Assembly: GCA_026391945.1 (NCBI GenBank)
Contig: JAPLDA010000059.1
Location: 1-45,232 of the forward strand
DNA length: 45,232 bases
Direction: 5' to 3'
From: Bacteroidota bacterium
GTDB lineage: Bacteria > Bacteroidota > Bacteroidia > AKYH767-A > 2013-40CM-41-45
The notes under the pieces are model-generated. The model ran no database searches, had not been told where the DNA came from, and worked only from the letters and a program-made list of their open reading frames with translations. The translations under genes and the position numbers were made by a program. Of the stretch, positions 1-45,232 are shown piece after piece. Position 1 is the stretch's first letter, and each line of letters begins with the position of its first letter.

Positions 1-139
1 GGCACTATCCTGCGACCATCCGGCAGGCATAGTTCCGGCAGTGAAATCTTCGGTTAACAAAATAGTTTGTCCGGTTGACTGGAGAGCCGGAATAACAAGG
101 CTGCATAGAAGTGCGATTTTCAGTAGTGATTTTTTCATA
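1..139 (-). CDS. Secreted protein N-terminus, possible choice-of-anchor J domain (partial)
   Basis: An ATG at 139 on the minus strand opens a frame that is uninterrupted for 46 codons to the window edge. It begins with a typical signal peptide: MKKS, a hydrophobic stretch (LLKIALLCSLVIPAL), then a probable cleavage site near QSTGQ. The mature start reads ILLTEDFTAGTMPAGWSQDS. The pattern of an acidic-Phe strand followed by 'MPAGW' is what the choice-of-anchor J / MAM-like jelly-roll domains of Bacteroidota secreted proteins show at their N-terminus, so a T9SS-exported surface protein is likely. Only the first 46 residues are visible, so the function is unknown. The domain guess is inference from a short motif. 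Confidence 0.55.
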
Positions 140-145
140 GTGTGA

Positions 146-1213
146 TTATTTAGTTTGATGAATGATGATTCCTTCTCCTGCCAATATGTTTTTCAGGTTC
201 GGACGCAAGCGGCTTTTGTATACGGAATGAGCATGGTGTTTTATTTTTCCTTTACGAAGAATGCGTTGCTCTTCGATCGGCAATTCAAAAATGGATTGAC
301 AAACAGGCGTACAGCAGCCTTTCATTTTTGATGAACAATCATCGCATTGGATGAAAAGCAAATGGCAGTCGTCGTTCGCGCAATTCACATGGCGGTCGCA
401 TGCACGGCCGCACTGGTGACAAGTACTGATGATCTCTCCTGTGATGCGTTCACCCATGCGTTCATCAAACACAAAGTTCTTCCCGATGAACTGTGATTCC
501 AGTCCTTCGGCATTCACCTGCCTGGAATAATGGATGATGCCGCCATTGAGCTGGTTCACATCACTGAATCCTTCATGCCGGAGATAAGCGCTTGCTTTTT
601 CACAGCGGATTCCTCCGGTGCAATACAATAAAATCTTTTTGTCTTTTTTATTTTTCAACAGATCAATCACCAATGGCAATTCCTGTTTGAAGGTATCGGC
701 GTCAGGAAGAACAGCTCCTTTGAAATGCCCGACTTCGCTTTCATAATGGTTGCGCATATCCACCACAACGGTTCCGGGAAGCTGCATGGCTTCATTGAAT
801 TCTTTCGCTGAAAGATGCCTGCCCACATTCGTCACATCAAACGTTTGATCATCCAGACCATCAGCAACAATTTTATTCCGGGTACGGACAATCAGTTTAT
901 AAAATGATTTGCCGTTGTCTTCCACGGCTATTTTCAAATCAACATTTCTGAACTGCACATAGGAATTCAGCAATTCAACAAACCTGTTCCAGTTTTCCTC
1001 CGGTACAGAAACCTGGGCGTTGATGCCTTCATGAGCAAGATAGATTCTTCCGAAAACATTCAGTTCCTCCAGGCGGATGTACACATCATCCCTGAGTGCA
1101 CTCACATCATCAAGGATCACATAGCGGTAAAAAGAAAGTGTGATGCGCCGGAAATCTTCCTGCATCAGTTTTTCTTTCAGAATTTTTTTATCGTATTTAT
1201 TGTGAAGTTCCAT
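146..1213 (-). CDS. trhO: tRNA uridine(34) hydroxylase TrhO (YceA-type rhodanese)
   Basis: TrhO proteins carry out the prephenate-independent, oxygen-dependent hydroxylation of uridine 34 in the tRNA wobble position, giving 5-hydroxyuridine. The order fits the family: an N-terminal acylphosphatase-like domain (FGRIYLAHEGINAQVSV), a central rhodanese domain with the active-site loop YCTGGIRCEKAS (Cys about 213 of the longest frame), and a C-terminal cysteine-rich segment (CHQCGRACD, CHLLFIQC, KGCC) typical of YceA. The longest frame starts at 1258 and would overlap the upstream gene by 31 bp. I prefer the ATG at 1213 (MELHNKYD), since E. coli TrhO starts at the equivalent point (MPVLHN). It is the last gene behind the oxidase module, but nothing visible links it to respiration. 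Confidence 0.93.
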   Translation of the reverse strand: MELHNKYDKKILKEKLMQEDFRRITLSFYRYVILDDVSALRDDVYIRLEELNVFGRIYLAHEGINAQVSVPEENWNRFVELLNSYVQFRNVDLKIAVEDNGKSFYKLIVRTRNKIVADGLDDQTFDVTNVGRHLSAKEFNEAMQLPGTVVVDMRNHYESEVGHFKGAVLPDADTFKQELPLVIDLLKNKKDKKILLYCTGGIRCEKASAYLRHEGFSDVNQLNGGIIHYSRQVNAEGLESQFIGKNFVFDERMGERITGEIISTCHQCGRACDRHVNCANDDCHLLFIQCDDCSSKMKGCCTPVCQSIFELPIEEQRILRKGKIKHHAHSVYKSRLRPNLKNILAGEGIIIHQTK

Positions 1214-1227
1214 GGCCATTGAATCGG

Positions 1228-1458
1228 TTAACTTTCTTTCCTCCTGTTTTTCCACCACGCCATTGCTGCTACCGCTCCAATGAGATACGGAACAGAAAGC
1301 AGGTAAAGAATTCCGCTGTTCAGGCTTTTGGCGGCTTCCTTTTTATGATTTGATTCCATGCTGGTTTCCGCCACACGCCTGCACATGGCGCATTGCGCAT
1401 CGGCCTGGTATGCCGCCAGCAGGAGCAATACAGGGAAAAGAAGAAAATATTTTTTCAT
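1228..1458 (-). CDS. Small exported CxxC membrane protein, unknown function
   Basis: A 76-residue protein. It has a signal peptide ending near AYQADA, and the mature protein begins at once with QCAMCRRVAE, a CxxC motif placed on the periplasmic side. A short hydrophilic stretch (ETSMESNHKKEAAKSLN) follows, then one transmembrane helix (GILYLLSVPYLIGAVAAMAWW) and a basic cytoplasmic tail (KNRRKES). I recognise no named family. The position just behind SCO1 and DUF420, both linked to cytochrome oxidase assembly, and the exported CxxC suggest a role in copper handling or thiol redox during oxidase maturation; that is inference. The frame is intact and the start is the only ATG with a signal peptide. 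Confidence 0.72.
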   Translation of the reverse strand: MKKYFLLFPVLLLLAAYQADAQCAMCRRVAETSMESNHKKEAAKSLNSGILYLLSVPYLIGAVAAMAWWKNRRKES

Positions 1459-1503
1459 CGGTCGGTACGCTGTTCTTAATGTTCTTGTTTTTGACTCGTC
1501 CTT

Positions 1504-2037
1504 TTAAAATCGGTAGTACGGAGCAATCATCAGGTATACTACCACACCGGTTACGGCTACATATAACCATACGGGAAATGCCCAGCGGGCGATTTTCCTG
1601 TGCATGGCCACCTGATTGGAAAGACCGCGGTACAAAGATATTAAAACCAGCGGTAAAACAATGGCCGCCAAAAGGATATGGGAGGAGAGAATAAATAAAT
1701 AAACCGGACGCAACGGATTGTCGGCGGGGAACCTGGTTTCTACACCATAGGAATGAAAGGTAACGTACGACAATAAAAAAATGGTGGACAGCACACATGC
1801 CGTGATGTTCAGTTTCCGGTGGACAGAAACTTTTTTTCTACGGATAAAATAATAGGAAATACAAAGCAGGATGGCCGTTGATCCATTCAGTGTCGCATTC
1901 AGCAAAGGAAGATTTTTTACAAAAACCGGAATGGTTTCTGCCTTCGGCAATAGCGATAACAAAAATACCAGTCCGAAAACAACGACGGAAAGAACGGTGA
2001 TCAATCTCAGGTAAAATTTTTCGGAGTATGACTTCAT
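1504..2037 (-). CDS. DUF420 membrane protein (YozB/CtaM-like)
   Basis: A 177-residue integral membrane protein with about five hydrophobic helices. The conserved features of DUF420 are visible: LLNATLNGSTAILLCISYYFIRRKK, VHRKLNITACVLSTIFLLSYV, the YHxxG-like segment TFHSYGVETRF, a histidine in SSHILLAAIVLPLVLISL, and HRKIARWAFPVWLYVAVTGVVVYLM. DUF420 proteins lie beside cytochrome oxidase genes in Bacteroidota, and the Staphylococcus homologue CtaM is needed for an active aa3 oxidase. The several His residues in membrane helices fit a heme- or copper-linked assembly role, but biochemistry is not settled. It lies between SCO1 (55 bp upstream) and the small CxxC protein, within the oxidase module. 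Confidence 0.85.
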   Translation of the reverse strand: MKSYSEKFYLRLITVLSVVVFGLVFLLSLLPKAETIPVFVKNLPLLNATLNGSTAILLCISYYFIRRKKVSVHRKLNITACVLSTIFLLSYVTFHSYGVETRFPADNPLRPVYLFILSSHILLAAIVLPLVLISLYRGLSNQVAMHRKIARWAFPVWLYVAVTGVVVYLMIAPYYRF

Positions 2038-2092
2038 CAGGAATGAATGGATTTATAATTTTTCAGAAAAAAAATGCAGTGCAAAAAAAAAT

Positions 2093-2749
2093 CTATTTTT
2101 TCTCTTTGTACTCGTGCATGAGCAATTTGATCTCATCGATGAGCGTATCCACTTCGGCGGGTTCCAGCCCGTCGTAAATTCCGCGGATGTGTTTCTCTTT
2201 GTCGATGAGGATCAAATCCTGCGAATGAAAAAAATCGGCCGATGTTTTTCCTGCAGCAGCAAGCACGAGGTAACCATCACGCGCAATGGAATAAATCGAA
2301 TCTTTATTCCCGGTGACGAAATACCATTGTTTGTTATGGGCTCCGTGTTTCGCTGCATAATCCGCCAGCACGGCTACCGAATCGTGTTCGGGGTCAACGG
2401 TATGAGATAAAATTTTCAGATCATCCGCATCTTTGAAAACTTCCTGCACGCGCTTCAGTTCGTCATTCATCTTCGGGCAAATCTTCGGGCAGGTGGCAAA
2501 GAAAAAACTGGCCACATAAATTTTCCCGGTAAAATCTTTATCTGAAATTGTTTTCCCTTCCTGGTTAATAAAACTGAAAGGCGGGATCGTATGATAAACC
2601 GTATCTCCTTTCTCGGTGATATCATAAGGGCCTATCAAAGGCAAATGTTTGAAATGATTTTTCCCGGTAGAGAGCCACAACCAGAATAAGGAAGGCAAAA
2701 AGAGGATTCCCAATACTGTGAGAATCCTCTTGATGGATTTTTTTTTCAT
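2093..2749 (-). CDS. SCO1/SenC copper chaperone for cytochrome c oxidase
   Basis: SCO proteins are membrane-anchored thioredoxin-fold proteins that deliver copper to the CuA site of oxidase subunit II. The 218-residue product has a basic N-terminus with one hydrophobic anchor (ILTVLGILFLPSLFWLWL) and then a periplasmic thioredoxin fold. The copper ligands are present: Cys87 and Cys91 in FFFATCPKICPKM and the distal His near 175 in DFFHSQDLILID. The segment LSHTVDPEHDS is also typical. The gene lies 7 bp after the COX4 gene, so co-transcription is very likely. Length and motifs match a normal, complete family member. Confidence 0.93.
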   Translation of the reverse strand: MKKKSIKRILTVLGILFLPSLFWLWLSTGKNHFKHLPLIGPYDITEKGDTVYHTIPPFSFINQEGKTISDKDFTGKIYVASFFFATCPKICPKMNDELKRVQEVFKDADDLKILSHTVDPEHDSVAVLADYAAKHGAHNKQWYFVTGNKDSIYSIARDGYLVLAAAGKTSADFFHSQDLILIDKEKHIRGIYDGLEPAEVDTLIDEIKLLMHEYKEKK

Positions 2750-2756
2750 CGGAATA

Positions 2757-3113
2757 TCAAAGTGTAATCAGCCCGAGTGCAGTGCCTTCGTAGATGAGAA
2801 TAAAGATCAGGTAAACGATGAGGACGAAAGGCAACAGGATGCTCCATTGCATCGGGATTTTTTCAAACTTCATGTGCATGAAATAACCAACGATGTAATA
2901 TGCTTTTACGATCGTGAGAGCGATGAACGTATAGAGCAAGATCGTTTTAGGAACGGAAGTAAATGAAATGCTTACTTCAAAAACGGTCACACCGAGAAGT
3001 ATCCAGAAAACTTTCCAGATCACTTTGGTGTTCAGTCCTTCGTGTGCTTTCTCTTCACTCTCATGCGATACATGTTCGTGATGAATGTCGGGGGAGATGA
3101 ATTCTTCTGACAT
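2757..3113 (-). CDS. Cytochrome c oxidase subunit IV (prokaryotic COX4 family)
   Basis: A 118-residue protein with a polar, His-rich N-terminal extension (SPDIHHEHVSHESEEKAHEG) and three transmembrane helices: WKVFWILLGVTVFEVSISF, TILLYTFIALTIVKAYYIVGYFMHM and WSILLPFVLIVYLIFILIY. The helix pattern and the VKAYYIVGYFMHMKFE segment between helices 2 and 3 are characteristic of the bacterial COX4/CyoD-like subunit, which stabilises heme-copper oxidases. The His-rich N-terminus is common in the Bacteroidota form. It lies 190 bp after the first COX3-type gene, with repeat arrays in the gap, and 7 bp before SCO1. Confidence 0.88.
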   Translation of the reverse strand: MSEEFISPDIHHEHVSHESEEKAHEGLNTKVIWKVFWILLGVTVFEVSISFTSVPKTILLYTFIALTIVKAYYIVGYFMHMKFEKIPMQWSILLPFVLIVYLIFILIYEGTALGLITL

Positions 3114-3137
3114 ATTGTTTGGGTTGTTGGTAGCGGA

Positions 3138-3179
3138 TATTTAGTATTTAGTATTGAGTATTGGGTATTCAGTAATGAG
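3138..3179. repeat. Heptamer array TATTNAG, six units
   Basis: Six consecutive 7-bp units fill 42 bp: TATTTAG, TATTTAG, TATTGAG, TATTGGG, TATTCAG, TAATGAG. They lie in the 190-bp gap between the COX3-type gene and the COX4 gene. The period is exact and the units are imperfect. No coding role is seen. Confidence 0.8.
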
Positions 3180-3261
3180 AGTTGATGTCTTACTTGATTT
3201 CAGGATTTTCGATTTAGGAGTTGAGGTGATGACGCTTTTGTTTCAAATAATTCCGGTTCAA

Positions 3262-3296
3262 TCTTGACTCTTGATTCCTGATTCTTGATTCTTATT
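3262..3296. repeat. Heptamer array TCTTGAT, five units
   Basis: Five consecutive 7-bp units in the same gap as the TATTNAG array but with an unrelated consensus: TCTTGAC, TCTTGAT, TCCTGAT, TCTTGAT, TCTTATT. The array ends 8 bp before the last codon of the COX3-type gene on the minus strand, so it would be transcribed in the oxidase mRNA between two cistrons. Confidence 0.8.
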
Positions 3297-3303
3297 CCCT
3301 CAA

Positions 3304-4113
3304 CTACACGAGGTAGAAGAACGTAAACACAAACACCCACACCAAATCCACGAAGTGCCAGTACAATCCCACCTTTTCAACCAGTTCATAATCCTTCTTT
3401 CGATCCAGGGCGCCTTTTGATACGAGAATGAATACAATGAAGTTAATGACCACTCCGCTGAAGACGTGGAAGCCGTGGAAGCCGGTGATAAAGAAAAAGA
3501 AGTTGCCGAACAATGGTGTGTTCCCATATTCATTTTCTCTCAGGTTGGCACCTTCAATATGTTTAGTTGCTGTGGAGATGAGCGCCTGCGCTTCGGCTCC
3601 TTCAACAGATTTTCCTCCGTGAAATTTCAGGACGCCTGGTTCAAGGTCATCGGTGCGTGCGAAACGGCCGTCGGCAAGCACATACGCTCCGCCTTTGGAA
3701 CCTTCAATGAAATGATACCACTCCCATGCCTGTGAACCAAGGAACATCAGTCCGCCAACGATGGTGAGTCCCAGCCAGAGCTGTACACTTTTTCTTTTCA
3801 TGAAATGCCCGGCATCAACGGCAAGAACCATCGTTACCGAACTCATGATGAGGATGAAGGTCATCAACCCGACATAGGCCAGGGGAACATGGCCATGAAT
3901 AAAAGGAAAGTGCGTAAACACTTCTCCCGGTGTCGGCCAGATATCCGTGAAACGATGGCGTAACGTTCCGTATGCAACCAATAAACTGGAAAATGTGAAG
4001 GCATCGGAAACAAGGAAAATCCACATGTATAGTTTTCCCCAACGAACATTGAACGGGGAATGTCCGCCGTCCCACACACTCTTTTTTGTTGCTACAGTTG
4101 TATCAGCTGCCAT
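3304..4113 (-). CDS. Cytochrome c oxidase subunit III (COX3 family), copy 2 in transcription order
   Basis: A 269-residue COX3-family protein. After a polar N-terminus it has KLYMWIFLVSDAFTFSSLLVAYGTLRHR (the conserved first helices of this fold), VGLMTFILIMSSVTMVLAVDAG, a helix with the SQAWEWYHFIEG motif, then FFFFITGFHGFHVFSGVVINFIVFI with the conserved HGFHV, and the C-terminal YWHFVDLVWVFVFTFFYLV that ends most COX3 proteins. A long hydrophilic insert (about residues 140-195) sits before FFFFITGFHG; such inserts occur in the Bacteroidota form. Subunit III binds lipids near the proton-entry side of subunit I. The gene follows a shorter COX3-type gene, as is usual in this phylum. Confidence 0.92.
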   Translation of the reverse strand: MAADTTVATKKSVWDGGHSPFNVRWGKLYMWIFLVSDAFTFSSLLVAYGTLRHRFTDIWPTPGEVFTHFPFIHGHVPLAYVGLMTFILIMSSVTMVLAVDAGHFMKRKSVQLWLGLTIVGGLMFLGSQAWEWYHFIEGSKGGAYVLADGRFARTDDLEPGVLKFHGGKSVEGAEAQALISTATKHIEGANLRENEYGNTPLFGNFFFFITGFHGFHVFSGVVINFIVFILVSKGALDRKKDYELVEKVGLYWHFVDLVWVFVFTFFYLV

Positions 4114-4216
4114 GGCTTTGCTTCTGGTTTTTCGTTTTTATTGTGATCCGGCAATATTAACAAAGAATTTGTTACGAAATATTTTTTTTTAAAGAAACTG
4201 TTTAATTTAATATGGT

Positions 4217-4236
4217 AAAAACCTGATGCGGTTTTT
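4217..4236 (-). terminator. Possible intercistronic terminator or attenuator hairpin
   Basis: AAAAACC, a 6-nt loop and GGTTTTT form a 7-bp hairpin that starts 10 bp beyond the stop of the upstream COX3-type gene. On the minus strand the 3' arm ends in five T. The stem is short and A/T-rich, so partial termination or attenuation between the two COX3-type genes is possible but weakly supported. Confidence 0.35.
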
Positions 4237-4245
4237 GATTTTCTT

Positions 4246-4899
4246 TTACCGGATATAAAGTAAAAAGAAAAAAAGGTATACCCAAAGTCCGCCGAGAAAG
4301 TGCCAGTAGATGGCGCATAATCTCACTCCGTTATGATCCGATTTTGAATATTTCCCTGATAAGGCCCGCAAAAGCACCACCAGCAAGGCAATCATTCCTC
4401 CCAGCACATGTGCCACATGCAAACCGGTGATGACATAAAGAAAAGATCCTGCGACGTTACCGGTGTTTGCAATATCAGCGGCAGTTTCTTTTGCAGCCGG
4501 AATATATTCATAGGCCCCGGTGATGTCCTTAATCTGCCCCACAAAATAAATTCCCTGCGAAACCAGCTGCGACCAGGCGAGGTATTGAAAAACCACGAAA
4601 CCGATTCCAAAAACCGTTGTGAGTGAAACCGCCAGTTTAAAATTTGACTGGTTTTCTTTTCTCACAGACACTACCGCCCATTGCATGGCGATGCTGCTGA
4701 GTACAATGAGGATGGTGCTCACAATAAATAATGAAGGCAAAGCAAACTGCGCCCATTTTCCTTCTCCCTGGCGAACAATGTAGCCGCTGGTGAGGCCTGC
4801 AAAAAGCATGGAGATGCTGATCAATCCAAGCCACAGCAAACCTCTTGTCGCTTTGATTTTGGTAATTTGTTTTTCGTTTTCGGGCAATGTCAATTCCAT
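4246..4899 (-). CDS. Cytochrome c oxidase subunit III family protein, copy 1 in transcription order
   Basis: A 217-residue COX3-family protein with seven hydrophobic segments. Diagnostic parts are GLISISMLFAGLTSGYIVRQGEGKW, FQYLAWSQLVSQGIYF, FLYVITGLHVAHVLGGMIALL (the conserved histidines of the COX3 core) and the C-terminal IYWHFLGGLWVYLFFFLLYIR. It is about 50 residues shorter than the next gene because it lacks the long hydrophilic insert. Two consecutive COX3-type genes are usual in Bacteroidota oxidase clusters; the shorter one is often annotated simply as heme-copper oxidase subunit III. It starts 5 bp after the heme O synthase gene, so the two are almost certainly co-transcribed. Confidence 0.9.
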   Translation of the reverse strand: MELTLPENEKQITKIKATRGLLWLGLISISMLFAGLTSGYIVRQGEGKWAQFALPSLFIVSTILIVLSSIAMQWAVVSVRKENQSNFKLAVSLTTVFGIGFVVFQYLAWSQLVSQGIYFVGQIKDITGAYEYIPAAKETAADIANTGNVAGSFLYVITGLHVAHVLGGMIALLVVLLRALSGKYSKSDHNGVRLCAIYWHFLGGLWVYLFFFLLYIR

Positions 4900-4904
4900 T
4901 TTAT

Positions 4905-5807
4905 TTAAAAGATTTTATCAAGCATGATGACAATCTGAACAACAGGAAGGTAAAAAAATGATCCGAACATGAGACGTTGCGCGGCTTTAATGGAACAGCT
5001 TTCAAACAGCCGGTACGATTGGTAGGTAAACATCATTCCGCAGACGGCGATGATGCACATACCGGTGATCCCCGTGATGTTGAAATGATAGATCAGCAAG
5101 GCAAGCGGCACCAGCGAAGAAGTGTACACCATGGTGATGAAGGCCGTACTCTTCGTTCTTCCTCCCGCCGTCGGAAGCATTTTAAAACCAACTTTCCTGT
5201 AATCATCATCGAGGTTCCATGCAATCGCCCAGAAATGCGGAAACTGCCAGATGAACTGGATGACATATAACATGACGGCTTCCAGCCCGATCTCATTCTT
5301 CGCAGCAATCCAGCCGAGCATCGGTGGAAAAGCTCCGGGGATGGCACCAATCAGAACTGAAAATGAAGTGTATCTTTTTGACGGAGTGTAAGCTGTTGTA
5401 TACAGGAGCAATGAAAGCGCACTCAGCATTCCGCACAACGGGTTCATCAGTAGCCAAAGCATTGAAATTCCGGCGACACTCATCAGCGATGCGGAAATGA
5501 TGGCCTCCGTGGTACTCATTCTTCCGTCGGGCAACGGGCGCAAAGCGGTCCGGCTCATCTGCCTGTCAAGATCCTTTTCAATCACCTGGTTGAAGGCATT
5601 GGATGCGCCGGTGACCATGTAGCCGCCGGTGACAAGAATCAGCAACTGAGTCCAGGAAAAATCGCCGCGTGTGGCAATCACAAATCCCATGGCAGCGGAA
5701 AAAACAACGAGGCCGGACAAACGCATCTTGGTGAGTTGTCCATAATCCTGAAGTTTCGCTGCGAATGAAAATTGCTTTTCGATGGCGATTGATTTTTGAA
5801 AAGGCAC
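4905..5807 (-). CDS. ctaB: Protoheme IX farnesyltransferase (heme O synthase)
   Basis: This UbiA-superfamily membrane enzyme converts heme B to heme O by adding a farnesyl group, the first step toward the heme A/O of the terminal oxidase. The 300-residue product has about eight or nine transmembrane helices. The prenyl-diphosphate/Mg2+ binding region is seen as NAFNQVIEKDLDRQMSRT, followed by the family's ALRPLP. The second conserved loop reads YTPSKRYTSFSVLIGAIPGA, with FPHFWAIAW and DDDYRKVGFKMLP after it, all hallmarks of CtaB/CyoE. It is the first gene of the oxidase module in this window. Oxidase subunits I and II are not upstream; an envelope gene is there instead. Confidence 0.94.
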   Translation of the reverse strand: MPFQKSIAIEKQFSFAAKLQDYGQLTKMRLSGLVVFSAAMGFVIATRGDFSWTQLLILVTGGYMVTGASNAFNQVIEKDLDRQMSRTALRPLPDGRMSTTEAIISASLMSVAGISMLWLLMNPLCGMLSALSLLLYTTAYTPSKRYTSFSVLIGAIPGAFPPMLGWIAAKNEIGLEAVMLYVIQFIWQFPHFWAIAWNLDDDYRKVGFKMLPTAGGRTKSTAFITMVYTSSLVPLALLIYHFNITGITGMCIIAVCGMMFTYQSYRLFESCSIKAAQRLMFGSFFYLPVVQIVIMLDKIF

Positions 5808-5859
5808 GATGAAGTATTGGGATTTTCGGGCTGCAAGTTTACCAATAAATCGGAAAGTG

Positions 5860-7106
5860 TCAAAAAATAAATGCCGAAATGCGGATACGGAGTTTCTTTT
5901 TCACAATGAAATACAGTACGAGGTTCAGAAAAATGAGAGATCCGGCTGAAGCAATGGCGCCGCCGGTCATTCCCATCGAAGGAACCAGGATCATGTTAAG
6001 CGCCACATCGAGCATGCCGGAAATAACCAGGACAAGCAGGAAAGTTTTTTGGTTGCCTGTCATGGTCATCATCGCGGCAACCATCCCTGTAAAAGCATTT
6101 ACAAGTTGACCTGCCGTTAAAATGATCAGAGGCAGATACGATGCGATGAAAGCCGTTCCGAAAACCTGCAGGATCAATTTTCCAAACACGAGGATCACCA
6201 ATGCAATCGGCAAGGTGATCAGGACAATCAACCGCGAGGTATTCCGGATCATCCCCTGCAGTTTTTCCATTTGCCTGCTTTCATATAATTCACTGATCCG
6301 CGGAGCAAAAACATAATCCACCACGATCAACCCGAAAGGAACAAAACCGGAAATCATCGACGCAGCAGCGTAAATTCCTGCATGGGTATTTCCAAAATAG
6401 TTGCTGATAAAAAGCACATCGATTTTTTTCAGCACCAATGTGAAAAGGGAAATCACCAGCAGCGTAACTGAAACAGAAAACCATTTTTTTCTTTCATAGT
6501 CCGGCACCGCTTCTGTGACCTGTTCCTTTAATTCCATCCGCAACCGCCGGGAAATAAAAAGAAAAACGATTACCACGCAGAAGAAATAAATCATCAGGGC
6601 TGCATCCACGTTCAGTTTTTCCTGGTTGAAACGGTAGCAGAGATAGCTGATCATACTCACCATCACAGGCAGAAGGACATAAAACGGGATGAGGGAAATT
6701 TTAATCCGGTGCATCGCACGAAGCACCGAACTGTAGTAATGTATGAAAGCGAGAAAAGGCAGCACGAGTACCGACCAGAACCATGCTTCTGAAAAACTGA
6801 TGACGAAAACCGGAGAAACCCTTTCAGTTTGCTCCATTCGTGCCTTGCCAGATGTGAAGGAAAATAGCGCAGCACGGAAGTATCGAATCCGAACATGCTG
6901 AACACAGCGAGGAAATTCAGCCAGGTAAAAATGACGGTATAGTTTCCGAAACCTTTTGCTCCCATCAGGCGGGCGAGCAGCACCTGGTTGATGAAGATCA
7001 GTCCAAGCCCGGCGAGGCGTATGATGAAAGTCTGTGAGGTAACACGGAATGATTTGCTGTTTTTAATTTCTTCCGACAGGATGGACAGGTATTTCTTTAT
7101 CATCAT
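5860..7106 (-). pseudogene. Polysaccharide flippase (Wzx/MurJ-like, MOP superfamily), frame-disrupted
   Basis: Two overlapping frames together make one flippase. The N-terminal frame (from 7106, about 103 useful residues) has the typical start of a Wzx-type oligosaccharide flippase: TFIIRLAGLGLIFINQVLLARLMGAKGFGNYTVIFTW and FDTSVLRYFPSH. Around 6785-6835 the homology passes to the -1 frame, which runs to 5860 with the remaining helices (HYYSSVLRAMHRIK, FVPFGLIVVDYVFAPRISELYE, AGQLVNAFTGMVAAMMTMTG). The join leads from FLRFSS almost straight into FWSVLVLPFLAFIHYYSS, so by comparison with the usual layout about one helix and a loop also seem to be missing. The likely role would be moving lipid-linked sugar units for the neighbouring genes. 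A real pseudogene or a sequence error are both possible; no classical slippery site is seen. Confidence 0.75.
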
Positions 7107-7146
7107 TGGAAAAAAAACAGTGATGGATGAATGCTATCGAAAAAAA

Positions 7147-8343
7147 TTATTTGCCGGAACCGCAGAAATCAAGAACTACTTTATCAGCAGCAACAGCAAG
7201 CGTCCTGAATTCCTTATGGGCGACCAGGAACACGATGATGTCGGCTTCCAGTACAGCTTTCATGGAATCGGTGATTTCAAGTTCAGGATGTTTGCGAAGG
7301 TTGGGTTCCACCGCCATCACCCGGTAATTCTCCTTTTCCAGTGCATGAAATATCTCAAGAGAAGGCGACTCACGCAAATCGTCGATGTCGGCTTTGTAAG
7401 AAAGTCCCATGCAGGCGATCATTGGAACTTTTCCTTTTTGTGACTGAAAACTTGCCGCCTCTTTTTTTATTTTTCCGATCACCCAGTCTTTTTTATACTG
7501 GTTGATGAGCCTTGCCTGTTTGATGATCTTCGCTTCTTCTTTGAACTCCGAAACGATAAACCACGGATCCACAGCGATGCAATGCCCGCCTACTCCCGGG
7601 CCGGGCTTCAGGATTTTCACCCTCGGATGTTTACTGGCGAGATCGATCAGTTCATTCACGTTGATGTTTGCCTTGTCGCAGATGATGGAAAGTTCATTCG
7701 CAAAAGCGATGTTCACATCGCGGTAAGCATTTTCCACCAGCTTACACATTTCGGCTGTGCGTGAATTGGTTTTGTGAAGATCTCCTTTCACGAATTTAGA
7801 ATAAAACCCAAGTGCTGCATCGGTTGATGAATCATCAATGCCACCGATTACGCGGTCGTTGTTCTGGAGTTCATAGATCACGCTTCCCGGAAGTACACGC
7901 TCCGGGCAATACGCAATGGAAATTTTATTTTTCAGCTCGGGGCGTTCTTTGAAAATCAACTGCGACATCTTTTCAGTGGTTCCCACCGGGCTGGTGGATT
8001 CAATGATAAACAGGTTTCCTTCTTTCAGGAACGGCAACACCATCCGCGTGGCGGATTCCACGAAAGAAAGATCCGGTTCGTGATCGCCTTTGAAGGGTGT
8101 TGGTACGGCGACAAGAAACACATCCGCTTCTTCTGCTTTGGAGGAAGCAACCAAAAAACCCTGTGTGACATCGTAATGTACGAGGCCTTCCAGTTCAGGT
8201 TCAACGATGTGAATCTTTCCCTTGTTGACGGTATCCACGACATGCTGGTTCACATCCACTCCGTGAACATGAATTCCTTTGCTGGCTATCAGCGCTGCCG
8301 TTGGCAGACCGATGTAGCCCATTCCCATAATGACTACTTTCAT
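7147..8343 (-). CDS. wecC: UDP-N-acetyl-D-mannosamine dehydrogenase (WecC-like)
   Basis: A nucleotide-sugar 6-dehydrogenase that oxidises UDP-ManNAc (or a close relative) twice, with NAD+, to the uronic acid. The 398-residue protein has the N-terminal Rossmann motif VVIMGMGYIGLPTAALIASKG, the middle-domain ESTSPVGTT, the WecC-type IAYCPERVLPG, and the active-site Cys255 in GPGVGGHCIAVDPWF. The C-terminal domain has the ACMGLSYKADIDDLRESP signature. CPERVLPG and GGHCIAVDPW are the markers separating WecC from Ugd and TviB types. The usual partner, epimerase WecB, is not in the window. It lies 41 bp before the broken flippase and after waaA, within an envelope gene run. Confidence 0.9.
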   Translation of the reverse strand: MKVVIMGMGYIGLPTAALIASKGIHVHGVDVNQHVVDTVNKGKIHIVEPELEGLVHYDVTQGFLVASSKAEEADVFLVAVPTPFKGDHEPDLSFVESATRMVLPFLKEGNLFIIESTSPVGTTEKMSQLIFKERPELKNKISIAYCPERVLPGSVIYELQNNDRVIGGIDDSSTDAALGFYSKFVKGDLHKTNSRTAEMCKLVENAYRDVNIAFANELSIICDKANINVNELIDLASKHPRVKILKPGPGVGGHCIAVDPWFIVSEFKEEAKIIKQARLINQYKKDWVIGKIKKEAASFQSQKGKVPMIACMGLSYKADIDDLRESPSLEIFHALEKENYRVMAVEPNLRKHPELEITDSMKAVLEADIIVFLVAHKEFRTLAVAADKVVLDFCGSGK

Positions 8344-8401
8344 AAGTTTTCATTGTACGGAGGAAAAAAAAAATCGTTATAACGGAAAAGAAAAAAAGTG
8401 G

Positions 8402-9646
8402 TTAACGAAGGAATTCCAGAATTTTTTCGCTGGCGCCTTTTCTTTCCTCAACATAATTTTTAGCAGAAGAAGAAATTTGCAAACGTTTGCTTTCGTCACT
8501 CAGCAACGACTTTAACATATCAGCCAGTTCCTTTTCATTGCTGACGGAAAAAGCAACACCAAGATCAACAAGATCAACGGCTTCTTGAAAACGCTTGTAA
8601 TTGGTTCCAAAAAAAACAGGCATTCCGAAAACGGCCGCTTCCAAAGTATTGTGTATGCCGCTTCCGAAACCACCGCCGATAAAAGCAAACGATCCATACC
8701 GGTATAAAGATGACAACACACCAATGCTATCAATGACCATCACTTCCGCTGAAGAAATATTTTCTTCTTTTGCTTCAGAATACCAGATCGTTTTAAAAGT
8801 TGAAAATGACTGCATCACATTCCTGATCCTGTTTTCACCGGTTTCATGAGGAGCAATCACCATTTTCAATTTTCGGTTTTCCTGTTTCATTTTAGACATG
8901 ACAGCCACGAGAACCTGTTCATCTTTTTCCCATGTGCTCCCTGCGATCAGCAGCGGAAATCCGTTTTTGAATTTTTCAATCAGCGGAAATGATTTTGCCT
9001 GTGAAGCAATTTCAACAACACGGTCGAAGCGCGTATCGCCGGTGACCTTGCATGATGAGATGCCAATGGAATGGAGCATCCGTTCCGACTGTTCATCCTG
9101 CAGAAAAAAATACGAAACGTTTCTCAGCATGTCCCTGAAAAAACTTCCGTACCATCGGAAGAACCGGTGTTTCTTCCTGAAAATAGCTGAGACCAGGTAA
9201 ACGGGAATGTTGTTTTTTTTAAGCTCGCGGAGGTAATGAAACCAGTATTCATACTTGATGAAAAAAACGTTCGAAGGATTCACCATCGAAATAAATTCCT
9301 TTGCATTGGAACGGGTATCAAGAGGAAGATAGAAAATGAAATCCGCGCCGTCGTAATTTTTCCTGTTCTCATACCCGGAAGGAGAAAAAAAAGTAAGGAC
9401 TATTTTATATTCCGGTTTTTCTTTTTTGAATTTTTCCAGCAACGGCCTTCCCTGTTCAAACTCACCCAACGATGAACAATGAAACCAAACCCGCTTCTCT
9501 CCCGGTTTCATGGCCAGTCGCAGACGACTGAATAAATCTTTTCTCCCGCTGATCCACAACTTCGCTTTCCTGTTCCCGGAAAAAGCGGCAAGTTGAATCA
9601 CCAGCCTGTAAAAAAAAACAGCGAGGTTATAAAACAACAACATCAT
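8402..9646 (-). CDS. waaA: 3-deoxy-D-manno-octulosonic acid (Kdo) transferase
   Basis: WaaA (GT30) adds Kdo to lipid A precursors at the cytoplasmic face of the inner membrane. The 414-residue protein has the N-terminal membrane-associating helix (LLFYNLAVFFYRLVIQLAAF), then WISGRKDLFSRLR and the donor/acceptor motif VWFHCSSLGEFEQGRPLLE with the catalytic Glu of SLGE. The middle part has LTFFSPSGYENRKNY, FYLPLDT and FFIKYEYWFHYL, all typical. The C-terminal GT-B half has GSTWEKDEQVL, VIAPHE and the phosphate-binding region FIGGGFGSGIHNTLEAAVFGMPVFFGTNYKRF. Length is normal. A start at the second Met is equally possible. The gene belongs to the envelope run read toward the flippase. Confidence 0.95.
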   Translation of the reverse strand: MMLLFYNLAVFFYRLVIQLAAFSGNRKAKLWISGRKDLFSRLRLAMKPGEKRVWFHCSSLGEFEQGRPLLEKFKKEKPEYKIVLTFFSPSGYENRKNYDGADFIFYLPLDTRSNAKEFISMVNPSNVFFIKYEYWFHYLRELKKNNIPVYLVSAIFRKKHRFFRWYGSFFRDMLRNVSYFFLQDEQSERMLHSIGISSCKVTGDTRFDRVVEIASQAKSFPLIEKFKNGFPLLIAGSTWEKDEQVLVAVMSKMKQENRKLKMVIAPHETGENRIRNVMQSFSTFKTIWYSEAKEENISSAEVMVIDSIGVLSSLYRYGSFAFIGGGFGSGIHNTLEAAVFGMPVFFGTNYKRFQEAVDLVDLGVAFSVSNEKELADMLKSLLSDESKRLQISSSAKNYVEERKGASEKILEFLR

Positions 9647-9680
9647 CGGTCATGCCTCAGTTTGGACTTTTTTTAAAAAC

Positions 9681-9708
9681 CTTTGCGCTCTTTGCGCCTT
9701 TGCGAGAA
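9681..9708. repeat. CTTTGCG triplicate intergenic motif
   Basis: Three CTTTGCG copies lie within 28 bp (CTTTGCG at the start, after CT, and after C), in the 127-bp gap between waaA and the predicted outer-membrane protein gene. The spacing is 9 then 8 bp, so it is not an exact tandem repeat. Confidence 0.55.
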
Positions 9709-9773
9709 CCTTTTCAGGCAAGCCCTGCTAAGAATTTTCGAATCATAAACTGCAATATCATCTGTAAAAGAAA

Positions 9774-10541
9774 TCAATTGTAATAATATTGTCGTGGTAC
9801 ACGCTTGTAAATCGGGATGAGCCAGGCGAACCGGAAACCAAAGAGTAAATCGAGTCGTGATTTCGTATCTTTTTCCATCGTATCAAAATTAAAATCCCGC
9901 CGGTTTTTGGTGAAGGCCTGTGTAAACTCAAAACCTCCCATGAAATTCACCATTCTCCTGTTGCTGAAATTTACGTATCCTAAAAATTCGGTAACAGATA
10001 AACCATTGGTGAGCCGGTCGTATCCTTTTTTATACTCATCGCTTAATTGCGGTGCGGAGTTGCGTTTGTCTTCAATGCGGATTTTATGCTGCAGCAATCC
10101 TGCGCCTAACGTCACCACCAAACCCGAATTCGGATTCGGTCCGATGACGGGAAATATTTTTCCGGCTTTGGCACTGAACATCAACCCACGTTCATACAGC
10201 AGGATGTCGGCGTAAAAACCATCTTCACCAATAATATAACCCTGTGAGGTGCTGATCTTATCGAGTATGTTCGTTTCTTTCACCCGTTCGCTGAAAAGAA
10301 ATTCGCCATCAATTCCGAAGATCCAGTTCTTCTTTGTCTTCCACTGAAACGTTCCGCCCACGTTAAAATTATTTCCGAAACGTTTGGCCATGTCGCCTCC
10401 GGGAATTTGGTAAGCGAAAGTTCCGCCGAGCATCACGAATGAAACCGAAGAATCTCTCACGCTGAATTGCGCCGAAGCGTCACGAACCATAAACGCTGCC
10501 ACGAGGCCAACCAAAAAACAGGAAATGATTTTCGTTTTCAT
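9774..10541 (-). CDS. Predicted exported outer-membrane beta-barrel protein, unknown function
   Basis: A 255-residue protein with a clear signal peptide (MKTKIISCFLVGLVAAFMVRDASAQ). The mature part has alternating aromatic/polar strands expected for a small beta-barrel: FAYQIPGGDMAKRFGNNFNVGG, WIFGIDGEFLFSERV, FSAKAGKIFPVIG, VVTLGAGLLQHKI, GYVNFSNRRMVNFMGGFEFTQAF and SRLDLLFGFRFAWLIPIY, with aromatic-rich ends. The protein ends in YKRVPRQYYYN. I do not recognise a named family; it resembles the many conserved Bacteroidota outer-membrane proteins of unknown role. It is the first gene of the minus-strand run and is divergent from the nucleotide-sugar cluster across a 213-bp gap. Confidence 0.7.
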   Translation of the reverse strand: MKTKIISCFLVGLVAAFMVRDASAQFSVRDSSVSFVMLGGTFAYQIPGGDMAKRFGNNFNVGGTFQWKTKKNWIFGIDGEFLFSERVKETNILDKISTSQGYIIGEDGFYADILLYERGLMFSAKAGKIFPVIGPNPNSGLVVTLGAGLLQHKIRIEDKRNSAPQLSDEYKKGYDRLTNGLSVTEFLGYVNFSNRRMVNFMGGFEFTQAFTKNRRDFNFDTMEKDTKSRLDLLFGFRFAWLIPIYKRVPRQYYYN

Positions 10542-10754
10542 TGTCCGCGAAGATAGAAAGAAGTTGGGAGATGGTTCGTTAACAAGAGTTGCTCAAAAAG
10601 GGTCGTCGTTCAAAGCAACCGGGTTCTGAGTTCACGAAATCATCATCCTCTTATGATCCTGAAATCTGCTCCAAACCCGCCACGAATCAAGGCTGTAAGC
10701 AGTCATCACCGGTCAGAAATTTATGCCTATATTCGCATGCATTTTTAGAGAAAT

Positions 10755-11885
10755 ATGGGAAAAATTCAGATGGTTGATCTCATCAGTCAGTATGAGAAAA
10801 TTCAACCGGAAATTGACAAGGCTGTACTCGATGTGATTCGTTCTTCTGCTTACATCAACGGGCCGGACGTAAAACTTTTCCAGGCGGAGTTGGAAAACTA
10901 TTTAGGAGTAAAGCATGTGATTCCATGTGCGAACGGAACGGATGCCTTGCAGATCGCCATGATGGCGCTTGGCTTCCAGCCGGGTGATGAGGTGATCACC
11001 GCTTCGTTCACCTACGTGGCCACTGCAGAAGTCATCGCCTTGCTGAAACTGAAACCTGTTCTGGTGGATGTGAACCCGGATACGTTTACGCTCGATCCGA
11101 AAGCGGTGGAAGCTGCCATCACCAGCCGCACCGTTGCCATTGTTCCGGTTCATCTTTTCGGGCAATGTGCCGACATGGATGCCATCATGGATATTGCTAA
11201 TCGCCACAAGCTGGCCGTGATCGAAGACGTAGCCCAGGCCATCGGTGCGAATTATTATTCCAATGGCAACAGCGGTTCCAAAAAAGCCGGAACCATCGGA
11301 ACCATTGGCTGCACCTCTTTTTTCCCTTCCAAGAATTTAGGTTGTTACGGCGATGGCGGAGCTCTTTTCACCAACGACGATGAACTCGGAAAAAAAATCA
11401 GGATGATTGCCAACCATGGCCAGTCCGTACAATATTACCACGACGAAATCGGCGTGAACTCACGGCTCGATAGTATGCAGGCTGCCATCCTGCGCATCAA
11501 GCTCAAACACCTCGATGACTATGCAACCGCACGGCAACAGGTCGCTGACTATTACAACAAAGCATTTGCAAATCATCCGAACATCAAAACACCGGTACGG
11601 TTTAAAAATTCCGATCATGTGTATCATCAATATACACTCGTTCTTCAAAATGCCGACCGGAATAAACTGAGAGAGTTTCTTGCAACAAAGGAAATTCCCG
11701 CTATGATTTATTATCCCGTTCCGCTACATCTTCAGAAAGCCTATCGCGATCCGCGGTATAAAGAGGGAGCGTTCCCGGTCACCGAAAAATTATGCAGCAG
11801 CGTCATCTCCCTCCCGATCCACACGGAGATGAAAGAAGAAACGATGAAATACATTTCACAATCCGTTCTCGATTTTTTTAACTAA
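10755..11885 (+). CDS. DegT/DnrJ/EryC1/StrS aminotransferase, WbpE-like
   Basis: A PLP-dependent sugar aminotransferase. The closest known pattern is WbpE, which aminates UDP-2-acetamido-3-keto-glucuronic acid at C3 with glutamate as donor. Seen in the 376 residues: CANGTDALQIAMMALGFQPGDEVI (cofactor-phosphate region), SFTYVATAEVIALL, VHLFGQCADMDAI, VIEDVAQAIGA and the PLP Lys193 in CTSFFPSKNLGCYGDGGALFTND, followed by NHGQSVQYYHDEIGVNSRLDSMQAAIL. These blocks match WbpE more closely than other DegT groups. WbpD-, WbpB- and WbpA-type genes follow within 6 kb, which supports the assignment. It starts the plus-strand cluster; TATATTCG at 10728-10735 resembles a -7 element, but no -33 partner is seen. 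Confidence 0.9.
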   Translation: MGKIQMVDLISQYEKIQPEIDKAVLDVIRSSAYINGPDVKLFQAELENYLGVKHVIPCANGTDALQIAMMALGFQPGDEVITASFTYVATAEVIALLKLKPVLVDVNPDTFTLDPKAVEAAITSRTVAIVPVHLFGQCADMDAIMDIANRHKLAVIEDVAQAIGANYYSNGNSGSKKAGTIGTIGCTSFFPSKNLGCYGDGGALFTNDDELGKKIRMIANHGQSVQYYHDEIGVNSRLDSMQAAILRIKLKHLDDYATARQQVADYYNKAFANHPNIKTPVRFKNSDHVYHQYTLVLQNADRNKLREFLATKEIPAMIYYPVPLHLQKAYRDPRYKEGAFPVTEKLCSSVISLPIHTEMKEETMKYISQSVLDFFN

Positions 11886-11920
11886 CCCATTCTCAAATCA
11901 ACAAACCAGTAAATTAAAAA

Positions 11921-13243
11921 ATGAAAATAGCAGTCGTCGGAACGGGATATGTAGGATTGGTTTCAGGAACCTGTTTTGCTGAAACAGGAAATCATGTGAC
12001 GTGCGTTGACATCAACAAAGAAAAAGTGGAGCAGATGAAACGCGGTGAGATTCCCATCTATGAACCTCATCTCGACACCATGTTCGAGCGCAACATCAAC
12101 CAGGGCCGCCTTACGTTTACCACCGATCTTGAAGAAGGCATTAAAGACGCAAAAGTCATTTGCCTCGCATTGCCTACTCCTCCTGACGGTGACGGCGCTG
12201 CCGATCTCCGTTTCATCCTCGAAGTGGCTGACCAGTTAGGTCATCTCATCAAAGAATACAAAGTAGTGGTGAATAAAAGTACGGTGCCTGTCGGAACCGC
12301 CGAAAAAGTTCATGCTGCCATTGCAAAAAATTGCAAGTCGGAGTTTGATGTCGTTTCCAATCCTGAATTTCTACGTGAAGGATTTGCCGTAGATGATTTC
12401 ATGAAACCCGATCGCGTGGTGATCGGCACCCGTTCTGAAAAGGCAAAAAAAATCATGACCGATCTGTACGCTCCGTTTGTACGCCAGGGAAACCCGGTGT
12501 ATTACATGGATGAACGTTCGGCGGAACTCACCAAGTATGCAGCGAATGCATTCCTCGCCACCAAAATTTCGTTCATGAATGAAATCGCCAATTTGTGCGA
12601 ACGTACTGGCGCGAATGTGGACATGGTGAGGATCGGGCTTGGCGCTGACAGCCGCATTGGCAAACGATTCCTCTTTGCCGGTATCGGTTACGGCGGAAGT
12701 TGTTTCCCGAAAGACGTGCAGGCGCTTGCCAAAACTTCATCTGACTACCACTACGATTTTAAAATTCTGAAATCGGTGATGGCAGTCAATCAACTGCAGC
12801 ATCAGACGATCGTGGATAAAATCAAAAAGCATTTTCACAACGACATCAGGAATAAAAAATTCGCCTTGTGGGGACTTGCATTCAAACCTGATACGGATGA
12901 TATCCGCGAAGCACCGGCACTTCACATCATTGATCAGCTGAAAAAAGAAGGAGCTGTTATTTCAGCTTTTGATCCGCAGGCCATGAAGAACGTTCAGAAA
13001 AGTATCGGTGATTCGATTCATTATGGAACGGATGAATACGATGTTTTAAAAAATGCAGATGCCCTGATCATCGCAACGGAATGGTCGCTGTTCAGGAATC
13101 CTGATTTTGAAAAAATGATTTCGCTGATGAAAAGCAAAACGATTTTCGACGGACGGAACCTGTACGATCTGAACCAGATGAAAGAATTGGATTTCAGTTA
13201 CTATAGTGTGGGGAGGGAAACTGTTTTAAGGAATAAGGAATAA
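11921..13243 (+). CDS. ugd: UDP-glucose 6-dehydrogenase
   Basis: Ugd oxidises UDP-glucose to UDP-glucuronic acid with two NAD+. The 440-residue protein has the Rossmann motif MKIAVVGTGYVGLVSGTCFAE, the substrate-binding VSNPEFLREGFAVDDFMKPDR, the dimer helix AELTKYAANAFLATKISFMNE and the catalytic Cys261 in GYGGSCFPKDVQAL. The C-terminal NAD domain carries LWGLAFKPDTDDIREAPAL and the terminal YYSVGR. NPEFLREG and GGSCFPKD are specific to the Ugd class. It is followed 43 bp later by a UDP-glucuronate decarboxylase, the next enzyme of the same route. The last codons and stop of this gene lie inside a heptamer repeat array. Confidence 0.96.
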   Translation: MKIAVVGTGYVGLVSGTCFAETGNHVTCVDINKEKVEQMKRGEIPIYEPHLDTMFERNINQGRLTFTTDLEEGIKDAKVICLALPTPPDGDGAADLRFILEVADQLGHLIKEYKVVVNKSTVPVGTAEKVHAAIAKNCKSEFDVVSNPEFLREGFAVDDFMKPDRVVIGTRSEKAKKIMTDLYAPFVRQGNPVYYMDERSAELTKYAANAFLATKISFMNEIANLCERTGANVDMVRIGLGADSRIGKRFLFAGIGYGGSCFPKDVQALAKTSSDYHYDFKILKSVMAVNQLQHQTIVDKIKKHFHNDIRNKKFALWGLAFKPDTDDIREAPALHIIDQLKKEGAVISAFDPQAMKNVQKSIGDSIHYGTDEYDVLKNADALIIATEWSLFRNPDFEKMISLMKSKTIFDGRNLYDLNQMKELDFSYYSVGRETVLRNKE

Positions 13244-13282
13244 AGCATAGAGCATAAAATATTCATTCTTCAACATTCAACA
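13230..13282. repeat. Heptamer arrays at the 3' end of ugd
   Basis: GGAATAA, GGAATAA, AGCATAG, AGCATAA occupy 13230-13257 without gaps, and two perfect TTCAACA units occupy 13269-13282. The first array includes the last codons and the TAA stop of ugd; the second ends 4 bp before the ATG of the decarboxylase gene. Confidence 0.75.
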
Positions 13283-13286
13283 AAAA

Positions 13287-14273
13287 ATGAAAAGAGTTCT
13301 GATCACCGGTGCTGCAGGATTTCTCGGATCACATCTGTGCGACCGGTTTATCAGGGAAGGATTTCATGTGATCGGAATGGATAACCTGATTACAGGCTCC
13401 CTGAAAAACATTGAACATCTTTACAAGCTGAAGGAATTTGAATTTTATCATCACGATGTTTCCAAGTTCGTTCATGTTCCCGGCAAACTCGATTACATCC
13501 TCCATTTCGCTTCACCGGCAAGCCCGATCGACTATTTAAAAATTCCCATCCAGACTTTGAAAGTCGGATCCCTCGGAACACACAACCTGCTCGGCTTGGC
13601 CAAATCAAAAAAAGCATGCATTCTTGTTGCATCCACTTCCGAAGTATACGGTGATCCGCTGGTTCATCCGCAGAATGAAGATTACTGGGGACATGTAAAT
13701 CCTGTTGGTCCGCGCGGCGTGTATGACGAAGCGAAGCGTTTCCAGGAAGCCATCACCATGGCTTATCATACCTATCACAATCTGGAGACCAGGATCGTAA
13801 GAATTTTTAACACCTATGGTCCGAGGATGCGGCTGAACGACGGAAGAGTTTTGCCGGCATTCATCGGCCAGGCTTTACGCGGAGAAGACCTCACCATTTT
13901 CGGTGACGGCAGCCAGACTCGTTCGTTCTGTTATGTGGATGATTTGATCGAAGGAATTTACCGGTTGCTGATGAGTGATTATACCAACCCGATGAACATT
14001 GGAAACCCGGATGAAATTTCCATCAAAGATTTTGCAGAAGAAATCATCAGGCTTACCGGGACAACCCAGAAAATTATTTACAAAGAATTACCGACTGACG
14101 ATCCGAAGCAACGGCAACCGGATATTACCCGTGCAAAAAAAATACTCGGATGGGAACCTAAAATCAAGAGAAGTGAAGGATTGAAAATTACGTATGAATA
14201 TTTCAAAAACCTTTCTCCTGAAGAATTGTATAACACGGCACATCGCTCCTTTGAGAAAAAAGAACAATTTTGA
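13287..14273 (+). CDS. UDP-glucuronate decarboxylase (UDP-xylose synthase)
   Basis: An extended short-chain dehydrogenase that oxidises, decarboxylates and re-reduces UDP-GlcA to give UDP-xylose. The 328 residues show the NAD-binding motif [32 protein letters not shown], the UXS-specific [32 protein letters not shown], and the catalytic pair Tyr146/Lys150 in [15 protein letters not shown]. The UXS signature continues with [21 protein letters not shown] and [16 protein letters not shown]. Length is normal for the bacterial single-domain enzyme. Its place right behind ugd makes UDP-Glc to UDP-GlcA to UDP-Xyl a two-gene unit. Confidence 0.94.
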
Positions 14274-14331
14274 ATTCATCGGATGCGAGGTACTGATGAA
14301 GATGAATGATCAATCAAACTGAGAATAAAAA

Positions 14332-14922
14332 ATGATTCCCGGAAAAAATACTGAATACACCGCTCACCCGACAGCAGTTATTGATGAAGGTTGTGTCATT
14401 GGTAAGGGAACCCGAATCTGGCATTTCTCTCACATCATGCCAGGTTGCCGCATCGGAGAAAATTGTAACATCGGGCAGAACGTGGTGGTATCCCCGGAAG
14501 TTGTTTTAGGAAATAATGTCAAAGTCCAGAACAACGTTTCCATCTACACCGGCGTTACCTGCGATGACGATGTATTCCTCGGTCCTTCGATGGTTTTCAC
14601 GAATGTGATGAACCCGAGAAGTGCCGTGAGCAGGAAAACCCAATATGCAAAAACACATGTCGGCAAAGGCGCTTCCATCGGAGCGAATGCAACCATCGTA
14701 TGTGGAAACGACATCGGTGAATATGCTTTCATTGGTGCTGGATCCGTCGTTACGAAAAGTATTCATGCTTTCGCACTGGTGATGGGAAACCCGGCAAAGC
14801 AAACAGGATGGATGAGCGAATTCGGTCACCGTCTTCATTTCGATTCAAATGGACTCGCAGTTTGTCCTGAGAGCAAACAGGAATATAAACTGGAAGACAA
14901 ACTGGTTACAAGAATAAAATAA
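14332..14922 (+). CDS. Left-handed beta-helix N-acetyltransferase, WbpD/WlbB-like
   Basis: A 196-residue hexapeptide-repeat acyltransferase. The isoleucine-patch repeats are plain: AVIDEGCVIGKGTRIWHFSHIMPGCRIGENCNIGQNVVV, then VLGNNVKVQNNVSIYTGVTCDDDVFLGPSMVFTNV and KGASIGANATIVCGNDIGEYAFIGAGSVVTKSI. This order, with FTNVMNPRS and GNPAKQTGWMSEFG, matches WbpD/WlbB, which acetylates the 3-amino group of UDP-GlcNAc3NA. The acyl donor there is acetyl-CoA. It sits directly before the WbpB-type oxidoreductase and in the same cluster as the WbpE-type aminotransferase, so UDP-diacetamido-glucuronic acid is the expected product. Other 3-amino sugar acceptors cannot be ruled out. Confidence 0.9.
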   Translation: MIPGKNTEYTAHPTAVIDEGCVIGKGTRIWHFSHIMPGCRIGENCNIGQNVVVSPEVVLGNNVKVQNNVSIYTGVTCDDDVFLGPSMVFTNVMNPRSAVSRKTQYAKTHVGKGASIGANATIVCGNDIGEYAFIGAGSVVTKSIHAFALVMGNPAKQTGWMSEFGHRLHFDSNGLAVCPESKQEYKLEDKLVTRIK

Positions 14923-14958
14923 TGCTGAACTTTGATTCAGCAAGCAGAACAACAGGAA

Positions 14959-15999
14959 ATGATACAGGATCAGACAATCATAAAATTTGCAGTCATCGGC
15001 TCAGGGCACATCGGGAAACGTCATGCTGAAATGATCAGGCGGAATCCCGAATCACAACTGGTGGCCATGTGCGATGTAAAAGCAAAAGACGAACTCGGAC
15101 TGAATGATCTCGAAGTTCCTTTTTTTACATCGGTGGATGACTTATTCAAATCCGGCATTGCCATGGATGTGGTTTGCATCTGCACACCAAACGGTTTGCA
15201 TGCCGAACACTGCCTGAAAGCACTCGAACAGAAAAAACATGTGGTGATTGAAAAACCGATGGCCTTGAATGTGGCCGATTGCGAAAAAATTATTTTCAAA
15301 TCGTTGCAGGTATCGAAGCAGGTTTTCTGCGTGATGCAAAACCGTTATTCGCCGCCTTCCGCATGGATCAAGGAAGTCGTGGTGAATGACCTGATGGGAA
15401 AAATTTTCATGGTGCAACTGAATTGCTACTGGAACCGCGACAACCGTTATTACACAGGAAAAAACTGGAAAGGTTCGGCGGATTGCGACGGTGGAACTTT
15501 GTTTACGCAATTCTCTCACTTCATCGACATCATGTACTGGCTTTTCGGCGACATCACCGACATACAGGCCAAGTTCGCCGACTTCAATCACCACGACATC
15601 ACGGCATTTGAAGATTCAGGCCTTGTCTCTTTTCAGTTTGTAAACGGGGGAATGGGTTGCATCAACTACTCCACTTCCGTGTGGGATAAAAACCTTGAAA
15701 GCAGCATCACCATCATCGGGGAAAAGGGAAGTGTAAAGATAGGCGGGCAGTACATGAACGAAGTGGAATATTGCCACATCCGGGATTACACCATGCCTGT
15801 GCTGGATCCTGTGAACCCTGCCAATGATTACGGCGCTTATAAAGGCTCAGCCGCCAACCACCATTACATCTTCGAAAATGTCATCGATACATTAAAAGGC
15901 CGGACCACAGCCACCACCAATGCTTTGGAAGGACTGAAAGTGGTGGACATCATTGAACGGATTTATTCATTAAGAAAATTAAAAAAATTAACACAATAA
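14959..15999 (+). CDS. Gfo/Idh/MocA oxidoreductase, WbpB/WlbA-like
   Basis: A sugar-nucleotide oxidoreductase of the Gfo/Idh/MocA family. By context it would oxidise UDP-GlcNAcA at C3 to the 3-keto sugar that the WbpE-like enzyme aminates. Seen are the Rossmann start IKFAVIGSGHIGKRHAEMI, the second-strand CDVKAKDE, ICTPNGLHAEHCLKALE and the family's EKP motif in HVVIEKPMALNVADC, then the C-terminal sheet domain with CDGGTLFTQFSHFIDIMYWLFGD, where a His lies at the usual catalytic position. The frame can be read from a TTG at 14932, but the ATG at 14959 leaves a normal-length N-terminus and is preferred. The exact substrate is inferred from neighbours. Confidence 0.85.
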   Translation: MIQDQTIIKFAVIGSGHIGKRHAEMIRRNPESQLVAMCDVKAKDELGLNDLEVPFFTSVDDLFKSGIAMDVVCICTPNGLHAEHCLKALEQKKHVVIEKPMALNVADCEKIIFKSLQVSKQVFCVMQNRYSPPSAWIKEVVVNDLMGKIFMVQLNCYWNRDNRYYTGKNWKGSADCDGGTLFTQFSHFIDIMYWLFGDITDIQAKFADFNHHDITAFEDSGLVSFQFVNGGMGCINYSTSVWDKNLESSITIIGEKGSVKIGGQYMNEVEYCHIRDYTMPVLDPVNPANDYGAYKGSAANHHYIFENVIDTLKGRTTATTNALEGLKVVDIIERIYSLRKLKKLTQ

Positions 16000-16041
16000 T
16001 TCAGTGCGGATTTTCCGTGACTGAACTAACCTTTCAACAAT

Positions 16042-17331
16042 ATGTACCAGGATTTAACAGGGAAGAAAAAAAAATTAGCGGTGCTCGGACTGGGTTATGT
16101 CGGGCTGCCGATTGCACTTGAGTTTGCAAAAAATATACAAGTGATCGGTTTCGACATCAACGAGAAACGCGTGGAGAAAATGAAACAGGGAATTGATCCG
16201 AGCGGGGAACTGGATTCGGCCGCCTTTGAAGGCTGCGATATTGAATTCACGCATGACCCCGGGAAATTAAAAGACGCTTCCTTTTATATTGTCACCGTCC
16301 CGACTCCCATTGACGAACACAACCTGCCTGATCTCCGGCCTGTGCTGGGCGCAACAAAGTTCATCGGCAACGCACTTAAAAAAGGAGATTACATTGTGTA
16401 TGAATCCACTGTTTACCCGGGATGCACCGAAGAAGATTGTTTGCCCATCCTCGAAGAACTTTCCGGCTTGAAATGCAAAGAAGATTTCAAACTCGGATTT
16501 TCCCCGGAACGGATCAACCCCGGCGATAAGGAACATACCATTTCCAAAATTCTTAAAGTTGTTTCAGGATGTGATGAAGAAGCGCTGGAGAATATTTCCA
16601 AAGTGTACGAGATCATCGTGAAGGCAGGCGTGTTCAAAGCCGCTTCCATCAAGGTTGCTGAAGCGGCAAAGATCATTGAGAATACACAGCGTGATGTGAA
16701 CATTGCATTGATGAATGAACTTTCCATCATCTTCAATAAAATGGGCATCAATACGTATGATGTCCTGGAAGCAGCCGGAACGAAATGGAATTTCATCAAG
16801 TTCTATCCGGGACTGGTTGGCGGACATTGCATCGGCGTGGATCCTTATTATCTGACTTACAAAGCACAGGAAGTGGGCTACCATGCACAGGTGGTGAACA
16901 GCGGCCGCTATGTGAACGACAGCATGGGATTTTATGTGGCGAAGCAAACGGTAAAAAAAATCATCGCCGCCGGAAAAGATGTCAGCAAGGCAAAGGTGCT
17001 GGTGATGGGCGCCACATTTAAAGAAAACGTGGAAGACATCCGGAACTCCAAAGTGGCCGATGTGGTGAAAGAACTTATTTCCTATGGTGTACATGTGGAC
17101 GTAACCGATCCGAAAGCAGATTCGGAAGAGATGAAACACGAATACGGATTTGAATTGATCAGCAAGATTGGAACCGGCTATGATGCCGTCATCGTTGCCG
17201 TTCATCACAATGAATATGTCAACCTGGATGAGAATTATTTTCTTTCCATCACCAACCAGGATGCGATCCTGGTGGATATCAAAGGAAGCTATAAAGGAAA
17301 AATAAAAAAACTTGCATACTGGAGTTTGTAA
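16042..17331 (+). CDS. UDP-N-acetylhexosamine 6-dehydrogenase (TviB/WbpA/WbpO class)
   Basis: Oxidises C6 of UDP-GlcNAc or UDP-GalNAc to the uronic acid. The 429-residue protein has LAVLGLGYVGLPIALEFAK, TVPTPIDEHNLPDLRPV, YESTVYPGCTEEDCLPILEE, and the class markers LGFSPERINPGDKEHT and Cys263 in GLVGGHCIGVDPYYLTYKAQ. The end has VLVMGATFKENVEDIRNSK and VDIKGSYKGK. FSPERINPGD separates it from the WecC and Ugd types in this window. It can feed two routes: with the WbpB/E/D-like enzymes a diacetamido-uronic acid, and with the TviC/WbpP-like epimerase UDP-GalNAcA. Which sugar it prefers cannot be read from sequence. Confidence 0.93.
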   Translation: MYQDLTGKKKKLAVLGLGYVGLPIALEFAKNIQVIGFDINEKRVEKMKQGIDPSGELDSAAFEGCDIEFTHDPGKLKDASFYIVTVPTPIDEHNLPDLRPVLGATKFIGNALKKGDYIVYESTVYPGCTEEDCLPILEELSGLKCKEDFKLGFSPERINPGDKEHTISKILKVVSGCDEEALENISKVYEIIVKAGVFKAASIKVAEAAKIIENTQRDVNIALMNELSIIFNKMGINTYDVLEAAGTKWNFIKFYPGLVGGHCIGVDPYYLTYKAQEVGYHAQVVNSGRYVNDSMGFYVAKQTVKKIIAAGKDVSKAKVLVMGATFKENVEDIRNSKVADVVKELISYGVHVDVTDPKADSEEMKHEYGFELISKIGTGYDAVIVAVHHNEYVNLDENYFLSITNQDAILVDIKGSYKGKIKKLAYWSL

Positions 17332-17352
17332 GCCGGTTGCAGAATCACGACC

Positions 17353-18384
17353 TTGAAAAACATTCTCGTCACCGGCGGCGCCGGGTACATCGGCTCACAC
17401 ACTGCAGTAGAACTGCTCAACAAGGGTTACCGGGTTACGATCCTGGACAACCTGAGCAATTCGAGGGCTGAGGTTCTCCACTCCATTGAAAAGATCACAG
17501 GGAAACGTCCTGACTTTTTTGAACTGGATCTGTGTGACAGAAATTCGCTGGAACATTTTTTCAATACACAAAAAATAGATGCCTGCATTCATTTCGCTGC
17601 GTATAAAGCGGTGGGAGAATCGGTAGATGAACCGCTGAAGTATTATCGCAACAATCTTCTTTCACTGATCAACCTTGCGGAATTGATGATCGAAAAAAAA
17701 ACAGATCATTTGGTCTTCTCTTCTTCCTGTTCCGTTTATGGTGAACAGGATAAATTGCCGGTGAATGAAAACTCTCCTTTGCCAAAAGCGGAATCCCCAT
17801 ACGGAAATACCAAACAGATCGGCGAAGAAATCCTGGCCGATACCGTAAAGGTGAACCCGTTCAATGTAATTGCACTCCGCTATTTCAATCCTGCCGGGGC
17901 GCATGAGAGCGCACTCATCGGTGAATACCCGATCCAGCCGCCCAACAACCTGGTTCCGGTGATCACGCAAACAGCCATCGGCAAAAGAAAATCCATGACT
18001 GTTTTCGGAAGCGATTACTCCACACCCGACGGAACATGCATCCGGGATTACATTCATGTCGTCGACATTGCGAAAGCTCATGTCGTTGCCATTGAACGGT
18101 TAATCCATAAGAAAAATAAAAACAGGTTCGAAGTTTTCAACCTGGGAACAGGGACAGGCCATTCGGTGATGGAGGCCATTCATGCTTTTGAAAAAGCAAC
18201 GAATGTTAAATTAAATTATACCATTGGAGAAAAACGAGCAGGTGATGTTGAAAAGGTCTGGGCTGATACCGAGCTGGCAAACCAGGAACTTGGCTGGAAA
18301 GCCGCACTGGAACTGGAAGACATTATGCAATCCGCCTGGAAGTGGGAGTTGAAGTTAAAGGAAGAAGCGGGAGTTGAGAATTGA
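17353..18384 (+). CDS. galE: UDP-glucose 4-epimerase
   Basis: GalE interconverts UDP-glucose and UDP-galactose. The 343-residue protein begins ILVTGGAGYIGSHTAVELLNKGY, followed by LDNLSNS, HFAAYKAVGESVDEPLKYYRNN, FSSSCSVYGE and the catalytic Tyr150/Lys154 in SPYGNTK. RYFNPAGAHESALIGE and DGTCIRDYIHVVDIAKAHV are diagnostic of GalE. The start is a TTG at 17353, 21 bp after the stop of the preceding gene; there is no ATG before the Rossmann motif, which begins at residue 4, so TTG is the best start. The C-terminal end (KEEAGVEN) is written in repetitive DNA with GAGTTGA/GAATTGA units. Confidence 0.95.
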   Translation: MKNILVTGGAGYIGSHTAVELLNKGYRVTILDNLSNSRAEVLHSIEKITGKRPDFFELDLCDRNSLEHFFNTQKIDACIHFAAYKAVGESVDEPLKYYRNNLLSLINLAELMIEKKTDHLVFSSSCSVYGEQDKLPVNENSPLPKAESPYGNTKQIGEEILADTVKVNPFNVIALRYFNPAGAHESALIGEYPIQPPNNLVPVITQTAIGKRKSMTVFGSDYSTPDGTCIRDYIHVVDIAKAHVVAIERLIHKKNKNRFEVFNLGTGTGHSVMEAIHAFEKATNVKLNYTIGEKRAGDVEKVWADTELANQELGWKAALELEDIMQSAWKWELKLKEEAGVEN

Positions 18385-18410
18385 GTTAAAAAAAATATTA
18401 CTTAATGACT

Positions 18411-18445
18411 TCAAATCTCAAAATCCAAAATCCTAACATCCTAAA
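18411..18445. repeat. Heptamer array in the galE-rfbB gap
   Basis: Five contiguous 7-bp units: TCAAATC, TCAAAAT, CCAAAAT, CCTAACA, TCCTAAA. They lie between galE and the preferred start of the dTDP-glucose dehydratase gene. The longer frame from 18405 would translate through this array, which is a further reason to reject that start. Confidence 0.65.
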
Positions 18446-18476
18446 TAAAGAAGTACCAGGCATCAACCAAACAAAC

Positions 18477-19568
18477 ATGAGTTACAAAAAAACAATTCTA
18501 ATTACAGGCGGAGCGGGCTTCATTGGTTCACACGTGGTTCGTTTATTCGTGAACAAATACCCGGATTATTTGATTGTGAACCTCGACAAACTTACGTATG
18601 CCGGGAACCTGGAGAACCTCGAAGACGTCGAGAACAAAGAGAACTACAAATTTGTGAAAGGAGACATCGTTGATGCCAATTTCGTTCACCGGCTTTTTGA
18701 TGAGAATAAATTTACCTCCGTCATTCACCTCGCCGCCGAATCGCATGTGGATCGTTCCATTTCCAACCCGATGGATTTCATCATGACCAACGTGGTGGGA
18801 ACGGTGAACCTGCTGAATGCCGCTCGGAAGAGCTGGCTCTCCCCTGCCGTTGGACATGCAGCGTCATCAACCGGCGATGCGAAAAATCTTTTTTATCATG
18901 TGTCCACCGATGAAGTGTATGGCTCACTCGGAGCCACTGGTTTTTTCACCGAAGAAACACCGTACGATCCTCACAGCCCATACTCAGCTTCCAAAGCGAG
19001 TTCTGATCACATGGTGCGTGCCTACCATGATACATACGGCCTGCCGGCCGTGATCTCCAACTGCTCCAACAATTACGGCTCACATCATTTTCCTGAAAAG
19101 CTGATCCCGCTTGCCATCCACAACATCAAAAACAACCAGCCGGTTCCAGTGTACGGGAAAGGTGAAAACATTCGCGACTGGTTGTTTGTTGAAGATCATG
19201 CAAGAGCCATCGATCTTATTTTTCACCGGACCAATGCAGGTGAAACGTATAACATCGGAGGAAACAACGAATGGAAGAACATCGACCTCATTCACCTGCT
19301 GTGTGAAATCATGGATAAAAAATTAAACCGGGAAAGCGGAACCTCGGCGAAGTTGATTACATTCGTCAAGGACAGGGCCGGGCACGATCTCCGTTATGCA
19401 ATCGACTCGTCGAAACTCAGAAGAGAACTGGGATGGAATCCATCCTTAAAATTTGAAGAAGGTCTTGAGAAAACAGTTGACTGGTACCTCGCCAATGAAA
19501 ACTGGCTTAACCGTGTTACTTCCGGGGAATACAAAAAATACTATGAACAGCAATACGTTCAGCGCTGA
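18477..19568 (+). CDS. rfbB: dTDP-glucose 4,6-dehydratase
   Basis: RfbB converts dTDP-glucose to dTDP-4-keto-6-deoxyglucose, the branch point for rhamnose and other deoxysugars. From the ATG at 18477 the product has 363 residues, the usual length; a longer frame from 18405 adds 24 residues written in repeat DNA and is rejected. Seen are TILITGGAGFIGSHVVRLF, NLDKLTYAGNLENL, HLAAESHVDRSI, the catalytic triad region HVSTDEVYGSLG (Thr144-Asp145-Glu146) and Tyr169/Lys173 in SPYSASKASSDH. NCSNNYGSHHFPEKLIPL and GENIRDWLFVEDHARAI follow. The partners rfbA, rfbC and rfbD are not in the window, so the final sugar is unknown. Confidence 0.95.
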   Translation: MSYKKTILITGGAGFIGSHVVRLFVNKYPDYLIVNLDKLTYAGNLENLEDVENKENYKFVKGDIVDANFVHRLFDENKFTSVIHLAAESHVDRSISNPMDFIMTNVVGTVNLLNAARKSWLSPAVGHAASSTGDAKNLFYHVSTDEVYGSLGATGFFTEETPYDPHSPYSASKASSDHMVRAYHDTYGLPAVISNCSNNYGSHHFPEKLIPLAIHNIKNNQPVPVYGKGENIRDWLFVEDHARAIDLIFHRTNAGETYNIGGNNEWKNIDLIHLLCEIMDKKLNRESGTSAKLITFVKDRAGHDLRYAIDSSKLRRELGWNPSLKFEEGLEKTVDWYLANENWLNRVTSGEYKKYYEQQYVQR

Positions 19569-19675
19569 CACGAAGGAACAACAATCACTGCAACAGCCAG
19601 GTCAACTATAAAAAACAACTTCAACAATTTCATTAATCCAGGTAACAGGTATTTACTTCCCCTCCTAAATATCCT

Positions 19676-20668
19676 ATGAGCATGTTTGAAAAAGCCTTTC
19701 ATAACGAAACATTAAGTGACAAAACATTCCTGATAACAGGTGGTGCCGGTTTCATCGGCAGTAACCTGGTTGAGTACCTGCTGAAATATGGCGCCGGTAA
19801 AGTGCGTGTGCTCGACAACCTGCTTACGAGCAAGATGGAAAACATGGCGCCTTTTTTATCACATCCGAATTTTGAATTCATGGAAGGCGACATCCGGGAT
19901 CTTGACGCATGCAGGAGAGCATGTGCCGGCATGCACTATGTTTCACACCAGGCCGCTTTGGGTTCTGTTCCACGTTCTCTCAATCACCCTCTCACTACGC
20001 ATGATATCAATGCCACCGGTTTTTTACACATGCTCGATTCAGCACGGTATGAAAAAGTAAGACACTTCGTATATGCAAGTTCTTCATCGGTATATGGTGA
20101 TCATCCCGTTTTACCAAAGCGCGAAGATGAAACCGGGAACCTGCTTTCACCTTATGCCGTTTCAAAAAAAACAAATGAACTGTATGCCGGAGTTTTTATT
20201 TCTGCTTATGGAATGAACATCACCGGCCTGCGGTATTTCAACGTGTTCGGGCCGAAGCAAAGTCCTGACGGGCAGTATGCCGCTGTGATTCCGCTGTTCA
20301 TGAATGCTGTACTGAATAACGAGCCGCCTTTCATCGACGGCGATGGCAACCAGACGCGTGATTTTACTTTTGTTGAAAATGCGGTTCAGGCAAATGTCAG
20401 GGCCATGCTGTCGGGCCCGGCGGATGCAAAGAATCATGTGCACAACATTGCTGTCGGTGAACGTGCTTCCGTGAATGAACTCTACAACATGATCGCTGAA
20501 CTGGCAGGCTCCACTGTTAAACCGGTACATCGCGATTCGAGGGCCGGTGATATCCGTGATTCCCTGGCTGATATTTCGAGAGCAAAAAAAGCGATGGGGT
20601 ATGAACCGGGAATTTTTCTTAAGGAAGGATTGAAATTAACGTTGGATTGGTTCAGGGAAAACCGGTAG
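19676..20668 (+). CDS. UDP-N-acetylglucosamine 4-epimerase (WbpP/TviC-like)
   Basis: An extended SDR epimerase interconverting UDP-GlcNAc(A) and UDP-GalNAc(A). The 330 residues show FLITGGAGFIGSNLVEYLL, LDNLLTSKMENM, the class marker SHQAALGSVPRSLNHPL, ASSSSVYGDHPVLPK and Tyr160/Lys164 in SPYAVSKKTNELYA. RYFNVFGPKQSPDGQYAAVIPLF and GNQTRDFTFVENAVQAN are also typical of WbpP/TviC, which prefer N-acetylated sugars. Together with the TviB-type dehydrogenase it forms the pair that makes UDP-GalNAcA in Vi-antigen synthesis. It is separated from rfbB by 107 bp of plain sequence and from the CpsB-like gene by 14 bp. Confidence 0.9.
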   Translation: MSMFEKAFHNETLSDKTFLITGGAGFIGSNLVEYLLKYGAGKVRVLDNLLTSKMENMAPFLSHPNFEFMEGDIRDLDACRRACAGMHYVSHQAALGSVPRSLNHPLTTHDINATGFLHMLDSARYEKVRHFVYASSSSVYGDHPVLPKREDETGNLLSPYAVSKKTNELYAGVFISAYGMNITGLRYFNVFGPKQSPDGQYAAVIPLFMNAVLNNEPPFIDGDGNQTRDFTFVENAVQANVRAMLSGPADAKNHVHNIAVGERASVNELYNMIAELAGSTVKPVHRDSRAGDIRDSLADISRAKKAMGYEPGIFLKEGLKLTLDWFRENR

Positions 20669-20682
20669 CTTTATACCCGTTG

Positions 20683-21438
20683 ATGAGTTTCTTAAAAAAT
20701 CTTTTTACAGGTAAGACAGATAAGCCGGAATTCCCGGCAATGACGGATTATTCGGGCGTGCGGTGTGACATTCATTCCCATTTAATTCCCGGCATTGACG
20801 ATGGTGTAAAAACCATTGAAGAATCAGTGGAAATGATCCGCCACTTTTATGATTTCGGATTCAGGAAACTCGTGACCACTCCTCATGTCATGAGCGATCA
20901 CTACAAGAACACTTCCGGGATCATTTCAGAAGGACTGGATCGGGTTCGCCATGCTGTTGCACACGAAGGAATCGACATCGAACTGGAAGCCGCTGCGGAA
21001 TATTATATTGATGAGTTCTTCCGTGAAAAAATTAAAAATGAAAAACTTCTGATGATCGGCGGAAAATACCTGCTGTTTGAAATCTCCTACATGAACCTTC
21101 CTGATAACTTGTCGGAGGTAATTTTTGAAATGAACCTGAAAGGATACAAACCACTATTGGCTCATCCTGAACGTTACCCGTTCTGGTATTCGAAATTTGA
21201 AGAATACCATAAACTGAAAGAACAGGGCGTGTTGTTCCAGGTAAACACCGGATCCATCGCAGGATACTACGGCCTGCCTGCAAAAAAAATCGCTGAGCGG
21301 ATGATTGATGAAAACCTGATTGACTTTATCGGAAGTGATCTTCACGGTATCCGTCATGTACAGGCCATGCAACATGCGCTCAGCGACAAATATCTCTGGA
21401 AACTGGTTTCGCAGGGTGTAAAAAATTCTTCCCTGTAA
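20683..21438 (+). CDS. CpsB/YwqE-type PHP-domain tyrosine phosphatase
   Basis: CpsB/YwqE proteins are metal-dependent phosphotyrosine phosphatases of the PHP fold that reverse the autophosphorylation of capsule-export tyrosine kinases. The metal-binding motifs are present: DIHSHLIPGIDDG (residues 29-41), TTPHVM, a Glu in FEISYMN, LAHPERYPFW and GSDLHGIRH near the C-terminus. I use the ATG at 20683 (MSFLKNLF), giving 251 residues; a TTG at 20647 would overlap the previous gene. It closes the nucleotide-sugar cluster. No matching Wzc/BY-kinase or export gene lies in the window, so its partner must be elsewhere. Confidence 0.9.
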   Translation: MSFLKNLFTGKTDKPEFPAMTDYSGVRCDIHSHLIPGIDDGVKTIEESVEMIRHFYDFGFRKLVTTPHVMSDHYKNTSGIISEGLDRVRHAVAHEGIDIELEAAAEYYIDEFFREKIKNEKLLMIGGKYLLFEISYMNLPDNLSEVIFEMNLKGYKPLLAHPERYPFWYSKFEEYHKLKEQGVLFQVNTGSIAGYYGLPAKKIAERMIDENLIDFIGSDLHGIRHVQAMQHALSDKYLWKLVSQGVKNSSL

Positions 21439-21440
21439 TC

Positions 21441-21878
21441 TTATTTGACGGAGTCTTTACCCATCATGCATCCTTTTTTCATGTCATGATCTTCTCCACC
21501 CTTCATGCAACCGTCTTTTCCGTCTCCACCTTTGCAGCAATCCTCGTGGTGCATGGCGCAACAATGACTCATGCCTCCACAATGGCTCCTTGATTCAAAA
21601 CATTCTTCTTCACCATCGCCGGAGCGCATCATGATTTCTTTGTGCATCGTCATTCCGGACATGCATTTTTCCGACGGCGGGCAGATTCCGGTACTGCAAG
21701 CCATCATCATCGTACCTCTTCCCATCTGGCAAAGCAGGCTCAGGAAGGCAACGATGACAATAAAATAAGAAACAAGGGTGAAGAACTTTCCAAGATTTTC
21801 AGCTTTGGATTTTGCCAAAAGATACATTCCCGCTATAAGAGCGATCAATGTGAAAGCAACCGATACATAAGTAATCAT
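21441..21878 (-). CDS. Small membrane protein with Cys/Met/His-rich tail, unknown function
   Basis: A 145-residue protein with two transmembrane helices (about residues 4-22 and 33-50) and a strikingly metal-ligand-rich C-terminal half. From residue 50 on I count about 12 Cys, 15 Met and 6 His among acidic residues and glycines, in clusters such as CGGMSHCCAMHHEDCC and MMMACSTGIC. No family is recognised. Such composition suggests binding of a soft metal, most likely copper, in storage, sensing or detoxification; this is inference. The gene converges with the CpsB-like gene (2 bp between stops). TACTTTCG lies upstream on its strand in the 177-bp gap and resembles a -7 element, without a -33 partner. 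Confidence 0.7.
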   Translation of the reverse strand: MITYVSVAFTLIALIAGMYLLAKSKAENLGKFFTLVSYFIVIVAFLSLLCQMGRGTMMMACSTGICPPSEKCMSGMTMHKEIMMRSGDGEEECFESRSHCGGMSHCCAMHHEDCCKGGDGKDGCMKGGEDHDMKKGCMMGKDSVK

Positions 21879-22055
21879 AGGTGTGTTTTTTTAAATGGTG
21901 AGTGAGATTTTGATTTACAGTTTACAGTAACGAAAGTAACATAAAATTGTTTCCCGGATCATGCAGATCAACATTTTTTTTAAACCATGGCCTTGTATGT
22001 TTTCATAGCATCCGGGTAATACGGACACCAGCACTGTTAAAGAGTGCTTGAAATT

Positions 22056-23225
22056 TCAGGAAACAGGAATTTTCCTGCGTCCTGATTTAATTTCTCTCCC
22101 TTTCCATGCATAGAATCCGAATGGAGCCATGGCGCCAACCCATGCGATATAAAAGGGATAGATCATTTGTGCGGGTATGAACAGCCACAGCAATTTCATT
22201 CGTTGAAAAAATGCAGCCGTGTAAGCGAGGAGGAGAAATTCAGGAATTTGTTTGATCATCGCCACGTAAAAAAGCAAACGAAAAAATGTATGATTATAAA
22301 AACCAAAGAAGAAACACGCTATCAAACCGGCGTGTAACAGGTAAGCAGTTGCAGCATTCAGCAAAACAAACAAACTCATCCCGGAAGGAATTTTTGACGA
22401 CCATCTTTTCCGCTGGTTCATGAAATCGGTGACCGTGTGCATCGTCTCTGTGTAAACAATGGCCTCACGTGATTTCAGAAAATAAATTCCGGCTGCATCC
22501 CGCTTTGCCATCTTCATCATCAATTGCGTATCATCTCCGGAAGGAATTCCATCGGCACCGGAAAACCCGCTTACTTCAAAAAAAGATTTTCTTGAATACG
22601 CCAGGTTGGCGCCATTGCACATCATGGGATGATGATTGGAAACCGAACCGGCGCCAATGCCTATGAGTCCCATGAATTCAAGGCTCTGAAATTTTTCGAA
22701 AACATTTTTCTCTTCATAAAAACAAACCGGCGCAGAAATCATGGAAGGATGCCTGCTTTCATAACAGGAAACAACAGCAGCCAGCCACTTTTCATTCATC
22801 CTGCAATCGGCATCGGTGGTAACGATCAACTCTCCGGCTGCATGCAGGACGGCCTTCGTAACAGCCTGCTTCTTATAAAGTGCACCTCCGTCTTGTGAAT
22901 CATTTTGAAGAAAAGAAAAATTCCTGCCGGGAAATTCATCCATGACACGTCTGGCGATCGTTGATGTACGATCCACCGAATGATCATCCACCACAATGAT
23001 CTCCAGTAGCGATTCCGGGTATTCCTGTTTCAACAAATCGCGAAGACAACCTTCGATGTTTCTCTCTTCATTCCTGGCGGGAACGATGACAGAAACCTTC
23101 GTATGAAATTCATTTTTAATCCGGGTTACATTCCTGTTTTTGCACCAGCCTGCAAGGCTCCATAAAATGAAAAGCGCGTACAACAGCGACAGGAATAAAA
23201 GTGTGAACGTGAAAGCCTGTGTCAT
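22056..23225 (-). CDS. Family 2 glycosyltransferase, membrane-anchored
   Basis: A processive-type GT2 enzyme of 389 residues. An N-terminal helix (FTLLFLSLLYALFILWSLAGW) is followed by the GT-A domain: VSVIVPARNEERNIEGCL, EIIVVDDHSVDRT, the metal/UDP-binding TTDADCRMNEKWL, the acceptor-side GDDTQLMMKMAK and the QRKRWSSK motif equivalent to Q/RxxRW. Three or four helices follow (ATAYLLHAGLIACFFFGFYN, LWLFIPAQMIYPFYIAWVGAM). It is like carotenoid or exopolysaccharide glycosyltransferases; donor and acceptor cannot be read. Its start overlaps the stop of the upstream UPF0104-type gene by 4 bp (ATGA), so the two are translationally coupled and likely act together. Confidence 0.88.
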   Translation of the reverse strand: MTQAFTFTLLFLSLLYALFILWSLAGWCKNRNVTRIKNEFHTKVSVIVPARNEERNIEGCLRDLLKQEYPESLLEIIVVDDHSVDRTSTIARRVMDEFPGRNFSFLQNDSQDGGALYKKQAVTKAVLHAAGELIVTTDADCRMNEKWLAAVVSCYESRHPSMISAPVCFYEEKNVFEKFQSLEFMGLIGIGAGSVSNHHPMMCNGANLAYSRKSFFEVSGFSGADGIPSGDDTQLMMKMAKRDAAGIYFLKSREAIVYTETMHTVTDFMNQRKRWSSKIPSGMSLFVLLNAATAYLLHAGLIACFFFGFYNHTFFRLLFYVAMIKQIPEFLLLAYTAAFFQRMKLLWLFIPAQMIYPFYIAWVGAMAPFGFYAWKGREIKSGRRKIPVS

Positions 23226-24208
23226 CCTTTTCTCTTTTCAAGATGAAACATGAATACAAAAAATATCCCGGTCAATGCAGGAATCACGAGGTTGATCAAC
23301 CAGAGGGAAACGGTGGCGTTCAGTATCGACAGGTGCTGATCCGTAACACTTCCTAAAAAAAAAGTGGCCACCGCTCCCCTTACTCCGATTTCCGTAAGGG
23401 CAATGGTTGGCACCAGCGACATGACGTAAAATATCATGGAGATCAGCATCAACGCAACCGGGTAATAAACATGAACATCAAACAAGATAAGTAAAAAATA
23501 AAACTGAAAGGTGAAAATGAAAAATCGGAGGAACGACAAAGCAAGGACACGCGTTAACTCCCGGTAAGAAAAATAACCGAACACTTCGGTGTATTTCAGC
23601 CATGTCCTGGTGAAGCGGAATTTTGCCAGCAGGTTTTCAAGCAATGAAACATTCAGGAAAAGAAAGGAACATAAAAAGACAAACACGATGATGAGTACCA
23701 CTGTTCCGGCAAAAAAATAGTTGTTCATATTCACAAAATAATGAATGTAAAAAACCAGGCTCACTGAACCGGCTATCACCGTAACCAGCAACTGGCTAAG
23801 GTTTTCGATGACAGTAATCAAGGTTGCCTTCATCTTATCGGCGGTTTCCAGGTGAAAGATGCGCCCGGCATATTCACCAACCCGGTTCGGTGTAAAAAAG
23901 CTGATGGTCAATCCTGAAAAAACAGCTTCGAGAGATTTAATAAAACTGACGTGTTCAATTTTGCTGATCATCCATTTCCATTTCAAAGCTTCAACAGACC
24001 AGTTGAGGATCATGAAAAGAAAAACAATCAGGAGCAGAAAACCTTTCCGGCCGTCTGAAAAAATATGTTTGTATTCCAAAAGAAGATCCGACAGATTTTC
24101 TTTTTCAAAAACGCGCCTATAAATGAACCACAAGGCCAGTACGGCGATGGTCGCCTTCAGCAAAAGCGGCCATCCGCGTTTCAATTTATTTCTCTTACTT
24201 TGTTCCAT
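23222..24208 (-). CDS. Lysylphosphatidylglycerol synthase transmembrane-domain (UPF0104) protein
   Basis: An integral membrane protein of the UPF0104/LPG-synthase-TM family without the cytoplasmic aminoacyl-transfer domain. The frame opens at 24256, but the ATG at 24208 (MEQSKRNKLKRGW) leaves a normal basic N-terminus before the first helix and 69 bp to the divergent ruvC. Conserved features are the early LNWSVEALKWKWMI, the SGLTISFFTPNRVGEYAGRI motif and the late SMIFYVMSLVPTIALTEIGVRGAVATFF. Such stand-alone proteins are thought to flip or position lipids; here the coupled GT2 gene suggests a glycolipid substrate, which is inference. Confidence 0.87.
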   Translation of the reverse strand: MEQSKRNKLKRGWPLLLKATIAVLALWFIYRRVFEKENLSDLLLEYKHIFSDGRKGFLLLIVFLFMILNWSVEALKWKWMISKIEHVSFIKSLEAVFSGLTISFFTPNRVGEYAGRIFHLETADKMKATLITVIENLSQLLVTVIAGSVSLVFYIHYFVNMNNYFFAGTVVLIIVFVFLCSFLFLNVSLLENLLAKFRFTRTWLKYTEVFGYFSYRELTRVLALSFLRFFIFTFQFYFLLILFDVHVYYPVALMLISMIFYVMSLVPTIALTEIGVRGAVATFFLGSVTDQHLSILNATVSLWLINLVIPALTGIFFVFMFHLEKRKG

Positions 24209-24277
24209 CACACCTTTCCCGGTCGGCAAGCAAGTATAGGAAATTTTGTTTTTCATCCCGGCAAATGGTGAACGAAG

Positions 24278-24841
24278 ATGCGCACAATCACCGATAAAAT
24301 AATTTTAGGCATTGATCCCGGCACCAACATCATGGGTTACGGGTTGATCTGCATCAAGGGCAGCGGGATGGAATTAATCACGATGGGTGTTCTTCATCTG
24401 AAAAAGTCCGACGGACATGCCACGAAGTTGAAATGTATTTTTGAAAAAACACTTTCACTCATCGATGAATACAAACCCGATGACCTCGCCATTGAAGCGC
24501 CGTTTTTCGGAAAGAATATTCAGTCGATGCTGAAACTTGGCAGAGCGCAGGGCGTAGCCATGGCTGCCGGTTTATACCGGACCATACCGATCTTTGAATA
24601 CTCTCCGAAAAAAATTAAGCAGTCCATTACAGGAAACGGCAATGCTTCAAAAGAACAGGTGGCCGTAATGCTTCAAACCCTCCTTTCCATCAAAGAATTG
24701 CCGGATTACCTCGATGCAACGGATGGATTGGCAGCAGCTGTCTGCCATTTTTTTCAAAACAGGAACAGTACTGAAACAAAAACGAAGGGAGGCTGGAACG
24801 CTTTTCTTTCGGCAAACCCGGAGCGCGTCGTTTCTAAATGA
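24278..24841 (+). CDS. ruvC: Holliday junction resolvase RuvC
   Basis: RuvC is the dimeric RNase H-fold endonuclease that cuts Holliday junctions moved by RuvAB. The 187-residue protein has all acidic residues of the active site: Asp13 in [14 protein letters not shown], Glu73 in [19 protein letters not shown] and Asp146/Asp149 in [16 protein letters not shown], with a His at 157. [11 protein letters not shown] and [21 protein letters not shown] complete the signature. The start at 24278 puts DPGT at the usual distance. The 3' end overlaps the stop of the convergent HIT gene by 8 bp. ruvA and ruvB are not here, as is common in Bacteroidota. Confidence 0.96.
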
Positions 24842-25229
24842 ATTCTTTAGAAATCTGAATTGCTATTTTTTCAAGCTCTTCTTTTGGAACAGAAATTTTC
24901 GGACTTGCGAAATTCATATCACTCACACGGTTCATCGGGACGAGGTGAATGTGTGCGTGAGGAACTTCCAAACCGATGACGGCAATACCAACCCGTTTGC
25001 ATGGAACCGCTTTCTCAATCGCTTTGGATACGCGTTTGGAAAAATGCCACAGCCCTTTGTACAACTCATCCTCCACATCAAAAATATAATCGATTTCCTT
25101 CTTCGGAATCACCAGTGTATGGCCTTTCACCAGCGGACTGATGTCGAGAAAGGCGAGGTAATGCTCATCTTCTGCAACCTTGTAGCAGGGAATTTCTCCG
25201 TTGACGATTTTAGTGAAAAGTGAAGCCAT
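24834..25229 (-). CDS. HIT family protein (histidine triad nucleotide-binding)
   Basis: A cytosolic HIT protein, a small nucleotide hydrolase that removes groups from AMP adducts. From the ATG at 25229 ([20 protein letters not shown]) the product has 131 residues, the normal length; the longer frame from 25295 adds 22 unconserved residues. [19 protein letters not shown] and the triad [10 protein letters not shown] are characteristic, with the middle His as nucleophile. [16 protein letters not shown] is also typical of the Bacteroidota form. It follows greA after 99 bp on the same strand and may be co-transcribed. Confidence 0.94.
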
Positions 25230-25328
25230 TGTACAATCTGTGGAAGGATGAACGACAAAATTAATGATACCATCATTCGATATAAAATAATCCAATCCGC
25301 CTTGGCGGAAGCATATGCCGATACGGTA

Positions 25329-25799
25329 TTACCGTTTGATCTCGATAATTTCGAATTGAATTTTGCCGGAAGGCACGCTGATTTCGGCAACGTCGCCCAC
25401 TTTTTTTCCGAGCAGTCCTTTGCCAATCGGTGAGCTGACAGAAATTTTTCCCATTTTCAGATCCGCTTCGTTTTCTGCCACCAGCGTATAGCTCATCACC
25501 TGTCCGTTGGTTTTGTTTTTAATCTTCACTGTTGAAAGCACCAGCGCCTTTGAGTTGTCGAGTTTGCTTTCGTCGATGATGCGTGCATTCGACATGACAT
25601 CTTCCAGTTTTGAAATCTTCAGTTCGAGCATTCCCTGGGCATCTTTAGCTGCATCGTATTCTGCATTTTCGGATAAGTCGCCCTTGTCGCGCGCTTCCGC
25701 AATCTGTTGCGATATCCTGGGACGCTCCACATTCTTCAGTTGATTCAATTCCTCCTGTAATTTTTTCAGGCCCTCTTCGGTATAGTACTGGACTGCCAT
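25329..25799 (-). CDS. greA: Transcription elongation factor GreA
   Basis: GreA enters the secondary channel of RNA polymerase and stimulates cleavage of backtracked RNA. The 156 residues show the N-terminal coiled coil (YYTEEGLKKLQEELNQLKNVERPRISQQIAEARDKGDLSENAEYDAAKDAQ) with the acidic tip residues in GDLSENAEYDAAK, shown here as the family signature, and the C-terminal FKBP-like domain ending in SPIGKGLLGKKVGDVAEISV. Length and architecture are normal. A terminator lies between it and the upstream PorV/PorQ-like gene, so it likely has its own promoter in the 42-bp stretch. Confidence 0.96.
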   Translation of the reverse strand: MAVQYYTEEGLKKLQEELNQLKNVERPRISQQIAEARDKGDLSENAEYDAAKDAQGMLELKISKLEDVMSNARIIDESKLDNSKALVLSTVKIKNKTNGQVMSYTLVAENEADLKMGKISVSSPIGKGLLGKKVGDVAEISVPSGKIQFEIIEIKR

Positions 25800-25841
25800 A
25801 ATAAGTCAAATAAATAGTTCTCTTTAAGTATTGAAAGCAAA

Positions 25842-25868
25842 ACAAGACCCCGAATAACGGGGTCTTGT
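25842..25868 (-). terminator. Rho-independent terminator after the PorV/PorQ-like gene
   Basis: ACAAGACCCCG and CGGGGTCTTGT form a perfect 11-bp stem with a 5-nt loop. On the minus strand the 3' arm runs into TTGTTTTGC. It lies 25 bp beyond the stop of the PorV/PorQ-like gene and so closes the three-gene set starting at 34832. Confidence 0.85.
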
Positions 25869-25892
25869 GGCGATGCAAAGATAATTTTTTTT

Positions 25893-26951
25893 CTACAAAC
25901 TGAACCTGGCTCCAAAGGAATGGGTTCCGCTGAACGGGTTGGTGGCGCGGTAGGAATAATCCAGGCCAAAAGACTTTCCTGATTTTCCAAGCGGCAACTC
26001 CAGGGTAAATCCTGCTGCAGGGCCCGTGAACACAGAGGTGCGGAGGATGTCATCAAAAACATTCTCTTCATACGTAAATCCGCCGCGGATCATGAAATAA
26101 TTTTTAAACCCATATTCCAGTCCGAGTGTGTACTGATCCTGTGTAAAAGAATTCGAAGTAAACGTTCCGGCAATGGAAACACGGTGGTCTTTGGCGGGAT
26201 GAATATCATAAGTGGCACCGATGTTCACGAGAGAAGGAACTTCGAAACCTGCCGACCGGTGTTCTACCGTAAGCTCATAGTTGTTGGTGGTGGTTACCCG
26301 TGTCGACAACCCGTCGCCGCCGTAACTCATTGGGGTACCGACATTTTTCAACGAGATACCGAATTTCAGGTTGTCTTTGTCTTCATTGGATCCGGTGACG
26401 TATTGAATTCCTGCATCTACTGCGAAACCGGAAGCACTCACATTGGAAATGCTTTCATCAATCACCTTCAAATTGATTCCTCCGTAAATACTGTGAGAGA
26501 AAATTTTTGCATAAGCGAAATTGATGTTCATATAGCGCGGTGAAAATGTTCCGAGTCCGCCATCAGGATTATCAACGGTGGTTACCGGGATGTCACCGAA
26601 ATCCATGGCCATGATGGCCAGGCCGAGTACACTTGATTCACCCATCTTCTGTGAGAACCCGAATGAATTGATGTTGATTTCACTTCCTTTCAGCCATTGT
26701 GTATGGGAAAAAAGCACGTCCGTTTTTTTGGTAAATGCAATCCCTGCCACATTTCCGAAAATGGCTTCGAGACCATGTACAGAACCCGTATTGGCATTTC
26801 CCCAACCGGATGACCTTGCCCATGGGTTGATGAGCAATTCAGTTGCTCCCGCCTGTCCGGCGCGATCCGGGTTACCGGCCACCAACACGGTGGTCGGATA
26901 AACAGCGGCTGTAACGATCAAAAGAAAGATAAACTTATAGATATGTTTCAT
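25893..26951 (-). CDS. PorV/PorQ family outer-membrane protein
   Basis: A 352-residue exported protein with a signal peptide (MKHIYKFIFLLIVTAAVYPTTVLVAG). The mature start, AGATELLINPWARSSGWGNANTG and IFGNVAGIAFTKKTDVLFSHTQWL, is the signature of the PorV/PorQ (UPF0164) family, which are FadL-like beta-barrels. PorV itself shuttles T9SS cargo from the translocon to the attachment complex. Many paralogues have no assigned partner. This one follows the 1366-residue secreted protein after 37 bp, suggesting that it handles that protein specifically; this is inference. The C-terminus ends in SFGARFSL with a terminal hydrophobic residue pattern typical of barrels. Confidence 0.87.
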   Translation of the reverse strand: MKHIYKFIFLLIVTAAVYPTTVLVAGNPDRAGQAGATELLINPWARSSGWGNANTGSVHGLEAIFGNVAGIAFTKKTDVLFSHTQWLKGSEININSFGFSQKMGESSVLGLAIMAMDFGDIPVTTVDNPDGGLGTFSPRYMNINFAYAKIFSHSIYGGINLKVIDESISNVSASGFAVDAGIQYVTGSNEDKDNLKFGISLKNVGTPMSYGGDGLSTRVTTTNNYELTVEHRSAGFEVPSLVNIGATYDIHPAKDHRVSIAGTFTSNSFTQDQYTLGLEYGFKNYFMIRGGFTYEENVFDDILRTSVFTGPAAGFTLELPLGKSGKSFGLDYSYRATNPFSGTHSFGARFSL

Positions 26952-26988
26952 AGGACTTTTTTTTCAATTTATAGAATGACTTTGCCGT

Positions 26989-29900
26989 TTAGAAGGTATC
27001 CAGGTCAATCGGCCTCAACACTCCGAACCACTTGATTGTTTTCTCACCCACGCCGGGAACTTCCACATGGATGATATACACACCACTTGCAATCGGGATT
27101 CCGGCCGAATTCTTCAGATCCCAATCCAACGCTGTTTCCATGTTGTTAGCAGGATAAATGGCTTCTGAAGTATTATCAGCATCCACATCACGAATCAGTT
27201 TCCTGATCAGGGTACCGCTTGGAGTATAAATCGTAATGGTACATCTTGATGGAAGGTTGATGATCTTGACACGGTTATCCAACTGGTTCTTCTCATAAGA
27301 AGAGAATGAATAATATGGATTCGGAACGATGTTGATCAGGTCCAGTGCACTCTTCGCAGTTTCAAGATCTCCTGTAATCGGAACCAGGTCACCCGTGCTG
27401 AACTGGTACATCGGTAGCCCATTGTTTACAGAAGGTGTATCAGTCTGGTAAGCAATGTATGGTTTAGCAACACGAAGCCTTACGGTAGCCTTGTTTGACA
27501 ACAGCGACTGGCCTGAATTGAGCAGCGGGAATCCCACCCACATGCAGGTACCCCATGGTTTTTGGAAATTTTCTTTACTTAATAAAGAATTGGAACTGCT
27601 TGCGCTGCCGCTCGACTTGGTGATGTTTTTAAGTTTTGAATAAAGCGTATTGCAACTGTCGTACATCGGATTGATGTTGTCGTGTGCAAATACATACACC
27701 ACGTGCATACCGCCTAAAATATAGTGTCCGTTGGCATCAGCAATGGTGGAAGTCGGATTCCATCTCATATCAGCGCCGGTTTGTCCGGCAAAACCGGAAT
27801 CCGGGTTGAGGTAACTATCCTCACCGAAAGCGATGTTCAGTCTTTCGCCGGTTTCAACATTGATGGCATAGCCAGGAAAATAACTGTAGCCCGTGCCGGT
27901 ATCAGGAACCAAAGATCCACCGCTGAGTTTCAGCGACTGGCTTCTTCGAGGAGTACATTTCAGGGCGTGTCCGATTGTTTTTGTTGAATCCTTGTCTTCT
28001 TCAAACACAATGCACTTGCTCCAGTATCGGCTGTCGCTGGTAAACACGATATCAACGCTCGACTGGTTTTCAAAATGATGAACGGCTATATTCGGATTGG
28101 AAGGATCATAGGATGTATGAATTTTACTTCCCATATCGATGAGCGGTGCATTGATATAATTCACATTGTCGTTGTATGACCTGTCGTAAGCAGTAAACAA
28201 ATAAGGAGCCCATGTTCCACCGATTAACTTACTCCAGACTCTGTTACCGTCTTTTCCAAGCGACGATCCGATACTCGGGTAGTAATTGTCCTTGGCGCCT
28301 TTTCCACTTGCGATCCAGTCGAATGGACCATTGTCGATATCAGGCACACCACTTAACCATTTTGAATTCGGATCTTCAAAACCGATGGTAGCTTCCACAA
28401 ATCCTGACACAGAAGTTCCGTTTACCAAACCACCAGGATTCACCGGTTGGAAATTTTCATCAAGAATCTGTGTGAGGTTTACATAAAATCCGTAGTTGAC
28501 CGGGTTTCCGTTATTGTCTTTAAACTGGATGAGCTGATCGTATGGATAGCGGATAGTTTTTACAGAACTGAGTGTATCGTTGGTGCCGGTATTTTTCAGG
28601 TACCATTTCGAAGAATCAGCAACACCATCAGCCCACAGGAGGAAATTTCCACCTATCACTCTTACTGGGTCGTAAACACGGATATCTACCGGGCCCCTTG
28701 CTCTCTGATAAACCGGGTGAAGAGTACGGTTCGGGTTGGTTGTATTAAAGATAATTTCATCTACGGAAGCCTGAGTCATGTCCAATGCTCCCCTGTCGGA
28801 ACCTGTCAGGAATCCGTTACCGGAACCTTCGAGCCTTGTAATCTGCGGACCATCACCAAAAGAAGTAGATAGAATCAATCCATTGGCTTCCGGAGCAATT
28901 TTATGAGGAATGGCTGTGTAGGTGTTGATCCTTCTTCTGCCTGCAATGTAAGGTTTGCCGTCACCATCGGTGGTGTAATTGTAATTGAATGAATCGCTTT
29001 CCACAGTATTGTAACCGTAAGCAAGCACGGTGAAATAATACGTTTTATGATTGATGAGGTCGTCATCGCCGGTGGCAAATTTGTCTTTCTTAATTCTGAA
29101 AACGTGGCGAACACCGTTGTCCGTTCCATTCACTTCTTCTACGCCGTAGAAAGCAGATCCAAGGCTCGGATCCCGGAAGAAATTCACCACCTGGCCGATA
29201 CCATTTTTAATATCACACTGAAAAATAAGACGCGCCTTGTCAAGATCTTTGATTTCATTGGTGGTCACCGAACCATCTTTCAACTGGAACACCTGGTACC
29301 CTTCAAAATGATAGCGAGGGTCGGCTGCAGCCGTAGAAAGATTCGGGTCAATTTCAGAATACGTTTCATTATAGTTATTGGAACCTAACGGATTCGTGAT
29401 CGAGAACAACAATTCTTTGTCCAGTTCACGGATGCTCAGATCCGGAGCATCCGGGCCATTGGTGATTGCAAAATTATGGTCGAAAAGTTTTTGTGCTTTA
29501 TCATCTGCCGTACGTATTATCTGGACAGATGCCAGTGGGCCACCGCTGCCGGTGCGTCCCCATACTGCACCGGTAGTAATGTAATTCACGGCTCCGGGTA
29601 AAAGTGTAAAAGGTCCGGCTGACTGAAGGAAACGGCGGTCGTCAGGAGCATTTCCTGCAGTTACTTCATCCCACACTGCTTCCGATATTCCATTGGTTCC
29701 CCAATGAGTAGGATCGGAATCTCCAGGGAACATGAAGTCACAGGTATCGGTGGTAGCACCAAGTCCTCCGCCATGGCCGTTTCCGCCGTAGGTAATTTTG
29801 GTTCCGTCCTTCCAGATTCCCTTCATGTAATTATAATAATCAAGAGCAGAAGTCGGGTTTCCAGTTGGTGATCCATTGTTGTTGTAGTAAACAAACTTCG

Positions 29901-31089
29901 ACATGATGATCAACTCAGGCAAAACGGTATCAGGAAAACTGTCACGCACTCCGCTTGAATTAATATAATAGGTACAGTCTTTACATCCGTCCCTGTCGTT
30001 GTCAATTCCATCACCTGCATCAGCCTTTGGCCCCTGGAAAAAATCATAACCGATGGCTGGAGGATTGAAACCATAGCCGGTGATCCCGTCATCATAAGCA
30101 TCTCCGTTGTAACAGTAGCCGAATCCCCGTTTCACATCACAACCCACGTAGTCATCCAGATAATTTCCAAGATCTGGATCCACCCATGCACCAAAATAAG
30201 TTTGATTCACTGATAAAGCAGATCGGTTGATGATCTTGTATTTATAAAAAGTCATGTTGTTGATTTCATCGTTGGTTGCAAAAGCAAAAGCCTGTGCCTG
30301 GATTTCAAGACCAATGCTCGCACCGCCGGTTTCTTTGTGAACATTTCCAACATCGTTGAAAACCCACCAGATCGTCTGGTCACCAAGCAAATATTCTTTA
30401 TTCGGATTCATGGAATCCGGCACGGTAGGGTCTGAGTTCAGATTATAACCAGGGTAATCCCCGTCGGCCACATCATAAATTCCATCGCCGTGTTCATCAT
30501 GAAAAGGTGCAAGGAATCTAGCCTGGCCAACAGCCTGATCGCCATTTCCCGGCCACTCTTTGACATCTTTGGATGGAGTGATTGGTGTTGCTCCGCCTGT
30601 ATTGCTCAATGCAAAAGCATTTACTTCTTCGCGTGTTAACCTCCAGTGTCTGTCGTATTTGCTGCATACATCTGCTGTGATGGTTGCAACTCCTGCAATG
30701 GTATCAACCGGACCCGGCCAGAAATCACTTCCACTCTGACGGTAGGTTTGTGCAGCGACTTTCAGATTCCCACCGACATCTCTTCCACCGATCCACAAGG
30801 CACCGGCAAACAGTGAATACTTTTTCGAATCCTTTGGGACCTCGTATTGTGCGTTACCAACCAAATCCCACCACATATCACCGTTGATGTATATAGGGCA
30901 CCTGATGTTGTTCACATCGAGATCCTTTCGTGAAGTGGACGGTGTACAGGCCGCGGCTACCTGGTTTCCACCAGTCGGCGCCGTGTTGCGGTGCGGCATG
31001 CCTACGTTTTCCTTAGCGGAAAGGATTTGTACTGAGCCGAGTGTGATGATGGTTGCTATGGCAATCTTTTTCATCTTATTATTCATCAT
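26989..31089 (-). CDS. Large secreted protein with C-terminal sorting-like domain, unknown function
   Basis: A 1366-residue exported protein. The signal peptide is MKKIAIATIITLGSVQILSA, starting at the sixth residue of the frame. The mature part begins with a Pro/Thr-rich segment, then NNIRCPIYINGDMWWDLVGNAQYEVP and FAGALWIGGRD. A region near residues 335-395 is rich in Asp/Gly/Cys (GDGIDNDRDGCKDC, like a thrombospondin-type-3 or EF-hand-like calcium loop). The C-terminus has a beta-sandwich with NIVPNPYYSFSSYE, ITIYTPSGTLIRKL and IPIASGVYIIHVEVPG, as in T9SS type A or FlgD-like domains, but it ends in GVLRPIDLDTF instead of the usual basic tail. I do not recognise a characterised homologue. 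It lies between a TonB receptor and a PorV/PorQ-like gene in one operon. Confidence 0.82.
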   Translation of the reverse strand: MMNNKMKKIAIATIITLGSVQILSAKENVGMPHRNTAPTGGNQVAAACTPSTSRKDLDVNNIRCPIYINGDMWWDLVGNAQYEVPKDSKKYSLFAGALWIGGRDVGGNLKVAAQTYRQSGSDFWPGPVDTIAGVATITADVCSKYDRHWRLTREEVNAFALSNTGGATPITPSKDVKEWPGNGDQAVGQARFLAPFHDEHGDGIYDVADGDYPGYNLNSDPTVPDSMNPNKEYLLGDQTIWWVFNDVGNVHKETGGASIGLEIQAQAFAFATNDEINNMTFYKYKIINRSALSVNQTYFGAWVDPDLGNYLDDYVGCDVKRGFGYCYNGDAYDDGITGYGFNPPAIGYDFFQGPKADAGDGIDNDRDGCKDCTYYINSSGVRDSFPDTVLPELIIMSKFVYYNNNGSPTGNPTSALDYYNYMKGIWKDGTKITYGGNGHGGGLGATTDTCDFMFPGDSDPTHWGTNGISEAVWDEVTAGNAPDDRRFLQSAGPFTLLPGAVNYITTGAVWGRTGSGGPLASVQIIRTADDKAQKLFDHNFAITNGPDAPDLSIRELDKELLFSITNPLGSNNYNETYSEIDPNLSTAAADPRYHFEGYQVFQLKDGSVTTNEIKDLDKARLIFQCDIKNGIGQVVNFFRDPSLGSAFYGVEEVNGTDNGVRHVFRIKKDKFATGDDDLINHKTYYFTVLAYGYNTVESDSFNYNYTTDGDGKPYIAGRRRINTYTAIPHKIAPEANGLILSTSFGDGPQITRLEGSGNGFLTGSDRGALDMTQASVDEIIFNTTNPNRTLHPVYQRARGPVDIRVYDPVRVIGGNFLLWADGVADSSKWYLKNTGTNDTLSSVKTIRYPYDQLIQFKDNNGNPVNYGFYVNLTQILDENFQPVNPGGLVNGTSVSGFVEATIGFEDPNSKWLSGVPDIDNGPFDWIASGKGAKDNYYPSIGSSLGKDGNRVWSKLIGGTWAPYLFTAYDRSYNDNVNYINAPLIDMGSKIHTSYDPSNPNIAVHHFENQSSVDIVFTSDSRYWSKCIVFEEDKDSTKTIGHALKCTPRRSQSLKLSGGSLVPDTGTGYSYFPGYAINVETGERLNIAFGEDSYLNPDSGFAGQTGADMRWNPTSTIADANGHYILGGMHVVYVFAHDNINPMYDSCNTLYSKLKNITKSSGSASSSNSLLSKENFQKPWGTCMWVGFPLLNSGQSLLSNKATVRLRVAKPYIAYQTDTPSVNNGLPMYQFSTGDLVPITGDLETAKSALDLINIVPNPYYSFSSYEKNQLDNRVKIINLPSRCTITIYTPSGTLIRKLIRDVDADNTSEAIYPANNMETALDWDLKNSAGIPIASGVYIIHVEVPGVGEKTIKWFGVLRPIDLDTF

Positions 31090-31121
31090 AGTTTAGTTTC
31101 TTATTCGGTAAGATTGTTTGA

Positions 31122-34100
31122 TCAGAAGTTTAATTGCAAACCTAAACGGATTCTTCTTGGCAGACTGTAGTTGCCGGGGTTATTCACGGCTATCTGGTAT
31201 AAATCGACAAAAGACTGAGGACTGATTTGTCCGTTGGCTTGTGCAATACCTTCCGGTGATGAAAGGTATCCGTCATCACCTGGATTTCCTGTGGCTCTGT
31301 ATACTCCTGTCACGTTCATGGCATCCAGAACATTCAGCATCTGGAGGTAAACATTTAAAGACAATGGCTTCCGGCTTTCTCCGTCTTTCTTTTTGCCCAT
31401 CTTGATATCAAAACTCTTATCCACTTTGGCATCGATCCTGAACTGCCAAGGCAAACGTGAACCGTTGACGGAACCGGCAACAACAGAACGACCGTTAGCT
31501 GCAGAAGTAAAATCCGCCGTTGGTGTGATGTTGCTCTGGCGCGTGTAAGGAGTACCTGAACCGGCACGGAAAGTAAGGTACAAACCGGCTTTCGCAAGAA
31601 CCTGTTTGTTAAACCATTTTGGTCCATCATAATCTTTTCCTGATCCATAATGAAAATCAACAGTTGTGACAAACGTATGGCGTTGATCGAAATCGAGTGG
31701 TTTGGTTTCGCGCAGGTTGCTCTGCCCGGCACTTGATAAGATGGCTCCGTTGGAACCTGGATCAGAACCTGTACCATCAGCAAACTGAAGTGTGTAGCTT
31801 GCATTCAATCTTAAATTTCCGGTTCTCCTCAGATCATAAGAGAATGTCAGTCCTTTTACCGTTCCGAAATCCACATTTCCGTAAGTATAATAGTTCACCG
31901 GGAAGGCATAATTCACGGCGATAATTTCCGTCATGTCACGCAACTCTTTATAGAAAGCAGAAAGAGAAAATGCAGAACTCTTACTCAGCTTCTGTTCAAA
32001 ACGAATCTCATAATCGGTGGTCCGGGAAGGCTTCAGGTCGGGATTGGAAATCGTTCCTGCCTGCCCTTGTAACATGTACAGATAATCATACGGATTGAAT
32101 CGTAGCAAGCCCGATTCAGGCCGCTGGGTAAGGATATCGTAGTGAGCAGAGAAATTGGCTTCGTCAGAAATCGGGAATGAAAACGCAATACGAGGCATGA
32201 TGGTCGTTTGTGGTTCATAATCTTTGAAGGCATTGAGATCAATTTTCTTATGTTCCCCTGAAGCATCAGAAGGATTAATCAGCCATGGTTGAATGGTGGA
32301 ACCGGAACCTCCGGTGACATTTACAAGTGCCGACACATCGTTGATTTGCGATCCCTGTGCATCATACCATTTATCATCTTTCCTGAAACCAACGATAGAA
32401 GTTGGACTTTTGTAGTCGTTCACATAAACTGTGTAATCATCCTTAATGTTATCGGGAATATTACCGAGAAGCCTTGCGGCTGCATCGCCGGCGGTGTGGG
32501 CAGGCCACAACAGGTATTTGTCTTTGAGTGCTTTCTGGTTTGCATCAAAACGATCGACACGAATACCGATATTAAAGATCAGGTCGTTGAATGTAAATTT
32601 ATCCTGGATATAACCGGCAATGTAGTTTGGCTGGAAAGCCCCGATTTCACGCGTGTAATTCTTGTTCGCATCTTTCTTAAAATAGAAATCCGATATGCTT
32701 GGATTGCTGGTGGTCAGGTTTCCTTTGTAGTCGTACCCATAGTAACCGACAATTGGTGCCAGTTCATCAGCAGAAAATAAATCCAATGAATAGGTCGACG
32801 GACTATAGGCATCAATATCCACATAACCGTTGTTTGGAATGCCCAGTTTCTGATGAATATTTTCGTGGAAACCCGGAACCACTTCTCCGTCTACATTGGT
32901 AGTAGGAGTATATAACACATCGTAATTGATACCGGTGGTATCACCATTGGCATTGGTGATCACATGTATGGTCGTATCCATCTGCGTCATGTTTAAGGTA
33001 TTCTGCTGTTCATACGAACGCATGAGCGACCACAAACTGCTTGCACTCAATCCATAGGAGCGATCGATGCGCTGCTCATACTCCAGCCCGACAACGATGT
33101 TATGTTTTTTGATATCGGCTGAACCGGAAGCCGTAACACGGAATTGGGAAGCATCAGCTTTCCCGTAATAATTCTGGATTCTTCCGGTAGAAGCCCACAA
33201 ACCGTATACGTTCAGGTTAGCGCGGTTGTCCTGGTTGAGCAACCCGCCCGCCTGCTGGATTTCAAAAATGTTGTGATACGTCGCTCCGTTTGTATAAAGA
33301 TCGGTCGTATAATTTGCCGTAGTAGGATTTAAATCTGACGGATGAAAATCTACGTTAGAATCATAATACAAATAAAGTAGACTATCTGTATCAATGATGT
33401 GGCTTCCATTACCATCATACAACGTATCCGTGCCGGGAGCATAGAAAGGAGTTTTCGTACTCACGAACTGACCGATGTAGCCATAATCGAAAATACGATC
33501 GAGATGTTTGTCGTTTTGGGTGATGGAATTATTTTTTGAATAATCAACCTGGATGGAATAATAGGCATTCTTAATGGAAGAAGCAGAAGCTTTGGATTGT
33601 GATTCTGAAGATCCGAAGCGTTGTGTGACTTTACCGAATACTCTCCAGTTGTCGGTGAGCGTTTGTGAGTTGTTGGCACTGTTCATCAGGGCATAAATGC
33701 CGATGTAATTCCTGCCCTCGTTGTGATCATACGAACCACCGAACGTCAGCGTCACATTTTTCAACGGGCGAAAATCCAGTTTACCATTCACGCGGTACCC
33801 TTTGGAAGCTGCATTCGGACGGGCTTTCACATGTTGCAGGTCGTCATAAGTAAGAAACTCAGCCTGCTGGTTGAATCCTGTTCCTGTCTGGGATTTGATC
33901 AAAGGTGTTTTTTGAATTTCTGCAAGTTTGTCATCCTTTACCACCCATGTTCCGATTGCAGATGGGTTCGGGTCACCGTCAAAATAATAATCACCGGCTA
34001 CAAAGAAACCTGCCATCGGCATACCGGATTTTCTACCAACAGAATCGCGTTTGGTGAAAATAGGTCCGGCCAAATCAAAAGATACGATGTTGTTGTCGTA

Positions 34101-34832
34101 TTCATCGAACGGCCTGGAAGAAGCCACTTCTATTCCACCGGTAAATTCTTTCGAAGGCCCCCTGGTGGTAACGCTGATGATACCACCTGTAGCATCACCA
34201 TATTGGGCAGGAACTCCACCGGTAATCACGGTAATCTGTTCAGTCCCTTTATTGGAAACGCCCACACCGCCGCGCACCTTGATTCCATCCACGTAATAAG
34301 CGGTGGCATCAGAACGTGATCCGCGGATATTCAACGCATCGCCTTCATCACGTTGGTAAACACCGGCGCTGGTGGAAGCGATCGAATTCACATCACGAAC
34401 AGGGGCAGCCTGGATTTCATCAAACGTCGCCGTAAACTGGGTGGCGGGATTTCCTTTGTCGATCAGTGGTTTTACATATTCCGAAACTTCCACTTCTTTC
34501 AGGATGATTCCTTTTCCGAGTTCAATGTCGACGAACGTCATTTTATCGGTTGAAACGATTACACCGGTTCTCTCTGCCGCATTGAAACCGACACAGGTTG
34601 CTTTCACATCATACTTCCCCGGGTTTAACGGTTTGATGGTATAGTTCCCGTCGATATCAGTAACGGCCGCCTGGACCTGCGTTCCGCCAAGCAAGGCTGC
34701 TACGCTTGCAAAAGGAACTCCGTCCTTGGTGCCTTTTTCAAGAATACGTCCCTTGATTTCGCCTGTTTGTGCAAAGGCATTTAAACCAAGAAGGGAAATC
34801 AAAAATAGCGGCAGGTAAAACTTTCGTTTCAT
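31122..34832 (-). CDS. TonB-dependent receptor with carboxypeptidase-regulatory-like domain
   Basis: A 1236-residue outer-membrane receptor. After the signal peptide (MKRKFYLPLFLISLLGLNAFAQ) comes a carboxypeptidase-regulatory-like beta-sandwich (about residues 24-110, GEIKGRILEKGTKDGVPFAS ... PGKYDVKATCVGF), then the plug (RDVNSIASTSAGVYQRDEGD, NIRGSRSDATAYYVDGIKV, VITGGVPAQYGDATGGIISV), and about 900 residues of barrel strands ending in LPRRIRLGLQLNF with a terminal Phe. It fits the TonB-receptor type with an extra N-terminal domain, but no SusD-like lipoprotein follows, so it is not a classical SusC/D pair. The next genes are the large secreted protein (32 bp) and the PorV/PorQ-like protein. 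The substrate is unknown. Confidence 0.93.
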   Translation of the reverse strand: MKRKFYLPLFLISLLGLNAFAQTGEIKGRILEKGTKDGVPFASVAALLGGTQVQAAVTDIDGNYTIKPLNPGKYDVKATCVGFNAAERTGVIVSTDKMTFVDIELGKGIILKEVEVSEYVKPLIDKGNPATQFTATFDEIQAAPVRDVNSIASTSAGVYQRDEGDALNIRGSRSDATAYYVDGIKVRGGVGVSNKGTEQITVITGGVPAQYGDATGGIISVTTRGPSKEFTGGIEVASSRPFDEYDNNIVSFDLAGPIFTKRDSVGRKSGMPMAGFFVAGDYYFDGDPNPSAIGTWVVKDDKLAEIQKTPLIKSQTGTGFNQQAEFLTYDDLQHVKARPNAASKGYRVNGKLDFRPLKNVTLTFGGSYDHNEGRNYIGIYALMNSANNSQTLTDNWRVFGKVTQRFGSSESQSKASASSIKNAYYSIQVDYSKNNSITQNDKHLDRIFDYGYIGQFVSTKTPFYAPGTDTLYDGNGSHIIDTDSLLYLYYDSNVDFHPSDLNPTTANYTTDLYTNGATYHNIFEIQQAGGLLNQDNRANLNVYGLWASTGRIQNYYGKADASQFRVTASGSADIKKHNIVVGLEYEQRIDRSYGLSASSLWSLMRSYEQQNTLNMTQMDTTIHVITNANGDTTGINYDVLYTPTTNVDGEVVPGFHENIHQKLGIPNNGYVDIDAYSPSTYSLDLFSADELAPIVGYYGYDYKGNLTTSNPSISDFYFKKDANKNYTREIGAFQPNYIAGYIQDKFTFNDLIFNIGIRVDRFDANQKALKDKYLLWPAHTAGDAAARLLGNIPDNIKDDYTVYVNDYKSPTSIVGFRKDDKWYDAQGSQINDVSALVNVTGGSGSTIQPWLINPSDASGEHKKIDLNAFKDYEPQTTIMPRIAFSFPISDEANFSAHYDILTQRPESGLLRFNPYDYLYMLQGQAGTISNPDLKPSRTTDYEIRFEQKLSKSSAFSLSAFYKELRDMTEIIAVNYAFPVNYYTYGNVDFGTVKGLTFSYDLRRTGNLRLNASYTLQFADGTGSDPGSNGAILSSAGQSNLRETKPLDFDQRHTFVTTVDFHYGSGKDYDGPKWFNKQVLAKAGLYLTFRAGSGTPYTRQSNITPTADFTSAANGRSVVAGSVNGSRLPWQFRIDAKVDKSFDIKMGKKKDGESRKPLSLNVYLQMLNVLDAMNVTGVYRATGNPGDDGYLSSPEGIAQANGQISPQSFVDLYQIAVNNPGNYSLPRRIRLGLQLNF

Positions 34833-35301
34833 ATTAAGTTAATTTAAGTTAACATTTTTTTGAAGGTCGTAAAAGTAAAAATCCAATAATAAAAAACAAA
34901 ACTTTTTTTCAATGCTTCCATTCCCACTCCAAAAGAGGATTTTAGAGGAACCTGATTTTTCCAAACCGGTCATGGTCGACATTTTCAGATTTGTTTTTTC
35001 ATCCGGATGCTTCACCCTTTTTTACTTTTCTCAACCGTTGTCACTCAAATCAACATTCAAATTTGTGCAATCGGATGAGTGAAAACAAATCAATCTTATT
35101 CATTAATATACATGTCTAAGAACGGTGTCCGGAATTGAATCCGAAATTTGCTGATGGTTGGAAAATTATTTGTCACTGTAAAGTAAACAAACGATCCTGA
35201 ATGCCACCCGGAAGATGTTTTACACAGAACCGACGAGTTTTCAACAATGATAGGCATTCCGGTGAAATAAATTATTTTTGCCGGCTTAGAATTCTCCCAC
35301 T
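34833..35301. other. Divergent intergenic region between the TonB receptor and smc
   Basis: This 469-bp gap is AT-rich and has no convincing open frame or RNA gene. It carries the promoter of the TonB-receptor operon (described separately). Direct repeats of TTAAGTTAA lie at 34834-34853 just ahead of the receptor's start. On the smc side, TATTTTTG at 35273-35280 fits the TAnnTTTG element 21 bp before the smc ATG, but no TTTG is seen 19 bp upstream of it. Nothing else is recognised. Confidence 0.6.
34870..34900 (-). promoter_or_regulatory. Candidate Bacteroidota-type promoter of the TonB-receptor operon
   Basis: On the minus strand TTTG (34900-34897) is followed after exactly 19 bp by TACTTTTA (34877-34870). 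The Bacteroidota sigma-70 consensus is TTTG-N19-TAnnTTTG; only the last base differs. Transcription would start some 30 bp before the receptor's ATG at 34832. Confidence 0.55.
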
Positions 35302-38300
35302 ATGCGCCTGACCACATTAGAGATAAAAGGATTTAAAAGTTTTGGCGAAAAAGTCGTCATTCACTTCGATAAAGGTGTAACGTCCATTGTAGGCCCGAAT
35401 GGCAGCGGCAAATCAAATGTCGTGGATGCCATGCGCTGGGTACTCGGCGAACAGAAAACCAGGATGCTCCGTTCCGAAAAAATGGAAAACATCATTTTCA
35501 ATGGCACCAAAACAAGGAAGCCCTCCAACCTCGCCGAGGTTTCACTGACTTTTGAAAACACGAAGAACATACTGCCTACCGAATACTCGAGCATCACCAT
35601 CACCCGCAAACTGTATCGTTCGGGCGACAGCGAGTACCTGTTGAATGGTGTGACCTGCAGGCTGAAAGACATCACCGATTTGTTTCTCGACACCGGCATC
35701 GGCCCTGATTCCTATGCCATCATCGAACTGAAGATGGTCGACGAGATTCTCAACGATAAAAACAACGCCATCAAACTGCTGTTCGAGGAAGCCGCAGGCA
35801 TTTCAAAATACAAGATCAGGAAGAAACAAACTTTCCAGAAGCTGGAAGAAACCGAAGCGGATCTCAACCGCGTGAACGACCTGTTGTTCGAAATCGAACG
35901 CAACATGAAAACGCTCGAGTCGCAGGCGAAGAAAACGGAACGGTATTACAAAATTAAAGAGCAATACAAAGAGCTGAGTTCTGAACTGGCGCTGTTTACA
36001 CTGGCTTCCAGCAAGACCACCTTTGATGAACTGCAACAGCAGGAAGAAAAACAGCTCGAAGAAAAAATTGCCCTCGATACACAGATCAACGAAACAGAAG
36101 CCGGGTTACAGAAAGAAAAACTCCATGCGCTGGATAAAGAGAAAGAACTTTCTGAAAAGCAGAAAGAACTGAACGAGAAAATCAATTTCATCCGGCAGCA
36201 GGAAAATGAGAAGAAGATCAGCAATGAAAAATTAAATTACCTCCGGGATAAAGAACAATCGCTGGTGAATGAACTGGCGCAGGACAAACTCGCGCTCGTT
36301 GAAACACAGGATTCCATCAAAGCCATTGAAGAAGATAAATTCAACGAGGAAAATATCCTGATCACCCTTCAAGCACAGCTTGGCGAACTGAAAACCATCC
36401 TCGAAGAAACCCGGTTAAGCCACGACACCCTGAAGAGCAATGTGCTGCAGATGACCGGTGAAGCGAAAGCCATCCAGCTTTCCATGCATGAATCGGAAAA
36501 AAGTTTCGCCGTCATGCAGGCGAAAAAAGATTCGCTGCAGAAAGAAATTGAACGCCTCAACCACGACTCTGAAACCAGGCAACTGGAACACGATGATTTT
36601 TCAGGAAGAGCGGCAACGGCCGAACTGCTGAAAACAGGAAAGGAAACCGAACTGGCTGCTCTTGCTGAGACCGAAGAAAAAGTTTCTTCTGAAATTCTGA
36701 ATCTTGAAGATGAATTAAAAAAGGCAACGGAACAGGCGAACTCCGAAAGCCGCAAACTCGATGCGAAACAAAACGAGTACAACCTCACCAAAAGCCTGGT
36801 TGAAAATCTTGAGGGCTATCCTGAATCACTCAAATACCTGAGGAAAAATTCTCCGTCAGCCGGGAAAGCTCCTTTGTTTTCTGAAGTGCTCTCCTGCAAA
36901 CCGGAATACAAAACGGCCATCGAAAATTACCTCGACCCGTACATGAACTATTTCGTCATCGGGAATATTGATGACGCCAGCCGCGCTGTGAATGTACTGA
37001 ATGAAGCCTCGAAAGGCAGAGCCAACTTTTTCATCCTCGATAATTTCCAGGACGAAAAGAGTGCATCCCAAAAAGAAATCACCGGCTCCATCCCTGCACT
37101 GAGCATCCTCGACGTGGATCCGAAATACAACTCTTTGTGCAGCCGCCTGCTCGGGAATGTTTACATCGTCACTGAAAACCAGGAACGAACTCCTTTCCTG
37201 CAGAATGAAAACCCGTCGCTGGTATTCATTTCTCAAAACGGAAAATACTGCCGTACCCGTCATTCGCTCTCCGGTGGCTCTGTCGGGCTGTTCGACGGAA
37301 AACGGATCGGCCGTGCCAAGCACCTGGAAGACCTTTCAAAGGAAATAGAAAAACTGTCTGCCGCATGCGACCGCCAGGAACAACTGCGCGTGGAAATGGA
37401 GGATTCACTTCAGAAAGCAAAACAAAAGAAGGAACAGGTTGCCACCGGTAAAAACCGGTTGCAACAGGAAGTGCATAAAGCCATCCAGGATTATACTTCC
37501 CTGAAGAGCAAAGCGGAGCACTTACACGCTTCCGTTGAAAACAACATCAGGATCATTTCCGGACTGGAAGTTCAGTTGCATTCAATTGACAGTACGTTGC
37601 AGCAAAGCAACATCAGCCTGCATGAACATCTTGAAAAACTGAAAGCTGATTTCGACAGCATCAGCACACAACTGGCTGCTGTACAAAACCAGTTCAATGA
37701 AAAAGCCGAACGGATGGACCGGCAAAACAATGAGTACAACCAGCATCATATCCTGTGTATCCAGCAACAGAATAAGATTGCCACCATCATCCGCGATCAT
37801 TCCTATAAACTGAACCTCCTCGATACGCTGAATAAGAACATTGCTTCCAACACGGCTGAGTTCGACAACATCCAGGTCCAGGTCAAAGACCTCGTTACCA
37901 ATTCAACCGGGTTTGATGAACAACTCATACTCCTGTACGGTGAGAAAGAAATCTTCGAGCAGCAGGTAGCCGCCATCGAAACCGAATATTTCAAAGCGCG
38001 CGGAACCGTGGATGAACTCGACCATAAAATCAGGCAGTTCCGCCATCACAAGGAACAGGCTGAATCGATTGCGCAGTCGCTGAAAGACCGCACCACGGAA
38101 CTGAAGATCCAGCTGAGCTCGTTGAAAGAACGGCTGAGCGTAGAGTTTAACATCGACATCAACGACATGCTGGATAAGGAGCCTTCGCCTGACTGGACGG
38201 AAGAAGAACTTCGTGAAAAGGTGAACAAGGTGAAATCCCAGATCGACAACTACGGCCCGATTAACCCGATGGCGGTAGAAGCCTTCAACGAAATCAACGA

Positions 38301-38862
38301 GCGGTATACATTCATCACCAACCAGAAAGAAGACCTTGCAAAGGCCAAAGAATCGCTTCTACAGACCATCCAGGAGATCGAGGTAACCGCCCGCGAAAAC
38401 TTCATGACGGCCTTTACCGCCATCAGGCAAAATTTCATCAAAGTATTCCGTTCTCTTTTCACCGAAGATGATGATTGCGACCTCGTACTGCTTGACCCGA
38501 ACAATCCGACAGAAAGCGAAATCCAGATCATCGCCAAGCCCAAAGGCAAACGCCCGATTTCCATTTCACAGCTGTCGGGAGGGGAAAAAACACTCACGGC
38601 AACAGCACTCCTCTTTGGTATCTATCTCCTGAAGCCTGCACCCTTCTGCATTTTTGACGAGGTGGATGCCCCGCTTGATGACACCAACATCGACAAGTTC
38701 AACAACATCATCCGGAAGTTTTCTGCTGACTCGCAATTCATCATCATCACGCATAACAAGCGCACGATGGCAGCGACCGACATCATCTATGGCATCACAA
38801 TGGTGGAACAGGGAGTCACTCAGGTCGTTCCTGTTGACCTGGCGGAAATGGTGGAAGAATAA
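35302..38862 (+). CDS. smc: Chromosome segregation protein SMC
   Basis: The core ATPase of the bacterial condensin complex. The 1186-residue protein has the N-terminal head with GFKSFGEKVVIHFDKGVTSIVGPNGSGKSNVVDAMRWVLGE (Walker A GPNGSGKS near residues 32-39), long coiled coils rich in Glu/Lys/Gln, and a hinge around residues 505-650 (SAGKAPLFSEVLSCKPEYK, GKYCRTRHSLSGGSVGLFDG). After the returning coil the C-terminal head has NYGPINPMAVEAFNEINERY, the ABC signature QLSGGEKTLTATALLF (about 1090) and Walker B APFCIFDEVDAPLDDTNIDKF (about 1113), then IIITHNKRTM. Length and order are those of a full SMC. scpA/scpB are not next to it. A -7-like element lies 21 bp upstream of the start. Confidence 0.96.
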   Translation: MRLTTLEIKGFKSFGEKVVIHFDKGVTSIVGPNGSGKSNVVDAMRWVLGEQKTRMLRSEKMENIIFNGTKTRKPSNLAEVSLTFENTKNILPTEYSSITITRKLYRSGDSEYLLNGVTCRLKDITDLFLDTGIGPDSYAIIELKMVDEILNDKNNAIKLLFEEAAGISKYKIRKKQTFQKLEETEADLNRVNDLLFEIERNMKTLESQAKKTERYYKIKEQYKELSSELALFTLASSKTTFDELQQQEEKQLEEKIALDTQINETEAGLQKEKLHALDKEKELSEKQKELNEKINFIRQQENEKKISNEKLNYLRDKEQSLVNELAQDKLALVETQDSIKAIEEDKFNEENILITLQAQLGELKTILEETRLSHDTLKSNVLQMTGEAKAIQLSMHESEKSFAVMQAKKDSLQKEIERLNHDSETRQLEHDDFSGRAATAELLKTGKETELAALAETEEKVSSEILNLEDELKKATEQANSESRKLDAKQNEYNLTKSLVENLEGYPESLKYLRKNSPSAGKAPLFSEVLSCKPEYKTAIENYLDPYMNYFVIGNIDDASRAVNVLNEASKGRANFFILDNFQDEKSASQKEITGSIPALSILDVDPKYNSLCSRLLGNVYIVTENQERTPFLQNENPSLVFISQNGKYCRTRHSLSGGSVGLFDGKRIGRAKHLEDLSKEIEKLSAACDRQEQLRVEMEDSLQKAKQKKEQVATGKNRLQQEVHKAIQDYTSLKSKAEHLHASVENNIRIISGLEVQLHSIDSTLQQSNISLHEHLEKLKADFDSISTQLAAVQNQFNEKAERMDRQNNEYNQHHILCIQQQNKIATIIRDHSYKLNLLDTLNKNIASNTAEFDNIQVQVKDLVTNSTGFDEQLILLYGEKEIFEQQVAAIETEYFKARGTVDELDHKIRQFRHHKEQAESIAQSLKDRTTELKIQLSSLKERLSVEFNIDINDMLDKEPSPDWTEEELREKVNKVKSQIDNYGPINPMAVEAFNEINERYTFITNQKEDLAKAKESLLQTIQEIEVTARENFMTAFTAIRQNFIKVFRSLFTEDDDCDLVLLDPNNPTESEIQIIAKPKGKRPISISQLSGGEKTLTATALLFGIYLLKPAPFCIFDEVDAPLDDTNIDKFNNIIRKFSADSQFIIITHNKRTMAATDIIYGITMVEQGVTQVVPVDLAEMVEE

Positions 38863-38877
38863 TATCAGCCTAACTTA

Positions 38878-40089
38878 TCACTGCGCCTTTTGAATCACAA
38901 CAATCAGTTGTGTGGTCTGGCGGTAATCGTTGTTATCGCGCTTCGCGACTTCAACGGCATGATTGGCTGTAACGAGGGCTTGTTCCTTTTTCCCCAAAAT
39001 AAACTGAACCGATGCGAGGAGGTGATTTGCTTTATAGCGGTCGGCGAGTTTAACGGACTGTTGAAGCCATTGCTCGGCAAGCGACATCATTTCTTTATCA
39101 GAATTAAAATGTTCATAAAACACGCCGGCAACATCAATCAACCGCTTCGGGTCATTCATGGCATAATGTTCAACGAATTTTTTCCCTTCCGTTTGATACG
39201 CTGTCCACTCCGATTTCATTTTTAATTTATTCAGATCGGCAAAAGCGCAGATTTTATCAGCGATATCCAACCCGTTGGTGCGCCTCACTTGCTGTTTCGC
39301 CTTCTCATAGCCGGCTGAATCAAGCATCTGGACAAATTGGGTGAGGTACGAATTGTATAAATTGATCAACTTGTTATTGATGCTGTCGGCCGTATAAATA
39401 GACTCAAGCGCTTTTTTATTTCCGAGAATTCTCCGCATCACCGGCAACATCGGGTCTTTCATGATATCATAAAATATCTTCCAGTTATTGGCATTGGTGA
39501 ACGTAGAATCAGGTTGCTTGCCCAGGTAATCGCTGAGCAGGAGTTGGGCATCCATCCCGGAGGTTTCCATCATCCTGAAATAAAACTGAACTTCGTAAGG
39601 AGAGGCCGTACCGGAATCGTACTTCTTTTTGAAAGTGCGCATCTGCCGCCTGGGTTCCAGCGCTTCCTGTGCTAAATCTAAAAAGGGATTTTTATACCTC
39701 CTGCCGGCTGCACGGTGCATCAGTTCTCCATTCGTATCGAAAAACAGGAAGGTTGGAAATGTATGCGACTTGATCGTCTTGTTCAGTTCCTTCCCTTCCT
39801 TTTCCATATCCATTTTTATGCACACAAAATGTGAGTTGTAATACTCCCCCACTTCTTTATCCGGGTAAACGCTGTCCTTCATGTATTCACAGTAATGACA
39901 CCAGTCAGCGAACCCATGAATGAACAAGGGTTTGTTTTCTGCCTTGGCCGCAGCCAGCGCCTGTTCAAACGTTAGCGCTCTAAAGTGAATACCTGGCTTA
40001 TCATCTGTTGCATACGCAACGAATGTCATCCTTACAAGGAAAAGCATGCCTATCAAAAGGATTTTAATGCCGGTGTTTTGTTTTCTCAT
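38878..40089 (-). CDS. Exported thioredoxin-fold protein with C-terminal helical region
   Basis: From the ATG at 40089 (MRKQNTGIK) the product has 403 residues; the longer frame from 40128 has no signal-like N-terminus. A signal peptide (ILLIGMLFLVRMTFVAYA) is followed by a thioredoxin-fold domain with the redox motif ADWCHYCEYMKDSVY (CxxC), IKMDMEKEGKELNK and the cis-Pro loop HTFPTFLFFDTNG. The last about 240 residues are helical (TPR-like in character) and unassigned. Such proteins reduce or isomerise periplasmic disulfides; the motif resembles the DUF255/SoxW-like group. It converges with smc (15 bp between stops). Its partner substrate is not evident. Confidence 0.82.
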   Translation of the reverse strand: MRKQNTGIKILLIGMLFLVRMTFVAYATDDKPGIHFRALTFEQALAAAKAENKPLFIHGFADWCHYCEYMKDSVYPDKEVGEYYNSHFVCIKMDMEKEGKELNKTIKSHTFPTFLFFDTNGELMHRAAGRRYKNPFLDLAQEALEPRRQMRTFKKKYDSGTASPYEVQFYFRMMETSGMDAQLLLSDYLGKQPDSTFTNANNWKIFYDIMKDPMLPVMRRILGNKKALESIYTADSINNKLINLYNSYLTQFVQMLDSAGYEKAKQQVRRTNGLDIADKICAFADLNKLKMKSEWTAYQTEGKKFVEHYAMNDPKRLIDVAGVFYEHFNSDKEMMSLAEQWLQQSVKLADRYKANHLLASVQFILGKKEQALVTANHAVEVAKRDNNDYRQTTQLIVVIQKAQ

Positions 40090-40162
40090 GAATGGAAGGA
40101 TTAAATGATGGAGTGTAAAATTACACAATAGCTAAGAAGAGGCAATGAATAATGTGTGAAGC

Positions 40163-40198
40163 AAAAAGTCCCTCCCGCAATGTTGCGGGAGGGACTTT
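40163..40198 (-). terminator. Rho-independent terminator of the giant repeat protein gene
   Basis: AGTCCCTCCCGCAA and TTGCGGGAGGGACT are perfect complements around TG, giving a GC-rich stem of about 13 bp. On the minus strand the 3' arm continues into a TTTTT run. It lies 25 bp beyond the stop at 40223. Confidence 0.92.
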
Positions 40199-40222
40199 CC
40201 GTTTAGAAATACTGAAGAGAGA

Positions 40223-43200
40223 TTACTCTACAACAATTCTCATTGTTTGAGTTTCAGCTCCTTCTTTTTCAATACTTAAGAGATACATTCCCTTTGCAAC
40301 GTTGCTCAGGTCAATCTCCTGTAAGTTGGCACCTTCTTGTGCTGTGTTGGCTTCGCTGATGAGTACGTTACCAATCATATCAACTACTTTCAGAGTGTAT
40401 TTCTCTTTGGAAGCAGCATTGAAGGATACATTCAGTTTACCTGAAGTTGGGTTCGGATATGCATCCAGCTGAGTGGCCGTTAACACCGGTTCAGCAGCAG
40501 TTCTGCAGGCAGAAACACTAACCACTTTAGTCACACCGGCTGCAGCAGCACCGCAGGCATTGGATACCTGGAGAGAGATGGTTGCAGATCCGGTAGCCGA
40601 AGCAGCGAAGTTGATCGTCACATTTGCAGTACCCTGGCCGGCTGAAACAACTGCTCCGCCGGTTACTGTCCAAACGTAGTTGGTAGCACCCAATACGGCT
40701 GCAACTGAGAACGACTGAACGGCCGCTGTATTCTTACAAATTGCAGAAGGACCGCTGATCGCTCCAGGAATAGCAGGGCGAGGAGTTACATTCTGACAAC
40801 GTGTTACACCTAAACCGCAGGCATTCACAGGAGTTACACAGATATTTCCAGGAGAAGTAAATCCGGCAGTAAAGTTCACCGTGATAACTGACTGGGTAGC
40901 TGTAGTAGTAGGGCCTGTTGCAATCGTCACCCCGGCTGGTACTGACCAGTTATAAGAGGTAGCACCTGCAACCAGGTTACATGCATAGGATACTCCGCTC
41001 TGACCGCATACACCGGTATTCGCACCGAAGATGGCAGTAGGTTGGTTTGGAGTGGAACGGACTGCAACAACTCTTGCAGGGCCGGCACCACAACTATTGC
41101 TTCCTGCAACACTGATGTTACCGGAAACAAAACCAAGTGGGAATGTAATGTTTACACTGAACACGTTACCTGCTGTTACCAGTGGGTTACCAGTGTTGAC
41201 ACCGTCCGTGATGGAACAACCTGCCGGAGCAGTCCAGGTAATGGCTGTTGCACCGCCGAATGGAGTGATCGCATACGTGAAGGTACTTCCGCCACACAAT
41301 CCAACAGATGGGAATATCGCCATGTTAGGCTGACCAGTGATGGTTCCGTATACGTAACCGGTGAGACCACCGCTGTTACCTACACAGTTCGTAGCATACA
41401 CGTTTACTGTACCGTGATCGAAACCGGCAGCAGCAGCAACGGTGATACTGGTAGTACCCTGACCGCTAACCAATGTCAATCCTGTTCCGCTTACTGTCCA
41501 TACGTAGCTGGTTGCATTTGCAACAGCAGGAATAGAGAAGGTTGCATTCGCAGGACCGCAAACGGTCATGTTCGCAGGACCGGAAATAGGTCCAGGGAAA
41601 CCAGGTCTTGATGTAAGAACCGGGATCGGGAGACAAGAAGTAGAACTTGTTCCGCAAGCGTTATGAGCCGCTACACAGATAAACCCACCGGCATACGTGC
41701 TGCTGAAGTTTACTGTGATAGAATTTGTAGTAGAGAAACCACTTGCACCTGCAGGAAGTGTCCAGATATAAGTATTACCCGGAACATTCGTTACAGAGTA
41801 AACAATTCCTGAAGAACCTTTACAAGCACCTGCTGGACCGCTCACTGCACTTGGAACAGATGGAGGTGTACCTGCTGAACCTACAACAGCTGTTGCTGAT
41901 CCGGTACATAAGTTAGCATCTGTAATGGTTACCGTGTAAGATCCCGGAGCAAGACCAGTGGCTGTTTGAGTGGTTTGTCCACCTGGCATCCAGAGGAATG
42001 AATAACCACCTGCACCGCCTGTTGGTGTTACTGAAGCAGTTCCTGTAGCTCCTACACAACCGGAATTGGTTGTAGAAGTAGTTCCCTGAACTTTGGTAGG
42101 CTGACCGATTGTAATGGTAGTAGAACCGGAACAACCCTGATCGTCAGTTACTGTAAAGGAAGGAGAACCTGCACCGTAAGGGCAAAGAACACCAGTACCT
42201 GTAGAATAAGTACCGGATCCGCCGGTAGCTGATACCGTTACACAAGTGGTTCCGTTGAAGCACTGGATAACGCCAGGAGTTGCAGATACAACAACCGGAT
42301 TAGCCGTGTGGAATATACCTGTTAAAGGATCGCAACCGTCAATGGTACAAGGGTCACCGTCACTCACGTTCACAGCATTGTGGTATGGACCAGTTACAGG
42401 ATCACAACCGTCAATTGTACAAACGTTGTTGTCGTCAACACTGATTGCAGTGTGGTAAGGACCCGTTACAGGATCACAACCGTCAGTTGTACAAACGTTG
42501 TTGTCGTCTACGCTGATTGCAGTGTGGTAAGGACCCGTTACAGGATCACAACCGTCAGTTGTACAAACGTTGTTGTCGTCTACGCTGATTGGATTGTGGA
42601 ACACACCTGTTGCAGGGTCACAACCGTCAGTTGTACAAACGTTGTTGTCATCTGTATTCACAGCTGTATGGTAAACACCAGTCACAGGGTCACAACCGTC
42701 AGTTGTACATGCATTGTGGTCGTCCACTGAAACCGCTGTATGGGTGATGATTCCCGTTGCTGGATCACAAGCATCGATCGTACATACGTTGTTGTCATCC
42801 ACTGATACAGGAGTATGGGTGATGATTCCCGTTGCTGGATCACAAGCATCAATGGTACAGGCGTTGTTGTCATCAATATTAACAGGAGTATGATAAGGAC
42901 CTGTTACCGGATCACAACCGTCAATCGTACATGCGTTGTTATCATCAACACTGATAGCAGTGTGATAAGGACCCGTTACTGGATCGCAACCGTCAATCGT
43001 ACATACATTGTTGTCGTCCACGCTGATTGGAGTGTGGAATACACCTGTTGCAGGATCGCAACCGTCTGTTGTACAAACGTTGTTGTCATCTATATTCACT
43101 GGAGTGTGGTAAACACCTGTTGCAGGATCACAGAAGTCATTCGTACAGGCGTTGTTGTCATTCGGATCAACCGCTGTATGGTAAACACCTGTGATAGGAT

Positions 43201-44002
43201 CACAGAAGTCATTCGTACAGGCATTGTTATCATCTACGCTGATGGCTGTATGGTAAGGACCTGTTATAGGATCACAACCGTCTGTTGTACAAACGTTGTT
43301 GTCGTCAACACTGATAGCAGTATGGTAAATTCCGGTTACCGGATCACAACCGTCGATCGTACAAACGTTGTTGTCATCTACACTCACTGGAGTGTGGGTG
43401 ATGAGTCCCGTTGCAGGATCACAAGCATCGATCGTACATACGTTGTTGTCATCCACTGATACCGGAGTATGGGTGATGAGTCCTGTTGCAGGATCACAAG
43501 CATCGATCGTACATGCGTTGTTATCATCGATGTTTACAGGTGTATGGTATGGACCCGTTACTGGATCACAACCGTCAATTGTACATGCGTTGTTATCATC
43601 AACACTGATAGCAGTGTGATAAGGACCCGTTACAGGATCGCAACCATCAATTGTACAAACGTTGTGGTCATCAACACTGATTGCAGTATGGTAAGGACCC
43701 GTTAAAGGATCGCAACCGTCAATTGTACAAACGTTGTTATCATCTACGCTGATTGGTGTATGGCTGATGAGTCCTGTTGCAGGATCACAAGCATCGATCG
43801 TACAAACGTTGTTGTCATCCACTGATACCGGAGTATGGGTGATGAGTCCCGTTGCAGGATCACAAGCATCAATGGTACAGGCATTGTTGTCATCGATATT
43901 TACAGGTGTATGGAAAGGACCTGTGATAGGATCACAACCGTCAGTTGTACAGGCATTGTTATCATCCACGCTGATTGGCAATGGTACAGGCATTGTTGTC
44001 AT
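40223..44002 (-). CDS. Giant CTDC-like repeat T9SS surface protein, C-terminal part (after frame break)
   Basis: This frame carries the C-terminal 1259 residues of a protein whose N-terminal part is in the next entry. It holds 23 units of 24-25 residues (DDNNxCTxDxCDPxTG...), then a SprB-like repeat (GGAGGYSFLWMPGG ... GSYTVTITDANLC, about 42110-41880), about five PKD-like/Ig-like domains (41870-40500, for example YVWTVSGTGLTLVSGQGTTS), and a T9SS type A sorting domain at the end (AYPNPTSGKLNVSF, IDLSNVAKGMYLLSIE, MRIVVE). The first residues (MTTMPVPLP) are an artefact of the frame break and no real start. Such a protein would be exported by T9SS, possibly anchored to A-LPS, and serve adhesion or structure. 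The repeats resemble the Dictyostelium CTDC repeat; function is unknown. Confidence 0.85.
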   Translation of the reverse strand: MTTMPVPLPISVDDNNACTTDGCDPITGPFHTPVNIDDNNACTIDACDPATGLITHTPVSVDDNNVCTIDACDPATGLISHTPISVDDNNVCTIDGCDPLTGPYHTAISVDDHNVCTIDGCDPVTGPYHTAISVDDNNACTIDGCDPVTGPYHTPVNIDDNNACTIDACDPATGLITHTPVSVDDNNVCTIDACDPATGLITHTPVSVDDNNVCTIDGCDPVTGIYHTAISVDDNNVCTTDGCDPITGPYHTAISVDDNNACTNDFCDPITGVYHTAVDPNDNNACTNDFCDPATGVYHTPVNIDDNNVCTTDGCDPATGVFHTPISVDDNNVCTIDGCDPVTGPYHTAISVDDNNACTIDGCDPVTGPYHTPVNIDDNNACTIDACDPATGIITHTPVSVDDNNVCTIDACDPATGIITHTAVSVDDHNACTTDGCDPVTGVYHTAVNTDDNNVCTTDGCDPATGVFHNPISVDDNNVCTTDGCDPVTGPYHTAISVDDNNVCTTDGCDPVTGPYHTAISVDDNNVCTIDGCDPVTGPYHNAVNVSDGDPCTIDGCDPLTGIFHTANPVVVSATPGVIQCFNGTTCVTVSATGGSGTYSTGTGVLCPYGAGSPSFTVTDDQGCSGSTTITIGQPTKVQGTTSTTNSGCVGATGTASVTPTGGAGGYSFLWMPGGQTTQTATGLAPGSYTVTITDANLCTGSATAVVGSAGTPPSVPSAVSGPAGACKGSSGIVYSVTNVPGNTYIWTLPAGASGFSTTNSITVNFSSTYAGGFICVAAHNACGTSSTSCLPIPVLTSRPGFPGPISGPANMTVCGPANATFSIPAVANATSYVWTVSGTGLTLVSGQGTTSITVAAAAGFDHGTVNVYATNCVGNSGGLTGYVYGTITGQPNMAIFPSVGLCGGSTFTYAITPFGGATAITWTAPAGCSITDGVNTGNPLVTAGNVFSVNITFPLGFVSGNISVAGSNSCGAGPARVVAVRSTPNQPTAIFGANTGVCGQSGVSYACNLVAGATSYNWSVPAGVTIATGPTTTATQSVITVNFTAGFTSPGNICVTPVNACGLGVTRCQNVTPRPAIPGAISGPSAICKNTAAVQSFSVAAVLGATNYVWTVTGGAVVSAGQGTANVTINFAASATGSATISLQVSNACGAAAAGVTKVVSVSACRTAAEPVLTATQLDAYPNPTSGKLNVSFNAASKEKYTLKVVDMIGNVLISEANTAQEGANLQEIDLSNVAKGMYLLSIEKEGAETQTMRIVVE

Positions 44003-44087
44003 CGATATTTACAGGTGTATGGAAAGGACCTGTGATAGGATCACAACCGTCAGTTGTACATGCGTTGTTATCATCCACGCTGATTGG
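43870..44087 (-). repeat. 109-bp tandem duplication that breaks the reading frame
   Basis: Positions 43870-43978 and 43979-44087 are two adjoining 109-bp copies, both starting CAATGGTACAGG and ending CTGATTGG, with only two mismatches noticed (in CAGGCATTG versus CATGCGTTG). 109 is one more than a multiple of 3 and does not match the 72/75-bp unit. Removing one copy joins both frames into one continuous protein. Confidence 0.9.
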
Positions 44088-45232
44088 TGTATGGAACACG
44101 CCCGTTACAGGATCGCAACCATCAATTGTACAAACGTTGTGGTCATCAACACTGATTGCAGTATGGTAAGGACCCGTTACAGGATCACAACCGTCAATTG
44201 TACAAACATTGTTGTCATCTACACTCACTGGAGTGTGTGTGATGAGGCCTGTTGCAGGATCACAAGCATCGATCGTACATACGTTGTTGTCATCAACAGA
44301 TACAGGTGTATGGGTGATGATTCCAGTTGCTGGATCGCAGGCATCAACAGTACAAGCATTGTTGTCGTTGGTGTTAACAGGGTTATGGAAAATGCCGGTC
44401 ACAGGATCGCAACCGTCAATCGTACAGGCGTTGTTGTCATCCGTATTTACAGGAGTGTGGAACACGCCGGTTACAGGATCACAACCATCGGTGGTACATA
44501 CATTGTTGTCATCCACTGAAACTGGTGTATGGGTGATGACTCCGGTTGCAGGATCACACGCATCTGTTGTACATACATTGTTATCATCCACCGAAACTGG
44601 TGTATGGGTGATGACTCCGGTTGCAGGATCACACGCATCAACTGTACAAGCGTTGTTGTCGTTGGTATTCACTGGAGTGTGGAACACGCCGGTTACTGGA
44701 TCGCAACCGTCTGTTGTACAAGCATTGTTATCATCAACATTCACTGGAGTGTGGAACACACCGGTTATTGGATCACAACCATCTGTCGTACAAACGTTGT
44801 TATCATCTACACTAATTGGAGTATGTGTGATGAGGCCGGTTGCAGGATCGCAGGCATCAGTCGTACAAACATTGTTGTCGCTGGTGTTTACTGGAGTGTG
44901 GAACACACCGGTTACAGGATCGCAACCGTCGGTGGTACAGGCATTGTTATCATCAACATTTACTGGAGTGTGGAACACACCGGTTATAGGATCACAACCA
45001 TCGGTTGTACAAACGTTGTTATCATCTACACTAATTGGTGTGTGTGTAATGAGGCCGGTTGCTGGATCGCAGGCATCAGTCGTACAAACATTGTTGTCGC
45101 TGATGTTTACTGGAGTGTGAAACACACCGGTTACAGGATCGCAACCGTCGGTGGTACAGGCATTGTTATCATCAACATTTACTGGAGTGTGGAACACACC
45201 GGTTATAGGATCACAACCATCTGTTGTACAAA
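43962..45232 (-). CDS. Giant CTDC-like repeat T9SS surface protein, N-terminal part (partial at right edge)
   Basis: The frame is open to the window edge (it reads CTTDGCDPITGVFH before 45197), so the true start lies outside. Visible are 16 complete repeats of the DDNNxCTxDxCDPxTG type, some with a Ser or Asn replacing the first Asp (SDNNVCTTDACDP, NDNNACTVDACDP). The frame ends within the 17th unit, after DDNNACTI, in a short out-of-frame tail (ANQRG) caused by the 109-bp duplication. As sequenced, the product would lack the SprB-like, PKD-like and T9SS sorting domains and could not be exported by T9SS. Either the break is an assembly error in repeat DNA or the gene is truncated in this strain. 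Confidence 0.85.
   Translation of the reverse strand, partial: CTTDGCDPITGVFHTPVNVDDNNACTTDGCDPVTGVFHTPVNISDNNVCTTDACDPATGLITHTPISVDDNNVCTTDGCDPITGVFHTPVNVDDNNACTTDGCDPVTGVFHTPVNTSDNNVCTTDACDPATGLITHTPISVDDNNVCTTDGCDPITGVFHTPVNVDDNNACTTDGCDPVTGVFHTPVNTNDNNACTVDACDPATGVITHTPVSVDDNNVCTTDACDPATGVITHTPVSVDDNNVCTTDGCDPVTGVFHTPVNTDDNNACTIDGCDPVTGIFHNPVNTNDNNACTVDACDPATGIITHTPVSVDDNNVCTIDACDPATGLITHTPVSVDDNNVCTIDGCDPVTGPYHTAISVDDHNVCTIDGCDPVTGVFHTPISVDDNNACTTDGCDPITGPFHTPVNIDDNNACTIANQRG
44671..45232 (-). repeat. 219-bp higher-order repeat inside the array
   Basis: Three-unit blocks (24 + 24 + 25 residues = 219 bp) recur almost unchanged at 44671-44889 and 44890-45108, with a third copy running off the edge. 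The distance between equivalent ACT codons is exactly 219 bp. The near-identity of DNA, not only of protein, points to recent block duplication. Confidence 0.85.

Follow-up and report, generated by a model that had tools for sequence, protein, structure and literature searches.

Tandem arrays of the CTDC repeat (Dicty_CTDC, PF00526) are known from matrix proteins of Dictyostelium (PMC4931340). A 2021 modelling study counts PF00526 among the repeat families without known structure (PMC8078820), and no report of a disulfide pattern for the family was found in the literature we searched. In Myxococcus xanthus, the Cys-rich repeats of TraA have been proposed to form a rigid stalk, and the authors of that work note some resemblance to PF00526 (PMC3325183). 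A solved example of small Cys-rich modules is the arc and arm of the Entamoeba histolytica Gal/GalNAc lectin heavy chain (HgL; 9GJB, 9GJF), where an outer Cys pair reportedly closes each module and inner Cys join neighboring modules (PMC12948311).

Here we analyzed a stretch of 45,232 nucleotides from a Bacteroidota bacterium (contig JAPLDA010000059.1; hereafter the window), which encodes a large protein with a CTDC array. It shares with the Dictyostelium matrix and signaling proteins (psiA, psiF, psiN, pdiA and matrix proteins; PMC4931340) a common profile, a 24-residue period, the CTxDxC core and the secreted tandem arrangement, but it is bacterial and carries a T9SS sorting domain. The unit also occurs in arrays of the four-Cys and two-Cys types in Myxococcota and other bacteria (L031-L109); four Cys are usual among the relatives examined, whereas the window units carry two. 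TraA is likewise tandem, with a proposed rigid stalk for a surface domain, but its repeats belong to TIGR04201, which is not reported for the window proteins, and it has PA14 and MYXO-CTERM in place of T9SS. With SprB-type T9SS gliding adhesins the protein shares a T9SS sorting domain and a SprB-like repeat; however, it consists mainly of CTDC hairpins, and SprB-like sequence is confined to one segment below the profile cut-off. The HgL arc and arm may resemble the modeled rod in their small antiparallel beta modules and elongated rigid arm (PMC12948311), yet HgL has no detectable sequence similarity to CTDC arrays.

A two-cysteine CTDC array

Reading from position 45230 to about 42278 on the minus strand, the window encodes 40 complete CTDC units (Table 1). 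Each unit follows the motif DDNNxCTxDxCDPxTG, is 24 or 25 residues long and carries two Cys in C-x4-C spacing, as the first-pass annotation had described; 17 lie in the frame of 43962-45230 and 23 in the open reading frame at 40223-44002. Merging a near-identical 109-bp duplication yields 39 units in a single frame. The earlier description of the units as uninterrupted does not hold: the duplication breaks the frame. The proposed CTDC identity was borne out by profile searches, in which PF00526 (curated cut-off 27 bits) reached 561 bits over 23 stretches of one open reading frame and 444 bits over 18 of the other, with a best E of 3e-173. These above-cut-off tandem units place the array in Dicty_CTDC. 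The profile matched at 40 places in the genome, all on one contig. Four Cys per module characterize most relatives, whereas 40/40 window units have two and lack the outer pair; the array is a two-Cys variant of PF00526 whose profile match is unaffected by the missing pair. Pfam matches to TAZ zinc finger and Peptidase_C97 inside the array were taken as cysteine-pattern cross-hits.

Table 1. Features of the CTDC array gene, in window coordinates
Feature	Position	Strand	Remarks
Array, N-terminal part	43962..45230	-	17 complete CTDC units and a broken 18th; runs off contig end; ends at frame-breaking stop; PF00526 444.5 bits
Direct duplication, 109 bp	43870..44087		two copies 98% alike (period 109); not a multiple of 3; breaks reading frame
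Open reading frame, 1259 aa	40223..44002	-	second part of array and C-terminal domains; ATG falls inside duplication
Array, C-terminal part	42278..43972	-	23 complete two-Cys CTDC units, 24 or 25 residues long; PF00526 561.4 bits; hairpin model of 43097-43534
SprB-like repeat	41978..42082	-	PF13573 E 2.2e-6, 27.6 bits, slightly below cut-off 28
Five PKD_6 (PKD-like) domains	40460..41910	-	PF19408, 5 stretches, E 5.5e-63 and 1.6e-68; outer bounds approximate
T9SS type A C-terminal sorting domain	40229..40462	-	Por_Secre_tail/TIGR04183; TIGR04183 E 2.9e-12, PF18962 E 5.9e-17

Nine positions (C, T, D, C, D, P, T, G and H) never vary among the 40 units, yet 54% of comparisons of four-fold third positions at codons for the same residue show a difference; the array is therefore neither a chance occurrence nor fresh low-complexity sequence. 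The Asp/Asn linker is also strongly conserved across the window units. Units 1-3 are closest to units 4-6, and their DNA identity of 94-99% indicates a recent block duplication. By these measures the array is old and maintained by selection, with some blocks recently duplicated. The order of the two length classes (A and G) is non-random, with a pattern probability of about 0.005 under shuffling, as had been noticed from the sequence; the built-in pitch read into it is not upheld, since the order derives in part from block duplication and the additional residue of the 25-residue units extends the hairpin turn, not the linker, in the AlphaFold2 model. Third-position GC of the array gene (window 40223-45230) is 0.35-0.37, low relative to the 0.59 of the neighboring SMC gene.

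Relatives in other genomes

Matches to PF00526 occur in 6/149 relatives and 3/395 genomes of the phylum, counts that include the genome of the window itself; the other matching genomes have one to three units each. Relatives are encoded by 359 stretches of the GTDB collection; 79 loci were kept, mainly from Myxococcota but also from Planctomycetota, Nitrospirota, Chloroflexota, a Methanothrix and two Bacteroidota (L066, L106). The longest relative array has about 129 units by motif count. Two-Cys arrays are found in Polyangium sp. y55x31 (L031) and at L032, L034, L046 and L047. At L034-L036 and L048 a lipobox-like stretch and a Gly/Ser-rich linker precede the array, and these proteins are probably anchored at the N-terminus, whereas the sorting domain of the window protein is C-terminal. 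Weak Kelch matches lie downstream of the array in two relatives.

Several other arrays stand apart. In a Chitinophagales protein (L066:2612-11842), a predicted membrane stretch is followed by about 87 CTDC units of the four-Cys type, and the C-terminal part resembles an outer-membrane domain. First-look counts gave about 1,800 to 1,900 CTDC candidates in each of three Myxococcales genomes (G534-G536, with loci L081, L084 and L090). At L094, L104 and L109, a second module type, CTTNDxC, with one residue more between its cysteines, alternates with CTDC at a spacing of about 51 residues.

Predicted fold of the array

AlphaFold2, given 58 aligned blocks, modeled the window units with a pLDDT of 97.7 as one beta-hairpin per unit and an overall rod, in agreement with the regular stalk first suggested; a four-Cys relative was likewise predicted as a hairpin per unit (pLDDT 97.5). 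Each unit would consist of a strand (CTxDxC), a turn (DPxTG), a second strand (xxHTP) and an Asp/Asn-rich linker. In both models the first Cys (C1) sits just before, and the second (C2) near the end of, one strand of 5-6 residues.

Foldseek searches of the PDB with both models returned HgL alone above noise (E 3.6e-4 and 7.7e-5, probability 1.00). Global TM was low (0.25-0.30), and we therefore read the likeness as local, probably running along rods of different curvature. By sequence, neither single arrays nor the profile recovered HgL as a match at E <= 10, and sequence searches found no solved PF00526 relative. Structure matches by sequence to DddY and an isomerase were weak and not credible.

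Cysteine wiring

The typical bacterial CTDC module has four Cys: C1 and C2 in the core, C3 past the turn and C4 before the linker. Across modules, C4(n-1) and C3(n) occur or go missing as a pair (phi 0.915, with agreement in 1840/1908 modules), against 1782 +/- 4.3 agreements in within-locus shuffles, none of which reached 1840 in 2000 trials. The same modules gave no within-locus coupling of C3(n) with C4(n). This covariation shows an outer pair, C4(n-1)-C3(n), that would bridge the DDNNxCTxDxC core and so close the module in the ancestral type. Among 188 two-Cys modules elsewhere, the lost C4 is replaced mostly by V/I/P/T and the lost C3 mostly by V/I/A/M; in the window, where the outer pair is missing from every unit, these positions are mostly V/I/P/L/T.

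The inner pair leaves a different trace. Modules without C1 gather at run ends: 21/24 have no next module, as against 809/1844 (p 1.5e-5). In adjacent modules, C1(n) and C2(n+1) were missing together in 3/3 cases (p 2e-8), while the opposite combination, C2(n) with C1(n+1), reached 1/8 and was not significant (p 0.09). In a two-module domain at L082, the first module lacks C2 and the second lacks C1. The C1(n)-C2(n+1) rule was drawn from the very loci that first support it. Viral contigs and plasmids yielded no separate CTDC set, and 40 further stretches, with few losses, were taken instead from the genomes sampled before. In these, C1(n) and C2(n+1) were lost together in 1/2 (p 0.005), with no joint loss in the reverse direction, the run-end association was not significant (p 0.69), and L172 holds one clear exception to the rule. 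Nearly all units of this set have both C3 and C4, so it adds little on the outer pair. The last window unit (42349) retains C1 and has no obvious cap. From these loss patterns, the inner Cys likely form a ladder between neighboring units; its direction, C1(n)-C2(n+1), is less certain than the ladder itself.

The same rod could instead carry its inner disulfides in the register of the Entamoeba lectin, from C2(n) to C1(n+1). HgL is the sole PDB fold match, and the third Cys of a module is described as joined to the C-terminal neighbor and the second to the N-terminal one, a register opposite to that suggested for the relatives, in modules described with three strands (PMC12948311). HgL and the four-Cys relatives would have in common the outer pair within the module, which is absent from the window, and inner Cys directed to neighbors, as described for HgL and as suggested by the loss pattern in the relatives. 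However, the joint losses tie C1(n) to C2(n+1), not C2(n) to C1(n+1), and modules at C-terminal run ends drop C1, not C2; we consider the lectin register unlikely, if not negligibly so.

Disulfides of C-x4-C spacing occur in other proteins, and with two Cys in every unit each could close its own, as the first-pass annotation had proposed. Both models, however, place the two Cys at or beside opposite ends of one 5-6-residue strand, closure within the unit would provide no partner for the run-start cap Cys or for the Cys of end modules that lack C1, and in the relatives the losses couple C1(n) with C2(n+1) across units. One disulfide inside each unit is thus quite improbable.

With moderate confidence, then, we favor a T9SS-exported stalk of hairpins stapled to one another as the best overall explanation. 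In the ancestral-type four-Cys module the inner pair would join neighbors as C1(n)-C2(n+1). In the window protein, with the outer pair gone, the unit-to-unit staples alone would remain, one disulfide per interface.

Oxidation and the thioredoxin-like neighbor

The stapled stalk would require oxidized cysteines, whereas they would stay reduced in a rod stabilized by Ca2+ within the Asp/Asn-rich linkers or by metal bound to the Cys. Such a rod would fit the well conserved linker of the window and our failure to find either DsbB or VKOR in the genome, but the outer Cys covary and disappear as a pair, as disulfides do, and Ca2+ goes unmentioned for the related HgL modules in the available part of their report (PMC12948311), which leaves a metal-held rod very unlikely. 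The thioredoxin-fold neighbor, first thought to serve the cysteines of the array, was rejected as its helper: full-length orthologs in six related genomes have other neighbors and no CTDC array beside them. The ortholog at L132 is flanked by a large protein that resembles the PKD-like part and has no CTDC units.

C-terminal domains and export

The PKD-like and T9SS sorting domains read from the sequence were both recovered by profiles, and the SprB-like domain was located as well, with a score marginally under its cut-off (Table 1). The sorting domain scored 46 bits with TIGR04183 (cut-off 23), and the genome, with at least 150 sorting domains, also encodes the SprA translocon (2680 bits), in keeping with the initial view of the protein as T9SS cargo. 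It would be a large surface protein with an N-terminal rod of stacked CTDC beta-hairpins, followed by SprB/PKD-like domains and the type A sorting domain, which would direct it to the cell surface. The stalk would hold an N-terminal domain off the cell.

Elsewhere in the window, a PorV/PorQ family protein (25893-26951, minus strand; NF033709, 148 bits, cut-off 90), possibly a T9SS-related shuttle, is encoded downstream of, and on the same strand as, 26989-31089 and 31122-34832. The former encodes a 1366-aa protein without a Pfam or NCBIfam match; the latter is TonB-dependent-receptor-like.

Frame break and contig end

The duplication ends the upstream frame at 43962 (..CTIANQRG-stop) and restarts the next. 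The ATG of the downstream open reading frame falls within it and is probably not the genuine start. At the DNA level, units 17 and 18 do not differ. The copies of the 109-bp duplication differ at the edge only, which fits a join of assembled pieces; since the sequence on either side is otherwise intact and conserved, we favor a possible assembly artefact, with recent slippage as another possible reading. The array gene runs off the contig end at 45232, and a search of the contigs of this assembly found no units on others; the start, signal peptide, N-terminal domain and full length are therefore missing, and the array has at least 39 units. That the frame break is real and the gene a decaying pseudogene, whose C-terminal fragment would not be exported for want of a signal peptide, accords with the broken frame and with a downstream open reading frame lacking any start that bears one, but there is only a slim chance of this given that no further stop occurs in the array on either side, that the nine positions stay invariant although synonymous sites have diverged, and that the copies differ as joined assembled pieces would.

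Implications for CTDC proteins

We tentatively suggest, as a possibility short of an expectation, that CTDC is a modular covalent rod in which each hairpin is disulfide-stapled to the next and end modules drop the partnerless Cys. The window protein would be the minimal form, with internal disulfides shed and the ladder kept, and the construction may be common to bacterial giant surface proteins, slime-mold matrix proteins and the Entamoeba lectin arm. With a confident hairpin model, a cysteine covariation map and a fold link to a solved lectin, this repeat construction can be tested directly, both in bacteria and in Dictyostelium. A ladder of this kind, if true, would offer a simple long rigid rod whose length could be adjusted by the addition of units without leaving unpaired internal cysteines.
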